From the NCBI RefSeq assembly GCF_000374085.1, contig NZ_KB893522.1, forward strand, positions 1 to 64,000: a stretch of DNA of 64,000 nt, read 5' to 3'. Under the pieces are notes generated by a model that was not told where the DNA came from, ran no database searches, and saw only the letters and a program-made list of their open reading frames with translations. Below are positions 1 through 64,000 of the stretch, piece by piece. The first letter of the stretch is position 1, and each line of letters starts with the position of its first letter. Source of the DNA: Spirosoma spitsbergense DSM 19989 (GTDB lineage Bacteria > Bacteroidota > Bacteroidia > Cytophagales > Spirosomataceae). The position numbers were made by a program, and so were the translations under genes.

Positions 1-44
1 TCACTATTAGCTATCTGTATGGGTCCAAAGCGTGTTTTCATCTT
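1..44 (-). CDS. Transposase, downstream frame reached by -1 frameshift (partial)
   Basis: Reading the minus strand in the -1 frame from the A9 run gives K-M-K-T-R-F-G-P-I-Q-I-A-N-S with no stop before base 1. The TRFG..I..A motif just after a basic stretch is what I remember of the middle of Bacteroidota transposases. The A-rich slip site followed by G is a classic A_AAA_AAG type heptamer. Only about 14 codons are visible, so the assignment rests on context. Confidence 0.4.
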
Positions 45-246
45 TTTTTTTACGACGATCAGTCGGTACCTGACTCAGACTCTTTTCCAGGACTTGTCGC
101 CCCAAGTCGAGCCAAATCTCCTCAAATGACTTCTCGTAGTCATAGAAGGTAGGCTTACTTCTGAGGGCTTTGAGTTCGCTATATTTCTGGCGGGCCAAAG
201 CCACATATTCTTCTTCGGTGAAGGGCAGGGAGTGTTCGTCAGGCAT
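7..246 (-). CDS. Insertion-sequence protein, upstream frame (OrfA-like)
   Basis: A 79-residue reading frame that runs leftwards towards the window edge. It is rich in charged helices (motifs EEEYVALARQKY and LDLGRQVLEKSL) and ends in a basic RRKKK stretch encoded by a run of nine A (43-51 on the given strand, as T). Past the A run this frame soon stops, but the -1 frame continues open to the window edge with a transposase-like TRFGPIQIANS motif. I therefore read it as the front part of a transposase made by -1 frameshifting. The IS family is not named because most of the element lies outside the window. The element appears inserted into the kinase gene that starts at about 280. Confidence 0.55.
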   Translation of the reverse strand: MPDEHSLPFTEEEYVALARQKYSELKALRSKPTFYDYEKSFEEIWLDLGRQVLEKSLSQVPTDRRKKKDENTLWTHTDS

Positions 247-357
247 GCCCTAAGCTACGACATGGTTGCGACAATTTGAATTGCACCCAAAAAAACAGCC
301 GAAGTCTATAGTAACTTTGGTTCGCTTTATCTGGCTCTTGGCAATAAAGACAAGGCG

Positions 358-2019
358 ATGGATAGCTTTGTAAAAGCCCTTGGTTTGTACGAAAAAAACG
401 GCCACCTGGCCGGTATGGGCGAAACGTATAGCAACATAGCGTCGCTGTATTATTTGATGGGTAAGGTAGATGATGCCATTCAATACCAGAAAAGCAGTAT
501 CGAAATCCGGGAGAAACTGAATGATACGAATGGCTTGGTTATCACCAATTTAAACATTGGGCAGCTTTACATTTTAAAAGGAGTCTACCCTTTGGCCTTT
601 AACCACTTACAGCAAGCTATTGCCTATGCCCAACAGGTGAAAAAGCCAAAGTTACTGGCTTCGGCATATGCGGCTATGTCGGCCTATTATTCGCGGATAA
701 AAAACTATACAGAAGCTCTTGACTGGCAAAATAAAGCCATCAACCTGTTCGAAGAAAGTAATGATAAACAGTTGTTGTCCCGGTTGTATGTTTCGGCAGG
801 TAACCTGGCTAACGTTGCCAACGATTCGCTGAAGTCAATCAATTATTATAACCGTGCCCTGAGCCTGGCTACCGAGTTGAGGAATAAAGAAAATATTGGG
901 AATGCACACGAAAAAATGAGCACCTTTTATGTGTCCCGCCATGATTATGAAAAAGGCTATAGTCATTATAAAACGTATACTATTTATCGCGACAGTATTG
1001 CAGAGAAAAGCAATCTGGCTAAAATAACGGAAATCAGAACGCAGTACGAAACCGAAAAGAAAGATAATGAAATAACCCGGCTACATACGCTGGAAACACT
1101 AAAAGAACTTCAAATCGATAAACAAAATGCCGTTATCGAAGGCAATGTACTGGAGGTAAAACAGAAACAAATCGAAATAGAAATACTATCGAAAGAAAAA
1201 CAATTACAGGACGAAGAATTAGAGAAACAAAGTCTGCTTACTAAAAACAGAGAACAGCAATTGGCGTTGGCTGAAAAAGAGAAACAAATACGCGTTAATG
1301 AATTAGCTAACCAGAAAATAGTCAGAAACCTACTGTTGGGCGGCCTTGTACTATTACTATTTTCAGGGTTTACGTTTTTTAACCGGTTTAAACTCAAACG
1401 AAAAATACAGCAACAAGCCGATTTGCTGGCTATTCGCAACAGCATCAGCAAAAACCTGCACGACGAAATTGGCAGCACTCTCACCAGCATCAATATTCTG
1501 AGTAATGTATCCCAGAAAGCGATGCTCTCACAGCCCGAACAGGCCCGGGAAATGCTGACCAAAATTGTGGGTCAAAGCAAAGCAGTACAGGAGAAAATGA
1601 GTGACATTGTCTGGGCCATCAGGCCGGAAAATGAGAAAATCGAAAGCCTTGTTGCCCGCATACGTGAGTACGCAGCGCACACGCTGGAATCGCAGGATAT
1701 CGAAACGATAATTTCCCTGGATGAGACGTTGCTGGACAACGAACTGTCGGTAGAAACCCGTAAAGAGTTGCTGCTGATTTGCAAGGAAGCCATCAGCAAC
1801 ATCGCCAAACATGCCGGTGCGTCGGCGGTTTCGCTGCTCTTCACGAAAAAGGATGGGCAGTTAGAGGTAAAAATTGCGGATAATGGTCGCTGGAAAGGCG
1901 GCTCTACCGGTACCGGCACAAAAAGTATGACCGACCGGGCTACCCAACTGGGGGGCAAACTCTCGATACTGCCGGGGCAGGATGGTACGATGATACTGGT
2001 GCAACTACCAATACCATGA
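358..2019 (+). CDS. TPR sensor histidine kinase, 5' end cut off by an insertion sequence
   Basis: The 553 residues from the first internal ATG hold tetratricopeptide repeats (about 1-210), a long Glu/Lys/Gln-rich coiled coil (about 215-315), one membrane helix (about 322-341), a HisKA_3-type dimerisation helix with phospho-acceptor His near 368 (KNLHDEIGSTL), and a HATPase domain with N-box KEAISNIAKHA near 475-486 and a G-box near 522-538. In-frame TPR sequence (EVYSNFGSLYLALG) continues upstream of this ATG back to a stop at 277-279, so the true start is missing. The region upstream belongs to the neighbouring IS. Intact relatives carry a signal peptide and more TPRs. The response regulator 43 bases downstream is the obvious partner. 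Any product would lack its N-terminal sensor part. Confidence 0.85.
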   Translation: MDSFVKALGLYEKNGHLAGMGETYSNIASLYYLMGKVDDAIQYQKSSIEIREKLNDTNGLVITNLNIGQLYILKGVYPLAFNHLQQAIAYAQQVKKPKLLASAYAAMSAYYSRIKNYTEALDWQNKAINLFEESNDKQLLSRLYVSAGNLANVANDSLKSINYYNRALSLATELRNKENIGNAHEKMSTFYVSRHDYEKGYSHYKTYTIYRDSIAEKSNLAKITEIRTQYETEKKDNEITRLHTLETLKELQIDKQNAVIEGNVLEVKQKQIEIEILSKEKQLQDEELEKQSLLTKNREQQLALAEKEKQIRVNELANQKIVRNLLLGGLVLLLFSGFTFFNRFKLKRKIQQQADLLAIRNSISKNLHDEIGSTLTSINILSNVSQKAMLSQPEQAREMLTKIVGQSKAVQEKMSDIVWAIRPENEKIESLVARIREYAAHTLESQDIETIISLDETLLDNELSVETRKELLLICKEAISNIAKHAGASAVSLLFTKKDGQLEVKIADNGRWKGGSTGTGTKSMTDRATQLGGKLSILPGQDGTMILVQLPIP

Positions 2020-2050
2020 ATAGGGTATGGATTACCCAAAACGTACGCAT

Positions 2051-2058
2051 TACTTTTG
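2051..2058 (+). promoter_or_regulatory. -7 box of the response regulator gene
   Basis: TACTTTTG matches the Bacteroidota -7 consensus TAnnTTTG and ends exactly four bases before the ATG at 2063. No clear TTTG -33 box is seen. It would give a leaderless or nearly leaderless message, independent of the truncated kinase. Confidence 0.45.
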
Positions 2059-2062
2059 ACGC

Positions 2063-2692
2063 ATGAATCCAAAAGTGCTCATCTACGAAGACAACGAACC
2101 CCTGCGCGACAGCGTGGTAACGATGCTGGAATGGGATAATTCCGTAGCGGTCGTGGCGGCTTTTACAGATGCCAGTTCGGTCAAAAAAGACGTGCTGGCC
2201 TATACCCCCGATGTGATTATTATGGACATCGAGATGCCACACAGCAACGGGGTCGATGCCGTAAAAGAACTCCGCACCGTAAATAAAGAGGTGGCTGTGC
2301 TGATGTTCACCGTATTTGAAGACGACGAAAACGTGTTTAACGCCATTTGTGCCGGTGCCAATGGGTACATTTTGAAAAGTAACCTTGAGCTGTTGCAGGC
2401 TTCTATCCTTGATGTGCTCAACGGCGGTGCGCCCATGTCGGGAACGATTGCCCGGAAAGTGCTGGGCTTCATTCCAAAATATGAAACCAAAAAAGACCCC
2501 AACCTCGAACTACTGAGCAAACGGGAGAATGAAATTTTAGACTTTCTGGTAAAAGGCTACAGCTATAAAATGCTGGCCGCTCAGTTAGCCATCTCCATCG
2601 AAACGGTGCGCGTTCACATCAAAAGTATTTACAGGAAGCTCCACGTAAACAGCGCTACCGAAGCCCTCTACAAAGTATCTCAGGGGAAATAA
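2063..2692 (+). CDS. NarL/FixJ-family response regulator
   Basis: A 209-residue two-domain regulator. The receiver domain occupies about residues 3-120, with the acidic pocket at Asp10, the phospho-acceptor Asp55 (VIIMDIEMP) and the conserved Lys in YILKSN. The LuxR-type helix-turn-helix is at about 148-205 (LSKRENEILDFLVKG, then IETVRVHIKSIYRKL). It is the expected DNA-binding partner of the histidine kinase just upstream. Because the kinase is truncated by an IS, the regulator may now be orphaned or driven from its own promoter box. Targets are unknown. Confidence 0.92.
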   Translation: MNPKVLIYEDNEPLRDSVVTMLEWDNSVAVVAAFTDASSVKKDVLAYTPDVIIMDIEMPHSNGVDAVKELRTVNKEVAVLMFTVFEDDENVFNAICAGANGYILKSNLELLQASILDVLNGGAPMSGTIARKVLGFIPKYETKKDPNLELLSKRENEILDFLVKGYSYKMLAAQLAISIETVRVHIKSIYRKLHVNSATEALYKVSQGK

Positions 2693-2962
2693 GTCAGACT
2701 AACCAACGTCTATAGGCTCCCTGTTTTGGGGTGGCAACCGCTTTGTTGCCTCTACCTTCACTGTTTTATGAAAAAACGCCTGTTGGTCTCTCATAACCAC
2801 CTCATAACGAATCTTCTGTACAACTTATAACCCGAATATGGTATTGTGTCATGTGGCGGGTTATACCACCTTTGTACATCGCCAAGGGGAACAGCAATAA
2901 GCCATTTTCAGGCAACTCACTGGCGTATTCATTCGTATCCAATCACTTAACTATCAATTAGT

Positions 2963-3514
2963 ATGAAAACGCTATCATTATTACTCGTAGGTACTGTTCT
3001 GGTGCTTTTTGGCTGCTCAAAGCAGGATATGGCCGTTGTTGAGCCACAGCAAAACCAAACAAAATCGGACGCTAGTGCGCGTAAGATTGCTAATGTCGAT
3101 CTGAAAATTGACAGAGTGATCTACAGTGGCAGCACTGTTGGTGATGGGGCTGGAGGGCGAATATTTCAAGTTACTATCATGGAGAAAAACATCGGTACAG
3201 CCACATCATTCGTTTCGACAACACAGTACGATGAGATAAAAGTGTATCAGCGGATGCGTAAGTCTGCAACTAGCTATTACAATCGCTATCTACGGTCGTA
3301 CCGACGGACGACTGACTTAGCACCGAATACAGTGTGGACTAAACCGGCGGGAGGCTCAAACGACACTTCAGATTATATTTGGATTTCTAACCAGTATATG
3401 CCAACCGACGGTTCCAGGGCTATAGAGCTTGTTTTTGAGGCTGACGGTGGCCATTCAATAGCCGAGGGAAATGAAGCCAATAATTTCTCATCACCGATTC
3501 GGGTTACCTGGTAA
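2963..3514 (+). CDS. Lipoprotein with CARDB-like domain
   Basis: A 183-residue protein with a lipoprotein signal peptide and lipobox ending at Cys18 (LFGCSK), so it should be anchored in an envelope membrane after Lol sorting. The C-terminal half, ending in a GN-EANNFSSPIRV pattern, looks like a CARDB/immunoglobulin-like adhesion fold (the N-xAxNN-F motif is typical). No catalytic motif is visible. It stands alone between the two-component pair and a secreted protein. A perfect 16-base dyad covers its last codons and stop, and a strong terminator lies about 100 bases further on. The function is unknown. Confidence 0.8.
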   Translation: MKTLSLLLVGTVLVLFGCSKQDMAVVEPQQNQTKSDASARKIANVDLKIDRVIYSGSTVGDGAGGRIFQVTIMEKNIGTATSFVSTTQYDEIKVYQRMRKSATSYYNRYLRSYRRTTDLAPNTVWTKPAGGSNDTSDYIWISNQYMPTDGSRAIELVFEADGGHSIAEGNEANNFSSPIRVTW

Positions 3515-3526
3515 CCCGAATCGGTG
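3492..3526 (+). other. Perfect 16-base hairpin across a stop codon
   Basis: The arms at 3492-3507 and 3511-3526 are exactly complementary with a 3-base loop. The stem contains the last codons and the TAA of the lipoprotein gene. There is no T run after it, so it looks like an mRNA-end stabiliser rather than a terminator. Confidence 0.7.
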
Positions 3527-3615
3527 CCAAACGGGTAAGTAGGTGAAACCTCAGCGGTGCAAAATAACACTGATTATTTACGTATTATTGGTTCCATGAT
3601 TTGAGAGGAAGGCAG

Positions 3616-3656
3616 GGCAACCTCAGCCGCGTGTCAGAGCGGCTGAGGTTGCCTTT
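3616..3656 (+). terminator. Rho-independent-type terminator
   Basis: A perfect 15-base GC-rich stem (3616-3630 with 3639-3653) and an 8-base loop, followed by a short TTT. It should end transcription from the lipoprotein gene. Apart from this hairpin and the one at the stop codon, nothing is seen in 3515-3826. Confidence 0.7.
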
Positions 3657-3826
3657 AATGGTAAGTGCCATTCTGCCGTTCAGCACATCGCACTGGTTCC
3701 ATTTCATGTGCATTATCACGCTTTTAAGGCGCACGAAACCGATCCCATTTTATTCGCTTCGTTGAGTAGGTTTGCCTAAAGTAAGCTTACTGTCTCTGAC
3801 AGTACTGATTACAGAAGGAATCTACC

Positions 3827-4585
3827 ATGAACAGAAAAGACAACTTCCTGTTGCCCGCTCTAACGTTTGTCCTTTTAGCCGGATTGCAACTCGGGGGCCT
3901 TTCCGCTTTGGCACAGGGGCCGGGTCCGGGACAACGACCACCCCTGCCTCCCATACCCATAAAGGGCGATACGACACATACCTTATCCAAACACTTTACG
4001 CCAGCCTCTGCCGCAAAAAAAGCACCTGGTGCCAAGGGGTTTATTCAGCGCTGGCTCATGCTGGAACCGGTGAAGAAGGACATTGCCCGGAATAACATAT
4101 TCACGGACAACTACCTCAGAACCGCTTTTTCCACCGATAATTTTTCCCCCGATTACACCACCGTTCCCAAAAATGGCGAAACGGTAAACGTGGGAAACCA
4201 GGATCTGACGTGGTACGCGTTGGATAGCAAGGCATTCAACGTTAATCTGTACCATTTTACCTACGCCCTGAACCAGCCAAGATTTGGAATACTGGTTTGG
4301 CTTGTCACCGTCGTCAATTGCCCCGAACAAATCAATAATGTCAGGCTGGCGGCCGGATGTAATTCTGGTAGTATGTGGTGGTTGAACGGCCAGGAAGCGT
4401 TGCTGCTTTCTGGCGACCGGGATATGATTGCCGACAATGGTACGTCTGCCCGTTTAACGCTCAAAAAGGGGAAGAATGTCATCCGTGGGGCGGTCATAAA
4501 CGGACCGGGAATGGCTAATTTCTGTGTTCGTTTTATCGATGAAAAAGGGGCGCCCGTAAAAGGCTTTGGTATTACTTATCAGTAG
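3827..4585 (+). CDS. Secreted protein resembling the C-terminal part of acetylxylan-esterase family proteins
   Basis: A 252-residue protein with a signal peptide ending near residue 30 (SALAQ) and a Pro-rich linker. The body (about 70-250) contains the patterns GFIQRWLMLEPV, DLTWYALDSKAFNV, SGSMWWLNGQEALLLSGDR and KKGKNVIRGAVINGPG. From memory this matches the non-catalytic beta-sandwich region that follows the esterase domain in Bacteroidota acetylxylan esterases, which seems to be a carbohydrate-binding or PA14-like module. No Ser-His-Asp esterase core is present, so it is not an esterase on its own. The next gene is a GH43 arabinanase on the same strand, which suggests a role in plant polysaccharide use. 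That link is inference. Confidence 0.65.
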   Translation: MNRKDNFLLPALTFVLLAGLQLGGLSALAQGPGPGQRPPLPPIPIKGDTTHTLSKHFTPASAAKKAPGAKGFIQRWLMLEPVKKDIARNNIFTDNYLRTAFSTDNFSPDYTTVPKNGETVNVGNQDLTWYALDSKAFNVNLYHFTYALNQPRFGILVWLVTVVNCPEQINNVRLAAGCNSGSMWWLNGQEALLLSGDRDMIADNGTSARLTLKKGKNVIRGAVINGPGMANFCVRFIDEKGAPVKGFGITYQ

Positions 4586-4683
4586 AATTTATTGGTCTGT
4601 TAAAGCTTCCTTTTCTTTAATCTGCTCCACTTCTAAATCCCCTGAATGATTTTAATAAATTAACCGCAGAAATGCCGCCAGAC

Positions 4684-4784
4684 TTTACCACCCCCAACCC
4701 CCTCCTAAAACAGGAGGGGGCCTGGAAAAGGAGACCTCGTTGCATAGCCCCATCCTGTTTTAGGAGGGGGTTGGGGGTGGTAAA
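4684..4784. repeat. 32-base perfect inverted repeat, REP-like element
   Basis: The arms at 4684-4715 and 4753-4784 are exact reverse complements of 32 bases separated by 37 bases. Each arm contains a C5-TCCT...AGGA-G5 type palindrome and the ACCCCCAACCCCCTCC word. Such C-rich/G-rich intergenic palindromes resemble dispersed repeats of Cytophagales genomes. It lies between two secreted-protein genes and could also stop transcription. Nothing else is seen in 4586-4946. Confidence 0.75.
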
Positions 4785-4946
4785 ACGGCGGTTAATAACT
4801 ACAAATCAATAAGGGGACATAACTCGTATTTAGACAAAGTCCGGCACGGGCCGCCCGGCCTTCAGGAGAATAAAGATTCCTCCGCTGTCGGGATGACAGA
4901 AAAGCCGTTTCAAAATATCCTATCCTGTTTATACCTGAGCACTTAC

Positions 4947-6389
4947 ATGAAAAGAATGAACGTATCCTGCCTGACAGCCTTATTCGCTTTATTGACAACA
5001 CAGACAGGATTAGCCCAGGTCGGAAGACCCTTCATCCATGACCCCTCAACCGTCGCCGAATGTGACGGCAAGTATTACACATTCGGTACGGGCGGTGGCG
5101 GATTGATTTCCGACGATGGCTGGACCTGGTACGGGGGCGGGGTGAGGCCGGGTGGTGGAGCGGCTCCCGATGTCATCAAACTGGGTAATCGTTACCTCGT
5201 GATATATGGAGCAACCGGCGGTTCCGGCAACCACAAAGGCGCTATTCTGACCATGTGGAACAAGACACTGGACCCAAAGTCGCCTGATTTCAACTACTCA
5301 GAACCGGTTGTGGTGGCTACGTCGGATGGCTACGAGGAGAATGACGCCATCGACCCCGGTGTTATGCTGGACCCTACTACCGGACGCCTTTGGCTAAGTT
5401 ACGGCACCTATTTTGGCTTCACCCGCCTGATCGAATTAGACCCCAAAACCGGAAAACTTAAAGCGGGTAACAAACCCGTCGATGTAGCCATCGTATGTGA
5501 AGCCAGCACGTTAGTGTATCGAGACGGGTGGTACTACCTGCTGGCCACGCACGGCAGTTGCTGCGACGGGGCCAACTCGACCTATAATGTGGTGGTTGGC
5601 CGGTCGAAACAAGTAACCGGTCCTTACTTCGATAATGTAGGCAGAAGCATGCTGGAAGGGGGCGGCAAACTGGTGGTTGCTACTCGTGGCGGCTTGATCG
5701 GCCCCGGCCATTTTGGCCATATCGTTCTTGAGAAAGGCGTTGAGAAGATGTCCATCCATTACGAAGCCGATTTAGAGCAGGGTGGCCGCAGCGTACTGGG
5801 CATACTGCCGGTGGTCTGGAAAGATGGATGGCCTGTTGCCGGAGAAAAGTTTAAAGAAGGCACGTATGAAATTGAATCCGTAAGAAGGGGATATGGCTTG
5901 GAACTGGCCGTTGATTTTACCCGAATGCCCGTTGCACCACGGCGGTTTAGCCAGTCCGACAATGAACCCATAAAACCCGTTCCGGCCCAGCAATTAGCCG
6001 ATGTACTAAAAAACTGGCCAACGGGTACCATTAACCTGAGAATAGGCGACTATATGTCCCGTCCCCATCAACAGTGGACAATTACCGATGCGCCTGATTC
6101 CACCGGGTATTTGGGCGGACCTTATTATAAAATTGTACTGGCAGGAACGGAGCGGGCTTTAGCGGCCACTGCCGATGCCGAAGTAATAACCGTACCGGCC
6201 TTTACCGGCACCCCCGAACAGCTCTGGCGAATCGACCAATTGACAGATGGTACCTACCGGATAATGCCCAGGACCGTTCCCAATTCAGGAAAGAAACTCG
6301 CGCTGGTATCGTCCGGAGACAGCACACCGACACTGGCAGAATTTGATTTCAGCAGCGATAATTCCAAATGGAATTTTAGGGCTTACTGA
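4947..6389 (+). CDS. GH43 family arabinan endo-1,5-alpha-L-arabinosidase with C-terminal ricin-like domain
   Basis: I start it at 4947 because this ATG begins a good signal peptide ending near residue 24 (GLAQ); the frame is open from 4893. The five-bladed propeller covers about residues 28-300. It shows the GH43 triad: base Asp about 32 (IHDPS), pKa-modulating Asp about 136 (IDPGVMLD) and general acid Glu about 186 (CEAST). The SCCDGANSTYNVVVGRS motif is typical of endo-arabinanases. From about 310 a second domain with QxW-like repeats (PHQQWTI, EQLWRID, SKWNF) looks ricin-B/CBM13-like. It should cut arabinan chains of plant pectin outside the cytoplasm. The preceding secreted protein may be a partner. 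Confidence 0.85.
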   Translation: MKRMNVSCLTALFALLTTQTGLAQVGRPFIHDPSTVAECDGKYYTFGTGGGGLISDDGWTWYGGGVRPGGGAAPDVIKLGNRYLVIYGATGGSGNHKGAILTMWNKTLDPKSPDFNYSEPVVVATSDGYEENDAIDPGVMLDPTTGRLWLSYGTYFGFTRLIELDPKTGKLKAGNKPVDVAIVCEASTLVYRDGWYYLLATHGSCCDGANSTYNVVVGRSKQVTGPYFDNVGRSMLEGGGKLVVATRGGLIGPGHFGHIVLEKGVEKMSIHYEADLEQGGRSVLGILPVVWKDGWPVAGEKFKEGTYEIESVRRGYGLELAVDFTRMPVAPRRFSQSDNEPIKPVPAQQLADVLKNWPTGTINLRIGDYMSRPHQQWTITDAPDSTGYLGGPYYKIVLAGTERALAATADAEVITVPAFTGTPEQLWRIDQLTDGTYRIMPRTVPNSGKKLALVSSGDSTPTLAEFDFSSDNSKWNFRAY

Positions 6390-6440
6390 GACCACGTCGG
6401 TCGGTACGGTTCAATCAGGATAACACCCCGAACCGCGATT

Positions 6441-6544
6441 GCTTTCTGGCTTACCTTTGCGGTATGGATTACGTTGAAAAGCTGCCCGCCTGGTGGTTCA
6501 GCAACCATAACCCAAAAAATGGTCGACAGTTGATGATTGTGTGA
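6441..6544 (+). pseudogene. Relic of a helicase gene 5' end with internal deletion
   Basis: From about 6441 the sequence copies the promoter and first codons of the helicase gene at 9833: the same GCTTTCTGG-TTACCTTTG promoter words, the same 4-base gap, then ATGGATTAC. The 26-codon frame from 6464 reads MDYVEKL, then jumps to PAWWFSNHNPKNGR, which matches helicase residues 1-7 and about 78-91 (PALLFSNHDPKTDR). Roughly 70 codons are therefore deleted, and a TGA at 6542 ends it. No function is expected. It is evidence for a second, decayed helicase copy. Confidence 0.75.
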
Positions 6545-6589
6545 GGGATCGTCTGTCTCAAAATACAATGACTGAACAAACGAGGAGTG

Positions 6590-8341
6590 TCAGGGAATGG
6601 GTGTACAGGCTGTTACTTTGTATAGTTTGCCGTTGGTTTTAGTGAAGAAGTAGAGTGCCCCGTTGGGACCTTCCCCGATTCGGAGGTCCGCTTTTTTACC
6701 CTGATTTAGTTCTTTAAAAGAAGTTGGCTGACCATTGATCCGGATGTCCAGTTCGGTTATTGTAGCCTGCTGCCCCTGCTTCAACTGCGCATCATCTACC
6801 AGGAACACCCGGCCACTGACTACATCGCCAAACACGTATTTATTCCTGAGCAGGGGTATTTCCTTACCCGAATACACGTACCCGCCCGAAATCGCATTTC
6901 CCTCGTCGTGGTCAAAAAAAGCAACCGGGTAGCGGTATGTGCCGGGATTCTCGGTTGGGGGCAGAGCGTAAACTTTATCCATTTTGGCCCGGTGATTGAT
7001 CCGGTACGTGCCTTCTCGTTCGGGCCAGCCATAATCGGCTCCTTTAACGGCCAGATTCAACTCTTCGGCGTTGGTTTGCCCGATGTCGGCTACCAATAGC
7101 TGGCCATCGGGTAGCCAAGAAAAGCGGTTCGGGTTCCGGAAACCCCGACAATAGATTTCACCCATGGACGAGGAATCGTTCGCGTAGGGATTATCGGCCG
7201 GAATGCCGTATCGGCCATTTTTGCTATTTCGGTCCAATGGGTTGATGCGCAATAGTTTACCCCATATTTTACGGCTGTCGTTGCACAGGAAATAGTAGCC
7301 ATTTTCGGTTGCTCCGCCATCGCCAATGCCGATATACAGGTTGCCGAAATCGGGGTTACCCCGGGTAGCCAATGGGTTGAAGGCAATCTCCTGCATACCG
7401 TGGATGGGTGATACCATGTCGATCCGCATCAATTCCCTGGGCTTGCCCCTGAAAAAAGTGGCTGAGGGGTTCTCAATCGCCCATTCCGTTACCACCCATT
7501 GCATGGCTACCGGAATGGAATCGGCATAGGTGAAATCTGCCGGGGCCGTTTTTGCCTTTTCGGTGTGTGTGGTGTAGAGCAGGCCGTTTTGAGTGAATAA
7601 CGGATGAAGCGCGAAACTGCCAAAACCCGTACCTAAACCCGGTTTATTGATAAACTGCGCGAACTGCTCCCGCAAGTCCAGCACGGTTTGCAGGCTTTTA
7701 TCCTGCATTCGGTACAAAATTCCCTGTAGATCGGCGATAAATAGCTGCTCCTGTGCACCCTGCCGCAACACCCGCATGGTGTTAATGCGGGCCACCGCCG
7801 GCGGGGCGTTGGTAATGGGGGCGGTCGTAATTTCGTCCAGCATCAGGCGCAGACCCGACGAGCCAATCTTTTGCGGCACCGGGTCGCTGATAGCCGCCCC
7901 CAGCGTTTTGTCCTCGGCTAAGGCCGTGGATTGTCTTCGATTTGCACCAATGTACTGGGTCAGTGCTTCTACTTCGGTGTCGCTCAACTGAGTAAAAGCG
8001 GGCATCATCAGTTTATACTGCCGATACAATTGGTTAGCCCGTTTGTCACCGTCTTCAATGAGCAGGGGGGCATTTCGGATAAACCGTTGCACCCAGGCCG
8101 GTGAAATGTCAGTGGGTATTTCGGCCAGATTGGGACCGATGCCCGTTTGCGAAAAGTTATGACAGGCCGAACAGTTCGTCTGGAACAACTGCTTCCCCTG
8201 CGCCAGCAGGGGCGTCTGATCCGACGTCTTGTATAGGGCGGGCTGACTCGGACTCCGGCCGGGCGTTTGGGCGATGAGCAGTCCGGCACAGCACAGGAAT
8301 AACCCTGTCAGATAAAAACAGCGAATAAAGGATTGAATCAT
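6590..8341 (-). CDS. Secreted PQQ-dependent sugar dehydrogenase (GSDH family) with N-terminal cytochrome c
   Basis: The start at 8341 gives a signal peptide (MIQSFIRCFYLTGLF...LIAQ); the frame is open from 8377. Residues about 45-130 form a class I cytochrome c domain with CSACH haem site near residue 57 and a likely axial Met in KLMMPAFT. The remainder (about 165-580) is a glucose/sorbosone dehydrogenase beta-propeller with the motifs IHGMQEIAFNP, NLYIGIGDGG, GEIYCRGFRNPNRFSW and AISGGYVYSG. It probably oxidises an aldose in the periplasm and passes electrons through its own haem to the respiratory chain, with PQQ as cofactor. No PQQ synthesis genes are in the window. It stands alone and points away from the GH43 gene. 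Confidence 0.85.
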   Translation of the reverse strand: MIQSFIRCFYLTGLFLCCAGLLIAQTPGRSPSQPALYKTSDQTPLLAQGKQLFQTNCSACHNFSQTGIGPNLAEIPTDISPAWVQRFIRNAPLLIEDGDKRANQLYRQYKLMMPAFTQLSDTEVEALTQYIGANRRQSTALAEDKTLGAAISDPVPQKIGSSGLRLMLDEITTAPITNAPPAVARINTMRVLRQGAQEQLFIADLQGILYRMQDKSLQTVLDLREQFAQFINKPGLGTGFGSFALHPLFTQNGLLYTTHTEKAKTAPADFTYADSIPVAMQWVVTEWAIENPSATFFRGKPRELMRIDMVSPIHGMQEIAFNPLATRGNPDFGNLYIGIGDGGATENGYYFLCNDSRKIWGKLLRINPLDRNSKNGRYGIPADNPYANDSSSMGEIYCRGFRNPNRFSWLPDGQLLVADIGQTNAEELNLAVKGADYGWPEREGTYRINHRAKMDKVYALPPTENPGTYRYPVAFFDHDEGNAISGGYVYSGKEIPLLRNKYVFGDVVSGRVFLVDDAQLKQGQQATITELDIRINGQPTSFKELNQGKKADLRIGEGPNGALYFFTKTNGKLYKVTACTPIP

Positions 8342-8574
8342 AGGATTTATTGACCCCCTTATCTGAGAGAAGCCCAAAGGGTTTGATTAGGGGGTAAAGC
8401 CTTTTTACTCCCTTTTCTTTAGCGGTTTCGTGATTAATTTATGGTTGCCCTGTGTTTATTGGCCCTTTTATCGGCGGTTGAGAACCGCTTTATAGTCTAC
8501 CAACGGATGAGTAGTTGAATTATGGGTGGCCAGATAGTCGCGAAAAAACCTGCACCCTGTCGTTTTTGTCCCCC

Positions 8575-8603
8575 TTCGGCTGCTCTAAACTGCACTATAT
8601 TTG
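8575..8603 (+). promoter_or_regulatory. Promoter of the PhnB-like gene
   Basis: TTTG at 8575-8578 and TATATTTG at 8596-8603, 17 bases apart, match the Bacteroidota -33/-7 elements. The predicted start point near 8610 leaves a short leader before the ATG at 8627 and rules out the longer open frame from 8522. Confidence 0.65.
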
Positions 8604-8626
8604 TTGATAGCAAACCAGTAAACAAT

Positions 8627-9088
8627 ATGCAGAAAATCACGACATTCCTGACCTTCAACGATCAGGCCGAAGCAGCCGCAAGGCTTTATACTTCCACGTT
8701 TAAAAACGCATCAATCACCCGAATCAGTCGTTACGGCGAGGGGGCTCCCGTACCGGCCGGCATGGTAATGTCCGTTTCGTTTCAGCTCTATGGTCAAGAG
8801 TTTATGGCGCTGAACGGTGGTCCTAATTTCACATTTGCCAACGGTATATCGCTCTTCGTTACCTGCGAAACCCAGGCCGAAATCGATAGTTATTGGGAGA
8901 AACTCTCCGAAGGTGGGCAGGAAGGCCCGTGTGGCTGGCTAAAAGATGCTTTCGGGGTGTCGTGGCAAATTGTTCCCTCGGTGCTGGGCAGGCTGCTGGG
9001 CGATAAAGACCCGGAGAAAGCAAAGCGGGTGATGCAGGCCATGCTGAAAATGACTAAACTGGACATTGCTGCGCTGGAACAGGCCTAG
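8627..9088 (+). CDS. VOC/PhnB-like protein (3-demethylubiquinone methyltransferase-like fold)
   Basis: A 153-residue protein starting MQKITTFLTFNDQAEAAARLY, as in PhnB/3-dmu-9_3-mt family glyoxalase-fold proteins. It has ASITRISRYGEGAP, FMALNGGPNFTFANGISLFV and the closing GWLKDAFGVSWQIVPS, all typical of that family. Members are about 150-160 residues and dimeric; most have no proven reaction. The ATG at 8627 is chosen because a promoter lies just before it and family members begin here. A DHFR-like gene follows after 39 bases on the same strand, so the two may be cotranscribed. Confidence 0.85.
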   Translation: MQKITTFLTFNDQAEAAARLYTSTFKNASITRISRYGEGAPVPAGMVMSVSFQLYGQEFMALNGGPNFTFANGISLFVTCETQAEIDSYWEKLSEGGQEGPCGWLKDAFGVSWQIVPSVLGRLLGDKDPEKAKRVMQAMLKMTKLDIAALEQA

Positions 9089-9127
9089 TCGGCAAGTGTT
9101 AACGTGAAAAATAGACAGTAGAACACC

Positions 9128-9694
9128 GTGAGAAAAGTAAAATTACAAATACAGATGTCCATAGATGGATATGTTGCCCGGCCCAATGGCGAACAGGATT
9201 GGATGACCTGGAATCCAGATGACCAGCTTTGGCAGTTTATCAACTCCCTCGTTGATTCTTCAGACACTCTTTTGCTGGGTAGGAAAATGACAGACGACTT
9301 TGTGAGGCATTGGGAGAATACGGTCAGTGCCGATCCGGACAATTCATTTGCCAGGAAAATGGTCGATATCCCAAAAGTTGTTTTCACCAAAACGCTCGAC
9401 AAATCGACCTGGAACAACACCAGTTTGGCAAAAGGAGATCTGGCCGATGAGATTGCCAACTTAAAAAAACAAAACGGGAAAGATATTATTGTTTACGGCG
9501 GTGCCGGGTTTGTTTCATCACTAATAAAGGAAGGACTTATTGACGAATACCATCTCATTGTAAATCCGGTCGCTATCGGCAACGGTATGCCAATTTTTAA
9601 ATCGCTTGGCAGAACGCAGAAATTTTCACCCCTACAATCCAGACTCTATCCTGGGGGTAAAATTGTTTTGAGTTACAAACCAAATATCGATTGA
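9128..9694 (+). CDS. Dihydrofolate reductase-like (RibD C-terminal fold) protein
   Basis: A 188-residue protein of the YyaP/YqjY type. The GTG at 9128 is the likely start, because RKVKLQIQMSIDGYVARPNGEQDWM matches the family N-terminus. Further marks are TLLLGRKMTDDF, VVFTKTLDKSTWNNT, DIIVYGGAGFVSSLI and LIDEYHLIVNPVAIGNG, i.e. the NADPH-binding glycine turn and the closing strands. This fold reduces pteridine or riboflavin precursors in characterised members, but the substrate of stand-alone copies is unknown. It probably forms a small operon with the PhnB-like gene. Confidence 0.85.
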   Translation: MRKVKLQIQMSIDGYVARPNGEQDWMTWNPDDQLWQFINSLVDSSDTLLLGRKMTDDFVRHWENTVSADPDNSFARKMVDIPKVVFTKTLDKSTWNNTSLAKGDLADEIANLKKQNGKDIIVYGGAGFVSSLIKEGLIDEYHLIVNPVAIGNGMPIFKSLGRTQKFSPLQSRLYPGGKIVLSYKPNID

Positions 9695-9820
9695 CAGAGC
9701 CTCATTGTTGAGCAAGTGCCGATTGCTTCGTTTCTGAATTATTGTTTTATGGCTATCAATCGCCATCGGTCACCAACTGCTCACTAATCGTAATCCCCAA
9801 ATCCCGTTTGCTTTCTGGAT

Positions 9821-9828
9821 TACCTTTG
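9821..9828 (+). promoter_or_regulatory. -7 box of the helicase gene
   Basis: TACCTTTG fits TAnnTTTG exactly and ends four bases before ATG 9833. The same box and gap survive in the relic at 6441-6466. No TTTG is found at the usual -33 distance. Confidence 0.5.
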
Positions 9829-9832
9829 TGGT

Positions 9833-11731
9833 ATGGATTACTTTAAGAAGCTGCTCGACCTGCTGAAACTGGAACGGGATGAAGACCGCATCCAGTACCA
9901 TAACCTTACCCAGTCGACCAGTATTGCCGAGCGCCGGGCCAACGGCCTGACCTGGTATCCCATCGCCATCCGGGGTTCCGAAATGAGTCGGGGCGATTAC
10001 GTAACCGTCGAAGTAGAACGGACGACTCATCAGGATATTTCCCATCAGCTACGGGCTGGTATGCCCGCCCTGCTGTTCAGCAACCACGACCCCAAAACCG
10101 ACCGCGTCGAAGGCACGATCTCGTACCAGAGCGGCAACCGGCTCAAAATCACCCTGCTGACGGATGAACTGCCCGACTGGTCGCGGGATGGGAAACTGGG
10201 CATCGAAATGCTCTTCGACGATAAGAGTTACGACGAGATGCAGGACGCAGTCAAACTGGCCAATACCCTCGCCGAGGGCGGAAAAAACCGGCTCGTCAAT
10301 ATCCTTACGGGCGTGGCCGCGCCCACCTTTCACCCCGAACTCCCGCCCGTTTCCATTCCCCGGCTCAACGAGAGTCAGAACCGGGCAGTCAACAAAATTC
10401 TGGCCGCCAATGAACTAGCTATCGTACATGGTCCCCCCGGCACGGGCAAAACCACCACGCTGGTGCAGGCGATCAAGGCCCTGAATAAGCAGGATCATAA
10501 GCAGATTCTGGTGGTAGCCCCCAGCAATACGGCCGTCGATCTGCTGAGCGAGAAACTCCACGAAGAAGGGCTGAACGTGTTGCGGGTGGGCAACCCCAGC
10601 CGGGTGTCGGAACGGCTGATGGCGCTCACGCTGGACCATAAAATGAGCGATCACCCGATGATGCGCGAGTCGAAGAAGCTCAAGAAACAGGCTGCCGAGT
10701 TCAAGAACATGGCCCACAAGTACAAGCGCAGTTTTGGCAAGGCCGAGCGTGACCAGCGGAAAGCCCTGTTCGATGAAGCGCACCGGATCATGAAGGAGGT
10801 CAATAATACCGAGCAGTACATCATCGATGACCTGATCGGGAAAGCGCAGGTCATCACGGCGACGCTGGTGGGGTCCAACCAGTACATGGTCCGCAACCTG
10901 ACGTTCCAGACTGTCGTGATCGATGAAGCCGGGCAGGCCCTCGAACCCGCCTGCTGGATACCCATCCTGAAAGCGCAGAAAGTGGTGCTGGCGGGTGACC
11001 CGTTTCAGTTGGCACCCACGATAAAATCAATGGAAGCTGCCCGGCAGGGGTTAAATGTTACCCTGCTCGAAAAATGCATTGCGCTGCACCCCGAAGCGGT
11101 GAATCTGTTGGACGAGCAGTACCGGATGCACGAGCACATTATGGGGTATTCGTCGCGGGTGTTTTACGGTAATCTGTTGCGGGCGCACGCATCCGTCGCG
11201 AGCCACGCGCTGTTTCCCGGCGACAGTGCCCTGTTGTTTATCGACACCGCCGGTTGTGGATTCGAGGAAAAACTGGCGGGTACGAGTTCGACCAATCCCG
11301 AAGAAGCGGCCCTGCTGGTCAAACACCTGACGCAGGCAGTGACTGAACTAAGCCAGACCTACACACCCGCCAGTTTTCCCAGTATCGCGATTATTTCGCC
11401 GTACAAACAGCAACTGGCGGTGCTGAACGAGCAACTCAGCCATGCCCCTGAGGTACAGCCGTACCGGGCCAGTATTTCGGTGAACACCATCGACAGTTTT
11501 CAGGGGCAGGAGCGCGATATCGTGTATATTTCCATGACCCGCAGCAATGACAGACAGGAAATTGGATTTCTGTCGGAGATTCGCCGGATGAACGTGGCCA
11601 TGACCCGCGCGCGGAAGAAACTGATCGTCATTGGCGACAGTGCTACCCTATCGAGCCTGCCGTTCTACACGGATTTCATCACCTACGCCGAAAGTCTGAA
11701 CGCCTATCAGAGTGCCTGGGAATGGGCATGA
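9833..11731 (+). CDS. UPF1/IGHMBP2-like superfamily 1B helicase
   Basis: A 632-residue enzyme with all SF1 helicase motifs in order: Walker A GPPGTGKTTT (200-209), Walker B VVIDEAGQA (about 361-369), motif III GDPFQLAPT (about 388), motif IV region LDEQYRMHEHI, motif V NTIDSFQGQERD, and motif VI MNVAMTRARKK (about 586). The N-terminal 150 residues form the beta-barrel (1B-like) region seen in IGHMBP2/Dna2-type proteins. It should unwind DNA or RNA 5' to 3' in the cytoplasm; the substrate is not known. There is no nuclease domain and no restriction or defence neighbour, so a repair or RNA role is more likely than defence. Decayed copies of both its ends lie on either side (6441-6544 and 13241-13380). 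Confidence 0.9.
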   Translation: MDYFKKLLDLLKLERDEDRIQYHNLTQSTSIAERRANGLTWYPIAIRGSEMSRGDYVTVEVERTTHQDISHQLRAGMPALLFSNHDPKTDRVEGTISYQSGNRLKITLLTDELPDWSRDGKLGIEMLFDDKSYDEMQDAVKLANTLAEGGKNRLVNILTGVAAPTFHPELPPVSIPRLNESQNRAVNKILAANELAIVHGPPGTGKTTTLVQAIKALNKQDHKQILVVAPSNTAVDLLSEKLHEEGLNVLRVGNPSRVSERLMALTLDHKMSDHPMMRESKKLKKQAAEFKNMAHKYKRSFGKAERDQRKALFDEAHRIMKEVNNTEQYIIDDLIGKAQVITATLVGSNQYMVRNLTFQTVVIDEAGQALEPACWIPILKAQKVVLAGDPFQLAPTIKSMEAARQGLNVTLLEKCIALHPEAVNLLDEQYRMHEHIMGYSSRVFYGNLLRAHASVASHALFPGDSALLFIDTAGCGFEEKLAGTSSTNPEEAALLVKHLTQAVTELSQTYTPASFPSIAIISPYKQQLAVLNEQLSHAPEVQPYRASISVNTIDSFQGQERDIVYISMTRSNDRQEIGFLSEIRRMNVAMTRARKKLIVIGDSATLSSLPFYTDFITYAESLNAYQSAWEWA

Positions 11732-11848
11732 GGCTGGCCTGATGAACTTTCCTGTGTTGGGAACAGTAGCCTAACCTAAATGTGTCGATATTGCCAAAGC
11801 GATGTTACGAGCCGCCTGAATCTGAACCACCAGCGCCTATAAGTACCC

Positions 11849-13210
11849 ATGTCTGACAACAACCCACCGTCTGCTTCACAACTTACACCTGACGACCAGG
11901 ACAAGCTCCGGGAGTTAACTACCCAAAGCTGGAACCTCGAACTAGCCATTTCGGGGGTGGCTATGTTCGCCATTCTGCAATTGCCCGACCTGCTGGAGTA
12001 CGCGTTCAGCTATATCCGGTTTAATTTTCTGACTCAGACCGACGGCCCGGCGGCCATGCTGCCGTCGCTGGCCTACAGCCTGATACGGGCCACCTGTTAT
12101 GTGTTATTTGCGGCCTTCCTGGCTAACTTCGTGATGCGGGCTTTCTGGGTGGGGCTGGTGGGTCTACTGGCTGTTTTTCCGTCGGGCATTCGCTACGACC
12201 GCATTCCATTCTCGACACCCTACGCACAGCAACGACTGTCTGACGAACTCGGCCCCCTGGACCGCTATATTCTCTGGCTCGACAAACGGTGCAACATCGT
12301 GTTTGCCCTCGCCTTTCAGTTTGTATTTTTTCTGATCGTGGTAGCTGTACTCTATATGCTGGGGCTACTAATCTACTTAGTTGTTCAACCCAATGTACCA
12401 GCCAATGTCTGGTTTGGGGTCAAAATTGCCCTGGGTACCCTGGTGGCTGTGTTCTACATAGCCATTATCGTGCTGAGTCAAAAGAAGATAAAAGAAACAC
12501 CCAGGGGCATTCAACTCAATTACCGGTTAACCAAGCTGATGCAATTGATGGCGTTGGGCACGTACAAACACACGTCCTACGTCACCAACACGTTTTACAG
12601 CAATATCCGGCCCGGCAAGCTGTTTCAGACGTTTGCCCTATTTATGGTGGTGTTTTTTGTGACATTCATCCTCGAATACACCGCCGATACAGCCAAAAGC
12701 AACGGTCGGGCATCGTTTCTTAACAGCCGTCATCTCTATACAGCCCGGATCGATAGCCTTTACATTAATCCTGCGTCCTACGATAGCCAACGCCAGGAGG
12801 GGACCTCCGTCGACGTGGCATCCATTCAGTCAGACGTGATACGGGAGCCTTATCTGCGCCTGTTCATTGGGTATCCCAAAGCCCTCGACACGCTGCTTAC
12901 GCGGGTGGCACCCGAACCCGTCTGGAGCGATACGTTGTCGAGACAGGAGCGTCGCCGGTTGTTTGCTACCTGGAGTCGGCAACAGATTCAGCAACTGATT
13001 CGCATCACCGTCAACGATTCGGTCTACACCCAGCCCGACCTGTTCTTTACCAAAGCCGGGATGCAGGAACAACGCGGCTGGCAAACGGTGCTGGTGCCTG
13101 GCAACTTAAAAACAGGCAGTAATCTGCTTCGGGTGTCCGTGCAGGACCCCCGAAAAAAAGAGGCCGACGAAATGGTGGCTATTCCGTTCTGGTACGTACC
13201 TGAGCCGTAG
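11849..13210 (+). CDS. Integral membrane protein of unknown function
   Basis: A 453-residue protein that I do not recognise. About five hydrophobic segments are visible: near residues 33-53, 70-115 (one or two helices), 150-182, 190-213 and 258-278. After the last one comes a soluble C-terminal region of about 170 residues that ends with RVSVQDPRKKEADEMVAIPFWY and looks beta-rich, perhaps periplasmic. It lies 117 bases downstream of the helicase on the same strand and has a helicase relic directly after it. No enzyme motif is seen. Confidence 0.7.
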   Translation: MSDNNPPSASQLTPDDQDKLRELTTQSWNLELAISGVAMFAILQLPDLLEYAFSYIRFNFLTQTDGPAAMLPSLAYSLIRATCYVLFAAFLANFVMRAFWVGLVGLLAVFPSGIRYDRIPFSTPYAQQRLSDELGPLDRYILWLDKRCNIVFALAFQFVFFLIVVAVLYMLGLLIYLVVQPNVPANVWFGVKIALGTLVAVFYIAIIVLSQKKIKETPRGIQLNYRLTKLMQLMALGTYKHTSYVTNTFYSNIRPGKLFQTFALFMVVFFVTFILEYTADTAKSNGRASFLNSRHLYTARIDSLYINPASYDSQRQEGTSVDVASIQSDVIREPYLRLFIGYPKALDTLLTRVAPEPVWSDTLSRQERRRLFATWSRQQIQQLIRITVNDSVYTQPDLFFTKAGMQEQRGWQTVLVPGNLKTGSNLLRVSVQDPRKKEADEMVAIPFWYVPEP

Positions 13211-13240
13211 CATACCCATTGGTAGAATGAGATTTTTTTT

Positions 13241-13380
13241 CCTGGTTTCCTGGAGTAGGAGCGCAATATCGTGTACATTTCCGTGACCCCGCAGTAACGA
13301 CAAGCCTACCGTTCTTCTCCAATTTCATCATCTACGCCGAGGGGCTGGATGCTTATCAGAGCGCCTGGGAATGGGCGTGA
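13241..13380 (+). pseudogene. Relic of a helicase gene 3' end
   Basis: This stretch aligns with the end of the helicase gene. 13248-13295 matches the GQERDIVYISMTRS coding region with a 1-base insertion (CCCC for CCC), then about 100-120 bases are missing, and 13301-13380 matches the last codons (LPFYTDFITYAESLNAYQSAWEWA-stop) at high identity, including the terminal TGA. It cannot encode a working helicase. With the relic at 6441-6544 it suggests that a duplicated helicase locus was lost piecemeal. Confidence 0.8.
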
Positions 13381-13454
13381 GGTTAGATGTGCAAAGGAAC
13401 AGCTTGGGCAAAACGCAGGTTACATCTTTATCATCTACTTGCATTAACTTCTGA

Positions 13455-14474
13455 ATGACCATGAAAGCCGTTGGATTTAAAACCTCGTTACCCATTACCG
13501 ACCCGAACAGTTTTCTGGATGTCGACATCGAAAAACCAGTGCCTGCCGGATACGACCTGCTGGTGAAGATACAGGCGGTTTCTGTCAACCCGGTCGATTA
13601 TAAAGTCCGGCAGAATTCAGCTAAAGATACGGTGTTGGATACCCCCAAAATCATTGGCTGGGATGCCGTTGGTACGGTAGAAAGCGTAGGCGAAAACGTA
13701 ATCCTTTTCAACCCGGGCGATGCCGTGTACTATGCCGGGGATATTACCAAATCCGGTAGTTACGCCGAATACCAGCTCATCGACGAACGGCTGGTCGGCA
13801 AAAAACCGGCAAACCTTTCAATCGAAGAAGCAGCTGGTGTTCCGCTGGTTGCCCTGACGGCCTGGGAGACTTTCTTCGACCGGATGCGGTTAAGTCCCGA
13901 ACGGGATGCGGGCAAAACCCTGTTGATCATTGGTGGTGCTGGTGGGGTTGGCTCGATAGCGATTCAGCTCGCTAAAAAGTTACTGGGCCTGCGGGTCATT
14001 GCAACGGCATCACGCCCCGAAACCGCAGACTGGTGCCATAAAATGGGGGCTGACGTGGTGGTGAACCACCAGGATTTAGTGGATGAAGTCAGAAGTCAGG
14101 GCATTCAACACGTCGATTTCATTGTGGACTTTGTAAACACTAACGAATACTGGGATGCTATGGCCGAACTGATCAAGCCGCAGGGGCACATTGCCTCCAT
14201 TACGGGCAGTGCCGAGCCGGTTGTGCTGAACAAGCTGAAGAGCAAAAGCGTGACGTTTTCCTGGGAACTGATGTTTACCCGGTCAACGTACCAGACCGAC
14301 GACATGATCGAACAGCACCGAATCCTGAACCGCGTAGCTGCCTTACTGGAAATTGGCACACTGGTTCCAATAGTGAATCAGGTGTTGCACGGACTGTCGT
14401 CCGAAACGGTAAAAAGTGCCCATACACAATTGGAATCCGGGAAAACCATCGGTAAGCTGGTTATCATGTTTTAG
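13455..14474 (+). CDS. Zinc-less quinone oxidoreductase-type alcohol dehydrogenase (MDR family)
   Basis: A 339-residue protein. The N-terminal GroES-like domain (about 1-130) contains SVNPVDYKVRQ, IIGWDAVGTVESVG and FNPGDAVYYAG. The Rossmann domain (about 140-300) has IIGGAGGVGSIAIQLAKKL, a glycine-rich NADPH site. The catalytic-zinc Cys and His ligands of true alcohol dehydrogenases are absent, as in the quinone oxidoreductase branch often named zinc-binding alcohol dehydrogenase family. It should reduce quinones or enones with NADPH in the cytoplasm. The second Met at 13461 (MKAVGF) is the commoner family start. The 160-base dyad element begins at its stop codon. Confidence 0.85.
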   Translation: MTMKAVGFKTSLPITDPNSFLDVDIEKPVPAGYDLLVKIQAVSVNPVDYKVRQNSAKDTVLDTPKIIGWDAVGTVESVGENVILFNPGDAVYYAGDITKSGSYAEYQLIDERLVGKKPANLSIEEAAGVPLVALTAWETFFDRMRLSPERDAGKTLLIIGGAGGVGSIAIQLAKKLLGLRVIATASRPETADWCHKMGADVVVNHQDLVDEVRSQGIQHVDFIVDFVNTNEYWDAMAELIKPQGHIASITGSAEPVVLNKLKSKSVTFSWELMFTRSTYQTDDMIEQHRILNRVAALLEIGTLVPIVNQVLHGLSSETVKSAHTQLESGKTIGKLVIMF

Positions 14475-14633
14475 AAGCTGTTTGAGTTAGCGATTTGAGA
14501 CAGAAATTAGTAGATTTTGGTGGTAGGCGAGGCACTTTTTGAGTTCGTAGCTGTAGCTACGGGCGAAAAAAGTAACGCGGCCTATCGCCAAAAGATGCAC
14601 TTTCGGGCCAAAGCGATTAATTCAAGCAGCTTC
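14474..14633. repeat. 160-base imperfect dyad element with inner hairpin
   Basis: The outer arms (about 14474-14496 and 14610-14633) are imperfect reverse complements around GAAGCTG-TTGA-TTA-CG. A middle stem pairs GGCGAGGC-type sequence near 14525 with GCCTATCGCC near 14588. The centre is the perfect CGTAGCT-gt-AGCTACG hairpin at 14546-14561. The nested layout fits a MITE/REP-like element or a structured RNA. It directly abuts the stop codon of the oxidoreductase. Confidence 0.55.
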
Positions 14634-14661
14634 TTGTAGCCGTACTGAACAGATTGGGTTG

Positions 14662-14847
14662 CTAACCTGAGAAGCAGGGTTGCGCGGCACGTTCGTGCTG
14701 ATGATCCGCTGCGCAGGCAGTCAGCAACTGATCGAAATGGAAGAGCCTGGTCCATTCCGCGTCCGGTTGCTGGGTTTCGCCCGACTCGATTCTGTCGAGG
14801 TAGCGTCTCATGTCAGTTATCTCCTGCTGACTGAACTGGATGATCAT
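14662..14847 (-). CDS. Small protein coupled to the AraC gene
   Basis: A 61-residue frame starting with MIIQFSQQEITDMRRYLDRIE. Its ATG overlaps the TGA of the AraC frame in an ATGA (14844-14847), the usual sign of translational coupling. It is charged and helical at the front, with no membrane segment or known motif. The overlap and a protein-like composition argue that it is real; no homology is recognised. Confidence 0.45.
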   Translation of the reverse strand: MIIQFSQQEITDMRRYLDRIESGETQQPDAEWTRLFHFDQLLTACAADHQHERAAQPCFSG

Positions 14848-15735
14848 GGGTTGGCCTGTTGCGTGAATATCACCGGGACCTGGTGTCGCTTCTTAAACAG
14901 CAACGGATTTTCGTTCGTGACCCGCCGGAAAATCCTATTGAAATACGACAGACTTTCAAAGCCGCAGGCAAAACAGGCTTCTGACACCGTATAATCCAGC
15001 AACAGTAGTTTCTGCGCCTGACTGATGCGGTACTGATTCAGAAACTGCGTGAAGGTGAGGTGCGTTATCCGTTTGAAATACCGGCAGAATGCGGACTCCG
15101 TCAGGCTGGCCACCGCGGCTACTTCCGGAATGTCGATCTTGCGGGTGTACTGCTCCGCAATGAACTGGTTGACCTGTTTCAGCCGTTGCTGCTCCTTCAG
15201 GTTATACGCACTCGTCACGGCCTGCCCATGCAGGGATGTGTACTCAGTGCTGATGGCCAGTTCCTGAAAGATGCTCAGTAATGCCAGCAGTCGCTCAAAA
15301 GCGGGCAGACCGGCTAACTGGCTGAGCTTTTCTCCCACCCGCTGTTTGGTTTCGCCGTAAAACGAAACGCCCGAGCGTGCCCGATGAAACAGGGCTGTAA
15401 TCGCTGAAAATTCGGGGGCCTGCCAGAACGTTTCGCCCAGAAAGGTTTCTTTCAGCTGCACCACCACCTCGCGGTGGTCGGTGGTAACGCCGTAATCGAA
15501 CCGGGTCGCCGGAGCGATTGAGGTGGGGTACATTGGGACCGATAAACACCAGGTCACTACCCTCATAGCGCGAAATATGGTCGCCCACGTGCCGGGTGCC
15601 GCTGGCTCCCTCGATGAAAACGATCTCATACTCCGGATGGTAGTGCCACAGAAGAACGTCGCTCAGCCGGGGCGTCACCAGCAGGTGGAACGAACTATCG
15701 ACATCCGGGGTGATTTGTTCCAGCGCAATCTTCAT
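14844..15735 (-). pseudogene. AraC-family transcription regulator with frameshift
   Basis: The N-terminal cupin part (MKIALEQITPDVD...LVFIGPNVPHLN) starts at 15735 in one frame. The rest (FDYGVTTDHREVVVQLKE..., then the two-HTH AraC domain with AVASLTESAFCRYFKR and ACFACGFESLSYFNRIFRR) is in another frame ending at 14844. In this family PHLN normally runs straight into FDYG. Here 16 extra bases (15501-15516) lie exactly between them and shift the frame. The regulator is probably inactive unless the insertion is a sequence error. It is divergent from the PhyH dioxygenase gene, which may be its target. A small coupled frame follows it. Confidence 0.75.
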
Positions 15736-15849
15736 ATAGTAGACGATTTTGCCATAAAATGACCTGATAAGTGTTAAAAAGCGATAAGAAGAGCAATATA
15801 GTGCAAAAAGTGGCCAGTTTTGTCGTAACAGCTATCCTGACCGCTAAAC

Positions 15850-15857
15850 TACCTTTG
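15850..15857 (+). promoter_or_regulatory. -7 box of the PhyH gene
   Basis: TACCTTTG, an exact TAnnTTTG match, 32 bases before ATG 15890. A TTTG at 15819-15822 is 27 bases upstream, longer than usual. Confidence 0.45.
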
Positions 15858-15889
15858 TTACAATAAAATCACGTCTAAACACTACTGAC

Positions 15890-16900
15890 ATGGAAGTAAC
15901 GCCAGCCACAATGACACCCACGATGGCACAAAGTATGGCCCCTAATAATGCGCACAAAGACATTCCGGGTAACCCCTCAACCGCAACCAGCAGCAAGCTC
16001 AAACTGAACGACCGTAGTGGCAACGACGCCGATAAACCCCTGCGGGTGCTGTCGGAAGCTGACTGGCAGTTCTGGAAAGAGAACGGCTATATCGTGATCA
16101 AACAGGCCGTTCCCCGCGAGCAGGCCGAACGGCTGGCTAATTTCCTATGGGAATTTGAGGAAAAAGACCCCAGTGACCCCACTACCTGGTACGCGCCACC
16201 CCGCGCTGAGATGAAGATGAAGGAACTGGCCGGGAGTGGCATGGTCGAACTGTACAATCACCAGTATGAGTGGGACAACCGACAGATGCCGCGGGTCTAC
16301 GACGCCTTCGTCGATATTTGGGGCACCGAAAAACTCTGGGTCACCATCGACCGGGCCAACCTGAACTTGCCCCTGCGCCCGGAAGATACCTTCAAAGGCT
16401 TTATTCACTGGGATTATGACCCCGAAACCCGGCCGCAAAACGTGCAGGGTGTGCTGGCCCTTGCCGACCAGAACGACGAAAATATGGGTGGTTTCCAGTG
16501 CATCCCTGAGCTTTACCGAAATTACGACACCTGGAAACTCACCCAACCCGAAGACCGCAACCGGTTTAAACCCGACATCACGGGGCTGGAAGACAAACTG
16601 GTAAAGGTGAAAATGGACGCGGGCGATCTGCTGATTTTCAATAGTACGCAACCCCACGGCATCCGGCCCAACCGCTCCGGTAATAAGGTACGAATAGCGC
16701 AATACATATCCATGATGCCCGCCGAAGAAGATAACGAAGCGTTGCGGCAGTGGCGCATCACCTCCTGGCGCGACCGGGTAGCCCCCGAAGGGTACGCCTT
16801 CCCCGGCGACCCACGCCACTGGGAGCGTGACCGTCACCAAACCGCCGAATTGAACGAACTGGGCCGTAAACTCCTCGGTCTCGACTTGTGGGATGAGTAG
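15890..16900 (+). CDS. Phytanoyl-CoA dioxygenase (PhyH) family protein
   Basis: A 336-residue Fe(II)/2-oxoglutarate oxygenase fold. It has a low-complexity N-terminal tail of about 50 residues, then WQFWKENGYIVIKQAVP (family start), the HxD iron ligands in HWDYD (about residues 183-187), the distal His in QPHGIRPN and the 2-oxoglutarate-binding Arg region after it (about 255-268). Members hydroxylate small carbon substrates; this substrate is unknown. It is transcribed away from a frameshifted AraC regulator, the usual arrangement for a regulated gene, so control may have been lost. Confidence 0.88.
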   Translation: MEVTPATMTPTMAQSMAPNNAHKDIPGNPSTATSSKLKLNDRSGNDADKPLRVLSEADWQFWKENGYIVIKQAVPREQAERLANFLWEFEEKDPSDPTTWYAPPRAEMKMKELAGSGMVELYNHQYEWDNRQMPRVYDAFVDIWGTEKLWVTIDRANLNLPLRPEDTFKGFIHWDYDPETRPQNVQGVLALADQNDENMGGFQCIPELYRNYDTWKLTQPEDRNRFKPDITGLEDKLVKVKMDAGDLLIFNSTQPHGIRPNRSGNKVRIAQYISMMPAEEDNEALRQWRITSWRDRVAPEGYAFPGDPRHWERDRHQTAELNELGRKLLGLDLWDE

Positions 16901-16966
16901 GCGTAGGGCTGGCTGCTTTACTGTTCATTTAGTCTATCCTGTGAACGGGTATTCCCAAATACTTTT

Positions 16967-16998
16967 TTTGAGCATAGGGGAAAGCTTTCCTAGCTTTA
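16967..16998 (+). promoter_or_regulatory. Promoter of the HbpS-like gene
   Basis: TTTG at 16967-16970 and TAGCTTTA at 16991-16998 are 20 bases apart, close to TTTG-N19-TAnnTTTG with one mismatch. The box ends four bases before ATG 17003. Confidence 0.5.
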
Positions 16999-17002
16999 CC
17001 CC

Positions 17003-17521
17003 ATGAACACAATACTTGAGGACGACATGGCGCGGCTGGCGCTTCAGGAAGAACAGCTACAATTCGATTCCTTTTCGGCCGATATGGCCTGGCAACTGGG
17101 TATGCACCTGAAAGAAGCGGTCGAAGCCCGTGGTAAAGCAGCCGCTATTGAGATTCAGCTAACGGATTTTCCGTTGTTCTTCTACGCGATGCCCGGTACA
17201 ACGCCGGATAACGGCGACTGGATTCGGCGGAAGCGCAACGTGGTACAACGGTTTCACCGAAGTTCCTACGCCATGCGGATGGAGCTACGGAAGAAAGGAA
17301 CGACGCTCACTGAACAGTCGGGACTTTCGTTGCGGGACCATGCCACGGCGGGCGGGGGATTCCCGATTCTGTTGCGCGGTATGGGGTGCATTGGAACCAT
17401 CGCGGTATCGGGTCTGCCGATGCGCGATGACCACAATATCATCGTTGAAGTGCTGGCCAACTGGCTTAATCGGTCATTGAGCGAACTGGCACTCGGACCG
17501 GCGGATGATATGGATGATTGA
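17003..17521 (+). CDS. UPF0303 / HbpS-like haem-degrading domain protein
   Basis: A 172-residue protein of the GlcG/HbpS superfamily, UPF0303 branch. The motifs are AIEIQLTDFPLFFYAMPGTTPDN, DWIRRKRNVVQRFHRSSYAM and GGGFPILLRGMGCIGTIAVSGLP, with the conserved RK-RNVV-RF-RSS signature. Relatives bind haem or small oxidised molecules; the reaction is not settled. It is a stand-alone gene with its own promoter. Confidence 0.85.
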   Translation: MNTILEDDMARLALQEEQLQFDSFSADMAWQLGMHLKEAVEARGKAAAIEIQLTDFPLFFYAMPGTTPDNGDWIRRKRNVVQRFHRSSYAMRMELRKKGTTLTEQSGLSLRDHATAGGGFPILLRGMGCIGTIAVSGLPMRDDHNIIVEVLANWLNRSLSELALGPADDMDD

Positions 17522-17607
17522 TTGAAGAAAATGGATAGCGTTTAAACGGTTTTGTAAAGTCTATAATGCGGTCCAGTCAATCCCCTTTTTCGTGGAGCTG
17601 ATAACAT

Positions 17608-17650
17608 AAAACGGCCTGCTCCCATAGAATACATTCTATTAGAGCAGGCC
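17608..17650 (-). terminator. Terminator after the YtxH gene
   Basis: A stem GGCCTGCTC...GAGCAGGCC (17613-17650) with an inner ATAGAAT/ATTCTAT pair is followed on the minus strand by CGTTTTATG. It lies about 80 bases beyond the YtxH stop. Confidence 0.6.
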
Positions 17651-17732
17651 AGAAAACGGGTATATATGTCAATGAGAAGCTTGTCCGTGGCAAAAATTGC
17701 CGGACTGTCTTCATCCCTGTGCATTACTATTG

Positions 17733-18095
17733 CTAGTTGAACTTCAGGGCATCCTTTGCATCGTTTATGCCTGACTTGGCAGCCGAGGCCGTTTCATCGA
17801 CCGACTTGTTGTAAGCCGTTTTGGTTTGGTCGCGCTTGTAGTCGACTGTCTCCTGCGTCTCATCCTTGTACTTATCGAATATCTGCTCCGCTTCGTCAGC
17901 GTACCGGTCTGCCTGATTTTCAGCCTTACCCGTAAACTGATCGATTTGGGATTTCACCTGGTTCAGGCCCTCTTCCCACTGATTCTGTAAATCATTGGCA
18001 CCTTTCGTCAACTTCTCACGCGTGTCTTTACCGCTGCGGGGGGCTGTCAGGTAGCCAATCGCCAAACCCGTTAATACTCCTTTTAAAAAGCTCAT
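17733..18095 (-). CDS. YtxH domain-containing protein
   Basis: A 120-residue protein with one N-terminal membrane helix containing the YtxH signature (KGVLTGLAIGYLTAPRSGKDTREKL), then a long charged amphipathic helix region rich in Lys, Asp and Gln (about 30-115). Such proteins are small membrane-anchored stress or envelope proteins without a known reaction. It is flanked by terminators on both sides and so is likely monocistronic. Confidence 0.85.
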   Translation of the reverse strand: MSFLKGVLTGLAIGYLTAPRSGKDTREKLTKGANDLQNQWEEGLNQVKSQIDQFTGKAENQADRYADEAEQIFDKYKDETQETVDYKRDQTKTAYNKSVDETASAAKSGINDAKDALKFN

Positions 18096-18285
18096 AATGG
18101 TATATCTTTTAATTCGTTCTGGGATTGATGACTGACCAGGGAAAATTATGCCATAACCTAGAGTGAATTGGCAATAAATTGACTATCAGTGAATTGAATT
18201 TTGTTCAGGCGTTTATAGGCACTAAATCAATTTGTGTAGTGGGTACTTTTTTCTACAAGTTAGGGGCCATTCGTAGGCGTGAACT

Positions 18286-18319
18286 AAAATAAAAAGGCCG
18301 CTACGTGTGCATAGCGGCC
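18286..18319 (-). terminator. Rho-independent terminator of glmM
   Basis: Minus-strand stem GGCCGCTA...TAGCGGCC (18296-18303 with 18312-18319) followed by TTTTTATTTT. It sits about 30 bases after the glmM stop. The rest of 18096-18285 shows nothing further. Confidence 0.8.
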
Positions 18320-18348
18320 CGGTAACATTTCGGTTAAGAGAGGAACAG

Positions 18349-19761
18349 TCAACGTTTCTCTGAAATCAATTCCCGGATATCGTCAATGATTTTTCTGGCC
18401 AGGTAGTCAGCCGTAGCGAGCGTATCCGATTCGGAGTATATCCGGATTATAGGTTCCGTATTTGACTTCCGAAGGTGTACCCATTCTTTATCAAACTCAA
18501 TCTTGACTCCGTCTATGGTGTTGATTGGATTACGGGCGTATTTGGTCTTTATCCGTTCCAGCACGGCATCTACATTGATATCGGCGGTCAGTTCAATTTT
18601 ATTTTTGGAGATGTAATAGTTGGGATAGGTCCGGCGAAGCATGGATGCCGATCGCCCCGATTTAGCCAGATGGGTAAGAAACAAAGCGATACCCACCAGC
18701 GCATCGCGTCCGTGATGCAAATCGGGGTAAATGATACCGCCGTTCCCTTCACCACCGATTACCGCCTGGTTTGCTTTCATCATCTCAACTACGTTGACCT
18801 CTCCCACGGCCGAGGCAAAATGCTGCCCACCGTATCGTTGGGTCACATCGCGCAGCGCAACGGTGCTCGACATATTTGAAACGGTATTGCCTGGTAGCTC
18901 ACCAATGGCCGACCGGTGTTTGAGTACATAATCAGCGACCGAAACCAGCGTGTATTCTTCACCAAAGGGAGAGCCATCTTCACAAATGAGGGCTAACCGA
19001 TCCACATCCGGGTCTACCACGATACCCAGATCGGCATTGCCTTTCTGCATCTCCTTGATAATGTCGCGCAGATTTTCGGGTAGTGGTTCGGGGTTGTGGG
19101 CAAAGTCGCCCGTTGGTTCGCAGTGGAGTTTCGTGATTTTTTCTACGCCCAGTGCTTCCAGCAGGAGCGGAACGGCAATACCCCCAGTTGAGTTGACGGC
19201 ATCAACAACGAGCCGGAAGTTTCGTCCGGCAATTGCATCGCGGTCAACCAGCGGCAAATCCAGGATCAGATCGATATGCTTCTGTAGCCAGGTTGAGTCG
19301 GTCCGGTATTGCCCTAGTTTACGTACCTCCACAAAGTCGAAGGACTCGGTTTCGGCAATTGCCAGTACATCAGCTCCATCCTGCGCCGAGATAAACTCAC
19401 CGGTTTCGTTGAGTAGTTTAAGGGCGTTCCATTGAATAGGATTATGGCTCGCGGTCAGAATGATGCCCCCCGCTGCCTCTTCGCCCGTTACGGCCAGCTC
19501 CACCGTTGGCGTTGTTGACAAGCCTAAATCTATAACGTTCAACCCAATGCCCTGTAGGGTGGCTGCTACCAGTTTGGATACCATTTCTCCCGACAAACGG
19601 CCATCCCGCCCAATCACAACGGTTTGTCGGTCAGGGCTTTGTTGTTTGAGCCAATGGCCAAAGGCGGCTGTAAACTTAACTACATCCAGGGGTGTCAGCC
19701 CGTTTCCGCTGCGCCCCCCAATCGTTCCTCTAATCCCGGAAATAGACTTAATTAATGCCAC
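18349..19761 (-). CDS. glmM: Phosphoglucosamine mutase
   Basis: A 470-residue alpha-D-phosphohexomutase. It has the N-terminal SISGIRGTIGG, the catalytic phospho-serine loop TASHNP (Ser about 105), the metal loop DPDVDR, the sugar-binding GEGNGG and the C-terminal phosphate loop RKSNTEPIIRIYSES. It converts glucosamine-6-phosphate to glucosamine-1-phosphate for peptidoglycan and LPS; a phosphomannomutase role cannot be excluded from sequence. The start codon is GTG at 19761, giving the conserved VALIKSISGIRG start. A matching -7 box is at 19796-19803 and a clear terminator follows. Confidence 0.88.
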   Translation of the reverse strand: MALIKSISGIRGTIGGRSGNGLTPLDVVKFTAAFGHWLKQQSPDRQTVVIGRDGRLSGEMVSKLVAATLQGIGLNVIDLGLSTTPTVELAVTGEEAAGGIILTASHNPIQWNALKLLNETGEFISAQDGADVLAIAETESFDFVEVRKLGQYRTDSTWLQKHIDLILDLPLVDRDAIAGRNFRLVVDAVNSTGGIAVPLLLEALGVEKITKLHCEPTGDFAHNPEPLPENLRDIIKEMQKGNADLGIVVDPDVDRLALICEDGSPFGEEYTLVSVADYVLKHRSAIGELPGNTVSNMSSTVALRDVTQRYGGQHFASAVGEVNVVEMMKANQAVIGGEGNGGIIYPDLHHGRDALVGIALFLTHLAKSGRSASMLRRTYPNYYISKNKIELTADINVDAVLERIKTKYARNPINTIDGVKIEFDKEWVHLRKSNTEPIIRIYSESDTLATADYLARKIIDDIRELISEKR

Positions 19762-19795
19762 GTGCTGGGTTTACTAAATACGTTAAATATGGGGG

Positions 19796-19830
19796 CAAAG
19801 ATAGGAAATAGTGATGGTAAGCAGCACAAA
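19796..19830 (-). promoter_or_regulatory. Promoter of glmM
   Basis: On the minus strand, TATCTTTG (19796-19803) is a full -7 match, with TTTG at 19827-19830, 23 bases upstream, slightly long. Confidence 0.5.
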
Positions 19831-19859
19831 GCTTTAACAGCTCATTAATGCTATAGACG

Positions 19860-20690
19860 CTATAGAAACGTTAGTTCTGAGCGCAGGACGGACTTGGCCC
19901 GGCCCGTGAACATACCACTGATGGGGGCAACCAGATCGGGCTGCCCCGTTGAGGCCAGAAAAATATGCCGGTTAACCACCACCGACCCTTCTGTGGGGTC
20001 GAAGCCCCGCCAGCCTGCGCCGGGCAGGTATACTTCTGCCCAGGCATGAAGTTCATGCTCCTGCTGGGGATTGCCAAATAGGTAGCCACTCACAAACCGG
20101 GACGCGATGCCCAGGCTCCGGCAGGCAGCAATAAACAGCGTTGCATAATCGCGGCAGGAGCCTTTCCGCTGGCTCAGCGTTTGTTCGGGCGGGAAGGCCG
20201 CGCCCTCTTCCCGGATCTCGTAGGTGAACTCCCGAATCGTTTGATTGAGCGTCGTTAAAAAGGAGGTTGTCTGCCACCCCGATCCGGAAGCCAGCCGCCG
20301 GGCCCAGGTTTCTATATGCTCCGATATGTCCACCCGCTCCAGATAGGGACGAAGCAGGGACTCCACTTCTTTGGGGTACCGGAACGGTACGGTTTGCGTG
20401 TCAAAGGGGAATAAAACAAAATCGAACGAGTTAAACTCTTCTGAATAGAGTTCAATCTCGACGCAAACGTTCAGGTAGCGCGTTGGCTGACTAAAATACA
20501 CCAGTTGCTGTACGTTGCCTTCAACATCGATATTCCGTACAATCTGGGCTGGTTTCGGATCAATAGATAATTTGTAAGACAGCAGCCGCTGGTAGGGGTA
20601 CATGCGGGGATACAGGTAAAGCGTTTGCGGCCCCAGAGCCACCGGCATATCGTATGTGTATTCTGATTCGTGCCGAACGTGGAGGTTCAT
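19860..20690 (-). CDS. Transglutaminase-like protein of the Anbu-associated type
   Basis: A 276-residue protein with an N-terminal beta-sandwich (HVRHESEYTYDMPVALGPQTLYLYPR) and a transglutaminase-like papain-fold core. The triad is Cys about 178 (GSCRDYATLF), His about 214 (HAWAEVYLPGAGW) and Asp about 233 (FDPTEG). Such proteins (DUF4384-like N-terminus plus transglut_core) occur beside the Anbu protease and alpha-E/ATP-grasp genes in many genomes. They may form or cut peptide or isopeptide bonds. Here the Anbu gene lies 95 bases upstream on the same strand; the alpha-E and ATP-grasp partners are not in this window. Confidence 0.85.
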   Translation of the reverse strand: MNLHVRHESEYTYDMPVALGPQTLYLYPRMYPYQRLLSYKLSIDPKPAQIVRNIDVEGNVQQLVYFSQPTRYLNVCVEIELYSEEFNSFDFVLFPFDTQTVPFRYPKEVESLLRPYLERVDISEHIETWARRLASGSGWQTTSFLTTLNQTIREFTYEIREEGAAFPPEQTLSQRKGSCRDYATLFIAACRSLGIASRFVSGYLFGNPQQEHELHAWAEVYLPGAGWRGFDPTEGSVVVNRHIFLASTGQPDLVAPISGMFTGRAKSVLRSELTFL

Positions 20691-20785
20691 GTTTTTTTGT
20701 TGTAGGATGTAGGATATGCGCTATATATTGATCTATAGCAGGGCGATTGAGGTTTACGCATCAGCTATACATTCTGTAGTATACA

Positions 20786-21526
20786 TCATATATCTTTCAC
20801 CGCTCTTACTTTTTCAAAGATTGGGTCCATCCAGGTAGCGGGAAGTTTTCGTACCGAGTTGCTGAGCAGCGCACTCCACTGGTGCGATACCTCATCCATG
20901 TCCTCTTTCTCAAGTCGATACTCGGTCATGTGGAAACTATCTTTGGGGTAAATCACAATATCCAGCGGGTAATCGACATCGCTGGCACTAACCCGGGTGG
21001 CATCGAAAGCCAAAAAGCCGATTTTGAGGGCGTCCTGTAAACTGGATTCGTACGATAGGTTTCGGAACAGGAGTGGTTTGCCGTAGCCGGAGTTTCCAAT
21101 AATCTTGAACGGTGATCCCTGATCTACCTCCACCCAGTTGCCTTCGGGGTAAAGCATGTATAGTTTGTGTTCCGTATCATCTTCAAGCTGGCCCCCTACA
21201 ATGGCGTGCAGGTTGAAGTTCAACCCATTGGCAACAATAGACGATTTATCTTCCTGAGCGACACGCTTTACCTGTTCGCCAAACGCGTTGACTGCCTTAT
21301 ACAGTTTATTGAATGAACGGTCCTGCTCGGTAAGCACTTCACTAAAGTAAGTGATGGCTTTGTCCCGGACGGAACGTAAACCCGAGGTCATAATAAACAG
21401 CGAATGATTCTCAACTTCGTGAACCGAAATCTTTCGGTTCGACGAAACTTCTGTGCCGGAAGTTAACCGTCTATCGGCGATAGCAACCAGGCCCGAAGCA
21501 ACTTTAACGCCTAAACAATATGTCAT
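20786..21526 (-). CDS. Proteasome-type protease Anbu
   Basis: I choose the start at 21526 because it gives MTYCLGVKVASGLVAIADRR, where removal of Met exposes the catalytic Thr1 typical of Anbu. A promoter box at 21596-21603 also excludes the longer frame open from 21598. The 246-residue protein has the Ntn-hydrolase fold: the SSNRKISVHEVENHSLFIMTSG strand pair, the IVGGQ turn and IIGNSGYGKPLL. Anbu assembles into helical or ring particles in the cytoplasm, and its substrates are unclear. The transglutaminase-like neighbour is the usual partner. Confidence 0.85.
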   Translation of the reverse strand: MTYCLGVKVASGLVAIADRRLTSGTEVSSNRKISVHEVENHSLFIMTSGLRSVRDKAITYFSEVLTEQDRSFNKLYKAVNAFGEQVKRVAQEDKSSIVANGLNFNLHAIVGGQLEDDTEHKLYMLYPEGNWVEVDQGSPFKIIGNSGYGKPLLFRNLSYESSLQDALKIGFLAFDATRVSASDVDYPLDIVIYPKDSFHMTEYRLEKEDMDEVSHQWSALLSNSVRKLPATWMDPIFEKVRAVKDI

Positions 21527-21595
21527 TCGATACAGAGGGTAAAGCAGGAGCAGCACAGTAGTGCAAGAGTAAATGCCTCCAGGTACTGCACCGGA

Positions 21596-21603
21596 CAAAT
21601 ATA
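21596..21603 (-). promoter_or_regulatory. -7 box of the Anbu gene
   Basis: Minus-strand TATATTTG, an exact TAnnTTTG match, about 70 bases before the chosen start codon. Beyond it, 21604-21964 shows no gene. Confidence 0.45.
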
Positions 21604-21964
21604 CAGATTGCCCCCGTTTTTGTTCGATTTGCTACTCGTTTTCCCGAAAAATGATATTGTGTGTTGTTAAATTCCTGTAATGTGCTAGCCAGGGAAGAAC
21701 AGCGGTAAGCAGCAAAAATGAGACCTCTGATCTATATTATTGTAGGGAAGACTGGATTTACCAGCAATTACCGGTAGGCTGGCCCTTTAAAGGTACTCGT
21801 AAAAAATAGTCAGGCAGGGTAATACCCATCCATTATGCGGGTCTCGAACGGATATTGGATCAACTGGGCCGAACGGTATTTTGGCAACGAAAGGTTTGTT
21901 TTTGGGAAACCTTTGTGTTACTTTGGCAAGTAGAAGGTGATCATTTCCTATACATTGTGTTTCG

Positions 21965-22459
21965 ATGAACTTTGACGACGAGGACGACGACGACAACTTC
22001 CTGGACTGGGATGGCTTCGATGAGGACTACGATCCTGAAGAAGCCCGTGCCGAAATGGAGGCCGAAAACCGGCGCATTAAAAATCTGCCCATCCTCCGGA
22101 AGGCTAATGAATTGATGGAACTGACGCAGGCCATCGTTGAAACCATCAACAAAGAAGAGGATGTGCTGATGATGCATGAGCAGATGCTGGCCAATGCCAT
22201 GATGCTGGCGCCAAAAATTGTTGGTGCCGAAGGAGGGGACTTATACACCCTGCGCATGGAAAACGCCGTCATTATAAAAATGCATGCCCGCGAATTACTT
22301 GCTCAAACATCCTATTGTAAAGCGGAGAAACTGACGGCCACTGCCTACCTGAACGTACTCCGTGAGGAAATAGAGCAATTCCGGCTGTTATTCGTTGAGT
22401 GGGTCAACAGCTTCGATAAAGATAACGATGCCCCCGACGATTGGGGCCTGTTCTATTGA
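21965..22459 (+). CDS. Acidic helical protein of unknown function
   Basis: A 164-residue protein that I do not recognise beyond general similarity to conserved Cytophagales hypotheticals. Residues 1-30 are almost entirely Asp/Glu with Trp and Phe (DDEDDDDNFLDWDGFDEDYD). The remainder is predicted helical, with two amphipathic helices (about 30-75 and 85-150), and ends DWGLFY. There is no signal peptide or membrane helix, so it is likely cytoplasmic. It stands alone between the Anbu locus and the SprB-repeat gene. Confidence 0.75.
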   Translation: MNFDDEDDDDNFLDWDGFDEDYDPEEARAEMEAENRRIKNLPILRKANELMELTQAIVETINKEEDVLMMHEQMLANAMMLAPKIVGAEGGDLYTLRMENAVIIKMHARELLAQTSYCKAEKLTATAYLNVLREEIEQFRLLFVEWVNSFDKDNDAPDDWGLFY

Positions 22460-22587
22460 CCTGTTCAATTGCCGCTTCCTTCCTGAGAAAAGTCCGCCCG
22501 CGTCAGCCGTCGCTTCCGTACGATAAGTTGGTGGCGTAAATCACTGTAATACCATGCCGGTAATATATGTTTCGTAACTGGACAGAC

Positions 22588-22595
22588 TATCTTTG
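22588..22595 (+). promoter_or_regulatory. -7 box of the SprB-repeat gene
   Basis: TATCTTTG, an exact TAnnTTTG match, 30 bases before ATG 22626. It overlaps an upstream in-frame codon at 22593, which supports 22626 as the start. Confidence 0.45.
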
Positions 22596-22625
22596 TTTGT
22601 TGGCTATGACCGTTACCTGCCTGAT

Positions 22626-24965
22626 ATGAGAAATTTTTTATCGTCTTTTTGCCTGTTCACCGTACTGATTAACAGGACTATCGCTTTTGTTTTCCTCGGG
22701 TTACTCATTGGTTGGGGGCGGGTATACGCGTCCATTCCGCAACCGGCTGCTGCTCCTGCTGCCCTAACCGTAGTGGTAAGTACCGCAACGGCAGCCGTTT
22801 GTGCGGGAACCAGTACCACACTCACGGCGTCCGGTTGTCCTGCGTCCGGTTCTCTTCGCTGGTCAACTGCCCAAACCGGGAGCGTCATTAGCGTAGCACC
22901 AAAACAAACGACTTCGTACACGGCCATCTGCGAGGTAACCAGCACAACGGTTGTCAGTTCTACCGCTACGAGTACAACCGCTAACACTACAACGGCTATT
23001 GTAACAACCGTTACGGCAACCACCGCAACAGCTACGGTACGGGTTATCCAGCCGATCACGGTAAAGCTCGACACGATTCCTCCCGTATGCAACGGTAATA
23101 AAGACGGAATGGTCGTTATCAATGCCAGTGGAGGGTCAGGTGCTTTGCAGTATCAGTTTGATGGTCAGCCCTTTCAAACGCTCAATACATTCGGTGCTTT
23201 GCGGGCGGGTACGTATCCCATCGTTGTGAAAGATACGGAAGGTTGCCTGCTTCAAACGAGCGTTACGCTAACGCAGCCCCCGGCCTTATCCGCCAGTGTT
23301 TCGGTTATCAGTACAAAATGCGTTGGTGGCGCAGACGGGGCTATTTCAGTCGTAGCGTCGGGCGGGTCAGGTAACTACCGGTATGCACTCCTTAATGTTA
23401 CTGCCCAGCAAACTAGCGGAGTTTTTCAGGATTTGAAGGCTGGAACAGAGTACACGCTTATCGTCTCTGATAAGAATACCTGTGTGCTGTATAAAGATAT
23501 AACCATTGGGCAACCGACTCCATTTACCATCAAATTAACTCCTCAGTTAACCCGTTGCGTTGGCTCGGCCGATGGTAGCGTGGCCATTTCTGTTTCCGGC
23601 GGGTCGGGGGCGTATCAGTACAAGTTGGGCAGTGGACCCTTTCAGACGGGCGCACAATTTACCGGCCTGGCTGCCGGTACTTATGAGTTTACCGTTATTG
23701 ATAACATCGGGTGTCAGGGAAAACAAAGCACAACAATCGGGCAGCCAGCCCCGCTGGTGCTGACTGCCTCAACTACACCCGTCAACTGTTTGGGACCTAG
23801 TACAGGCTCCATTAAAGTTGGCGCTACCGGTGGTACGGGGGCCGTGACCTATCAGCTTTCCGAACAAACAGCCCCGTCTGCTGCGGTATTCAACGGGGTT
23901 GCCGTGGGTACCTATACGATTGTTGGGACGGATGCCAATGGTTGCACGAGTCTCGCGTCGGCAACGGTCGGTAAAATAAATCCGGTAAAAGTGCAGGCCA
24001 GTGCCCTACCGGCAACCTGTTGTTCATGTGCTACCGGAGCCGTTAGTCTGACCGCTACGGGAGGGACGGGAACGGGCCTCCAGTTTCAGGTAATTGGTCG
24101 ACCTTTACAGACGAATAGTCAAATCGGCCAGCTGACACCCAATACGTACCGGTTGCGGATAGTGGATGATGGCGGCTGTAGCGACTCTGCCACCGCCGTT
24201 GTGGTAGACCAGAATCCATTGAGCCTTTCAGTTGGTAGTGTCAACAATATTTCCTGTGCGGGAGGGAAAGATGGTGAGGCAACGGTTTTGGTAAAGGGAG
24301 GCACAAAACCATTTACCTATTACTGGCAGACCGAGCGGCAGGATACCCTCAAAAATTACGCTGCCAGACAGACCGCCCTGCCCGAAGGAACGTATACGGT
24401 GAGCGTACGGGATAGCAATCTCTGTAGCGCACCTACGGTATTCGTTACGGTAAAATCCCTGAATCCGGTGCCACCAAAGCCGGTTGTGAGCGTAGTCGGG
24501 AACAGCACCTTAACCGTCAACCAAACGACGGGTATCCAGTGGTACGTTCAGACGGGAACCAGTCCCGGCACACCGGTTCCCAATGCCACGGGGCCAACGC
24601 TTGTGCCGTTTGCCAGTGGTCAGTATTATGTTGTCACCACCGCCAATGGTTGCGCGTCGCCCCCGTCCGATGCCCTGAATTTTATACTGACTGCCCTCAA
24701 TGAACCCATAGAATCATTATCGGTAAGAATTGTTCCGAACCCGGTAACTGACCGTCTGCGGCTGGAAATCGAACAGCCCGAACGGTCGGCCGTGCAGGTT
24801 GAAATGCTTGATGTCTCGGGTCGGGCAGTGCGTCAGTTTCAGCTACCGGCTTTCACGGGTAAAAAGCAGGCCGACTGGTCGCTCAACGGCGTTCCGGTAG
24901 GTACTTACCTGCTTAAAGTAGTGACCGGAACGCGCCAGTCGGTGCTGCGGGTAGGGGTGGAGTGA
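22626..24965 (+). CDS. SprB-repeat surface protein with T9SS sorting domain
   Basis: About 779 residues from 22626, which starts a signal peptide (MRNFLSSFCLFTVLI...). After an N-terminal region and a Thr/Ala/Val-rich low-complexity stretch (about 100-140) there are six SprB-like repeats of 75-80 residues. Each carries a C-x-G-x-x-D/T-G motif and a GGSG turn (CNGNKDG, CVGGADG, CVGSADG, CLGPSTG, CCSCATG, CAGGKDG). The last 80 residues (VRIVPNPVTDRLRLEI...GTYLLKVVTG) are a type A T9SS sorting domain. It should be exported by the type IX system and displayed on or released from the outer membrane, as an adhesin-like protein. Confidence 0.85.
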   Translation: MRNFLSSFCLFTVLINRTIAFVFLGLLIGWGRVYASIPQPAAAPAALTVVVSTATAAVCAGTSTTLTASGCPASGSLRWSTAQTGSVISVAPKQTTSYTAICEVTSTTVVSSTATSTTANTTTAIVTTVTATTATATVRVIQPITVKLDTIPPVCNGNKDGMVVINASGGSGALQYQFDGQPFQTLNTFGALRAGTYPIVVKDTEGCLLQTSVTLTQPPALSASVSVISTKCVGGADGAISVVASGGSGNYRYALLNVTAQQTSGVFQDLKAGTEYTLIVSDKNTCVLYKDITIGQPTPFTIKLTPQLTRCVGSADGSVAISVSGGSGAYQYKLGSGPFQTGAQFTGLAAGTYEFTVIDNIGCQGKQSTTIGQPAPLVLTASTTPVNCLGPSTGSIKVGATGGTGAVTYQLSEQTAPSAAVFNGVAVGTYTIVGTDANGCTSLASATVGKINPVKVQASALPATCCSCATGAVSLTATGGTGTGLQFQVIGRPLQTNSQIGQLTPNTYRLRIVDDGGCSDSATAVVVDQNPLSLSVGSVNNISCAGGKDGEATVLVKGGTKPFTYYWQTERQDTLKNYAARQTALPEGTYTVSVRDSNLCSAPTVFVTVKSLNPVPPKPVVSVVGNSTLTVNQTTGIQWYVQTGTSPGTPVPNATGPTLVPFASGQYYVVTTANGCASPPSDALNFILTALNEPIESLSVRIVPNPVTDRLRLEIEQPERSAVQVEMLDVSGRAVRQFQLPAFTGKKQADWSLNGVPVGTYLLKVVTGTRQSVLRVGVE

Positions 24966-25022
24966 TTGGCAGAATTTCATTGGACCGTCGATTGCCGAAC
25001 GGGGCAGTGTTTGTACCTTTTC

Positions 25023-26087
25023 TTAATCAGCACGAAGCAACCGTTGTAACGGACTTTCAATCAGGTAGTACAGGAGATAGGCTGCTACAGTCAGCAGGAT
25101 GAACCGAAGCCCACTGTGTGTGACGCCTGCCTTTTGTAATACGTTGCTTAAAAGGCCTGTATGGATAAGGTAGAAGGCATAGGAACTCCGGCCCAGTATC
25201 TGCATCAGTGGATGGGATAACAACCGGCCAGCTACTGACGGTTGGGTAATCAGCCCCGTAAAAAAGAAACCGATACCAATGGGAAGGAGGATGTTATACG
25301 TCAGAATTTCGCTCCAGATGCCCTGAACGGGATCTATTGTGAAATGGGATAAACCGGCCTGCCAACCGACGCAGCCAAGCAGGATAATCAGCCCTGCCAA
25401 AGTCGGGTATGGAACCCCAGGTAAGCGGTTCTGATGCCACCGCTGGGCCAGCCACATCCCCATAACAAACTCGAACCCCCGGCCAAAAAATGTGTAGAAA
25501 AAAATGAAGGAGAGGGGACTAAATAACCCATAAAAAGCCAGTTGCCCAATCGTTGTCCACAACAAGATACCCCCGCTAACCAGCCCAACCGTCAGCCAAA
25601 GTGGTCCCCAGCGTCTCAAGAGTAAAAACAGGAGTGGAGCCATCAGATAAAAACAAATTTCTACGGTCAAACTCCAGCTCTGTGCAATTCCACTGAATTT
25701 ATACGCATTGAATAAGCCCTTCAGCAATGTTATATTCAGGCTGAATACTGATAACGACATCGGATTCCCCCGCCAGGTAGCCACGCCAACAGTTATGAGT
25801 AATAGCAGGGCATATAACGGATAAATACGGGCGAAACGGTTTTGTAGGTATCGTTGCCACGACCAGTTTTCCTGCCTGAAATAGGCATCGGCGTACCGGT
25901 GATAAATCAGAAAGCCGCTCAGCACGAAAAATACCGTTACGCCGATGTAACCCTGGTCGAACACGTGATGGGCAATTGTGCCGGGTGAAGCTGGGGTGTC
26001 GTGATGAAGAAAAACCAGATAGGCGGCAATGGCCCGCAGGCCGGTCAGGGCTGAGATATACTGGTCTGGTTTGCTGGAAACGGCCAT
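25023..26087 (-). CDS. Acyltransferase 3 (OafA-like) membrane protein
   Basis: Started at 26087, where the A of ATG is the last A of the upstream TAA (TAATG), so the two genes are translationally coupled; the frame is open further upstream inside that gene. The 354-residue protein begins YISALTGLRAIAAYLVFLHH, the acyltransferase 3 motif with the conserved Arg and His. It has about ten membrane helices, VFFVLSGFLIYHRY and NRFARIYPLYALLLL. It probably transfers acetyl or another acyl group to surface sugars. Coupling to the C25 peptidase gene is unusual. Confidence 0.85.
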   Translation of the reverse strand: MAVSSKPDQYISALTGLRAIAAYLVFLHHDTPASPGTIAHHVFDQGYIGVTVFFVLSGFLIYHRYADAYFRQENWSWQRYLQNRFARIYPLYALLLLITVGVATWRGNPMSLSVFSLNITLLKGLFNAYKFSGIAQSWSLTVEICFYLMAPLLFLLLRRWGPLWLTVGLVSGGILLWTTIGQLAFYGLFSPLSFIFFYTFFGRGFEFVMGMWLAQRWHQNRLPGVPYPTLAGLIILLGCVGWQAGLSHFTIDPVQGIWSEILTYNILLPIGIGFFFTGLITQPSVAGRLLSHPLMQILGRSSYAFYLIHTGLLSNVLQKAGVTHSGLRFILLTVAAYLLYYLIESPLQRLLRAD

Positions 26088-29000
26088 TAGCGGGTCAGAA
26101 TAAGCCGACCACTCAACTGCCCGGTTAACCCTGCCGCCACGGGCCAGGCTACCGGATCGGAAAGATTGATTGTGTACGTATATATCCCCGCCGGTAGCAG
26201 CGCACCCGCGTCTGAACGACCGTTCCATAGCCATTCATTCAGCCCGATACGGGTTGGTAAGGCAAGGTGCCGCACGACTTGCCCGTTCAGGTCGGTCAGG
26301 GTAATAATCAAGCCCTCTGGGGGCTGACTCCCGGTTAGGGTAAAGGCAAAAAGGGACTGGGCGTAAAATGGGTTTGGGTACACCTGCAAGCTGGTCAGTG
26401 CAGACTCCGCTACAACCCGAAAACTAACCTGATAAGGAATGGCCCTATTACCGATGGCATCGCGGGCTGTAGCCAGCAGGTGATAGAGTCCTTCGGATAG
26501 AAGCGGGGAGGGATAGCGTACGCGGAATGCACTGTCGGCACCTATCGCCGGGATAGTCGCTTTCTGCCAGCTGAGTCGCTCGAACGGCTCATTTTTGCCG
26601 GGTCGTTGCAGGTATAAATCAAGCCCCGTCGTGTCGTGCCGGATGAGCGAGTGGTTTTCATCGGCTACCAGCAGGTCAATCCGGGGCCTGGCCGAAACCA
26701 CGGCCCCATCCGTAATGCGGGCACCATCGAACGCAACTTCCAGCAACGGTCCAAACGTGTCGGGTTGTACGAACAGGGGAACATTGAGGGTGTTGTTCAG
26801 ATAGGAATATTCGGGTTGAAGATGCGGATTTACCGTGAGCACAAGCCGGTTGAGACCCGGTAGTTTTTCGGTGGCAATAGGGGTAGTGAATCGAACGGTG
26901 TCGGAAGGCATTGGGGAGGGTATCCGCCACTGGCTGGTTTGTGGATTCGATAACCCGGCCGCGTAAATCGTTTGCCGGACAATGAGTGAGTCACCGCCAA
27001 AGGCATAGGAACTCAGGTTGGTAAACGCCATCGGAATGTGCAATACCGCCCCCTGCTCTACGCTGGCCGGTAAGGGACTCGCCAGTGCCAGTTGAAGCTG
27101 CCCTTCGGGCAGGCCAGTCAATACGCTGGATGGGGCGTAAGTAAACGATGCCATAGACCAAGGGGCTAATCCTACCGCGCTATCGGCCCGACGAACGCGC
27201 CAGAAATACGGCGTGTTAGGGCGACTGGGTACAGTGGTCAGGTAACTAATGCTGTTGCCCGCCACCAGATGCTGCGTTTGTTTGAAGGGCGAGTTGAACT
27301 GGTTCGTGCTATCCAGTTCCAGGTCGAATGACTGGTTTCCATCACCAAAATACTGCGCGACCAACCGTACGCTGGTTGTTTTTACCAGGCCACCATCGGG
27401 CGGATAAACCAGAACAGGTTGTTGCGGGGCAACACTGATTTCAACCGTAGCCTGATTATTAGTCCGGTTGGCTTCGGTTTGGGAGTTGGGTAATCCGGTG
27501 GGATTGATGGTTACGTCGAACAGGTTTTGCCCGTCCGCCAGCCGGTCATTGGGAAATGTTATTGTCAGGGTATCCCGGTAGGCAACGGTATGGGGGATGG
27601 TTAGGTCGAATAGGCCCGATTCCCTCCCGTTCACCCGTCTGCGCACCAGAACTGGAAGCATCCCCGGTCTGTACTGCCCGGCATTCTGAATGACAGCCCG
27701 AATCTGTACCGAGTCACTCAGGGTTGTCAATGGCCCGTTGTGGGTATCCTGAACGGTTAGCCCTCCACTGGGCAGGGCGTAGTCGGGGGTTCGGAAGGGG
27801 AACAGGTGGATCGCCGGGTCGCCCTGCAGCACCATTTGTTGTGTATTTGCCAGGGTACGGCCACCGGGTGTTTGAGCCAGTACCCGCCGGATCGTTTCCT
27901 GCTGGAGCTGGCCTATGGATTTGTACAGGTACGTACTATCGGTCAGGAGGGTATAAAACTGCGTGGTGTACTCGTGCATCACCTCCGTGTAGCCGAGATG
28001 GCTCTGGGCGATGGCCGCAATAGCACCCCGGTTGGGTGTGAGAACCCAATCCGTTGTTAATGTTGGGCGGCCAAAAAAGAAATTCCCGATGGCACAGCCA
28101 TTCACGAACAGGAGCGGGTATTGGCCGGTATTCCGGTAGCCGAGCGCATCGCTGGAAGCGAAACCAATGTCCAGGTCAGTCACGTCCAGTCCCGAATGCC
28201 CGAAGAAAGTGATTAAGCCAACGCCCGCGTTGACAGGTTTGGCGATGGGTAAGGACTCAACCAGATTGTCAGTTGCTTTCTCAAAGGTCGTCACCCGCGC
28301 TCCCAGCGACGGACTTATTGCCTGCTTTTGGTAGGAGTCTACTAACCCACGAAACAAGTCCCGCTCTCCCGATGACTGACCTCCGCTCAGGTGCAGGACG
28401 TTTTTACGCCAGAGCGCATCATCCGACGAACCTTCGTACTGCTTTACTTTATTGAGGTAATCGAGTACTTCCTGCGGTGTGCCCGCATTGATGCGACCCG
28501 TAGGCAGGGTCGGAACGTCCAGTTCCGTGCCGGACAGACCGGTGGTAAATGGGCCATCGGAGCCGGGAAATCCAGCGGTCATTACCATATCCAGCTGAGT
28601 CTGTAACGGGTTGCGCCGGATGCCGGGCGTACTGCGACTACGCCCAATCAGGAGCAGATAGGGCACTGCATCCCCCCGTTGCCGAAGCATTTGCCGGGCA
28701 AAGCGCCGGATAGCCAGTGGATGTCGCTCACCGTAACTATACTGGTCGAAAAGTTGCTGCATGGTTGCCGTGAGCGTGTCATAACTCCCCCCGGCTACCG
28801 ATGCCCGGTAATTTGCATACGCCTGAATCGCGTTGATTGTACCCGACGTTCTGCCGGATTGTAACAGCAGGTCATGCGTGATAATCAGATAAGTTGGTTT
28901 TCGATTATGCCAATTGACGAAAGATACGGGCCGGATGTCAGGCGTTTTATGGAATTCGGATGTGCTGAACAGGGTACAGGGCGTATCGGTATTTCGTACC

Positions 29001-30154
29001 ACAACCCGGACGGTGTTGACGGTTCGAGTCGTTGTGGTGCCTACCCGAATGGGCGCGTCAGGATTTGATATGTCCCAAAATCGAGTACCTGGTACTACGT
29101 TCGTTACGTCCATTCGGGAACGCCCCAGTGGATTGGATTCGAGTCGAAATACGGTTTGCGTCTGACCGTTCGCCGTTAGTTGCTGCGGATACCGGACCCG
29201 GCTATATGAAACGGAATAATCATCGGTAGGGGCAGCTTCCCCGTCGGAAACGGTCGAAACCGCTAATCGACCATCGGTGCCTACATCCGACCAGTTGACT
29301 GTATGCTGAATGCGGGCATTATCGTATCCCACAAACCGGGTGCTATTCAGTAATCGCTGACCTGTGAGTATCGACCCCACCAGGCAGTCTACCCGGTGAT
29401 TGCTGAAGCCCCGCCCCACCACTAACATGTCAATCGCTGGCTTTGGGCCATCCCTACCTGCGTTTGTCAGTTGAAAAGGGATGGCGAATGGTTTATCTTT
29501 CTGCTGGATTGGACCCGTGTAGCCTTCGCCCGCTTCGTAGTAGCTATATTCTACCTTTTGGGGCAGACCAGCGGCCCAGCCGGGGTAGTTGTCGGTGAAT
29601 AGCCGTAGCTCCTCCGCCCAGTGGTAGGTTTCCGGAACCAGATTGCTGGTGGTATCGGTGTACGCAGCCATGCGTTTACCGGGTTGCACTGCCCTGTTGG
29701 GCAGGTTGAGCTGCCACGTCAGGAAATAAGCAGTAGTGTCGTTGAACAGGCTATAATACGGGTGAGGCTGGGCTGTGTACGGTCGGTAGAGAAGTGAATC
29801 AGGTGCTCCATCATTACGCTGCCCATAAAATTCAAGAAAATCACCTGTGTCAAAATGACCGTCTGCCTCTCCGTCAACGTAAATAGCCTGCTCCACGCCC
29901 CGGTGGAAAAGCTGCATGGTACCGGGCGTAATCTGCTGAACCGGCACACCCGCCTGTTGTAGTTCAGTTGCGGTTAGGCGATAAATCCCATTTTCGGCAA
30001 TCGGTATCTTATAATAGGGCTGATCGTAGTTGATCCAGCGCGTAGGGTCGGGGTCGTTCGGGCTGGATTGGGCCTGCGTGCGTACAGGAAAGACGATCAG
30101 CAATACGACCGCCACTCCGGTAATGGCCGTATACGGAAGCTTGCTGATTGCCAA
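26087..30154 (-). CDS. Secreted C25 (gingipain-type) peptidase with T9SS sorting domain
   Basis: A 1355-residue protein. The start is TTG at 30154; it gives a good signal peptide (ISKLPYTAITGVAVVLLIVF...RTQAQ), and no in-frame ATG lies nearby. An N-terminal PorU-like region is followed by the C25 caspase-like catalytic domain (about 415-790), with catalytic His about 653 (ITFFGHSG) and Cys about 687 (FVNGCAIGN). Several immunoglobulin-like CARDB domains follow (about 800-1250), with YPNPF and NGQVVRHLALP in the C-terminal T9SS domain. Size and layout fit PorU-type sortases or gingipain-like proteases. The presence of its own sorting domain favours an exported protease rather than PorU itself. 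Confidence 0.85.
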   Translation of the reverse strand: MAISKLPYTAITGVAVVLLIVFPVRTQAQSSPNDPDPTRWINYDQPYYKIPIAENGIYRLTATELQQAGVPVQQITPGTMQLFHRGVEQAIYVDGEADGHFDTGDFLEFYGQRNDGAPDSLLYRPYTAQPHPYYSLFNDTTAYFLTWQLNLPNRAVQPGKRMAAYTDTTSNLVPETYHWAEELRLFTDNYPGWAAGLPQKVEYSYYEAGEGYTGPIQQKDKPFAIPFQLTNAGRDGPKPAIDMLVVGRGFSNHRVDCLVGSILTGQRLLNSTRFVGYDNARIQHTVNWSDVGTDGRLAVSTVSDGEAAPTDDYSVSYSRVRYPQQLTANGQTQTVFRLESNPLGRSRMDVTNVVPGTRFWDISNPDAPIRVGTTTTRTVNTVRVVVRNTDTPCTLFSTSEFHKTPDIRPVSFVNWHNRKPTYLIITHDLLLQSGRTSGTINAIQAYANYRASVAGGSYDTLTATMQQLFDQYSYGERHPLAIRRFARQMLRQRGDAVPYLLLIGRSRSTPGIRRNPLQTQLDMVMTAGFPGSDGPFTTGLSGTELDVPTLPTGRINAGTPQEVLDYLNKVKQYEGSSDDALWRKNVLHLSGGQSSGERDLFRGLVDSYQKQAISPSLGARVTTFEKATDNLVESLPIAKPVNAGVGLITFFGHSGLDVTDLDIGFASSDALGYRNTGQYPLLFVNGCAIGNFFFGRPTLTTDWVLTPNRGAIAAIAQSHLGYTEVMHEYTTQFYTLLTDSTYLYKSIGQLQQETIRRVLAQTPGGRTLANTQQMVLQGDPAIHLFPFRTPDYALPSGGLTVQDTHNGPLTTLSDSVQIRAVIQNAGQYRPGMLPVLVRRRVNGRESGLFDLTIPHTVAYRDTLTITFPNDRLADGQNLFDVTINPTGLPNSQTEANRTNNQATVEISVAPQQPVLVYPPDGGLVKTTSVRLVAQYFGDGNQSFDLELDSTNQFNSPFKQTQHLVAGNSISYLTTVPSRPNTPYFWRVRRADSAVGLAPWSMASFTYAPSSVLTGLPEGQLQLALASPLPASVEQGAVLHIPMAFTNLSSYAFGGDSLIVRQTIYAAGLSNPQTSQWRIPSPMPSDTVRFTTPIATEKLPGLNRLVLTVNPHLQPEYSYLNNTLNVPLFVQPDTFGPLLEVAFDGARITDGAVVSARPRIDLLVADENHSLIRHDTTGLDLYLQRPGKNEPFERLSWQKATIPAIGADSAFRVRYPSPLLSEGLYHLLATARDAIGNRAIPYQVSFRVVAESALTSLQVYPNPFYAQSLFAFTLTGSQPPEGLIITLTDLNGQVVRHLALPTRIGLNEWLWNGRSDAGALLPAGIYTYTINLSDPVAWPVAAGLTGQLSGRLILTR

Positions 30155-30186
30155 TGGAGTGGATGTTTGTGTGTAAACAACTCTAA

Positions 30187-30287
30187 CGCAACGGATACCT
30201 CACAAGCCTGCGTTGCGGTTTACGTAGCCTAGGCTACATTCATTCTTTAGGTCGGTACCTTTGGTCCCCGAAAACAAGGGTACCGAC
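30187..30287. repeat. Three dyads between the C25 peptidase and NifU genes
   Basis: CGCAACG...CGTTGCG (30187-30217), the 14-base palindrome GTAGCCTAGGCTAC (30224-30237), and GTCGGTACC...GGTACCGAC (30251-30287). The last may form the transcript end of the NifU gene on the minus strand but has no T run. The palindrome may be an operator for the peptidase operon. The roles are inferred. Confidence 0.5.
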
Positions 30288-30330
30288 TATCTGTTTAGGG
30301 AAAACAGCGATGTGCTTATTTTGGCGGGCA

Positions 30331-30597
30331 TTAAAACGCAGGCGTGATATTTACCGCTTCCACCTTCATTATTTCAGGGACTGCTTTCAGAATAGCTTCT
30401 TCCAGCCCCCCTTTGAACGTCATAGCCGACATAGGACATGTACCACACGACCCCATCAGTTCGAGCCGTACTGTTTTATCATCAGTCACTTCCAGGATTT
30501 TTACGTTTCCGCCATCAGCTGCTAGATAGGGCCGCATACTGTCGAGGGCCTGCTCAATCCTGGTGATTAATTGATCGTTGGTAACTACCGTTTCCAT
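30331..30597 (-). CDS. NifU C-terminal domain Fe-S scaffold protein
   Basis: An 88-residue protein from METVVTND (30597); an upstream frame to 30645 overlaps the Mrp stop and is less likely. It has the Nfu signature IRPYLAADGG-type motif (SMRPYLAADGGNVKILEV) and the Fe-S CxxC in GSCGTCPMS. It carries and delivers Fe-S clusters in the cytoplasm. It follows the Mrp/ApbC gene with 40 bases between, forming an Fe-S assembly operon. Confidence 0.9.
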   Translation of the reverse strand: METVVTNDQLITRIEQALDSMRPYLAADGGNVKILEVTDDKTVRLELMGSCGTCPMSAMTFKGGLEEAILKAVPEIMKVEAVNITPAF

Positions 30598-30637
30598 TAC
30601 AAATTGATTTACGGTAAATTTATACGTTTTATGTGAT

Positions 30638-31741
30638 TTATGCAACCTTAACCCGTTCTGTACGCTCTACCGTTGCGTTACGGATGGCGACCTGTTGCGC
30701 CAGGGCTTCTGCCGTTGCCCGGAAGGCTTCGCTGGCAATGGGTTCTCCGGCACTGATGGCCGGGCGGCCTTCATCGCCCGCTTCACGAATGCTCTGGACG
30801 AGGGGAATCTGGCCCAATAGGGGTACGTCAAACTTATCGGCCAGCAGTTGCCCACCTCCTTTGCCAAAAAGGTAGTACTTATGGTCGGGCAGTTCGGCCG
30901 GGGTGAAGAAAGACATATTCTCGATGACACCGAGCACGGGTACGTTGATTTGGGGCTGCCGGAACATGGATAGTCCTTTAGTTGCATCAGCCAGGGCCAC
31001 CTTTTGGGGGGTGGTAACGATAATGGCCCCCGTAACCGGAACGGTTTGCACCAGCGTCAGGTGAATATCGCCCGTGCCGGGAGGGAGGTCAATGAGCAGG
31101 TAATCCAGCTCACCCCAGTCGGCATCGGAGAAAAACTGCTGCAGGGCCCGGCCCGCCATAGTTCCCCGCCATATGATCGCCTGACCGGGTGCTACTAAAA
31201 AGCCCATCGACAGTATTTTTATGCCAAACTGCATGATTGGTTCCATGCGGGTTTGCCCGTCCTGCTGAAAAATGCGGGGTTGAATATTCTCCGCGCCGAA
31301 CATGGTAGGCATGGAAGGACCATAAATATCCGCATCAATGATGCCTACTCTGGCCCCTGATTTATGCAACGCAATGGCCAGATTCGCCGTAACGGTTGAT
31401 TTGCCGACACCGCCTTTGCCCGACGAAACGGCAATAATGTTTTTCACGCCCGGCAACGTGGGGGCGTTGGCCCGCGTTGAGGTCACGTCAGACGTCATAT
31501 CAATCGTAACCTGAATACTGGCCCCGATGTGGGTATGAATGGCATCTTCGCAGCGTTTGCGGATAACCTCTTTGAGCGGGCAGGCAGGTGTGGTTAGCAC
31601 CACCGTAAACCGTACGGAACTGATACCCAGCGTAACGTCTTTCACCATGTTAAGGGAAACGATATCACGCTTCAAATCGGGTTCTTCAACGGTGCTCAAC
31701 GCCCGAAGTACGGCTTCTGTTGATAACTGGTAATCAGACAT
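30638..31741 (-). CDS. Mrp/NBP35-family Fe-S carrier ATPase (ApbC-like)
   Basis: The start at 31741 (MSDYQLSTEAVLRAL) follows the family; the frame upstream lies in intergenic repeat sequence. The 367 residues contain an N-terminal DUF59/MIP18-like domain (about 1-90), then a deviant Walker A SGKGGVGKST near 101-112, DADIYGPSMP, and DLPPGTGDIHLT (Walker B). It lacks the C-terminal CxxC of eukaryotic NBP35 but is otherwise typical of bacterial Mrp. It probably loads Fe-S clusters onto apoproteins, together with the NifU-like gene downstream. Confidence 0.9.
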   Translation of the reverse strand: MSDYQLSTEAVLRALSTVEEPDLKRDIVSLNMVKDVTLGISSVRFTVVLTTPACPLKEVIRKRCEDAIHTHIGASIQVTIDMTSDVTSTRANAPTLPGVKNIIAVSSGKGGVGKSTVTANLAIALHKSGARVGIIDADIYGPSMPTMFGAENIQPRIFQQDGQTRMEPIMQFGIKILSMGFLVAPGQAIIWRGTMAGRALQQFFSDADWGELDYLLIDLPPGTGDIHLTLVQTVPVTGAIIVTTPQKVALADATKGLSMFRQPQINVPVLGVIENMSFFTPAELPDHKYYLFGKGGGQLLADKFDVPLLGQIPLVQSIREAGDEGRPAISAGEPIASEAFRATAEALAQQVAIRNATVERTERVKVA

Positions 31742-31824
31742 AAATAATGAATAATGTAGAATGTAGAATGTACCGCGCGGGCGGCCCCGAATGGATAATG
31801 AGCGACTTTTCAACGATGTATTAT

Positions 31825-32826
31825 TCATCGTACATTGTCCATTATACATTTTCCCAAACGCCCGCTAACGTCTGCCAGTTCCGCCGAAACGTTTACCCGT
31901 TTCGATAGTGTTTCCAATTGCGTGAGGAGCCTGGACAGAAACAACCGGTGCACCGGACTGTCATCACCGTACAGCGGGCGGTGCGCCAATGACTTGCGGA
32001 TTTGTGCCCATTCGGTAATGAAACCGCGAAGGTCGGTATCAAACGCGCTTTCCGCAAACTTACTGAAAATATAGTCGTGCGCCTGGGCATTGGGATGAAT
32101 CATATCCGCTTCGTAAAACCGATAATCGCGCAGGTCGTCCATCATCAGTTCATAAGCGGGGAAGTAATGAACCCAGGTGTGCCAGATGGTGAGCTCGTGG
32201 CTGATGACGCGCAGGGTCGATTTACTCACGCTGTTGAGCGGTAGGGTATCGCGCGTGTGCCGAACGGGACTGACCGTTACTGCTACCTTCAGACTGGGAT
32301 TGGCTTTGTGCAGGGTTTTCAGCAGCCGGGTCATATCGTCGCGGAGATGGTCAATATGATACAAGTATCGCTCAAACAAGGCTCCCGGCATTTTATGGCA
32401 ATTGGCTACTACCTTACCCGTTTCGATGTGCCGGTACACCACCGCCGAACCGAGGGTGAGTAGTAAAAAGTCTGCCTGCCGAATGGCGTTGGCCGTTGTG
32501 GCCAGGATGACTTTCAGTTTATCCCGAAGTTCGCCCTGACTGGTTGCCCACAAGGACGAATGAAAATCGTAGTGAAACCAGACCCCGTCGCGTTCAAGGT
32601 ATCGATTTTCGTCCGGCATCGTTCCCTGAAGGGCCATCGTTACTAGTTTAGCGATGGAGACCGGGTTGAAAATGGTGCCGAATGGGTTGTTCAGAACGGT
32701 TAGTTTATGATCTACTAACCGTTGCCCCATTACCTCGGCAAAGCAGGAGCCAAGAGTCACGACTCGGCTCTTCAGACCGATTCGTGAGGGGAGTGCTTCG
32801 GGTGAAAATTCGGTATGAAACTGCAT
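31825..32826 (-). CDS. GSCFA domain protein
   Basis: A 333-residue protein with the eponymous GSCFAE motif near residues 27-32 (VVTLGSCFAEVMGQ), LNNPFGTIFNPVSI, LLTLGSAVVYRH and the closing DMIHPNAQAHDYI. The GSCFA family is common in Bacteroidota and resembles SGNH/GDSL hydrolases, with a nucleophile Ser after Gly and a DxxHP block, so hydrolase activity is plausible but unproved. The last codons reach into the Mrp upstream region. The reaction and substrate are unknown. Confidence 0.85.
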   Translation of the reverse strand: MQFHTEFSPEALPSRIGLKSRVVTLGSCFAEVMGQRLVDHKLTVLNNPFGTIFNPVSIAKLVTMALQGTMPDENRYLERDGVWFHYDFHSSLWATSQGELRDKLKVILATTANAIRQADFLLLTLGSAVVYRHIETGKVVANCHKMPGALFERYLYHIDHLRDDMTRLLKTLHKANPSLKVAVTVSPVRHTRDTLPLNSVSKSTLRVISHELTIWHTWVHYFPAYELMMDDLRDYRFYEADMIHPNAQAHDYIFSKFAESAFDTDLRGFITEWAQIRKSLAHRPLYGDDSPVHRLFLSRLLTQLETLSKRVNVSAELADVSGRLGKCIMDNVR

Positions 32827-32903
32827 ACCTTATCAACAAAAAAACGGCCCGTTTGGGTCCGTCTCTGTGAAAAGATTTTCTGGTCTAAGGTCTTGATTAT
32901 GAG

Positions 32904-33566
32904 TTAGAAAAAAAGTTTTTCATACGCTGTTATATTCGCTTCTTCATCGAACAGAGCCAGCACGGAAACGCGAAACCCGACTACCTGTTTTGACTCGATT
33001 TCTTCCTGCTGACTAAACGTACCCACAGATGCGTACTCTTCCAAATCTGGATCTAATTCGTACTGCTCTACCGTCTTTTTGCCGGGATTAACGATCCAGT
33101 ATTCGGCTATCCCATTAGCCGCATAATCAGTAAACTTTACTCCCCTGTCACGTTTGGCTGTTCCTTTAGACAGCACCTCGATCACTAAATCTGGGGCAGG
33201 TAATTTCATCTGGTCGGCGGTGAAAAGTACCGCTTTTTCCTGCTTCCAGAAGCAAACATCCGGTTCATAGTCGTTGCGAATTAGGGCAATCAAGGCTTTT
33301 TCGGACGCGACCCGGCCAATTTTCTTCTTGATGGCATACAAACTCAGTAGTCGATAAATATTCCCCACAGTGGTCCAGTGCCGTTCTTTGACAGGGGAGT
33401 GCATTACAATCTGTCCATTAATAAATTCAGCTTTCACGTCTTCTTTTAACCAGGCGTAAAAATCCTCCCGCCTGCGGGCTTCCTGCCGCAAAGCCAGTTC
33501 CGCCTGTTTTATAAGTTGCGGTAGATTGGGTGCATCTAATAATTGCTCAATATCGAGGGTGGCCAT
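32904..33566 (-). CDS. Uma2-family endonuclease-like protein
   Basis: A 220-residue protein of the DUF820/Uma2 restriction-endonuclease-like fold. The PD-(D/E)xK core is visible as EPDVCFWKQ, then PDLVIEVLSKGT with the catalytic acidic and Lys-type residues, then EYWIVNPGKKTVEQYEL. These proteins are abundant in cyanobacteria and Cytophagales and have no proven role. An exact TAnnTTTG box on the minus strand lies 18 bases upstream (33585-33592), directly behind the rplI terminator. Confidence 0.85.
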   Translation of the reverse strand: MATLDIEQLLDAPNLPQLIKQAELALRQEARRREDFYAWLKEDVKAEFINGQIVMHSPVKERHWTTVGNIYRLLSLYAIKKKIGRVASEKALIALIRNDYEPDVCFWKQEKAVLFTADQMKLPAPDLVIEVLSKGTAKRDRGVKFTDYAANGIAEYWIVNPGKKTVEQYELDPDLEEYASVGTFSQQEEIESKQVVGFRVSVLALFDEEANITAYEKLFF

Positions 33567-33584
33567 TGAAGGGATTTATTTACC

Positions 33585-33592
33585 CAAATATA
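33585..33592 (-). promoter_or_regulatory. -7 box of the Uma2-family gene
   Basis: Minus-strand TATATTTG directly after the T run of the rplI terminator. No TTTG at the -33 distance. Confidence 0.45.
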
Positions 33593-33594
33593 AC

Positions 33595-33633
33595 AAAAAA
33601 ACGACCGGCTTCGCTTCAGAGCGGCCGGTCGTT
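33595..33633 (-). terminator. Terminator of the S6-S18-L9 operon
   Basis: Minus-strand stem AACGACCGGC/GCCGGTCGTT (33600-33609 with 33624-33633) followed by a T7 run (33595-33601), about 20 bases after the rplI stop. Confidence 0.8.
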
Positions 33634-33654
33634 TGTATCGGAAAAAGTTACGGC

Positions 33655-34098
33655 TTATTCAGCCGAAACAACATCAAATTTTACTTTGTGCTTCACTTCC
33701 TTATGCAGGTCCAGCGAAGCTTCGTAGGTACCAAGGGTTTTTACATCTTCAACCGTAATTTTCTTCCGGTCGATGTCAAATCCTTTCTCACGAAGGGCTT
33801 CAGCCACCTGGGTATTGGTTACCCGACCAAAGATCTTGCCGCTGTCGCCCGCTTTCGCTGGGATCGTCAGCGTCATTTCACCAATGCCATCAGCAATGTT
33901 CTGAGCGTCGGTCTTTAGTTTTTCGGCTTTGTGGGCCGCCTGACGAATGTTTTCGGCAACAATCTTCTTGTTAGAGTCGGTTGCCATCATAGCATACCCC
34001 TGAGGAATCAGGTAGTTGCGTCCGTAACCGGGCTTCACCGCTACGGTGTCGTTCTTGTAGCCCAGGCCGGCAATATCGGTTTTTAAAATGATATTCAT
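33655..34098 (-). CDS. rplI: 50S ribosomal protein L9
   Basis: 147 residues with the L9 N-terminal signature (MNIILKTDIAGLGYKND, VKPGYGRNYLIPQGYA), the long central helix and the C-terminal domain. It is the last gene of the S6-S18-L9 operon. It binds 23S rRNA domain V and helps keep the reading frame. The gap to rpsR (34099-34197) holds a complex inverted repeat. Confidence 0.97.
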   Translation of the reverse strand: MNIILKTDIAGLGYKNDTVAVKPGYGRNYLIPQGYAMMATDSNKKIVAENIRQAAHKAEKLKTDAQNIADGIGEMTLTIPAKAGDSGKIFGRVTNTQVAEALREKGFDIDRKKITVEDVKTLGTYEASLDLHKEVKHKVKFDVVSAE

Positions 34099-34104
34099 TT
34101 CTTG

Positions 34105-34194
34105 AAAAGTCGTAAGTCGTACAAGTCGTAAGCCGTAAGTCGCTGACGCAGGCTATAACACCTGCGACGCACGACTTTACGCCTTACGACTATA
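34105..34194. repeat. Nested inverted repeat built of short direct words
   Basis: Repeated AGTCGTA-like words pair with CGACTTTACGCCTTACGACT on the far side, around an inner CGCAGG...CCTGCG stem. It lies between rpsR and rplI and may tune distal expression. Confidence 0.55.
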
Positions 34195-34197
34195 GAT

Positions 34198-34449
34198 TTA
34201 TTTCAGTGAATCGCCTACGTAAGGCAGGATAGCTAAATGACGAGCGCGTTTGACAGCCTGGGCCACTTTGCGCTGGTTTTTTAGGGTCGTTCCTGTCAGC
34301 CGTCGGGGCAGGATTTTACCTTGCTCGTTCAACAGTTTCAGCAGGAAGTTGCCATCCTTATAGTCAATGTATTTGATGCCGGCTTTCTTGAAGCGGTCGT
34401 ATTTTTTGCGGTTCTCGGTTTTCGAGACAGATTCGTTTTGCAGACTCAT
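34198..34449 (-). CDS. rpsR: 30S ribosomal protein S18
   Basis: 83 residues with the S18 core [48 protein letters not shown]. It follows rpsF by 2 bases, forming the S6:S18 heterodimer pair of the small-subunit platform. Confidence 0.97.
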
Positions 34450-34451
34450 GA

Positions 34452-34826
34452 TTACTTGGCCTCCCCGGCGTTTTCGGTTTGTTTTTTCTTACCCACTAAG
34501 CCATTGCGCTTCTTGTCATTGTAGGCAACAGCGTGCTTGTCGAGCGAAATCGTCAGGTGACGAATGATACGCTCATCACGGAGGTACTCAGTGTTGAGTT
34601 TCTCGATGATCGTGCCGGGGGCCTTAAACTCGAAGAGTTGATAGTAACCCGTGTTCTTGTGCTGTATTGGATAGGCCAGTTTGCGAAGGCCCATATGGTC
34701 TTCATGAATAAGCTCCGCACCGTTGTCGGTCAGCACTGCACGGAACTTATCAACGGCGTCCTTCATCTGAGCATCAGATAAAACGGGAGTTAAAATGAAC
34801 ACCGTCTCGTAGTTATTAGGAAACAT
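34452..34826 (-). CDS. rpsF: 30S ribosomal protein S6
   Basis: 124 residues starting [18 protein letters not shown], with the S6 pattern [23 protein letters not shown]. The C-terminal tail is Lys-rich. It heads the operon S6-S18-L9. A perfect Bacteroidota promoter (34855-34885) precedes it. Confidence 0.97.
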
Positions 34827-34854
34827 TGTTTGTAATTGGTTTGAAATGAGGGCG

Positions 34855-34885
34855 CAAAGGTACGAAAAAAAAGCACTGGGCCAAA
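34855..34885 (-). promoter_or_regulatory. Consensus promoter of the S6-S18-L9 operon
   Basis: Minus strand TTTG (34882-34885), 19 bases, TACCTTTG (34855-34862): a perfect match to the Bacteroidota TTTG-N19-TAnnTTTG consensus. The -33 box lies inside the terminator hairpin of the preceding gene. A start near 34848 leaves about 20 bases of leader. Confidence 0.8.
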
Positions 34886-34928
34886 GGCGTAAGATGAAAA
34901 AGTTCGTCTTACGCCTTTGGCCCAGTGC
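34865..34928 (-). terminator. Terminator of the coiled-coil protein gene
   Basis: A perfect 22-base stem (34873-34894 with 34907-34928) is followed on the minus strand by a T8 run (34865-34872). It ends transcription of the gene at 34942-35892. Confidence 0.9.
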
Positions 34929-34941
34929 CCCGTGTCCGCTG

Positions 34942-35892
34942 CTATTTTATCGTGAACTCCCCTTCGCCAATGCGAAATCCTTCGCTGTAGACCTCGATGT
35001 TGTACTTGCCTGGGTTGAAACGTTGCCCTCCCCGACCGTAGAAGAAGTCGATACGCTGGCGGCTATTGTCAAAATTAAAACGCTGCATAGCCGTGTAAAC
35101 CATGCCCTGCCCGTTGTAGGTGAACTCGCCAGACCCCGTTGCCATATCCGAGATGACGGCTCCACTGGGGTCCATAACACGTATGTATACCACCTTTTCG
35201 TCTTTTTTAGCCAGGCCGTTAGGGGCTAACAAAACAGATACGTGAATTTTATCGGTCTTTTTTGCTTTGTAGGTACCGCCGTCGTTTTCTTTGCCTCGGG
35301 CGTTAACACTATTAACCGTAACGGCTTCGGCCCTCAATGCGGCAGCTATAGACACCTTTTCGGCAAGTTCCTGGTTTTTGGTGGTGACCGACATGACCGA
35401 ATCACTCAGGGATTGTCTTTCGGCTTTCAGACCACTGTTTTCCTCCGCTAATGCTTCGTTTTGCTGCGCCAGGACACCGTTTTCTTCTTTCAGCCGGGCA
35501 ATCTCCTGGTCTTTCTGTGCCAGAATGGCCTGGTAATTTCGAATTTTCTGGTCGTACTTCTTATTATCGAATGAGCCGACGTTCTTTAGTTCACGCTTGT
35601 CCTTTTCCAGTTGCGTCTTCACTTTCATGAGTGAATCGACGTTGCCGCCTAATCGCTGAATTTCAGCGATCTTGGAGTCTAACTGGGCTGATATAGAGTC
35701 GAGTTTAGTTTTTGCAATCAGCACTTCCTCCGTTTTGGCCGCAATAGTGGCATCTTTTGTTTTGTTTTCCTGCTTCTCCTGGTAGTAGAAATATAACAGC
35801 AGCAGATTAAGGGCAGCCAGAATAAATAAGGCCGCTAATAAGTAACTACGACTATTATTTTGGGGTTGTGGTCGGGGTTCCATAGGTGTCAT
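34942..35892 (-). CDS. Membrane-anchored coiled-coil protein
   Basis: 316 residues: a short Pro-rich cytoplasmic start, one membrane helix (about 17-37, [21 protein letters not shown]), a long coiled coil (about 38-195, repeated EEN, LAEK and KDKREL heptads), and a beta-rich C-terminal domain of about 110 residues ([30 protein letters not shown]...[11 protein letters not shown]). Met4 is an alternative start. I do not know the family. The layout suggests a periplasmic spacer or scaffold. It has its own strong terminator. Confidence 0.75.
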
Positions 35893-36010
35893 TAATTAAA
35901 CGGACAGGTTAAGCTTGAAATCTTTACCAGAACTAAAGTGCTGGGTAATTTATTATCTCTTTAGCTAGTTTGTGGCCAAAAAACACGACAAAACGCGTGA
36001 TTCCTACCCC

Positions 36011-36018
36011 TAACTTTG
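36011..36018 (+). promoter_or_regulatory. -7 box of the YggS-type gene
   Basis: TAACTTTG matches TAnnTTTG, 46 bases before ATG 36065. No -33 TTTG at a usual distance. Confidence 0.4.
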
Positions 36019-36064
36019 CACAATAATACTAAAACAGGGCCATAAAGGTGCTACGGAAGGCAGT

Positions 36065-36724
36065 ATGATTGAGGATACCATTAAACAGATCGAGCATCAA
36101 TTAGCGGGTAAAGCTGCCTTGATCGCTGTGACAAAAACGAAGCCTGTTGCGCTGTTACGCGAAGCGTACGATGCCGGTTGTCGGCGGTTTGGGGAAAACA
36201 AAGTGCAGGAAATGGCCGAAAAGCAGCCTCAGTTACCAGCCGATGTAGAGTGGCATTTAATTGGTCACCTGCAAACCAATAAGGTCAAGTACATTGCGCC
36301 TTTTGTGGCACTGATTCAGTCGGTGGATAGTCTTCGGCTGTTGCAGGAGATCAATAAGCAGGCGTCCCGGCAAAATCGGACGATTGACTGTCTGCTCCAG
36401 ATTTATATTGCCGATGAAGAAACCAAATTTGGCCTTTCGGCCGATGAGGCCGAAGCTCTACTCGCTGATGCTGCGCTGGATGAGTTACCAAATATCCGTA
36501 TTATCGGTCTGATGGGACTGGCAACCAATACCGGTAACGAGGATCAGGTCAGGCAGGAATTTAGGGGACTAAAAGCTTTGTATGATAAATTAGCACAGAT
36601 TCAGCGACCCATGATTCAGTTTAGCGAGCTGTCGATGGGTATGAGTGGCGATTATCAACTGGCCGTTGAGGAAGGCAGCACCATGGTCCGGGTTGGGAGT
36701 GCTATTTTTGGAAGCAGAAACTAA
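36065..36724 (+). CDS. YggS/PLPBP family pyridoxal-phosphate homeostasis protein
   Basis: 219 residues of an alanine-racemase-like barrel without the second domain. It has LIAVTKTKP with the PLP-binding Lys24, RRFGENKVQEM, WHLIGHLQTNKVKYI, IQSVDS and the closing ELSMGMSGDYQLAVEEGSTMVRVGSAIFG with the phosphate-binding SMGMS turn. It controls B6 vitamers and amino-acid balance in the cytoplasm and has no racemase activity in characterised members. Length is normal. Confidence 0.95.
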   Translation: MIEDTIKQIEHQLAGKAALIAVTKTKPVALLREAYDAGCRRFGENKVQEMAEKQPQLPADVEWHLIGHLQTNKVKYIAPFVALIQSVDSLRLLQEINKQASRQNRTIDCLLQIYIADEETKFGLSADEAEALLADAALDELPNIRIIGLMGLATNTGNEDQVRQEFRGLKALYDKLAQIQRPMIQFSELSMGMSGDYQLAVEEGSTMVRVGSAIFGSRN

Positions 36725-36853
36725 ACGGGTTCACGGTTTGAGGTATGTAGTTTCTGCCGGGTCACCGGTGCGGTTACGCGAAGCGGTATTGCTGCTTTTG
36801 CCTTAATCAAGCTCAGGCCCCATCCCGTAACCATAAACAGAAAACCATATTTT

Positions 36854-37231
36854 ATGAAATTCTTTATTCAAGCCGGCGCGTTACTTGGCTTATTAGGTGT
36901 TGCACTGGGTGCGTTTGGCGCTCATGCCCTCAGGAGCATGCTTGAGGCATCGGGTCGGGGTGCTACGTTTGAGACGGCGGTAAAGTATCAGTTTTATCAT
37001 GCTTTTGCGCTGGTGCTGGTGGGCCTGCTCATGCACACGTTCGGTACTAATCCTACTGTTGTGAAACTGCTCAACTGGGCAGGTTATTCGTTTCTGGGGG
37101 GCGTCATTATTTTTTCCGGCTCACTATATATTCTCTGTTTCACGGGTATTACGTGGCTCGGTGCTATCACACCCATCGGTGGGCTGGCCATGATTGTGGG
37201 CTGGGCGCTGATGCTGTGGGCATTTGTCTGA
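36854..37231 (+). CDS. DUF423 family small membrane protein (YgdD-like)
   Basis: 125 residues with four membrane helices and the DUF423 signature GVALGAFGAHALRSML near residues 14-30, then YHAFALVLVGLL and GGVIIFSGSLYILCFTG. The function is unknown; it is widespread in bacteria. It lies 130 bases after the YggS-like gene. Confidence 0.9.
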   Translation: MKFFIQAGALLGLLGVALGAFGAHALRSMLEASGRGATFETAVKYQFYHAFALVLVGLLMHTFGTNPTVVKLLNWAGYSFLGGVIIFSGSLYILCFTGITWLGAITPIGGLAMIVGWALMLWAFV

Positions 37232-37232
37232 A

Positions 37233-37269
37233 ATGATGAATGATGCAACGGGGTTCATCATTCATCATG
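37233..37269. repeat. Dyad made of ATGATGAATGATG words
   Basis: The 13-base arms ATGATGAATGATG and CATCATTCATCAT around a short spacer lie just after the DUF423 stop and before the prfC promoter. Confidence 0.6.
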
Positions 37270-37276
37270 GAAATCT

Positions 37277-37284
37277 TATCTTTG
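37277..37284 (+). promoter_or_regulatory. -7 box of prfC
   Basis: TATCTTTG, an exact TAnnTTTG match, 19 bases before ATG 37304. Confidence 0.5.
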
Positions 37285-37303
37285 TCTTTTTATTCTGAGA
37301 ATA

Positions 37304-38899
37304 ATGCAAACTAATGTAGCGGCTGAAACTGCCCGTCGGCGGACATTCGCCATCATAAGCCACCCGGATGCCGGTAAGACCACGCTAACTGAAAAGCTTC
37401 TGCTGTTTGGCGGGGCAATTCAAACGGCCGGGGCGGTAAAATCGAATAAAATCAAGAAGACAGCTACCTCCGATTTCATGGAAATCGAGAAGCAGCGGGG
37501 TATCTCCGTCGCTACGTCGGTTATGACGTTTGACTACGATAACCTGAAAATTAATATCCTCGATACACCTGGTCACAAAGACTTTGCGGAAGATACGTAC
37601 CGCACGCTGACGGCTGTCGACAGTGTTATTCTGGTGATCGACTGCGTGAAAGGCGTTGAGGAACAAACCGAACGGCTGATGGAAGTTTGCCGGATGCGGG
37701 ATACGCCGGTTATTATATTTATCAATAAACTTGACCGCGAAGGCCGCAATCCGTTCGACCTCCTGGATGAGCTGGAAGAGAAACTGAACATTCGGGTGCG
37801 GCCCATGACATGGCCGGTCAACATGGGCTCCGACTTTAAAGGGGTATACAGCCTCATCGAGAAAAAATTATATTTCTTCAAAGCCAACAAAACGAAGGTC
37901 GAGGCCGATGTACTACCCATTGACCTGGCGGATGATTTGCTCGATGAGAAAGTCGGTGCCCGCGATGCGGCTCAGCTCCGGGAGGATGTTGACCTGATTG
38001 ACGGGGTATATGACACGTTCGAGCGGCAGGCGTATCTGGATGGACAGCTGGCCCCGGTATTCTTTGGGTCGGCGGTCAATAACTTCGGGGTAAAGGAACT
38101 GCTGGAAGGGTTCTGTGATATTTCGCCCGAACCCATTGCCCGTCCTACCGATAAGCGCGAGGTGCAGCCCGATGAAAAGAACTTCAGTGGCTTTGTCTTC
38201 AAAATTCACGCTAATCTGGACCCTCGTCACCGCGACCGAATTGCGTTTCTGCGTATTTGTTCGGGCGTTTTTGAGCGGGGTAAATTCTACCATCATACGC
38301 GTCTGGATAAAAACGTGCGCTTTGCCAGCCCATTTAGTTTTATGGCTGATAGCAAAAGCGTGGTGGAAGAAGGATTTCCCGGCGATGTGGTTGGGCTTTA
38401 CGATACGGGCACCTTCAAAATCGGCGATACGCTGACCGAGGGTGAGGAGTTGCAGTTTCAGGGAATACCCAGTTTCTCCCCCGAAATTTTCAAGGAACTC
38501 GTTAATCTGGACCCCATGAAATCCAAGCAACTGGACAAAGGTATTCAGCAATTGACGGATGAGGGGGTAGCGCAGTTATTCACCCTTGAACTGGGTAATC
38601 GTAAAATCGTTGGTACCGTAGGGGAGCTTCAGTTCGAAGTTATTCAGTACCGACTGGAAAACGAATACGGGGCTAAGTGCCGATGGGTACCGCTCAACTA
38701 CACGAAGGCCTGCTGGATTACGGCGGAAGATCCGGCAAAACTGGCGGAGTTCATTCGGCTAAAAGGCAACCAGATCGCGTACGACAAAGATCACAACCCG
38801 GTTTTTCTGGCTGAATCGGACTGGATGCTGCGTATGAACCAGCAAAATAATCCGGATGTAACGTTCCATTTAACATCAGAGTTTAAGGTAGCTGCCTAG
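37304..38899 (+). CDS. prfC: Peptide chain release factor 3
   Basis: 531 residues, the normal RF3 length. The GTPase domain has [15 protein letters not shown] (G1), the [10 protein letters not shown] switch region, [10 protein letters not shown] (G3) and [10 protein letters not shown] (G4). Domains 2 and 3 follow with [15 protein letters not shown]. It releases RF1/RF2 from the ribosome after termination. It stands alone with its own promoter. Confidence 0.96.
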
Positions 38900-38994
38900 A
38901 ATCACCATTGCCGTCTATTTTAGGCCGCTACCGTAAACTCATTGCGGTCGAATCGGTTAATACAGGTATTACTCACGTTAAACGGATAATACCC

Positions 38995-39342
38995 ATGACA
39001 AACTTACTCGCTGCCGCTGCCGTCGTTCTGCTGTGTGCCGGAACGGTCAGTGCCCAACAAAAACCAGCCAAAACAAAGACAAAATCGACGGCCGGGGCAC
39101 CAACCAAAAATGAAGTGATGCGCTCAAATCCCTCCGCCGAGAATACGCACGACGGTACAGGTGGTGTGTCGGTCGGAGTGGGAACGGCTCCCGCTGGTAC
39201 GGGCTTGACAAACGGTCAGAACCAGGCTATTAGCAGTGGTTCAACAACGGGTACAACAAAAGTAGACGCTCATAGCAGTACCCGGACCAGTGCTTCGTCG
39301 GTAAAGGCCAAAAAGAAAGCACCTAAGTCGGGCAATCAGTAA
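38995..39342 (+). CDS. Small secreted Ser/Thr/Gly-rich protein
   Basis: The start at 38995 gives a signal peptide (MTNLLAAAAVVLLCAGTVSAQ). The mature part of about 95 residues is low complexity: Lys/Thr-rich (KPAKTKTKSTAG), then Gly/Thr-rich (GTGGVSVGVGTAPAGTG), ending in a basic KAKKKAPKSGNQ. No fold or motif is recognised. A terminator follows at 39421. Confidence 0.65.
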   Translation: MTNLLAAAAVVLLCAGTVSAQQKPAKTKTKSTAGAPTKNEVMRSNPSAENTHDGTGGVSVGVGTAPAGTGLTNGQNQAISSGSTTGTTKVDAHSSTRTSASSVKAKKKAPKSGNQ

Positions 39343-39420
39343 TTAATGATGGTGATTTTTCTGATGAATGAAAGACAGCGCCAGGAGAACGAACTGGTAC
39401 CCAACTGTCAACAACAGGAG

Positions 39421-39444
39421 AGCCTCCGTCGCGGAGGCTTTTTT
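39421..39444 (+). terminator. Rho-independent terminator
   Basis: AGCCTCCG-tcg-CGGAGGCT followed by T6, about 80 bases after the small secreted protein gene. Confidence 0.88.
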
Positions 39445-39478
39445 GTTGTATGGATTATATGAAAAGGAGATTACCAGG

Positions 39479-40069
39479 CTACATAACCCGGCCTGAGTTC
39501 TCGCTGACGAAAGCACCCCAGGCACCCTTCTTGTTCTTCTTGCCCGGCGCAACCGGCAGGGCGTTTTCGTGGAAGTGGTGGCAAATGGCGATTGCTAAGG
39601 CGTCTGTAGCATCGAAAAACTTCGGGTCGAGATCCTGCCGAAGCAGATGACCAACCATCTGCGATACCTGCTCTTTGGAGGCATTTCCATTGCCCGTAAC
39701 CGACTGTTTGATACGCCGGGGCGCATATTCAACAATGGGAATATTGCGCGAAAGAGCGGCTGCCATTACAACGCCTTGTGCCCGGCCCAGCTTGAGCATA
39801 GCCTGAACGTTTTTACCGAAAAAAGGGTCTTCGATGGACATCTCATCCGGATGGTACTCATCAATCAGCCGCAGAATGGTTTCGTAGAGTTTCTGGAGCT
39901 TGAGCTGGTAGGTGCTATATTTGCTCAACTGAACCACGCCGTACTGAATCATGCTCATAACGCCCCCCGATACGGAGATGATACCGTAACCGGCAACCAT
40001 AGTGCCTGGGTCTACGCCCAGAATAATTTTCTCTTTGGTCGTATCAACGGGCTTGGGCGTTATAATCAT
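39479..40069 (-). CDS. ruvC: Holliday junction resolvase RuvC
   Basis: From 40069 (MIITPKPVDTTKEKIILGVDPGT) the protein has 196 residues. The first catalytic Asp is in GVDPGT, the Glu in MSIEDPFFGKN, and the last acidic pair in KFFDATDALAIAICH. It cuts four-way junctions with RuvAB. The longer open frame to 40144 lacks family support. Its ATG shares the palindrome CATG with the ATG of the divergent gene. Confidence 0.93.
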   Translation of the reverse strand: MIITPKPVDTTKEKIILGVDPGTMVAGYGIISVSGGVMSMIQYGVVQLSKYSTYQLKLQKLYETILRLIDEYHPDEMSIEDPFFGKNVQAMLKLGRAQGVVMAAALSRNIPIVEYAPRRIKQSVTGNGNASKEQVSQMVGHLLRQDLDPKFFDATDALAIAICHHFHENALPVAPGKKNKKGAWGAFVSENSGRVM

Positions 40070-41081
40070 GAATACGGTGTTGGGTCTTTTACAAAGTAAC
40101 GTGTTCTTGTCTGTTTTGTCGCTGAATTCGGGTAAAAAAATCATTTTCTGGACTAAAATCGCTGTTTTTGCTTTACTGCTGGTTTATATCGGTTATGTGC
40201 TGCGTCAACAGCCGTTCGACTGGACTGTGCTGCGAAAGCAGTTGCGAACCGTTGAACACCCCGAATGGTGGGCTATTGGTTTATGCACGCTTACGCCCGT
40301 GAACTGGGGGCTCGAAGCCCTGAAATGGTGGATACTGCTTCAGCGGGTGGAAAAGACGTCGTTCGGGGCGGCCTACAGCGGGGTACTGGCGGGTGTCTCG
40401 CTGGGATTTGCGCTACCCGCCCAATTGGGTGATACCGCTGGCCGGGTGCTGTCCCTGCGTGATGGTAAACGAGGATCGGCCATAGGGGCCTCCCTGGTGT
40501 CGGGGGGGATGCAGTTCTACGTGGCACTGGTCATGGGAACGATAGCCTGGGCATACCATATACGTCTGGTCCCCGACCGCAACAGTACTGCCGGATGGTG
40601 GCTGCTGGTGCTACTGGGTACGCTATCCGTGGGTGGTGTGGTATTCGGGCTTATTCGCACCCGGCTGCTGACTTGGTTGTCTGGCCGGGCAGGGTTGAAA
40701 CGCTTTGCCACCTATTGGAACGTGGCCGGGTTGTATTCAGATCGTGAAATAGCCCTGGCACTGCTGGTAGCCACCTTACGGTATGGTGTATTTGCCATCC
40801 AGTTTTATCTGGCCCTGCGTGTCGTTGGTATAGTGATGGAGCCGAACGTAGCCGCGTCGGGAATTGGACTGGTCTTCCTGGTGAAGACCGTAACACCCGC
40901 TTTTAACCTGCTGAGTGATCTGGGCGTTCGGGAAGCGGCTGCGCTGTGGGTATTTGCGCCCTTCGGTCTTTCGGTCCCGGTGATGATTACCGCTACACTA
41001 CTACTCTGGTTCGCTAATATTCTGCTACCCGTGCTGGTTGGCCTGTACTGGGTCTGGAAACTTAAACTAACTGCCGAATGA
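40068..41081 (+). CDS. Flippase-like integral membrane protein (LPG synthase TM-region family)
   Basis: About 337 residues if started at 40068; a GTG at 40101 is an alternative that would leave room for divergent promoters. It has eight or so membrane helices and the family landmarks GLEALKWWILLQRV, GVSLGFALPAQLGDTAGRVLSLR and LVFLVKTVTPAFNLLSDLGVREAAALWV. Relatives (AglD/MprF N-terminal-like) move or modify lipids. It overlaps the next glycosyltransferase by 4 bases, so a lipid-linked sugar role is likely. Confidence 0.8.
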   Translation: MNTVLGLLQSNVFLSVLSLNSGKKIIFWTKIAVFALLLVYIGYVLRQQPFDWTVLRKQLRTVEHPEWWAIGLCTLTPVNWGLEALKWWILLQRVEKTSFGAAYSGVLAGVSLGFALPAQLGDTAGRVLSLRDGKRGSAIGASLVSGGMQFYVALVMGTIAWAYHIRLVPDRNSTAGWWLLVLLGTLSVGGVVFGLIRTRLLTWLSGRAGLKRFATYWNVAGLYSDREIALALLVATLRYGVFAIQFYLALRVVGIVMEPNVAASGIGLVFLVKTVTPAFNLLSDLGVREAAALWVFAPFGLSVPVMITATLLLWFANILLPVLVGLYWVWKLKLTAE

Positions 41082-42199
41082 CTTTATTTCTGCTGGCCGT
41101 TAGCCTGCTGTATGCTTTGTTTACTACCCTGCTCTGGATAATCTGGCTCCGTATGCCGACTTTCACTCCGGGCGTTACCGGCATGAGTAGCCCGCGTGTT
41201 ACGGTCATCATCCCGGTCCGGAATGAAGCGTCAACCATCGGGAAACTACTGGACGATCTGAGCAGGCAGACCTTTCGCCATTTTGAGGTAATCGTAGCGG
41301 ATGATGCGTCAACGGATAACACCGGGCAACTTGTCCGGCAATATGCCGAACAGGCGTCTTTCTCACTGTATCCACTTTCGCTGAGTAATGAGCGTACCGC
41401 ATCCCCCAAGAAACGCGCCATCACCCAAAGTATCGCACAGGCCACGGGCGACCTTATCGTTACCACCGATGGTGACTGCCGGGTTGGTCCCGAATGGCTG
41501 GAGACGATTGCTGCGCTTTATACCCGAACGGGTGCCAAACTGATTTCGGGACCGGTAACGTTCACGGATGAACACAGCTTGTTCGATACGCTGCAAACGG
41601 TGGAGTTTGCCAGCTTAATCGGTTCCGGTGCGTGTACACTGGCACTGGGACACCCAACCATGTGCAATGGAGCCAACCTGTGTTACGAAAAAAAGGTATT
41701 TACGGAAGTAGGTGGGTTTGCCGGCGTTGACCACCTGGCTTCTGGCGATGATGAATTTCTGCTGCACAAGATTGCCGCCCGGTATCCGGATGGTATTCGT
41801 TTTCTGAAAAGTGCGGAAGCAATCGTCCGTACCGGACCACATCGGTCGTGGAGCGCATTCTACAACCAGCGAAAACGCTGGGCCAGTAAATGGAAAGCGT
41901 ACGCGAGTTACGGACCGTCGGTGCTGGCCGTGTTTATCTTCCTGAGTAATGCTGCACCTATTATGAGCTTACTGGGCTGGCTGGGGGGGTATTTAACCGG
42001 AAATACGGTGCTGGTGGTGCTGGGCCTGAAAGTTATTCCTGAATTCCTGTTCCTGCGTCAGATACTCGTTTTTTTACGAAAAAAGCCGACCGTTTGGGGT
42101 ATCCCATTAACGCAGTTGATTTACCCGATCTACGTACTTTTTTTCGGCCTGGCCGCTCAGGGGAAAGGGTATGTCTGGAAAGATCGCAGGCTTACATAA
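41078..42199 (+). CDS. Family 2 glycosyltransferase, membrane-bound
   Basis: 373 residues with an N-terminal helix, GT-A domain (VTVIIPVRNEASTIGKLLDDL, VIVADDASTDNT, DLIVTTDGDCRVGPEWL with the DGD metal site, GDDEFLLHKIA, and QRKRWASKW as the QxxRW-type motif) and C-terminal helices. It is a processive-type GT2 at the inner membrane. The ATG lies in the ATGA overlap with the flippase-like gene, so the two are coupled. Confidence 0.9.
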   Translation: MTLFLLAVSLLYALFTTLLWIIWLRMPTFTPGVTGMSSPRVTVIIPVRNEASTIGKLLDDLSRQTFRHFEVIVADDASTDNTGQLVRQYAEQASFSLYPLSLSNERTASPKKRAITQSIAQATGDLIVTTDGDCRVGPEWLETIAALYTRTGAKLISGPVTFTDEHSLFDTLQTVEFASLIGSGACTLALGHPTMCNGANLCYEKKVFTEVGGFAGVDHLASGDDEFLLHKIAARYPDGIRFLKSAEAIVRTGPHRSWSAFYNQRKRWASKWKAYASYGPSVLAVFIFLSNAAPIMSLLGWLGGYLTGNTVLVVLGLKVIPEFLFLRQILVFLRKKPTVWGIPLTQLIYPIYVLFFGLAAQGKGYVWKDRRLT

Positions 42200-42250
42200 G
42201 CAGACTAACGGTGGTGTTGCAGGTTTCCTGAGGTAACACAACAACCGTCT

Positions 42251-42358
42251 TTAAAAAACAACCTTAACCATCAGCGTAGCTAAAAGTGCGGCAATGGTAA
42301 GGACTGTTGACCAGGTAATCGTGTTAACTACGTCAATTGATGAAATGAAGCGGTGCAT
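42251..42358 (-). CDS. 35-residue single-span membrane protein
   Basis: The minus-strand frame reads MHRFISSIDVVNTITWSTVL then TIAALLATLMVKVVF and stops at TAA. About residues 11-34 are a single hydrophobic helix. It has a perfect promoter (TTTG-N19-TATTTTTG) whose box ends four bases before ATG, which strongly supports expression. No homology is recognised. It could be a regulatory or stress microprotein of the inner membrane. It is convergent with the glycosyltransferase gene. Confidence 0.6.
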   Translation of the reverse strand: MHRFISSIDVVNTITWSTVLTIAALLATLMVKVVF

Positions 42359-42362
42359 GCTA

Positions 42363-42393
42363 CAAAAATAAGTTACGGTGAATGTTCTACAAA
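42363..42393 (-). promoter_or_regulatory. Consensus promoter of the 35-residue protein gene
   Basis: Minus strand TTTG (42390-42393), exactly 19 bases, TATTTTTG (42363-42370): a full match to the Bacteroidota consensus. It implies an almost leaderless message. Confidence 0.7.
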
Positions 42394-42814
42394 CTTAATG
42401 TTTATACATGTAATTGGTAAATATACTTAGTGTGATTTCTGGGTAATATTTATTAAACGCCGTAATTTATAGTTGTAAGTAACTATAAATTAACCACATT
42501 TTAATGAGATTGGTAGGTGTTTAGTGGAACAGTAAAAAGTTATTCAACCTGATTTTGGGCACTTTTTATTGGTTCTAGGCTTAATCATGCTGCCTACGGG
42601 GGGGGGAGGTAATCGTATAGCATAGTATGATAGTATAGTACATCAGATGAAATAGAAATCAGTTTTGAGCAGAGAGACTAAACTTATTGCTGCATATACT
42701 GGTATTTATTTAGAAGTAGATTATCCCCAACTTTGGAACGGAGATCAACTAGTTGCAGGGACCTAGAACCTTTCCGAAAGAATCTGTTTATTATCAGCCA
42801 GTAGCCGTTTATCT
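42394..42814. other. AT-rich intergenic region with dyad and G9 tract
   Basis: About 420 bases without a gene, clearly more AT-rich than its surroundings. It holds a perfect 12-base dyad TAATTTATAGTT/AACTATAAATTA (42463-42492, 6-base loop) and a run of nine G (42598-42606). It precedes the polysaccharide deacetylase gene and may carry its control region. Confidence 0.5.
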
Positions 42815-43459
42815 ATGATTTTTCTTCACAAGTCTAACTTTCTATTCCGGACAATCTATCCCGAATGCTGGTGGAAGATTGTGGATGAGTCCGAACCAAC
42901 GATTTATCTGACGTTTGATGATGGGCCTATTCCCGAAGTAACGGAGTTTGCCCTGGAGCAACTGGATAAGTTTTCGGCGCAGGCTACTTTTTTTTGTATT
43001 GGCGATAATGTTCGTAAGCATCGTGAGGTGTTATACCGCGTGCTCGAAGCGGGGCATATGGTCGGGAATCATACGTTCAATCACCTCAACGGCTGGAAAA
43101 CGGATGATGCCGTTTACCTGGATAATATTCAGCAGTGCCAGGACTTGCTGGGCGTAGAAACGTCGTTGTTCCGTCCGCCCTATGGCCGGATTAAAAAGAC
43201 GCAGGCGGCTCAGGTGATGGAAAACTATTCTATTGTTATGTGGGATGTGCTGACGGGGGATTTTGACCGGAAACTATCCCCCGACGTATGTCTGAAAAAG
43301 ACAATTCAGTACACCAAACCCGGCTCTATTGTGGTCTTTCACGATAGTTTGAAAGCCTGGCCAACCATGCGGTACGTGCTGCCCCGAGTGCTGGCGTATT
43401 TTGCCGAGAGAGGCTTCTCATTTCGCGCCGTTCCACAACCCATTTATGCCGGCTACTAG
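42815..43459 (+). CDS. Polysaccharide deacetylase (NodB-fold, CE4) family protein
   Basis: 214 residues with the CE4 motifs: TFDDGPIPE (general base and metal Asp), GNHTFNH (metal His pair), RPPYGR, and VFHDS near the end. It removes N- or O-acetyl groups from chitin-like or peptidoglycan glycans. No signal peptide is visible, so it may act in the cytoplasm. It overlaps the next GT2 gene by 14 bases. Confidence 0.9.
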   Translation: MIFLHKSNFLFRTIYPECWWKIVDESEPTIYLTFDDGPIPEVTEFALEQLDKFSAQATFFCIGDNVRKHREVLYRVLEAGHMVGNHTFNHLNGWKTDDAVYLDNIQQCQDLLGVETSLFRPPYGRIKKTQAAQVMENYSIVMWDVLTGDFDRKLSPDVCLKKTIQYTKPGSIVVFHDSLKAWPTMRYVLPRVLAYFAERGFSFRAVPQPIYAGY

Positions 43460-44462
43460 CCCCCCCGACCAACAATACCCGCTGGTCAGTATTCTGATTG
43501 CTGCCCGCAACGAACAGGAAACTATACTTACCTGCCTGCGGGCAGTCAGCGAGATCCACTACCCGGCCGACTCCATTGACGTGCTGATCGGCAATGATCA
43601 GTCTACCGACCAGACCGCAGCACTGGTTGCCGAATTTGTGCGGGACAACCCCGTTTTCCGCCTGCTCACTATCACGGAGTCAGTGGATGGGCTGCCTGGT
43701 AAGGCCAATGTGCTGGCGCAGCTGGCCCGACAGGCTAAAGGACAGTATCTGTTTTTTACGGATGCCGATACGCAGGTGTCACCAGACTGGCTTACCGAAA
43801 TACTGCGCTCGTTTACCGGCAACACGGGTGTGGTAACGGGGGTTACGCTGCCAGAAGGGACGTTGGTATTTGACAAACTACAAACCCTTGACTGGCTGTA
43901 TAATCTGACCCTTACGCATTTGCTAGGCATCGTAGGCATGCCCATTACGGCCATGGGCAACAACATGGCCGTCAGTCGTTCTGCTTATGATGCTGTTGGC
44001 GGGTACGAATCACTGCCCTTTTCGGTGACGGAAGACTACGCTCTTTTTCGGGCCATTCTGGCGAAAGGCTACGGTTTTCAGAATCTGCTTAGTGAATCGG
44101 TACTGGCTCATACCGAGCCAGTTGCTACATTCAGGGCATTTTTGCAGCAGCGCAAACGCTGGATGCGGGGAGCCACCGCCTTGCCCGGTTGGATAGTGGG
44201 TTTTTTGTACGGCAATTACCTGGCCGGACCCTTGCTGTTGCTGATCGGCTGGTTCTCTCCAGTGCTGGCCATCGGGCTGTACCTGAGTCGGCTCTTAATT
44301 CAGACAATGGTTCTTTCGCTGGGATTGAGCAGACTGCGGCAAACCAGATTGTGGCCGTATGCGTTGTTATTTGATGGGTACCAACTCATTATCGGGCCAA
44401 TAGCCGTAGTTTTTTACTGGTTGCCCACAAAAATTGACTGGAAAGGAAGGAAATACGCATGA
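43446..44462 (+). CDS. Family 2 glycosyltransferase, membrane-bound
   Basis: Started at 43446 (MPATSPPDQQYPLVSILIAARNEQET), inside the deacetylase end; an in-frame stretch upstream is only overlap. The 338 residues have GT-A motifs IGNDQSTDQT, FFTDADTQVSPDWL, VTEDYALFRAI (TED) and QQRKRWMRGA (QxxRW), then three to four membrane helices. It resembles the GT2 at 41078 but is not identical. It is coupled to the TatD-like gene by ATGA. It is probably a cell-surface glycan synthase. Confidence 0.9.
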   Translation: MPATSPPDQQYPLVSILIAARNEQETILTCLRAVSEIHYPADSIDVLIGNDQSTDQTAALVAEFVRDNPVFRLLTITESVDGLPGKANVLAQLARQAKGQYLFFTDADTQVSPDWLTEILRSFTGNTGVVTGVTLPEGTLVFDKLQTLDWLYNLTLTHLLGIVGMPITAMGNNMAVSRSAYDAVGGYESLPFSVTEDYALFRAILAKGYGFQNLLSESVLAHTEPVATFRAFLQQRKRWMRGATALPGWIVGFLYGNYLAGPLLLLIGWFSPVLAIGLYLSRLLIQTMVLSLGLSRLRQTRLWPYALLFDGYQLIIGPIAVVFYWLPTKIDWKGRKYA

Positions 44463-45280
44463 TACTTATTGACACCCACGCCCATATTTATGACCCGCAG
44501 TTTGCCGGGGAAACAGCGCGCACGGATGGGGATAACTGGCTGGAACGGGCTACTGCCCAGCAGATCAGCCAGATCTGGATGCCCAACTGTGCCCGCGAAA
44601 CCATACCGGGAATGATGGCCCTGGCCGAGCTGTATCCCGACCGCTGCCTGCCCATGATGGGCCTGCACCCGTCTTACGTGACGGATACCGTGGAGGATGA
44701 ACTGGCGGCTGTGGAAGAAAATCTGAGCCGCCATGCCTTCATGGCCGTGGGCGAAATTGGGCTGGATTTTTACTGGGATATGACCTACGTCGATCAGCAG
44801 TTCAGTGCGTTTGAAACCCAATTGCGCTGGGCTTCCGAACAAAAACTGCCCGTGTCCATGCATACCCGCTCCGGCCATGACCGAAACGCATTTCAGGAAG
44901 CCGCCAATTTGATTGGAAAACTGGCGTTGCCCGATCTGACGGGTATTTTTCACTGTTTTGTCGGTACCCTCGACGAAGCCAGCCGAGCCATCGAAATGGG
45001 GTTTAAGCTGGGGATTGGTGGCGTTAGTACATTCAAAAATGGGGGACTGGACACGGTGCTGCCACACATAGGGCTGGACCATCTGGTGCTGGAAACCGAT
45101 TCGCCTTATCTGGCTCCCGTACCGTATCGGGGTAAACGCAACGAACCGGCTTATCTGCGCCTGATTGCCCAGCGGGTTGCCGATCTGAAACAGCTACATG
45201 TGGACGAGGTGGCCCGCCATACAACCGCCAATGCCCTGGCGTTGCTCCCCGCCTTATATACCAATTTGCTGCCGGGATAG
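44459..45280 (+). CDS. TatD-family metal-dependent hydrolase
   Basis: 273 residues of an amidohydrolase-like barrel: IDTHAHIYD (first metal His pair), GEIGLDFYWD (Glu), SMHTRSGHD, GIFHCF and ETDSPYLAP. Members act as 3'-5' DNases or quality-control nucleases. The start overlaps the GT2 stop in ATGA. Length is normal. Confidence 0.93.
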   Translation: MILIDTHAHIYDPQFAGETARTDGDNWLERATAQQISQIWMPNCARETIPGMMALAELYPDRCLPMMGLHPSYVTDTVEDELAAVEENLSRHAFMAVGEIGLDFYWDMTYVDQQFSAFETQLRWASEQKLPVSMHTRSGHDRNAFQEAANLIGKLALPDLTGIFHCFVGTLDEASRAIEMGFKLGIGGVSTFKNGGLDTVLPHIGLDHLVLETDSPYLAPVPYRGKRNEPAYLRLIAQRVADLKQLHVDEVARHTTANALALLPALYTNLLPG

Positions 45281-45312
45281 CGGTCGCTAACTAAAATCCC
45301 TGATTCCGACGT

Positions 45313-45320
45313 TACCTTTA
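45313..45320 (+). promoter_or_regulatory. -7-like box before the dCMP deaminase gene
   Basis: TACCTTTA matches TAnnTTTG at all but the last base and ends four bases before ATG 45325. Confidence 0.35.
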
Positions 45321-45324
45321 CAGC

Positions 45325-45852
45325 ATGATACCCACCGCCAAAATGCCCCTTTCCGGTCCCCAAACACCGACGATTCGTCCGCGCTTCGATGATATTTTCA
45401 TGGATCTGGCCGTAAATCTGGCCAAGCGTTCGCACTGCATCAAGGCGCAGGTAGGTGCGGTGCTGGCTCGCGAAACCCGTATCATTTCCATTGGCTACAA
45501 CGGTCCTCCCGCCGGAACCCACAACTGCGACGAAGAATTTCCCGAAGCCGGTTGCCCCCGTGACTCGAAAGGGTCGTGTTCGCTGGCGCTGCATGCCGAA
45601 CAGAACGCGATTTTGTACGCGGCCAAAAACGGTTCTGAGATTGAAGGAGCTACTATTTACGTTACCCTGTCGCCCTGCATTGCCTGCGCCCGAATCATCT
45701 ATAGCATGAAAATAGCCCGGGTCGTTTACCTGAATTCCTACGCGGAATACAAAGGAATACCGTCTGACGAAGGCGTCGATTTCCTGCGCCGGTTTGGCGT
45801 AACGGTCGAACGCTACGTGGCTGGCATGGATGCTCCTGTAGAACAGCCATGA
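45325..45852 (+). CDS. Deoxycytidylate deaminase family protein
   Basis: 175 residues with the zinc-dependent deaminase motifs HAEQNAIL (His zinc ligand and catalytic Glu, about 90) and LSPCIACARIIY (the Cys pair, about 117), and the dCMP-deaminase insert GYNGPPAGTHNCDEEF. It makes dUMP for thymidylate synthesis. It overlaps the next gene by 4 bases. Confidence 0.93.
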   Translation: MIPTAKMPLSGPQTPTIRPRFDDIFMDLAVNLAKRSHCIKAQVGAVLARETRIISIGYNGPPAGTHNCDEEFPEAGCPRDSKGSCSLALHAEQNAILYAAKNGSEIEGATIYVTLSPCIACARIIYSMKIARVVYLNSYAEYKGIPSDEGVDFLRRFGVTVERYVAGMDAPVEQP

Positions 45853-46451
45853 ATATTCTGGCCCATGCCTACCTGTCGGACCGGCAACCGGGGCTTGTCA
45901 TCGGCAATTTTATCGGTGATTTTATCAAGGGTAATCCCAAAAATCCCCGCCATAACCTCACATCAGGCGAAGTGACAGGCGTTCGATTGCACCGGGCTAT
46001 TGACACCTTCACGGATGCCCATCCTGATGTGGCGGCTGTTCGGGACTTGTTACACCCGCGCTGCCATAAATACGCCGGTGCGGCTGTCGACATTTTCTTC
46101 GATCATTTTCTGGCGGTCGATTTCCTGCCCCTAACCGGCGAGACCCTGTCCGGGTTTGTGCCGGATTTCTACCATGTTCTAACCGTGCATGCCGCCCGGC
46201 TGCCACCCGCTGCCGGGCGCATGGCCGAGTACATGATCCGGCAGGACTGGCTAACGAACTATCAGTTTGCCGAAGGCATCGACCGCTCCCTCAAAGGTGT
46301 ATCCCGCCGAACGGCTTACCCATCAGGGCTGGACACGGCTATCATCGATTTTACGGCCTATTACGATCAGATTGCCCGGCATTTCTCGCTTTTCTGGCCT
46401 GCGCTGGTCGAGCACTGCCAGCAAACGCGCACGTTGCTTCTAAGTGAGTAA
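45849..46451 (+). CDS. ACP phosphodiesterase (AcpH/DUF479) family protein
   Basis: 200 residues of an HD-like fold: MNILAHAYLSDRQPGLVIGNFIGDFIKG, LHRAIDTFTDAHP and DIFFDHFLA, the known family motifs with metal Asp/His residues. It removes phosphopantetheine from acyl-carrier protein in E. coli; in Bacteroidota the role is inferred. It is coupled to the deaminase gene by an ATGA overlap and abuts a convergent AraC gene two bases later. Confidence 0.88.
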   Translation: MNILAHAYLSDRQPGLVIGNFIGDFIKGNPKNPRHNLTSGEVTGVRLHRAIDTFTDAHPDVAAVRDLLHPRCHKYAGAAVDIFFDHFLAVDFLPLTGETLSGFVPDFYHVLTVHAARLPPAAGRMAEYMIRQDWLTNYQFAEGIDRSLKGVSRRTAYPSGLDTAIIDFTAYYDQIARHFSLFWPALVEHCQQTRTLLLSE

Positions 46452-46453
46452 AT

Positions 46454-47389
46454 TCAGTTGAACGATTGCCTGAATTCGAGGGGGGAGAGGTGAGTCTTGC
46501 TCTTGAATAATTTGTTGAACGACTGCGGGTATTCGAAACCCAACTGGTACGCGATCTCGCTGACAGACAGTGTAGTGGTTGAGAGAATCTCTTTGGCTTT
46601 CCCGATCAGTTTGTTGTGAATGTGCTGCTGGGTACTTTGTCCGGTCAGTTTTCGCAGCATATCGCTTAAATAATTGGGCGAAACGTGCAGCATGTCGGAT
46701 ATGTACTGAACCGTAGGAAGGCCCCGGGCTGGAAGCCCCGTTGCCTGTACTTTTTCCTGATCAAAACAATCCGTCAGAATCTCTTCCAGCCTGGTCAGTA
46801 TATCATGACTCGCCTGTTTGCGGGTGATGAACTGGCGGTTATAGAACCGGTTGGCATAATTAAGCAACAAGTCAATGTGCGACACGATTACATCCTGCGT
46901 GTAGCCGTCGATGCTGGACCGGTATTCCTGATCGATATTCTGGAAAATGGTAGCAATCAGGGCTTCCTCTTTTTCGGAAAGGTGTAGCGCTTCATTGACC
47001 GCGTAAGAAAAATAGCCGTGTTCTTTGATACTTTTGGCTAACGGGTATTGCTGGATAAAATCGGGATGGATGACCAGCCAGTAGCCGGATATGGCTATAT
47101 CATCTGGCGTAATAGTCGAAATGACCTGCCCCGGTGAAAAAAAGGTCATTATCCCCTCGTCGAAATCGTAGTAGTTCTGCCCGTACTTCATTGTCCCGGC
47201 AAATCCTTTTTTGATACAGATCGAGTAAAAGTTATAGATTACGCTGGTCAAGTCTTCATCGAAGTGGCAGGTCACGTCCCCCAGATTGATGACGCTTACC
47301 AGTGGATGCGCTGGTTTGGGTAAACCCAGTATCCGGTGTAACTCCGACACTGAATTGATAACGTAAGGAGGATTCGTCGTTTTTTTCAT
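46454..47389 (-). CDS. AraC-family transcription regulator
   Basis: Started at 47389 (MKKTTNPPYVINSV); the upstream frame to 47425 is less likely. It has 311 residues: an N-terminal cupin-like part (VINLGDVTCHFDEDLTSVIYNFYSICIKKG, MTFFSPGQVIS) and a C-terminal AraC HTH (LHVSPNYLSDMLRKLTGQ, SVSEIAYQLGFEYPQSFNKLFKSKTHLSPLEFR). Intact, unlike the AraC at 14.8 kb. It lies 65 bases downstream of the aldo/keto reductase gene on the same strand and may control it. Confidence 0.9.
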   Translation of the reverse strand: MKKTTNPPYVINSVSELHRILGLPKPAHPLVSVINLGDVTCHFDEDLTSVIYNFYSICIKKGFAGTMKYGQNYYDFDEGIMTFFSPGQVISTITPDDIAISGYWLVIHPDFIQQYPLAKSIKEHGYFSYAVNEALHLSEKEEALIATIFQNIDQEYRSSIDGYTQDVIVSHIDLLLNYANRFYNRQFITRKQASHDILTRLEEILTDCFDQEKVQATGLPARGLPTVQYISDMLHVSPNYLSDMLRKLTGQSTQQHIHNKLIGKAKEILSTTTLSVSEIAYQLGFEYPQSFNKLFKSKTHLSPLEFRQSFN

Positions 47390-47454
47390 TGCAGTCGATT
47401 TGTAGGAACAAGGAAAAACGACCAATGCGTTTTCCTCGTTCCTGTGTTTGACGG

Positions 47455-48465
47455 TTATAAACCAACCATAGACATACCGGCGGCATCATAGCGATCGCCG
47501 GTCGATACGCCGAGCGGTACAATGGCTTCCAGTTGTGCCAGTTCGTCGGGTGTCAGGGTTATAGTGGAGGCCGCTATATTTTCTTCCACGTATTTCCGGC
47601 GCTTGGTGCCCGGAATAGGAACAAACCCTTTCGCAATGATCCAGGCAATGGCCAGTTGCGGGGCCGATATCTCTTTTGTGTTTGCCAGTTGTTTGATCGC
47701 ATTGATCAGTTCGATGTTTTTATAAAACTGTTCGCCCTGAAAACGGGGAATGCCCAGTCGGAAATCGTTTTCCGGGAAATCGTCCGGATTTTTGATATCG
47801 CCGGAGAGAAATCCCCGGCCCACGGGTGAATACGCTACGAACCCTATACCCAGTTCCCGGAGGGTGTCCAGAATGCCCTCTGCCTCAACGCTGCGCTCGA
47901 ACAGGGAGTATTCCGTTTGTACAGCCGTCATTGGATGAATCTGATGCGCCTTCCGGATAGTGGCCGATGATACTTCCGACAGACCAATGTAGCCGACTTT
48001 CCCTTCCCTGACCAACTCGGCCATTGCCCCAACGGTTTCTTCAATGGGCGTGTTCGGGTCCAGCCGGTGCAGGTAATACAGGTCGATATAATCGGTACCC
48101 AGATTCTTCAGCGAGCGTTCAACGGCTTTTTTAACGTAATCCGGCTGGCCGTTTATCCGCCGGGTCAGTTGTTGATTATCATCGATTTCGTACCCGAACT
48201 TGGTCGCGATGATATAGCTGCTTCGGTTCCCCTTTATCGCTTTTGCAACCAGTCGTTCATTTGCCAGCGGCCCGTATAAATCGGCCGTGTCTAAAAAATT
48301 GCCACCCAGCTCCAGCGAACGGTGAATCGTAGCGATTGCTTCGGTCTCATCCGCTTTCCCATAAATATCCATTCCCGCAATTTTGGTCATTCCCATACAG
48401 CCAAGCCCTACATTCGGAACGATGAGTCCCTGACCACCCAGTTTTGTTTGTTGAATACTAGTCAT
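47455..48465 (-). CDS. Aldo/keto reductase
   Basis: Started at 48465 (MTSIQQTKLGGQGLIVPNVGLGCMG). The 336 residues form an AKR barrel with the catalytic Asp and Tyr in LDTADLYG, Lys in ATKFGYE, and His in YLHRLDPNTP; the NADPH phosphate site is in PIPGTKRRKYVEEN. It reduces aldehydes or ketones with NADPH. It is the partner gene of the AraC regulator. Confidence 0.92.
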   Translation of the reverse strand: MTSIQQTKLGGQGLIVPNVGLGCMGMTKIAGMDIYGKADETEAIATIHRSLELGGNFLDTADLYGPLANERLVAKAIKGNRSSYIIATKFGYEIDDNQQLTRRINGQPDYVKKAVERSLKNLGTDYIDLYYLHRLDPNTPIEETVGAMAELVREGKVGYIGLSEVSSATIRKAHQIHPMTAVQTEYSLFERSVEAEGILDTLRELGIGFVAYSPVGRGFLSGDIKNPDDFPENDFRLGIPRFQGEQFYKNIELINAIKQLANTKEISAPQLAIAWIIAKGFVPIPGTKRRKYVEENIAASTITLTPDELAQLEAIVPLGVSTGDRYDAAGMSMVGL

Positions 48466-48725
48466 CTGTGTACCTTTTTTGTTGTGTGTTTTAACGATAC
48501 AAAGGTCAACAGACCCGAAAACAGAAAAGTAGCCCAATCTCTTAATGTTGTATCCAGAATGGAGCAAGGTTCCTGTTAAGCTGGTTTGCTGAGCGTCGGA
48601 TGGGTAAAATCTTACGGATAAACCGATGCGGTAGTGGCCAAACCGTTAATTTTGCGGCATAGACCGAATGAGGTTGCCCGACTAGCGTGTTGCGGCCTGC
48701 TGTTTGGTCATAAATCGTACGTACC

Positions 48726-49760
48726 TTGATTGCTGCTGTTGACGCTCTGCTGAAAGATATTCGTAACAAACGAATCGCTCCCGTTTACCTGATTCATGGC
48801 GACGAACCCTTTTACCTCGACCGGATTGCCGAGGAACTGGAGAAAGTGGCCGTACCCGTTGCCGAACGGGGGTTCAACCAGTTCGTGTTGTTCGGGAAAG
48901 ATACGGATGCCGGGGCCGTGCTGAACTACGCCCGCCGGTACCCGTTCATGGCCGAGCGGCAACTGGTCCTGGTGAAAGAAGCCCAGCAAATGAACGGCAT
49001 CGGGGACAAATCGACGCAGACGTTGTTTGAAGATTATGCCCTCAATCCCCTTTCCAGCACGATTCTGATGCTCTGTTACGTCCGGGAAGATGGAAAACCT
49101 GCGCTCGATGAACGTAAAGCGTGGGTGAAAGCCTTCGGGGCAAAAGGGAAACTACTGGGTGTCAAGAAGCTGTATGACAACAAAATACCGGACTGGGTAG
49201 GGGAGTACTGCCGCGAACAGGGGGCTAAAGTAAGCCCCAAAGCCTGCCAGCTTCTGGCCGATCACATTGGTAACGACCTGAAACGGCTGGCGGGTGAAAT
49301 TGATAAAATCCTGATTAATCTGCACGTGGGCGAAGAGATTTCGGCCAGTACCGTTGAGCGGCTGGTCGGCATCAGCAAAGAATACAACGTGTTTGAATTG
49401 CAGAAAGCCCTCACCGACCGAAACGTGGTTAAGGCAAACCAGATTGTCGATTACTTCGGACGTAATGCGAAAGATAATCCACTGGTCGTCATTCTGGCGC
49501 AGTTGTTCAACTATTTTAGTAAGGTGGTACTGGTGCAGGCGTCGAAAGATCAGACCGATAAAGGGCTGGGACCGTTGCTGGGGGTAAATCCCTATTTTGT
49601 GAAAGACTACCTCTCTGCCGCCCGCACATTCCCCCTGCCCAAAGTAGCGGCCATCATTCACGCCATCCGCCGGGCCGATGCGCAGAGTAAAGGTATCGAC
49701 ACCCCAACCATGACCGAAGCAGATATTTTGCGGGAACTGATTTTTGACATACTGCACTGA
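48726..49760 (+). CDS. holA: DNA polymerase III subunit delta
   Basis: 344 residues with a TTG start at 48726. It has APVYLIHGDEPFYLDRIAEEL, the AAA+ sensor-like features without a real Walker A, and the C-terminal HolA domain EYNVFELQKALTDRNVVKANQIVDYFG. It opens the sliding clamp in the clamp loader. A hairpin (49798-49836) follows. Confidence 0.9.
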   Translation: MIAAVDALLKDIRNKRIAPVYLIHGDEPFYLDRIAEELEKVAVPVAERGFNQFVLFGKDTDAGAVLNYARRYPFMAERQLVLVKEAQQMNGIGDKSTQTLFEDYALNPLSSTILMLCYVREDGKPALDERKAWVKAFGAKGKLLGVKKLYDNKIPDWVGEYCREQGAKVSPKACQLLADHIGNDLKRLAGEIDKILINLHVGEEISASTVERLVGISKEYNVFELQKALTDRNVVKANQIVDYFGRNAKDNPLVVILAQLFNYFSKVVLVQASKDQTDKGLGPLLGVNPYFVKDYLSAARTFPLPKVAAIIHAIRRADAQSKGIDTPTMTEADILRELIFDILH

Positions 49761-49797
49761 TTAACGGGCAACTGGGTCAAAGGGGGAATTCTCAAGA

Positions 49798-49836
49798 ACG
49801 CATAAAGGTCACTGATAGTCAGCGACCTTTATGCGT
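49798..49836. other. Hairpin after holA
   Basis: ACGCATAAAGGTC...GACCTTTATGCGT with an inner CTGA/TCAG stem and one mismatch. No T run follows. Confidence 0.55.
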
Positions 49837-49917
49837 ATAAGGTCTGATAACACAGGGGACAGAAAAAAAGCCATTATCGTATTTTAATAGACAACCTGAC
49901 TATTTTTACGTTAATAT

Positions 49918-49932
49918 TGCAACGTTGTTGCA
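49918..49932. promoter_or_regulatory. Palindrome upstream of TonB receptor, possible Fur/Zur-type operator
   Basis: TGCAAC-GTT-GTTGCA is a perfect dyad about 50 bases before the receptor start. It is a plausible site for a metal-sensing repressor. The identity of the regulator is inference. Confidence 0.45.
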
Positions 49933-49981
49933 TAATGGTACTTTTTACTGAGTAATTCATAGGGGTAGCGTTGAAAAAGTG

Positions 49982-52378
49982 ATGCGTAAATACGGGACGT
50001 TAGGGGTAATAAGTTGGTTGCTGATCAGTACAATTACGGCGGGATGGGCGCAGTCTGGAACCTGTACTGCCATACTCAAAGGGCGTATTGTGGGGCAGGA
50101 TTCGCAGGAGCCGTTGCTCGGCTCGACTGCCTATATCCATGAACTCAAGGCCGGTGCGGTAATGGATACCAGCGGCTACTTTCGGTTAACGAACCTGTGT
50201 CCTGGAAAATATACGGTCGATTACCAGTTCGTTGGCTACAAAACCGTTACGTTGCCCGTTGTCGTAACCCGGGACACGCTCATTACGGTACCCGATATTC
50301 AACTGGTGCCCGATAACCAGATGCTTCAGGAGGTAGTCGTGACCGAACACCGCTCCGAGGCCCAGCAACTACTCCAGACCCAAAGTAGTATATCAGGGGC
50401 TGCCCTCGATCAGACGCGTGGCCAGTCGCTGGGTGAGAGTTTAAAAACGATAACTGGTTTGTATTCCATCCAGACCGGCCCTACCATTTCCAAGCCGGTC
50501 ATTCACGGGTTATATAGCAACCGGATAATTATCCTGAATAACGGTATTCGGCAGGAAGACCAGCAGTGGGGTACCGAACACGCTCCACAGGTAGACCAGT
50601 TTCTGGCTTCCCGGCTAACGGTTATCAAAGGAGCGGCCAGCATCCGGTACGGCTCCGATGCCATCGGGGGCGTTATTCTGGTCGAACCAAAAGAGATGCC
50701 TGCCCGGTCGGGTATACAGGGTGAAGTAAATCTGGTGGGAGCTACCAATGGCCGTATGGGCGTGGCGTCGGGCATGATAGAAGGAGCCTTCGCCAAAAAA
50801 CTGACGGGATTAAGCTGGCGGTTGCAGGGAACACTCAAACGGTCGGGCTATATCAAAACACCGAATTATTTTCTGGACAATACCAGTTATCACGAAACCA
50901 ACTATTCGGGTGATATTCACTACCAGTATAAAAATGTGGGTATTGAAGCTTTTTATAGTCAGTTCGACACAAAGATTGGCTTGTTTACCGGCGCACAGGT
51001 GGGTAGCCTGTCTGATCTCTACGCGGCTATCAGCCGCCCGGAGCCTCTGTCTCAACCCGGGTTTTCGTACGCCCTGGATCGCCCTTACCAAGCAGTAAAG
51101 CACGATTTACTGAAAATACGGGCGTACTACCACACGGCGCAGGGTGGCGTCGTAACGGCTACCTTTGCCCGGCAACAAAACACCCGTCAGGAGTATGATT
51201 ACCTGTCGTTCAGTGGATTAGCCAACCCCGAACTGTCGCTTAAACTGGTAACCCATACCGCCGATTTAGTATGGGAGCATCGGGATTTGAAAACGCCGGG
51301 CGGTGGTCAGTGGTCGGGTAGCGCGGGCTTCAATGGGATTACGCAGAAGAACATCCGGCAGTATCTGTTTCTGATTCCTAATTTTCGTAGTTACGGGGCT
51401 GGACTTTTTGCCATTGAGCGGTACGCCAAAGGGCGGGTAACGCTGGAGGCCGGATTGCGCTACGACTACCGCTGGCTACGGGCTTATTTCCTCAATGAAG
51501 TAACGAGTCAGCCGTATAATACGACCCACAACTGGCAGAACGCCAATGGCTCACTGGGAGCCGCCTATCAGCTACGTCCCGACTTAACGTTGACTGCCAA
51601 TCTCAGTACGGCCTGGCGGGCACCTAATGTGGCTGATCTGTATTCAAATGGCCTGCACCAGAGCGCGGTAGCCTACGAAATTGGTAATCCAACTCTCAAA
51701 CCCGAGCAGGCGTATAACAGCAATGCCGTACTGGCGTATTCGGGTCATCGCCTGAGTGGAGAGGTTGGTTTTTATAATAACCTCATCAACAATTACATCT
51801 ATCTGAAACCGGACTCCGTTCCGATCATCCGGCAACGGGGGGCCTTCCCGGCCTATACCTACACGCAGGTGCGCGCCACATTTCGGGGCATCGATGCCAC
51901 CCTGAACTATAAGATTACCCCGCAGTTGACGCTTACAACCAAAAATTCCCTGCTGTTTGCCTACAACCAGACGGAGCGCAACTACCTCGTGTTCATTCCG
52001 CCCAATCGCTCCGACAATAGTCTGCGCTATGACCTGAGTCAGGGTGGTAAGTTATCGGACGTGTATATTTCAGCGAGTGGACTGTATGTGGCCCGGCAGA
52101 ATCGCGCCCCCGCCGTTACCACCCGTCAGGGAGATGGGCAGGTTATTTTTACCGGCGATTTTGCCCCTCCGCCACCGGCTTACTTTCTGCTGGGTGCCGA
52201 AGCAGGCTTTACGGTTCAGGTAGGAGCGCATCCGCTGAGTGTTATTCTGAGTGGGACTAATCTTGCCAACACCGCCTACCGCGATTACCTGAACCGGTTC
52301 CGCTACTTTGCCGATGAACCGGGCCGCAGTATCATACTAAAACTCCGACTTCCCATTAGCGTTGGTAAGCAGTCGTAA
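49982..52378 (+). CDS. TonB-dependent receptor, likely metal (zinc) uptake
   Basis: 798 residues from ATG 49982. It has a signal peptide (MRKYGTLGVISWLLISTITAGWAQ), a CarboxypepD_reg-like domain (about 30-110), the plug (LQEVVVTEHRSEAQQ..., IHGLYSNRIIILNNGIRQEDQQWG, GAASIRYGSDAIGG) and a beta-barrel ending RSIILKLRLPISVGK. The plug and the 29-base gap to a lipoprotein of the type next to ZnuD-like receptors suggest zinc or similar metal import, but substrate is inferred. No SusD partner follows, so it is not a glycan-uptake SusC pair. A palindrome upstream may be its operator. Confidence 0.85.
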   Translation: MRKYGTLGVISWLLISTITAGWAQSGTCTAILKGRIVGQDSQEPLLGSTAYIHELKAGAVMDTSGYFRLTNLCPGKYTVDYQFVGYKTVTLPVVVTRDTLITVPDIQLVPDNQMLQEVVVTEHRSEAQQLLQTQSSISGAALDQTRGQSLGESLKTITGLYSIQTGPTISKPVIHGLYSNRIIILNNGIRQEDQQWGTEHAPQVDQFLASRLTVIKGAASIRYGSDAIGGVILVEPKEMPARSGIQGEVNLVGATNGRMGVASGMIEGAFAKKLTGLSWRLQGTLKRSGYIKTPNYFLDNTSYHETNYSGDIHYQYKNVGIEAFYSQFDTKIGLFTGAQVGSLSDLYAAISRPEPLSQPGFSYALDRPYQAVKHDLLKIRAYYHTAQGGVVTATFARQQNTRQEYDYLSFSGLANPELSLKLVTHTADLVWEHRDLKTPGGGQWSGSAGFNGITQKNIRQYLFLIPNFRSYGAGLFAIERYAKGRVTLEAGLRYDYRWLRAYFLNEVTSQPYNTTHNWQNANGSLGAAYQLRPDLTLTANLSTAWRAPNVADLYSNGLHQSAVAYEIGNPTLKPEQAYNSNAVLAYSGHRLSGEVGFYNNLINNYIYLKPDSVPIIRQRGAFPAYTYTQVRATFRGIDATLNYKITPQLTLTTKNSLLFAYNQTERNYLVFIPPNRSDNSLRYDLSQGGKLSDVYISASGLYVARQNRAPAVTTRQGDGQVIFTGDFAPPPPAYFLLGAEAGFTVQVGAHPLSVILSGTNLANTAYRDYLNRFRYFADEPGRSIILKLRLPISVGKQS

Positions 52379-52407
52379 ATCTTAGCTTCGTAGTTTTTGT
52401 ACTGATT

Positions 52408-52965
52408 ATGAAACAAATTGAAAAACAGGTTATTGGGCTGGTCTGCCTTGTGCTGGTAGCCATAGGTTGTAACAGAGATGAGCAGCATGTGTCGCCAACC
52501 GGCGACAATGAGGCTGTGACAACCGCCACCCTCGTATTGACAAATAAGGCCGTTCCAACCGAGATCGTGACGGCCACCATTGAAAACCTGAACGCCACAG
52601 TCGATTTCACCAGAGCTACGCTAAACCTCAGGGCGAATACGACCTATAGGGGCGAAATAACGCTGCTCAATAAGTCGATAATGCCCACGCTGGATGCTAC
52701 TGAAGAGATAAGAGACCTGGCAAACGAGCACCTGTTTGTCTATACGCCCACCCCCGCCAGTTTGCTTACCATAACCCCGATGGATAAAGACACCAATCCC
52801 GCCCCCGGCCCGTATCCAATCGGATTAACCATCGAGATAAAGACCGGAACGGTTGGCACGGGCAAGCTGAATGTGGTACTGCGTCACCAGCCGGGTTCAA
52901 AAAACGGAACGCCCACACCCGGTACATCTGACCTGGATACCGATTTTCCGGTAGTGGTTAAGTAG
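52408..52965 (+). CDS. Lipoprotein partner of the TonB receptor
   Basis: 185 residues with a lipobox (VAIGCNRD, Cys about 21), so anchored in the outer membrane. The mature part has TTATLVLTNKA, NLRANTTYRGEITLLNKS, YTPTPASLLTITPMDKDTN, PIGLTIEIKTG and KLNVVLRHQPGSKNG, the pattern of small Bacteroidota lipoproteins (often annotated type 1 periplasmic-binding fold) that sit after ZnuD-like receptors. It may deliver the substrate to the receptor. Confidence 0.75.
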   Translation: MKQIEKQVIGLVCLVLVAIGCNRDEQHVSPTGDNEAVTTATLVLTNKAVPTEIVTATIENLNATVDFTRATLNLRANTTYRGEITLLNKSIMPTLDATEEIRDLANEHLFVYTPTPASLLTITPMDKDTNPAPGPYPIGLTIEIKTGTVGTGKLNVVLRHQPGSKNGTPTPGTSDLDTDFPVVVK

Positions 52966-53123
52966 GATGGAATTAGAATCAGATTGTGGGTTAACACTGC
53001 CGATGGATTAACTCGCTGCGTACCAAAAGAGAGGTTCAGAACTTTCTTACAATACGTTCGATATATGTTTTTCGATGCATATTGCCCTTACCAATCAGGC
53101 TGGCACGAGTGTACAGGATAAAA

Positions 53124-53276
53124 TCACCCGTTTTTTTTCCATAAATAGTGAAATTCGTTGTGGTCAAACCAAACGGTATAGCCAGAGCCAGCCGCTTCGT
53201 ACTCATGTGTTTGGGAACTACAGGCCGTTGAGCCTGGCTTCAGGAAGGTCCCAATGGCGTTGGTCAACACAGGTGA
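53124..53276 (-). pseudogene. Relic resembling a DUF1349-type domain fragment
   Basis: In 52966-53277, apart from isolated bases, the minus strand has a 49-codon protein-like frame without a start: GTFLKPGSTA, then EYEAAGSGYTVWFDHNEFHYLWKK. This fits the family pattern of a beta-sandwich domain in which G-S-G is followed by xxWFxxDEFxFxWKK. It runs from the isomerase stop to a TGA. It looks like a leftover of a downstream gene of the operon; no function is expected. Confidence 0.5.
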
Positions 53277-53277
53277 T

Positions 53278-54273
53278 CTACTTAAACACCTTATCCTGCG
53301 CGGCTTTTAGGTCGAGGAGCATGGCCGGTACCAGCACGTAGGGATCATAGGGTTTATTTTTTACATACAGCGTTTCGATGGGCAGGTATCCCCGGTAATT
53401 GCTGCGTTTCAGAATCTGCATGAGCCTGGGCATGTCGGTGGGGATCTCGCTGCCAATACCGAACACGCTTTCTTTCACCTGCCAGTTCACGGTGTATGGA
53501 ATGACGGCTTCGATATCGACGTAGGGATCGACTACCTTGAAATTGCCGGTATCCAGAATAAGGCCCGCCCATTTAGAGTCGACGGCTTTCACGACTTTAA
53601 TGCACTGCTCGGCCGTTTGCAGCATATCACCGTGGTTCTGAATGCCGATAATTACGCCGTGCTGCGCCCCAAAAGCCGCGCACTCTTTGTAGGAGTCGAT
53701 CATCCAGCCCGCTACCTCGTCCCACTTGTTTTCGTAACCCTTCGGAATTTCGCCGGCAAACAGACGCAGCACGGGAGCACCCAGCTTTTCAGCGACGATA
53801 ATCCATTCTTTAGCCCGCTTCACGTCGGCCGCCCGCACGGCGGGGTCGGGCGAGGCAAAGTTGTTGCGGATGCCGGTACCGCTGATGTCGATACCCAGCT
53901 TGAACGCTTTGCGCTTCAGGTTATAGATGTACTCGTCGGAGGGCACTTCCGGGTAGCCGGGAAAATAGTACCCGGTCAGGTCGACCGCGGCAATGTTCTG
54001 CGATGCGCACCAGTCCAGCAGTTCGGGCAGGGTCAGCGTCGCTTTTTTATCGACCTGCCGGTTGCCCGTCAGCACGTCGTTGAACGAGTAGGCGTTCAGC
54101 GCCAGTTTGATGTGGGCGGGGTGATCTGTCTTAATGACGCCCTGCGCCAATAGGGCCACGTGGCTAAACGCCAGCAGCAGAGCCAGCAACGATATCCTGG
54201 TAAGGTGTTTTGTAGGATGTACAGGCACAATCGTAAGGGGTAAGGATGTAAGAGACACTAGTGTATAAAGCAA
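53278..54273 (-). CDS. Secreted sugar phosphate isomerase/epimerase (xylose-isomerase-like barrel)
   Basis: 331 residues if started at 54273; a GTG at 54225 would begin closer to the signal peptide (HLTRISLLALLLAFSHVALLAQG). The TIM-barrel motifs are LNAYSFNDVL, IAAVDLTGYYFPGYPEVPS, GIQNHGDM (metal His/Glu-type site), LDTGNFK (metal Asp) and YLPIETLYVKNK (Glu). It is exported or periplasmic and should rearrange sugars freed by the neighbouring glycosidases. It is the last gene of the operon. Confidence 0.8.
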   Translation of the reverse strand: MLYTLVSLTSLPLTIVPVHPTKHLTRISLLALLLAFSHVALLAQGVIKTDHPAHIKLALNAYSFNDVLTGNRQVDKKATLTLPELLDWCASQNIAAVDLTGYYFPGYPEVPSDEYIYNLKRKAFKLGIDISGTGIRNNFASPDPAVRAADVKRAKEWIIVAEKLGAPVLRLFAGEIPKGYENKWDEVAGWMIDSYKECAAFGAQHGVIIGIQNHGDMLQTAEQCIKVVKAVDSKWAGLILDTGNFKVVDPYVDIEAVIPYTVNWQVKESVFGIGSEIPTDMPRLMQILKRSNYRGYLPIETLYVKNKPYDPYVLVPAMLLDLKAAQDKVFK

Positions 54274-54304
54274 GAAAGTGTATTGAATTTACCGGGTTTG
54301 GGGC

Positions 54305-56638
54305 TCAGCGACGGACAACTTCGAAGGTATCCCTGAGGTAGTCGGCCGAACTGCGTCCGATCTGTACCTCGAAGTCGCCCGGCTCCACCAGTCGCTTCAT
54401 ACCCAGCCCGAAATATTGAAGTTTGTCGGGTGTTATCCGGAAGGACACCGTTTTGGTTTCGCCTTTGTTGATCCGGATGCGTTTGAAGTCTTTCAGCTCC
54501 TGCACCGGCCGCGTAACCGAGCTGATCAGGTCGCGGATGTACAGCTGCACCACCTCGTCGCCGTCCCGGTCGCCGGTATTGCTTACCTCAATCGTGGCCG
54601 TAACCGTCCCGTCGGGGGCGACTTTTCTGGTGTCCAGCCGTAGGTTCCGGTACGCGAAGGTCGTGTAACTCAGCCCATAGCCGAATGGGTACAGGGGTGA
54701 GTACGCGCCGTTGATGTACGGACTTTCGTGGACGTAGGGCTTATGGTTGTAATACACCGGCAACTGGCCCACGTGACGTGGGATGGTAACGGTAAGCTTG
54801 CCGGCCGGATTGGTCCGGCCAAACAGTACATTGGCCACGGCATTTCCCTGTTCCTGGCCCAGGTACCAGCCTTCCAGCAGGGCGGGGGCGTTTTCGGAAA
54901 GGTAGTTGACCGACTGCGGCCTTCCGTTGATGAGCAGCACGGCGGTTTGTTTGTTTAGTCCGAAGATCGCCTTCGCCAGGTCGTTCTGCCGGCCCAGCAA
55001 GTCCAGGTCGTAATGGTCGCCGGTGTGGCCTTTCCACTCTTCGCGGCAGGTCAGCTCGTTGCCGCCCATCACCAGCAGCACGGCGTCGCAACTGCCGGCC
55101 AGGGCCACTGCTTCGGCAATCCGGCGCTGCTCGGCTTCGGGCGTTTTGTCGGCCGGGGCAATGGATTCGTCGTTCTCGTAAATCTTGAACCCCTCGGCGT
55201 AAACCACCTCAAACTTACCCTTTCCGTAGGCCCGCAGCCCGTCCAGAATCGGAACACCGGGCGTTTTGTCGTTGGAGTAATTGCCATAATGTACCTCGTC
55301 GGCGTTGGGGCCGATAACGGCCAGCCGTATGATGCCGTTTTCGTTGAAGGGCAGCGTCTGGTTCTCGTTGCGGAGCAGAATCAGCCCTTCTTCGGCTGCC
55401 TGCCGGGCCAGTTGCCGGTGAGTCTGCGCCATTGCCTGCGCTTCCGGCTCGCTCATGACCGGGATGTAGGGATGCTCAAACAGGCCCATCATAAACTTGT
55501 TCCGCAACACGCGGGTCACGGCCGAGTCGAGGACCGCTTGGGGCACCTCCCCCGACCGAACCTGCTCCGGCAAAAACCGGAAACAGTACGCCTGCGGGCT
55601 GCTGGGGCATTCAAAATCCATGCCTGCCGTGATGGCCCGGCGACCCGCTTCGGCCTGGCTGGCACTGGCATGCTGCCGCGACACCATGCGGTTCATGGCG
55701 TCATAATCAGAGATAACGTAGCCCGTAAAGCCCCACTCGCCCCGCAGCACATCGTTGAGCAGCCAGCTGTTGGCGTGATTCGGCACCCCGTCGATTTCGT
55801 TGTACGACGCCATCACGGTGCGCACATTCGCCTTTTTGACGGCCATCTCGAACGGGTAAAAATGCGTTTCGCGCAGCACCCGCTCCGAAAAATTTCCCGG
55901 CGCCAGGTTCGTGCCGCCTTCGGGTTCGCCGTGGCCCGAAAAATGCTTGGCGCAGGCAATCAGGTGGTTTTCGTCGATGTCGGGGGTGCGGCCCTGCAAG
56001 CCCCGAATGGACGCTACGCCCATTTCGGCTACGTGGTACGGGTCTTCGCCGAAAAACTCTTCCGCCCGCCCGAAGCGGGGGTCGCGCAGCAGGTCGATGA
56101 CGGGGGTAGCCGTGTGGGTGATGCCGTAGCTCCGCATTTCCCGGGCCACGGCCGTGTACACCTGCTCGATCATGTCGGGGTTCCAGGTGCTGCCCAGCAG
56201 GGGCGGAGCCGGAAATACCGTCGACTTATCCTCATTGCCCACAAAGCCGTGGCATCCTTCGCCGTTCGAAATAGCGGGAATGCCCAGCCGGGTCTGCTCC
56301 ACAAAATACCGCTGAATGGCGTTGAACCGGGCCGCGTAGTCTGCCCGGTTCATCTGCACCTTGAATTGCAGAAAACCAACGCCATTATGAACGGTATCGC
56401 CCATGGCGGCCAGGGTCAGGGCGAGCGTGTCGGGTTGGCTCAGGTCGGCTTTGGGGTGCCAGACGTCGAGCTGGCGGCACTTATCTTCGAGCGTCATGCG
56501 CGACAGCAAGTCCCGCACCCGCGCTTCGAGCGGAGCCTTCGGGTTTTTGTACAGCGGCTTCGGCGGGGCCGGTGCGTTGCCCGCCAGCAAAAAGGTCGAC
56601 ACCGTGAGGAGGCAGATGGAACGATGTATTTTCTTCAT
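54305..56638 (-). CDS. GH3 family beta-glucosidase
   Basis: 777 residues. A signal peptide (MKKIHRSICLLTVSTFLLAGNAPA) precedes the GH3 N-terminal barrel with KHFSGHGEPEGG and GYVISDYDAM (nucleophile Asp about 307). The alpha/beta sandwich domain has AVIGPNADEVHYGNYS, ELTCREEWKG (likely acid/base region) and the C-terminal fibronectin III-like domain (TGDRDGDEVVQLYIRDL). It is a periplasmic or secreted exo-glucosidase or xylosidase. It lies 21 bases behind the other GH3 gene. This region is GC-richer than the flanks. Confidence 0.93.
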   Translation of the reverse strand: MKKIHRSICLLTVSTFLLAGNAPAPPKPLYKNPKAPLEARVRDLLSRMTLEDKCRQLDVWHPKADLSQPDTLALTLAAMGDTVHNGVGFLQFKVQMNRADYAARFNAIQRYFVEQTRLGIPAISNGEGCHGFVGNEDKSTVFPAPPLLGSTWNPDMIEQVYTAVAREMRSYGITHTATPVIDLLRDPRFGRAEEFFGEDPYHVAEMGVASIRGLQGRTPDIDENHLIACAKHFSGHGEPEGGTNLAPGNFSERVLRETHFYPFEMAVKKANVRTVMASYNEIDGVPNHANSWLLNDVLRGEWGFTGYVISDYDAMNRMVSRQHASASQAEAGRRAITAGMDFECPSSPQAYCFRFLPEQVRSGEVPQAVLDSAVTRVLRNKFMMGLFEHPYIPVMSEPEAQAMAQTHRQLARQAAEEGLILLRNENQTLPFNENGIIRLAVIGPNADEVHYGNYSNDKTPGVPILDGLRAYGKGKFEVVYAEGFKIYENDESIAPADKTPEAEQRRIAEAVALAGSCDAVLLVMGGNELTCREEWKGHTGDHYDLDLLGRQNDLAKAIFGLNKQTAVLLINGRPQSVNYLSENAPALLEGWYLGQEQGNAVANVLFGRTNPAGKLTVTIPRHVGQLPVYYNHKPYVHESPYINGAYSPLYPFGYGLSYTTFAYRNLRLDTRKVAPDGTVTATIEVSNTGDRDGDEVVQLYIRDLISSVTRPVQELKDFKRIRINKGETKTVSFRITPDKLQYFGLGMKRLVEPGDFEVQIGRSSADYLRDTFEVVRR

Positions 56639-56659
56639 AAGCCCGGCGGGGGGATGGGG

Positions 56660-59179
56660 TTACTTGATGAGATTGGCAATGTCGGTTGGAATAACACGGC
56701 CATCGGGTAAGGAGAGCCGCCCTTCGCAGCGGTTATTGGCCGGGTTCAGGTCGTTATCGGCTACGCCCCCGGCTCGGGCCTTAATGGTCACCGTGCCCGT
56801 GGGTACCGTCCAGCCTTTGCCGGCGATGGCCTGCCCGCAGATCTGTTGCATGCCGCCCACGGGAATACTCGTGCGGGTGGATTGATACAGGGCCACCTCC
56901 CGGCCGTCGACGGCGAAACTGACGCGGTGCAGGTCGCCCTTTTGGGTCGGTCCCGTGCCGTTGTTGATGAGCGAGGCTGTAAACAAGACCGTGTCGCCCG
57001 CTTTGGGGAAGGCCGGGATGGTGCGGATATTACGCACCATCAGGTCAGGACGGGCATCGGCCCGGCTAAGGGTAAAGGCAGCCTGTAGGGGCAGCGTACC
57101 CGACGACCCGCCTACCTGGACCCGAAACGCGCCTTCGGGCACGCGGTACGCGTGGGTTTGTTCGTCGTACACGTACAGTTCCTCGGGCGTGAGCGTCAGG
57201 GTTATCCGTTTGGTTTCACCGGGATTGAGCCGCACTTTCTCAAACCCCCGCAACTGCTTTTCGGGCATGGGGAGGCTGGGCACGATCCGGTCAGTCGACA
57301 GGTACAACTGGGCAACCTCGGCACCCGGCACCGAACCGGTATTTTTCAGATCGAACGAAACGGTGATCAGATCACCCACCCGGGCATCGGAGCGGTTGAT
57401 CCGGATGTTGCTGTACGCAAAGGTGGTGTAGCTGAGCCCGAAGCCGAAGGGAAACTCGGGGGTGAGCTTTTGCGAGTCGAACCAGCGGTAACCAACGCCC
57501 CGGCTCACCATGTTACGAAAATCGGGGCTGATGGGCAGAATCTGGCTATCGTCCTTCGGTATGGTAGCCGGGAGCTTACCCGATGGGTTGTGGGCGCCGA
57601 ACAGCACGTCGGTAATGGCCCGCCCGCCTTCCTGCCCCGGATAAAAGGCGTAGAGCAGCCCCTTCACGTTGCGGACTACGGGCGTGACGCTGCACGTACC
57701 GCCTGACAATACCACCAGCACAATGTTGGGGTTGACCGCTGCCACAGCATTGATCAGTTCGTTCTGCACGCCCGGCAGGAGCACCGTTTGTGAGGGCCGG
57801 TCGGGTCGGGCAACGGCCCCGCCCCCTTTCTCGTCGGCTTCCTTATCCAGAAAATACCCTTCACCCTCTACCGTACTGTCCAGCCCGGCCACCAGCACCA
57901 CGTATTCGGCGCTTTTGGCCAGGGCGAGGGCCGCGTCGAACTGCGAGCGGTCCGTATCATTGATGTTGCAGCCTTTGGCGTAGGTGACCCGTTCGGCACC
58001 AAGTTCACGCTGGAGCGCCTGTAGCACCGGAATCCGGTACGAAGGCAGCACTTTGGAACTGCTGTTACCATCGAGCGGCAGCACGGACGCGTTGGGGCCA
58101 ATAACGGCTACCGACTTCAGCTTGTCTTTCCGGAAAGGCAGGATAGCGCCTTCGTTTTTGAGCAGTACCAGACTGTTCAGGCCGCTTTCATAGACCAGCT
58201 GCCGGTGCTCCTCACTGTCGATCACGCTCTTGGGCACCACCGGCACCCCGTCGATCATGCCGGAAACCAGCTTGGTCCGCAGCACGTTGCGAACGGCCCG
58301 GTTCACGAGGCTGCTATCGAACCGTCCCGACTGTACCCCACCCGGCAGTTCCTTGATGTACAGATCGTTGCCTTCGCAGAAGTCCAGCTCCGACGACAGG
58401 GCTTTACCCGTATCCTTGAAGCCGCCCCAGTCACTCATAGTGTAGTAGTCGAACCCCCAGTGGTCTCGCAGTAGCGTTTTGATGAGGTAGCTGTTTTCGG
58501 CGCACTTATCCCCGTTGACCCAGTTGTAGGCGCACATCACCGACAGGGCCCCGCCCACCTGGATGGTACGTTTCCAGTGCGGACCCCAGAACTCGACCAG
58601 ACTGCGCTCATCGCTCAGGTAGTCATTGGTCCGGCGGTTTATCTCGTAGGTGTTCAGGTTATAGTGCTTGATGGAGCCGAAGACCGAGGTGGTGTTCTGC
58701 CCCAGCACGAAAGCCTCCGATATACGCCCACCCAGAAACGGGTCTTCACCGATGGTTTCAGGGGCCCGGCCAATGCGCGGGTCGATGAGCAGGTCTAGCG
58801 TAGGACCGGCGATGCGGTCTTTACCCCGGGCGGCCTGTTCGCGCGCGATGGCCCGCCCCACGCGGGTAATCAGGCCGGGGTCCCAGGTGGCAGCCATGGC
58901 AATGGTGACCGGGAAACTGGAGTAGCCTTTGGCCTTGTTGCCGATGCCGTGGGGACCGTCGCTGCCTTTGAATTGCGGAATACCCAGCCGGGCGTTGCCG
59001 TCGGTGAGGTAATAGAGCTGCTGGATCTTTTCCTGCATGCTCATGGACGCCAGCAGGGCATCAATCCGCTGCTCCAGCCCGTTGGCAGTTTCGGTTTGCT
59101 GGGCTACCGACGGTGGGACGACCAGCAGGCAGGCCAGTGCAATACCGTAGCGAATGAGAGAACTGTTCATTGTTACCAT
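56660..59179 (-). CDS. GH3 family glycosidase with CARDB tail
   Basis: 839 residues; Met4 at 59170 is an alternative start, both before a signal peptide (LIRYGIALACLLVVPPSVAQ). It has the GH3 barrel with GPTLDLLIDPRIGRAPET and YYTMSDWGGFKD (nucleophile Asp about 249), the sandwich domain (AVIGPNASVLPLDGNSS), the FnIII-like domain and a C-terminal CARDB domain (about 710-820, RPDLMVRNIRTIPAFP...GVADNDLNPANNRCEG). It probably works with the first GH3 enzyme on the same glycan. The gap to the upstream fused gene is about 22 bases. Confidence 0.92.
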   Translation of the reverse strand: MVTMNSSLIRYGIALACLLVVPPSVAQQTETANGLEQRIDALLASMSMQEKIQQLYYLTDGNARLGIPQFKGSDGPHGIGNKAKGYSSFPVTIAMAATWDPGLITRVGRAIAREQAARGKDRIAGPTLDLLIDPRIGRAPETIGEDPFLGGRISEAFVLGQNTTSVFGSIKHYNLNTYEINRRTNDYLSDERSLVEFWGPHWKRTIQVGGALSVMCAYNWVNGDKCAENSYLIKTLLRDHWGFDYYTMSDWGGFKDTGKALSSELDFCEGNDLYIKELPGGVQSGRFDSSLVNRAVRNVLRTKLVSGMIDGVPVVPKSVIDSEEHRQLVYESGLNSLVLLKNEGAILPFRKDKLKSVAVIGPNASVLPLDGNSSSKVLPSYRIPVLQALQRELGAERVTYAKGCNINDTDRSQFDAALALAKSAEYVVLVAGLDSTVEGEGYFLDKEADEKGGGAVARPDRPSQTVLLPGVQNELINAVAAVNPNIVLVVLSGGTCSVTPVVRNVKGLLYAFYPGQEGGRAITDVLFGAHNPSGKLPATIPKDDSQILPISPDFRNMVSRGVGYRWFDSQKLTPEFPFGFGLSYTTFAYSNIRINRSDARVGDLITVSFDLKNTGSVPGAEVAQLYLSTDRIVPSLPMPEKQLRGFEKVRLNPGETKRITLTLTPEELYVYDEQTHAYRVPEGAFRVQVGGSSGTLPLQAAFTLSRADARPDLMVRNIRTIPAFPKAGDTVLFTASLINNGTGPTQKGDLHRVSFAVDGREVALYQSTRTSIPVGGMQQICGQAIAGKGWTVPTGTVTIKARAGGVADNDLNPANNRCEGRLSLPDGRVIPTDIANLIK

Positions 59180-59201
59180 ATAAGTTCAGGGTTTTTCAGG
59201 C

Positions 59202-60584
59202 TTACTTATCGAGGTACTGGATCAGTTCGTAGGTGTGGTCGTTCAGCAGTTTCGCACTGTTCAGCATTGGGGTGTACGGCGTAAAGTTGCTATTAACCAC
59301 TCCCTTGTTCGAGTCGCGGTTGGAGGGATCGGTTTTCATATTCAGGGGGTCGTTATCCTGGTAGGTGAACCAGTGCCAGCCCACGCAGGCTTTGCTTTTG
59401 AGCAGTTCGATGGTGAAGTTCTGGTAGAAATAGCCCCGATCCTGCTGGGTGGATACGTTCCAGCCGGCGCCCGTGCGGTTGGGCAGGCCCGAGTCTTCGC
59501 CTTTGGTGTACCACTCGGTAATGATAAACGGCTTGCCCGACCAGGCCGTCCAATTGGCCATGATGGATTGTACCGGCTCCCACTTTCGGTAATGGTTAAT
59601 GGAAATCACGTCGGCATATTTACCGGCCACCCTGAACATTTCGGGGTTGTTCAGCTCTTCCGTTTCCTGATTGAAGCGGCAGCCCAGATACAAGTGATTC
59701 GGGTCGTACTTGCGCACGGCAGCGGCCACTTTCTGAATGTAGGTCTCAAAATAATAGCCCGAAAAGGCCAGCTGGTCTTCGGGGGTGATGTCGGCGAGTC
59801 CGGCAGCCTTGCCTTTGCGGGTATCGAACCATTTGCGGGCGGCCAGATACCCCGGCTCCTCTTTGCCAAGGTACTGCAGGTGCCGGTCGAGGGCGTCGTT
59901 TTTCCAGGGTAGTTCGTTATCCGTGAAGTACCCCAGCAGGTGTTTGTCGGCTGTGTAATAGGCAATCGGCGCAATGGCCTGCTCTACGTAGGCATCAAAC
60001 TCGGGTGGCCAGGTCGTAGCGGTAGCCTTGCCAGCCCGCCATTTCGTACTTGCCGCCAAACTTTTTGATGTGGTCCGACTTGTAACTGCCCATCGGGCTG
60101 ACGATGACCGTGTACACCAGCGGGTTGGGCGACTGGCGAATGGCGTCCACGTCCCACCATGCCCCGGCTCCGTTGAAGCCGTTAGCCCGCAGAAGCTGGC
60201 GCGTTGCTGAGCCGAAAATTCATCGTCCAGCAATAGCTGTTCAGGTGAGAGGGTTACCGTAAACTCACTGACCTGCTCGGTTAACTCATCATTTTTGGGC
60301 CGATTTCCCGCCAGCCGGAGCATCTTTCGGCGCAGGGATTTGTACAGGTAGTTTCTAACGGAAGGCGTATGGCTCAGGAACGTCCGACGTTGCCATAGTT
60401 CAGCAAACAGTTCTTGAATGGCGTCTTTGATAAAGTCAGCATCAGGAGAAAACTTATGGCCGTACTGAAATAGAATGGGGTAGTAGCGAGTGAAAAGCTG
60501 TTCAAATGCGTCTTCGTTTCCTTCTACAAAAGAACGCCAAGAAGCCGCTTCCTTATTGGGAGTATCATCGTATTCTGCAGCCAA
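59202..60584 (-). CDS. Chimera: ECF sigma factor front fused to an agarase-like glycoside hydrolase
   Basis: 460 codons from a TTG at 60584. Residues 1 to about 120 are a Bacteroidota ECF sigma factor (FEQLFTRYYPILFQ..., DAIQELFAELWQRR, region 2) that lacks region 4. Residues about 194-460 are a clan-A glycoside hydrolase of the agarase-like type, with acid FTDNELPW and nucleophile IITEWY. The 70 residues between are nonsense in this frame, while the neighbouring frame there reads proper enzyme sequence (SATRQLLRANGFNGAGAWWD...). So a deletion joined the two genes near 60205-60225, and a 1-base loss in a C run (60003-60005) restored the frame by chance. The enzyme likely lacks its start and its signal peptide. 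It heads the glycosidase operon. Confidence 0.8.
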   Translation of the reverse strand: MAAEYDDTPNKEAASWRSFVEGNEDAFEQLFTRYYPILFQYGHKFSPDADFIKDAIQELFAELWQRRTFLSHTPSVRNYLYKSLRRKMLRLAGNRPKNDELTEQVSEFTVTLSPEQLLLDDEFSAQQRASFCGLTASTEPGHGGTWTPFASRPTRWCTRSSSARWAVTSRTTSKSLAASTKWRAGKATATTWPPEFDAYVEQAIAPIAYYTADKHLLGYFTDNELPWKNDALDRHLQYLGKEEPGYLAARKWFDTRKGKAAGLADITPEDQLAFSGYYFETYIQKVAAAVRKYDPNHLYLGCRFNQETEELNNPEMFRVAGKYADVISINHYRKWEPVQSIMANWTAWSGKPFIITEWYTKGEDSGLPNRTGAGWNVSTQQDRGYFYQNFTIELLKSKACVGWHWFTYQDNDPLNMKTDPSNRDSNKGVVNSNFTPYTPMLNSAKLLNDHTYELIQYLDK

Positions 60585-61026
60585 TTACCATGAATGAAAA
60601 CAGTTGAAAACTACTAAAAGCAACTGCGAAATAGTATTAATTTAATGAATAATACAAAAATTTCTTCCCTGCATTATTTCAATCGATGGTTTATTTAAGC
60701 CTAACTCACAGATTTTAAGACTCAAATCCTTCATTCACGGTTGTAACTATCCAAACGGGTCTGATTTGAGTGCAGGGAACTGGTGATAGGTCATAAACGG
60801 AAACGGATCGACTTGCAAAAATCGACTATTCCGTCCTCTTAGCGTTTACCGTTAGGGGTGACTTACGACTGAACTCGTGTTTTAGTGACCTCAGCCCTCA
60901 AGACCCAACCACTAACGGCCATGCCAACTGTTCCGACGATAGCCCTGACTGGTACTACTTCTAACCAGTTGCTAAAATTTCCCCGAACCAACCAGTACGG
61001 TTAGCTGGGGATAAGTAGTCGCTATT
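60585..61026. other. Intergenic region without recognised gene
   Basis: About 440 bases upstream of the fused gene and behind the queuosine-transporter gene. A 27-codon frame at 60921-61004 (+) and a short ACTGGT/ACCAGT dyad near 60950 are the only structures, and neither is convincing. The sigma-factor promoter should lie in its first part. Confidence 0.4.
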
Positions 61027-61815
61027 CTACATAAATGAACTCATAGCGGATTCATTCGCCAGTTCTTCAGCGTGTTCTTTACCCAGGTAGCGGTCAATGA
61101 AATAGTGGGCTACGTAGAGCAGGGGCGTAAGCACAATGGCCGAGGTGGCTTTGTAGATGTAGTTGATAATGCCCACGGCCAGCACCTGCGTTAGCGACCA
61201 GTTGCCAAACACATAGAACGCAATCCCCAATACCACGAATGAATCTACTAACTGCGAAACGAGCGTAGACCCCGTGGCTCGTAGCCATATTTGCCGACTG
61301 CCGGTAATTTTACGGAGGTAATGGAACACATACACATCCAGAATCTGTCCGATCAAAAAGGCTGTCAGCGAACCAATGATGATACCCAGCCCCTGCCGGA
61401 AAATCATCTGGAAGGCATTGTTGATATTGATTGGATTCCCGGCCCCATCGTTTGCATTGACATCCAGCCAGAACTGAGCGGGCGGGAGCGTGGTAACGAC
61501 GAAAATAATCAGGAAACTGAAGCCTACGAACCCCGCCGTCAGGAAGGAGATACGCTGAACCCCCGCCTTACCGAAATATTCGTTGATAATGTCGGAAGTG
61601 ATGAAGACAAACGGCCAGATCACCGCCCCCGCCGTCAGGTTGAAATCAAGGATAAAATCGCCGAACAGATGAATCTGGGCGGGTTTTGTACCCAGGAGGG
61701 TTTCGACCGAAAAGATTTTGACACCAATTATTTCGGCAACCAGCGCGTTGGTTAGAAAGACTGCACTCAGGAAGATATACAGGTTGGAGCGTTTGTTCGT
61801 GAAGGAGGAGGCCAT
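61027..61815 (-). CDS. Queuosine precursor transporter (YhhQ/DUF165 family)
   Basis: 262 residues with six to seven membrane helices. It has the VUT family motifs NALVAEIIGVKIF, AGAVIWPFVFITSDIINEYFGKAGVQR (the SDIINEYFG signature) and LDVYVFHYLRKITGSRQIWLRATGSTLVSQLVDSFVV. Family members import preQ0/preQ1. It lies alone with no riboswitch seen upstream. Confidence 0.9.
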   Translation of the reverse strand: MASSFTNKRSNLYIFLSAVFLTNALVAEIIGVKIFSVETLLGTKPAQIHLFGDFILDFNLTAGAVIWPFVFITSDIINEYFGKAGVQRISFLTAGFVGFSFLIIFVVTTLPPAQFWLDVNANDGAGNPININNAFQMIFRQGLGIIIGSLTAFLIGQILDVYVFHYLRKITGSRQIWLRATGSTLVSQLVDSFVVLGIAFYVFGNWSLTQVLAVGIINYIYKATSAIVLTPLLYVAHYFIDRYLGKEHAEELANESAMSSFM

Positions 61816-61886
61816 GGTAACGTTATAAGTGGGTAAGTGCTAATGAAACGTGCTCACCTATGCCAGCAAGGGCGGCCCCGTTACAA

Positions 61887-63296
61887 CTATTTTTTTTTAT
61901 AAACATCCGTAATTTCCGTCTTTTCATACTGATTGGCCAGGGCCGGAGCGCGTTGAAATAGTTTCTCAACCACGTTTTCCCGGTCCAGAATATAATCGGG
62001 CGGGTCTTTTCGGAAGTGGTCGAATATGTTGATGACCGCTTCGTAGTTATCCAGGTTTTTCAGGTCATACTTCGACAAATCCCAGTTGAGGTAAGGGGTC
62101 GCCAGCTGGTTGTACCGATACGCACTCAGGTCTTCGCCAATAATCAGAATCCGTTGGTTTCGAATGGTATCGGGCAGGGGAGACGGTTGTACCTGCAGGC
62201 TGCTTAATCGACCCAGTCCGGAGCCGGGAATGAGGCCCAGCGCACCCTGGTAAAAAAACAATAAAATCAGCATAAACGCAATCAGAAACGTTAGTTCGGC
62301 CAACCAGGCCCGGCGTACGCCCTCGAAATAAAAATAGGTGAAGTAGGCCATTGGGGGTACGAAACTCAAAAACATCATCGGTGCCAGGAAAGGCATCAGC
62401 CCGGTCGTAAGTACAACAACCACAAACCAGATGGCCATAATTTGCTGAATGCGTTGCTGAAAGTTGACATACCGTCCGGATCGATTCAACAAACTCACGA
62501 AACCCAATACGCCAAGCCCCAGCGGAATAAACAGGGAAACCAGCAGCGACTGAAAATCGGACAGAGAATACTGACGAACCCGAAAAACGGCTGCCAGCAG
62601 GTTTCGGTTGAAATCGTCCAGGCTATCGAACAGGTAATAGAAAAGAATGGTGGCGGCAAAGGGAAACAGGAAACCAAACAGCGACAACGAATACTGCCGG
62701 AAGGTAGCTCCCGTATAAAAGAGTAGCGACAGCACTGCCCAGATAATGAAAAGGGCGGAAGGCAGATAGAAAAGTGCGGCTATACCGATGTAAAAACCTA
62801 CTTCAAATACTTCGTCGGTAGCCCCACGCCGATCCATCTGACGCACGAGGGTGCCAAACGCCAACAGCAGAAAACTGGTTGACATGAGCACCGGAGAGAG
62901 CGTCATGCAGTCGAAGGAAAGGTGCATGAACAGCATGTAAAGCAGGCCCGGCCAGAAGGTGCGCTCCGGAAAAATATCCCGCGTGTTGATGAGGTAGTTG
63001 AAGTAAACGACCTGAAAAACGGCTACCAGGGTAGCCGCTCCGTGCAGCGCAACCAGCGACCGGCCAAACAGCGTATCCATCCCCCAGTACACCAGGGCCG
63101 ACAGGGGACTCACGCTATCCCAGATGTCGCGGTAGAGTAAATTGCCCTGGCTGATCTGTTCGCCAACGATCATCCAGTTCAACTCCGGAATCAGGAGCGG
63201 GAAGGAGTGAAGCAGCAGCGGTAGCCGAATCAGCAGCAACAAACCCAGCAAACTAACGTACTGGTAGGGGAAATACGATTGAAAAAAGCGTAGCAA
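61887..63296 (-). CDS. Large multi-span membrane protein (DUF6427-like)
   Basis: 469 residues with about eleven membrane helices, beginning with SYFPYQYVSLLGLLLLIRLPLLLHSFPLLIPELNWMIVGEQIS. The first loop (NWMIVGEQISQGNLLYRDIWDSVSPLSALVYW) resembles the acidic loop of GT-C enzymes, and it ends with a soluble tail (VINIFDHFRKDPPDYILDREN). A mannosyl- or glycosyltransferase-like role is possible, but there is no firm motif. It matches hypothetical proteins common in this order. Confidence 0.7.
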   Translation of the reverse strand: MLRFFQSYFPYQYVSLLGLLLLIRLPLLLHSFPLLIPELNWMIVGEQISQGNLLYRDIWDSVSPLSALVYWGMDTLFGRSLVALHGAATLVAVFQVVYFNYLINTRDIFPERTFWPGLLYMLFMHLSFDCMTLSPVLMSTSFLLLAFGTLVRQMDRRGATDEVFEVGFYIGIAALFYLPSALFIIWAVLSLLFYTGATFRQYSLSLFGFLFPFAATILFYYLFDSLDDFNRNLLAAVFRVRQYSLSDFQSLLVSLFIPLGLGVLGFVSLLNRSGRYVNFQQRIQQIMAIWFVVVVLTTGLMPFLAPMMFLSFVPPMAYFTYFYFEGVRRAWLAELTFLIAFMLILLFFYQGALGLIPGSGLGRLSSLQVQPSPLPDTIRNQRILIIGEDLSAYRYNQLATPYLNWDLSKYDLKNLDNYEAVINIFDHFRKDPPDYILDRENVVEKLFQRAPALANQYEKTEITDVYKKK

Positions 63297-63299
63297 GGT

Positions 63300-63430
63300 T
63301 AATCAGTTAGTGGGTCGATGAGTTAATCAGGTAGAAAGTCGAGGAGTTGGTTCGTGGCTAAAGCGAACAGCATATGCGCCAACCACTGACTGACTCACCG
63401 ACTGAGCAACTCCGTTAGTGAGCGGCTGAT
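63300..63430. repeat. Intergenic stretch with repeated short words
   Basis: Repeated GTTAGTG, GAGTTAATCAG and CTGACTGACTC words pair partly with each other. It lies between the divergent membrane-protein and rbfA genes, like other word-repeat dyads in the window. Confidence 0.4.
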
Positions 63431-63507
63431 AACTGCGAATTTACAGTCAATTTCGGCAGAACGGAAAAATGGGTGGATATTTGCAAATACATTACCTATT
63501 TAGTGCT

Positions 63508-63879
63508 ATGGAATCGAAACGACAGCAGAAAGTTGCCCGGCAATTGCAGAGAGATTTAAGCGAGATTTTTCAGCGCGATGTACCACATTTGTTCAACGGG
63601 GCTTTCATCACCGTTACCAGCGTACGCGTTTCTCCCGACCTGAGTGTGGCCCGTGTATACCTGAGTTTTCTGGCGACTAAAGATAAACAGCTGTTGCTGG
63701 AAAGTATCCAGGAGAAGAGCAAAGTACTGCGGCAGCACCTGGGTGAGCGGGTCCGTCATCAGTTGCGCATTGTACCTGACGTTAGTTTTTACCTGGACGA
63801 TACGGCCGACTACGCCGATAAAATGGATAAACTCTTCTCGGGCCTGGAAATTCCCCCCGAAACGGAAGAGGAAGAATAA
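63508..63879 (+). CDS. rbfA: Ribosome-binding factor A
   Basis: From 63508 (MESKRQQKVARQLQRDLSEIFQRD) 123 residues of the KH-fold RbfA: FITVTSVRVSPDLSVARVYLSFL and LGERVRHQLRIVPDVSFYLDDT. It helps mature 30S subunits. The frame is open from 63469 but family members start at 63508. The Glu-rich tail is usual. Confidence 0.95.
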   Translation: MESKRQQKVARQLQRDLSEIFQRDVPHLFNGAFITVTSVRVSPDLSVARVYLSFLATKDKQLLLESIQEKSKVLRQHLGERVRHQLRIVPDVSFYLDDTADYADKMDKLFSGLEIPPETEEEE

Positions 63880-63956
63880 AGAGTGAAAGAGTGAAAATCG
63901 CTGATGCAAACTGGCTAACACTGGATAGTTCTCACAATATCGCTCTTTCACTCTTT
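63878..63956. other. 14-base dyad after rbfA
   Basis: AAAGAGTGAAAGAG (63878-63891) and CTCTTTCACTCTTT (63943-63956) are exact reverse complements. It may form the transcript end or a spacer before the next gene. Confidence 0.5.
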
Positions 63957-63977
63957 CTCTCATTCACTCATTACAAA

Positions 63978-64000
63978 ATGAACCTCCCCGTCTGGATTGC
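63978..64000 (+). CDS. Start of an FtsX-like ABC transporter permease gene (partial)
   Basis: Seven codons MNLPVWI run to the window end. From memory, genes after rbfA in Cytophagales encode LolC/E-type ABC permeases starting MNLPFFIA. Only this start is visible. Confidence 0.35.

Follow-up and report, generated by a model that had tools for sequence, protein, structure and literature searches.

Several described systems resemble parts of the locus considered here. Fusions born of deletions, and the capture of promoters, are already known from the laboratory: in the work of Lind et al. 2015 (PMC4395868), deletions connect a gene with another one lying downstream of it, four intervening genes being deleted in one of the cases, and the resulting fusions, selected in the laboratory, activate the downstream domain, whereas our enzyme is cut and frame-shifted. 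On the side of the enzyme, agarases and a beta-1,3-glucanase are among the members of family GH50 named in PMC11079163. BpGH50 (PDB 5t3b) is matched by the profile of the intact relatives of our enzyme and by the model of one of them, whereas the frame described below is without the first 211 enzyme residues. On the side of the sigma factor, two sister genomes (G018 and G019) carry ECF sigma-FecR-SusC-SusD loci of the Bacteroidota type, with close relatives of the sigma part and of the TIM-barrel gene found in the 64,000-nucleotide stretch of DNA analysed here (the window); in contrast, the window locus is devoid of FecR, SusC, SusD and sigma region 4.

The object of the study is a single open frame of 460 codons with a TTG start, located at 59202-60584 on the minus strand, this start codon and its position being shared with both nearest sigma relatives (in G018 and G019). 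As the initial annotation had proposed, a sigma factor and a glycoside hydrolase are held in this one frame: codons 1-127 belong to the former, the following 66 codons (128-193, where about 70 had been estimated) are enzyme sequence in a wrong frame, and the last 267 are enzyme. Relative to the sigma frame the upstream enzyme piece has an offset of 2 and the downstream piece an offset of 0, in agreement with the return to the sigma frame that had been announced. Two unrelated gene parts are joined, each of them shortened by comparison with its normal length (Table 1). Our preferred explanation, to which we give a probability of about 0.8, is that a polysaccharide-utilisation locus has decayed and contains a fusion pseudogene, produced by an illegitimate join and by a separate 11-base deletion; most likely, it is ordinary gene decay and not a new kind of protein. 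The anatomy of the frame, both lesions in comparison with the relatives and the want of any match for the lost parts in the assembly were directly observed. No second copy of the fused region was found in the genome's own assembly, nor any comparable fused frame in the other genomes searched (39 related genomes; 36 of the genus), and no RNA element at 59000-61100 reached the Rfam gathering scores.

Table 1. Features of the fused frame and of its surroundings (positions in the window).
Feature	Position	Strand	Basis
Stretch upstream of the sigma start, similar in G018 and G019; possible promoter	60621..60660	-	DNA alignment
5' part of ECF sigma gene: region 2 and part of the linker, codons 1-127	60204..60584	-	Pfam, homologues
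Sigma/enzyme join, exact base uncertain	60195..60210		Ends of DNA and protein similarity
GH50 remnant, out of frame with the sigma part and with the rest of the enzyme; from about L034 residue 142	60007..60203	-	Similarity
Second lesion: one base, against twelve in 23/23 relatives	60006..60006	-	Alignment of relatives
3' part of GH50-type enzyme, in the sigma frame, 267 codons and stop	59202..60005	-	Similarity
GH3a, GH3 gene, apparently intact	56660..59179	-	Pfam GH3 domains; L034 homologue
GH3b, GH3 gene, apparently intact	54305..56638	-	Pfam GH3 domains; L034 homologue
Xylose-isomerase-like TIM-barrel gene	53278..54273	-	Family match; homologues follow SusD in G018 and G019

The sigma part is recognized by the Pfam model Sigma70_r2 (E 2.7e-07; PF04542, 30.7 bits for a cut-off of 24), its TIGR02937 score being below the cut-off (35.9 against 42.9 bits). 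When the whole 460-residue frame is scanned, region 2 (PF04542, 27.9 bits) is the sole sigma region, and region 4 gives no match at E ≤ 0.001; of an ECF sigma factor, region 2 is present and region 4 is missing. Among the 39 genomes searched, the nearest matches outside the window are those of G018 and G019 (75% identity, residues 11-128), and at E ≤ 1e-35 only these two and the window's own genome respond, i.e. 3 of the 36 genomes of the genus. Both relatives are intact, with 199-204 residues and regions 2 and 4, and are followed in both genomes by FecR, SusC, SusD and then the TIM-barrel gene, the SusC of G018 being a TonB-plug protein similar to that of G019. No intact copy of the sigma piece was found on plasmids, the 18 plasmid records that match being all below 60% identity. 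The conserved stretch upstream of the start is possibly the old promoter of the sigma gene, judging from its alignment with the sisters. The window copy of this stretch departs from those of G018 and G019 in its last motif. The sigma-70 consensus may not fit the promoters of this phylum, and no promoter of that consensus was found in 59000-61100.

For the enzyme part, 23 loci were collected by a scan of genome contigs and 20 whole genes were aligned (alignment A1), with the exclusion of L037 and L052, where the contig end cuts the gene, and of L040, which has a 691-aa frame. No Pfam or NCBIfam family was found for the enzyme pieces or for two intact relatives tried. Since the profile built on the 20 intact relatives matches PDB 5t3b (BpGH50) with an E of 1.6e-81, and since the same structure is the best fold match (TM 0.79) of the L034 protein model (pLDDT 88.6), the enzyme family is considered as GH50-like; four agarase sequences are also matched by the profile with E 2.1e-32 or better. 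The out-of-frame piece (60204-60004) is 78% identical to L034 residues 142-208 and the in-frame piece 82% to residues 206-478, in an alignment that begins at 60023. Across 266 columns the identity of the in-frame piece to L034 is 83.1%, and the least similar of the 20 relatives is at 63%. The intact relatives show GH50 similarity over their full length, whereas the window frame shows it from residue 212 onward only. In the L034 model, the N-terminal part and the strands at 110-115, 153-154 and 171-176, interpreted by us as barrel strands 1-3, lie before residue 212, and the (beta/alpha)8 barrel of the window enzyme is incomplete, three strands before residue 212 being out of frame or lost.

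The remaining enzyme sequence is little altered. Among the columns invariant in the 20 relatives, the in-frame part keeps 87/87 and the out-of-frame part 13/14 (S158 is replaced by W), and when the two most distant relatives are omitted these values become 100/101 and 21/22; because nearly all invariant columns are kept, the decay of the enzyme is either recent or slow, and this scarcity of other decay is a point against our preferred explanation. Two invariant glutamates, E242 and E375 in L034 numbering, are kept in the window enzyme, and would be the catalytic glutamates of clan GH-A by analogy with the GH50 enzymes treated in PMC11079163; both are retained, but much of the enzyme fold is gone. 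At E ≤ 1e-30, the window's own genome is the only one of the 36 in the genus to match the enzyme piece, and at E ≤ 0.001 a match is given by 2 of the 39 related genomes, the other one (32% identity) being that of G028, a genome from another taxonomic family. Intact GH50 genes occur in other genera. No intact plasmid copy of the piece was found; five plasmid records match, all with less than 60% identity. Two of the excluded loci have features of their own. In L037 (480-1385) the GH50 gene is GC3-rich and 78% identical to that of the window, on a contig labelled Opitutaceae, a group outside the Bacteroidota, so that either a wide transfer or a mislabelled bin would account for it. In L040 (5409-7484) the GH50 frame has 691 codons, about 200 more at the front than its relatives, and is possibly a natural fusion to another domain.

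DNA similarity to the sigma genes stops at 60195 for G019 and at 60201 for G018, and similarity to the enzyme starts from 60204; the sigma-like sequence runs to about 60204-60195, a little beyond the end near 60220 given initially. An illegitimate join near 60203 would have linked sigma codon ~127 to codon ~142 of a GH50-type gene, with the loss of sigma region 4 and of enzyme residues 1-141, and, if the locus had the layout of the sisters, with the loss of FecR, SusC and SusD as well, some 7 kb at least. At 60006, a deletion of 11 bases, separate from the join, would account for the damage to the enzyme and, by chance, for the restoration of the sigma frame, leaving the 460 codons open. The join was presumably made by a single event, the 11-base deletion could have occurred after or before it, and the 11-base difference would correspond to a loss in the lineage of the window.

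Between the alanine codon at 60007-60009 and the proline codon at 60003-60005, the 23 relatives all have 12 bases, encoding MVFD in 22 of them and PVWD in one, where the window has a single base. It had been suggested that one C was missing from the C run at 60003-60005; the three Cs are present, forming the proline codon of the enzyme, and the shortage adjoins them at 60006. A single absent base is rejected, because neither the number of bases (11) nor the frame offset fits. From the initial proposal of a deletion or two separate errors, we retain a join with DNA loss and a second lesion that restores the frame, while a sequencing error is disfavoured, since a gap of 11 bases is no slip in a homopolymer and speaks for a true mutation rather than a miscalled C run. 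This second lesion is called compensating in a descriptive sense only, and nothing indicative of selection for the fused product was seen. When a 66-codon stretch is placed at 1681 overlapping positions on the three neighbouring enzyme sequences, it is open in the relevant foreign frame at 166 of them (9.9%), with 67/199 for the enzyme, 32/772 for GH3a and 67/710 for GH3b, and in the other foreign frame at 314 of the 1681. Together with a 1-in-3 return to the sigma frame, the open middle has a chance of about 3%. This coincidence counts against our preferred explanation and, being spotted after the fact, is weak evidence for selection and no proof of it.

The assembly is a draft of 237 contigs and no genome labelled as the same species was met in the searches, which would leave room for an assembly or sequencing artefact; we nevertheless hold such a fault to be quite unlikely. 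Eleven bases are unlike a homopolymer slip, as said above, and the lost half of the enzyme is absent from every other contig, residues 1-141 giving no match on any contig of the genome at E ≤ 0.001. The 111 bases around the join match elsewhere at best over 16 exact bases (E 0.7). Misassembly driven by a repeat at the join was considered and rejected, the longer matches being imperfect (81-95% over at most 29 bases). Likewise, close copies of FecR, SusC and SusD are absent from the assembly: the genome has many relatives of these genes, but the best-scoring matches to those of G019 reach 36, 37 and 34%, respectively, all off the window's contig, and lower-scoring short SusC pieces reach 51%. 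Since the lost parts are unmatched and the best match of the join is 16 bases long, a real rearrangement is likelier than an assembly fault. Both GH3 neighbours align nearly full length to L034 genes (GH3a, 73.7% identity over 829 aa; GH3b, 75.7% over 754 aa), and among 10 other window genes scanned several match their models over nearly the full length (TatD, aldo/keto reductase, GSCFA, PorU2). Intact neighbours of this kind would be compatible with a fault that is local.

Comparison of 52501-61000 with the DNA of G018 and G019 leaves the sigma stretch and the TIM gene (85% identity to G018, 81% to G019) as the sole common parts; therefore, the ends of the locus agree and the middles differ, with FecR-SusC-SusD in the sisters and a cut GH50 gene with two GH3 genes in the window. 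The presence of the TIM gene at the far end of the locus, where in the sisters it follows SusD, was counted in favour of a lost FecR-SusC-SusD middle. Neither the SusC (E ≤ 1e-10) nor the SusD (E ≤ 0.001) of G019 has a match on the window's contig, and a receptor at 49979 is best fitted by heme-receptor models, its score for the SusC model TIGR04056 being 62 bits for a cut-off of 368. The association of SusC and SusD with enzymes which characterizes a polysaccharide-utilisation locus is thus not found here. GH3a, which begins 22 bases past the end of the fused frame, is confined, among the 36 genomes of the genus, to that of the window (E ≤ 1e-150), and GH50, GH3a and GH3b sit together in L034, L038 and L040. 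Around the 23 GH50 loci (ORFs of at least 150 codons, E ≤ 1e-8, several loci being short), a SusC match lies upstream on the same strand in 9 and a TIM match is present in 6, while matches above 60% identity were obtained for GH3a in 5 and for GH3b in 4. A sigma match upstream of GH50 was found in 0 of the 23 loci, and in L056 a weak one (24%) lies on the downstream side. For the ancestral locus, the order sigma-FecR-SusC-SusD-GH50-GH3-GH3-TIM is deduced and not seen, because no GH50 locus found has it, and the absence of the order sigma-FecR-SusC-SusD-GH50 from all relatives found is a further point against our preferred explanation. QueT is matched in 34 of the 35 other genomes of the genus, and in the 20 kb on the corresponding side of this gene in 5 sister genomes no ORF of at least 150 codons matches the sigma, FecR, SusC, SusD, TIM or GH3 references at E ≤ 1e-6. 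As these 5 sisters give no such match there, the locus adjoins QueT in the window's genome only, as far as sampled, and no undamaged version of this site was present in any relative found.

The composition of the locus bears on its origin. From 0.48 in the sigma part, the GC3 rises to 0.82 in the out-of-frame enzyme piece; the remaining enzyme has 0.75, the two GH3 genes downstream have 0.76 and 0.78, and the TIM gene has 0.70. In a sample of 105 ORFs of at least 150 codons from the same genome, taken from nine stretches picked by sigma, FecR or SusC matches, GC3 ranges from 0.45 to 0.71 (0.49-0.61 for the 8 sigma genes among them), and the maximum among 24 other ORFs of the window is 0.73. 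Since the GC3 of the enzyme block is above that of all sampled ORFs, with a step at the join, two origins may be united here, and from its composition the segment 54305-60203 (GH50 remnant and two GH3 genes, GC3 0.75-0.82) was probably acquired. This GC3 step suits two origins better than one operon, and in this respect counts against our preferred explanation in its simplest form. In a version of it that we regard as tenable, if somewhat doubtful, a GC-rich GH50-GH3-GH3-TIM block was transferred and became attached, in truncated form, to a GC-poor sigma gene already resident, perhaps assisted at the other end by homology in the TIM gene. The GC3 jump at the join, the restriction of the enzyme and GH3a to one genome of the genus and the grouping of GH50 with GH3a and GH3b in the three loci mentioned above are in agreement with such a transfer, whereas the order and strand of sigma and TIM, which are the same in both sisters, the TIM gene and the lack of any donor found are not. 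A mosaic TIM gene resulting from homology-aided recombination was examined over six blocks and no clear break was seen. We lean slightly to a deletion within one operon.

Regarding the product, the sequence suggests a protein deprived of sigma region 4 and of the first 211 enzyme residues, which would be inactive. The fused protein, modelled with 17 sequences, has a mean pLDDT of 67.8, with values of 24-54 for the blocks over residues 131-190 and of 70-95 for parts of the enzyme lobe. That sigma region 2, tethered to the enzyme lobe, gained a role as a working chimera could be argued from the coincidence of roughly 3% and from the conserved enzyme columns, but the middle comes from enzyme DNA in a wrong frame and has very low confidence in the model, region 4 is absent, the first 211 enzyme residues are not in frame and no other genome searched has a frame of this kind, and we find the idea hardly credible. 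Slightly less improbable, though still a long way from our preferred explanation, is a capture of the promoter, in which the fused frame would act as a translated leader, ribosomes shielding the message from early termination while the sigma promoter drives the GH3 genes; if true, it would be a natural case of a fusion retained for its effect on downstream genes. As a fusion pseudogene, the locus illustrates that a dead join of two gene parts, each still recognisable, can take the shape of a long open frame, which annotation may mistake for a working gene, and it is an example of a sugar-use locus without sensor and import genes in which two GH3 enzymes are retained. Elsewhere in the window, a PorU2-like type IX secretion sortase gene is found at 26087-30154, and a gene for an SprB-repeat protein with a type IX sorting tail at 22593-24965.
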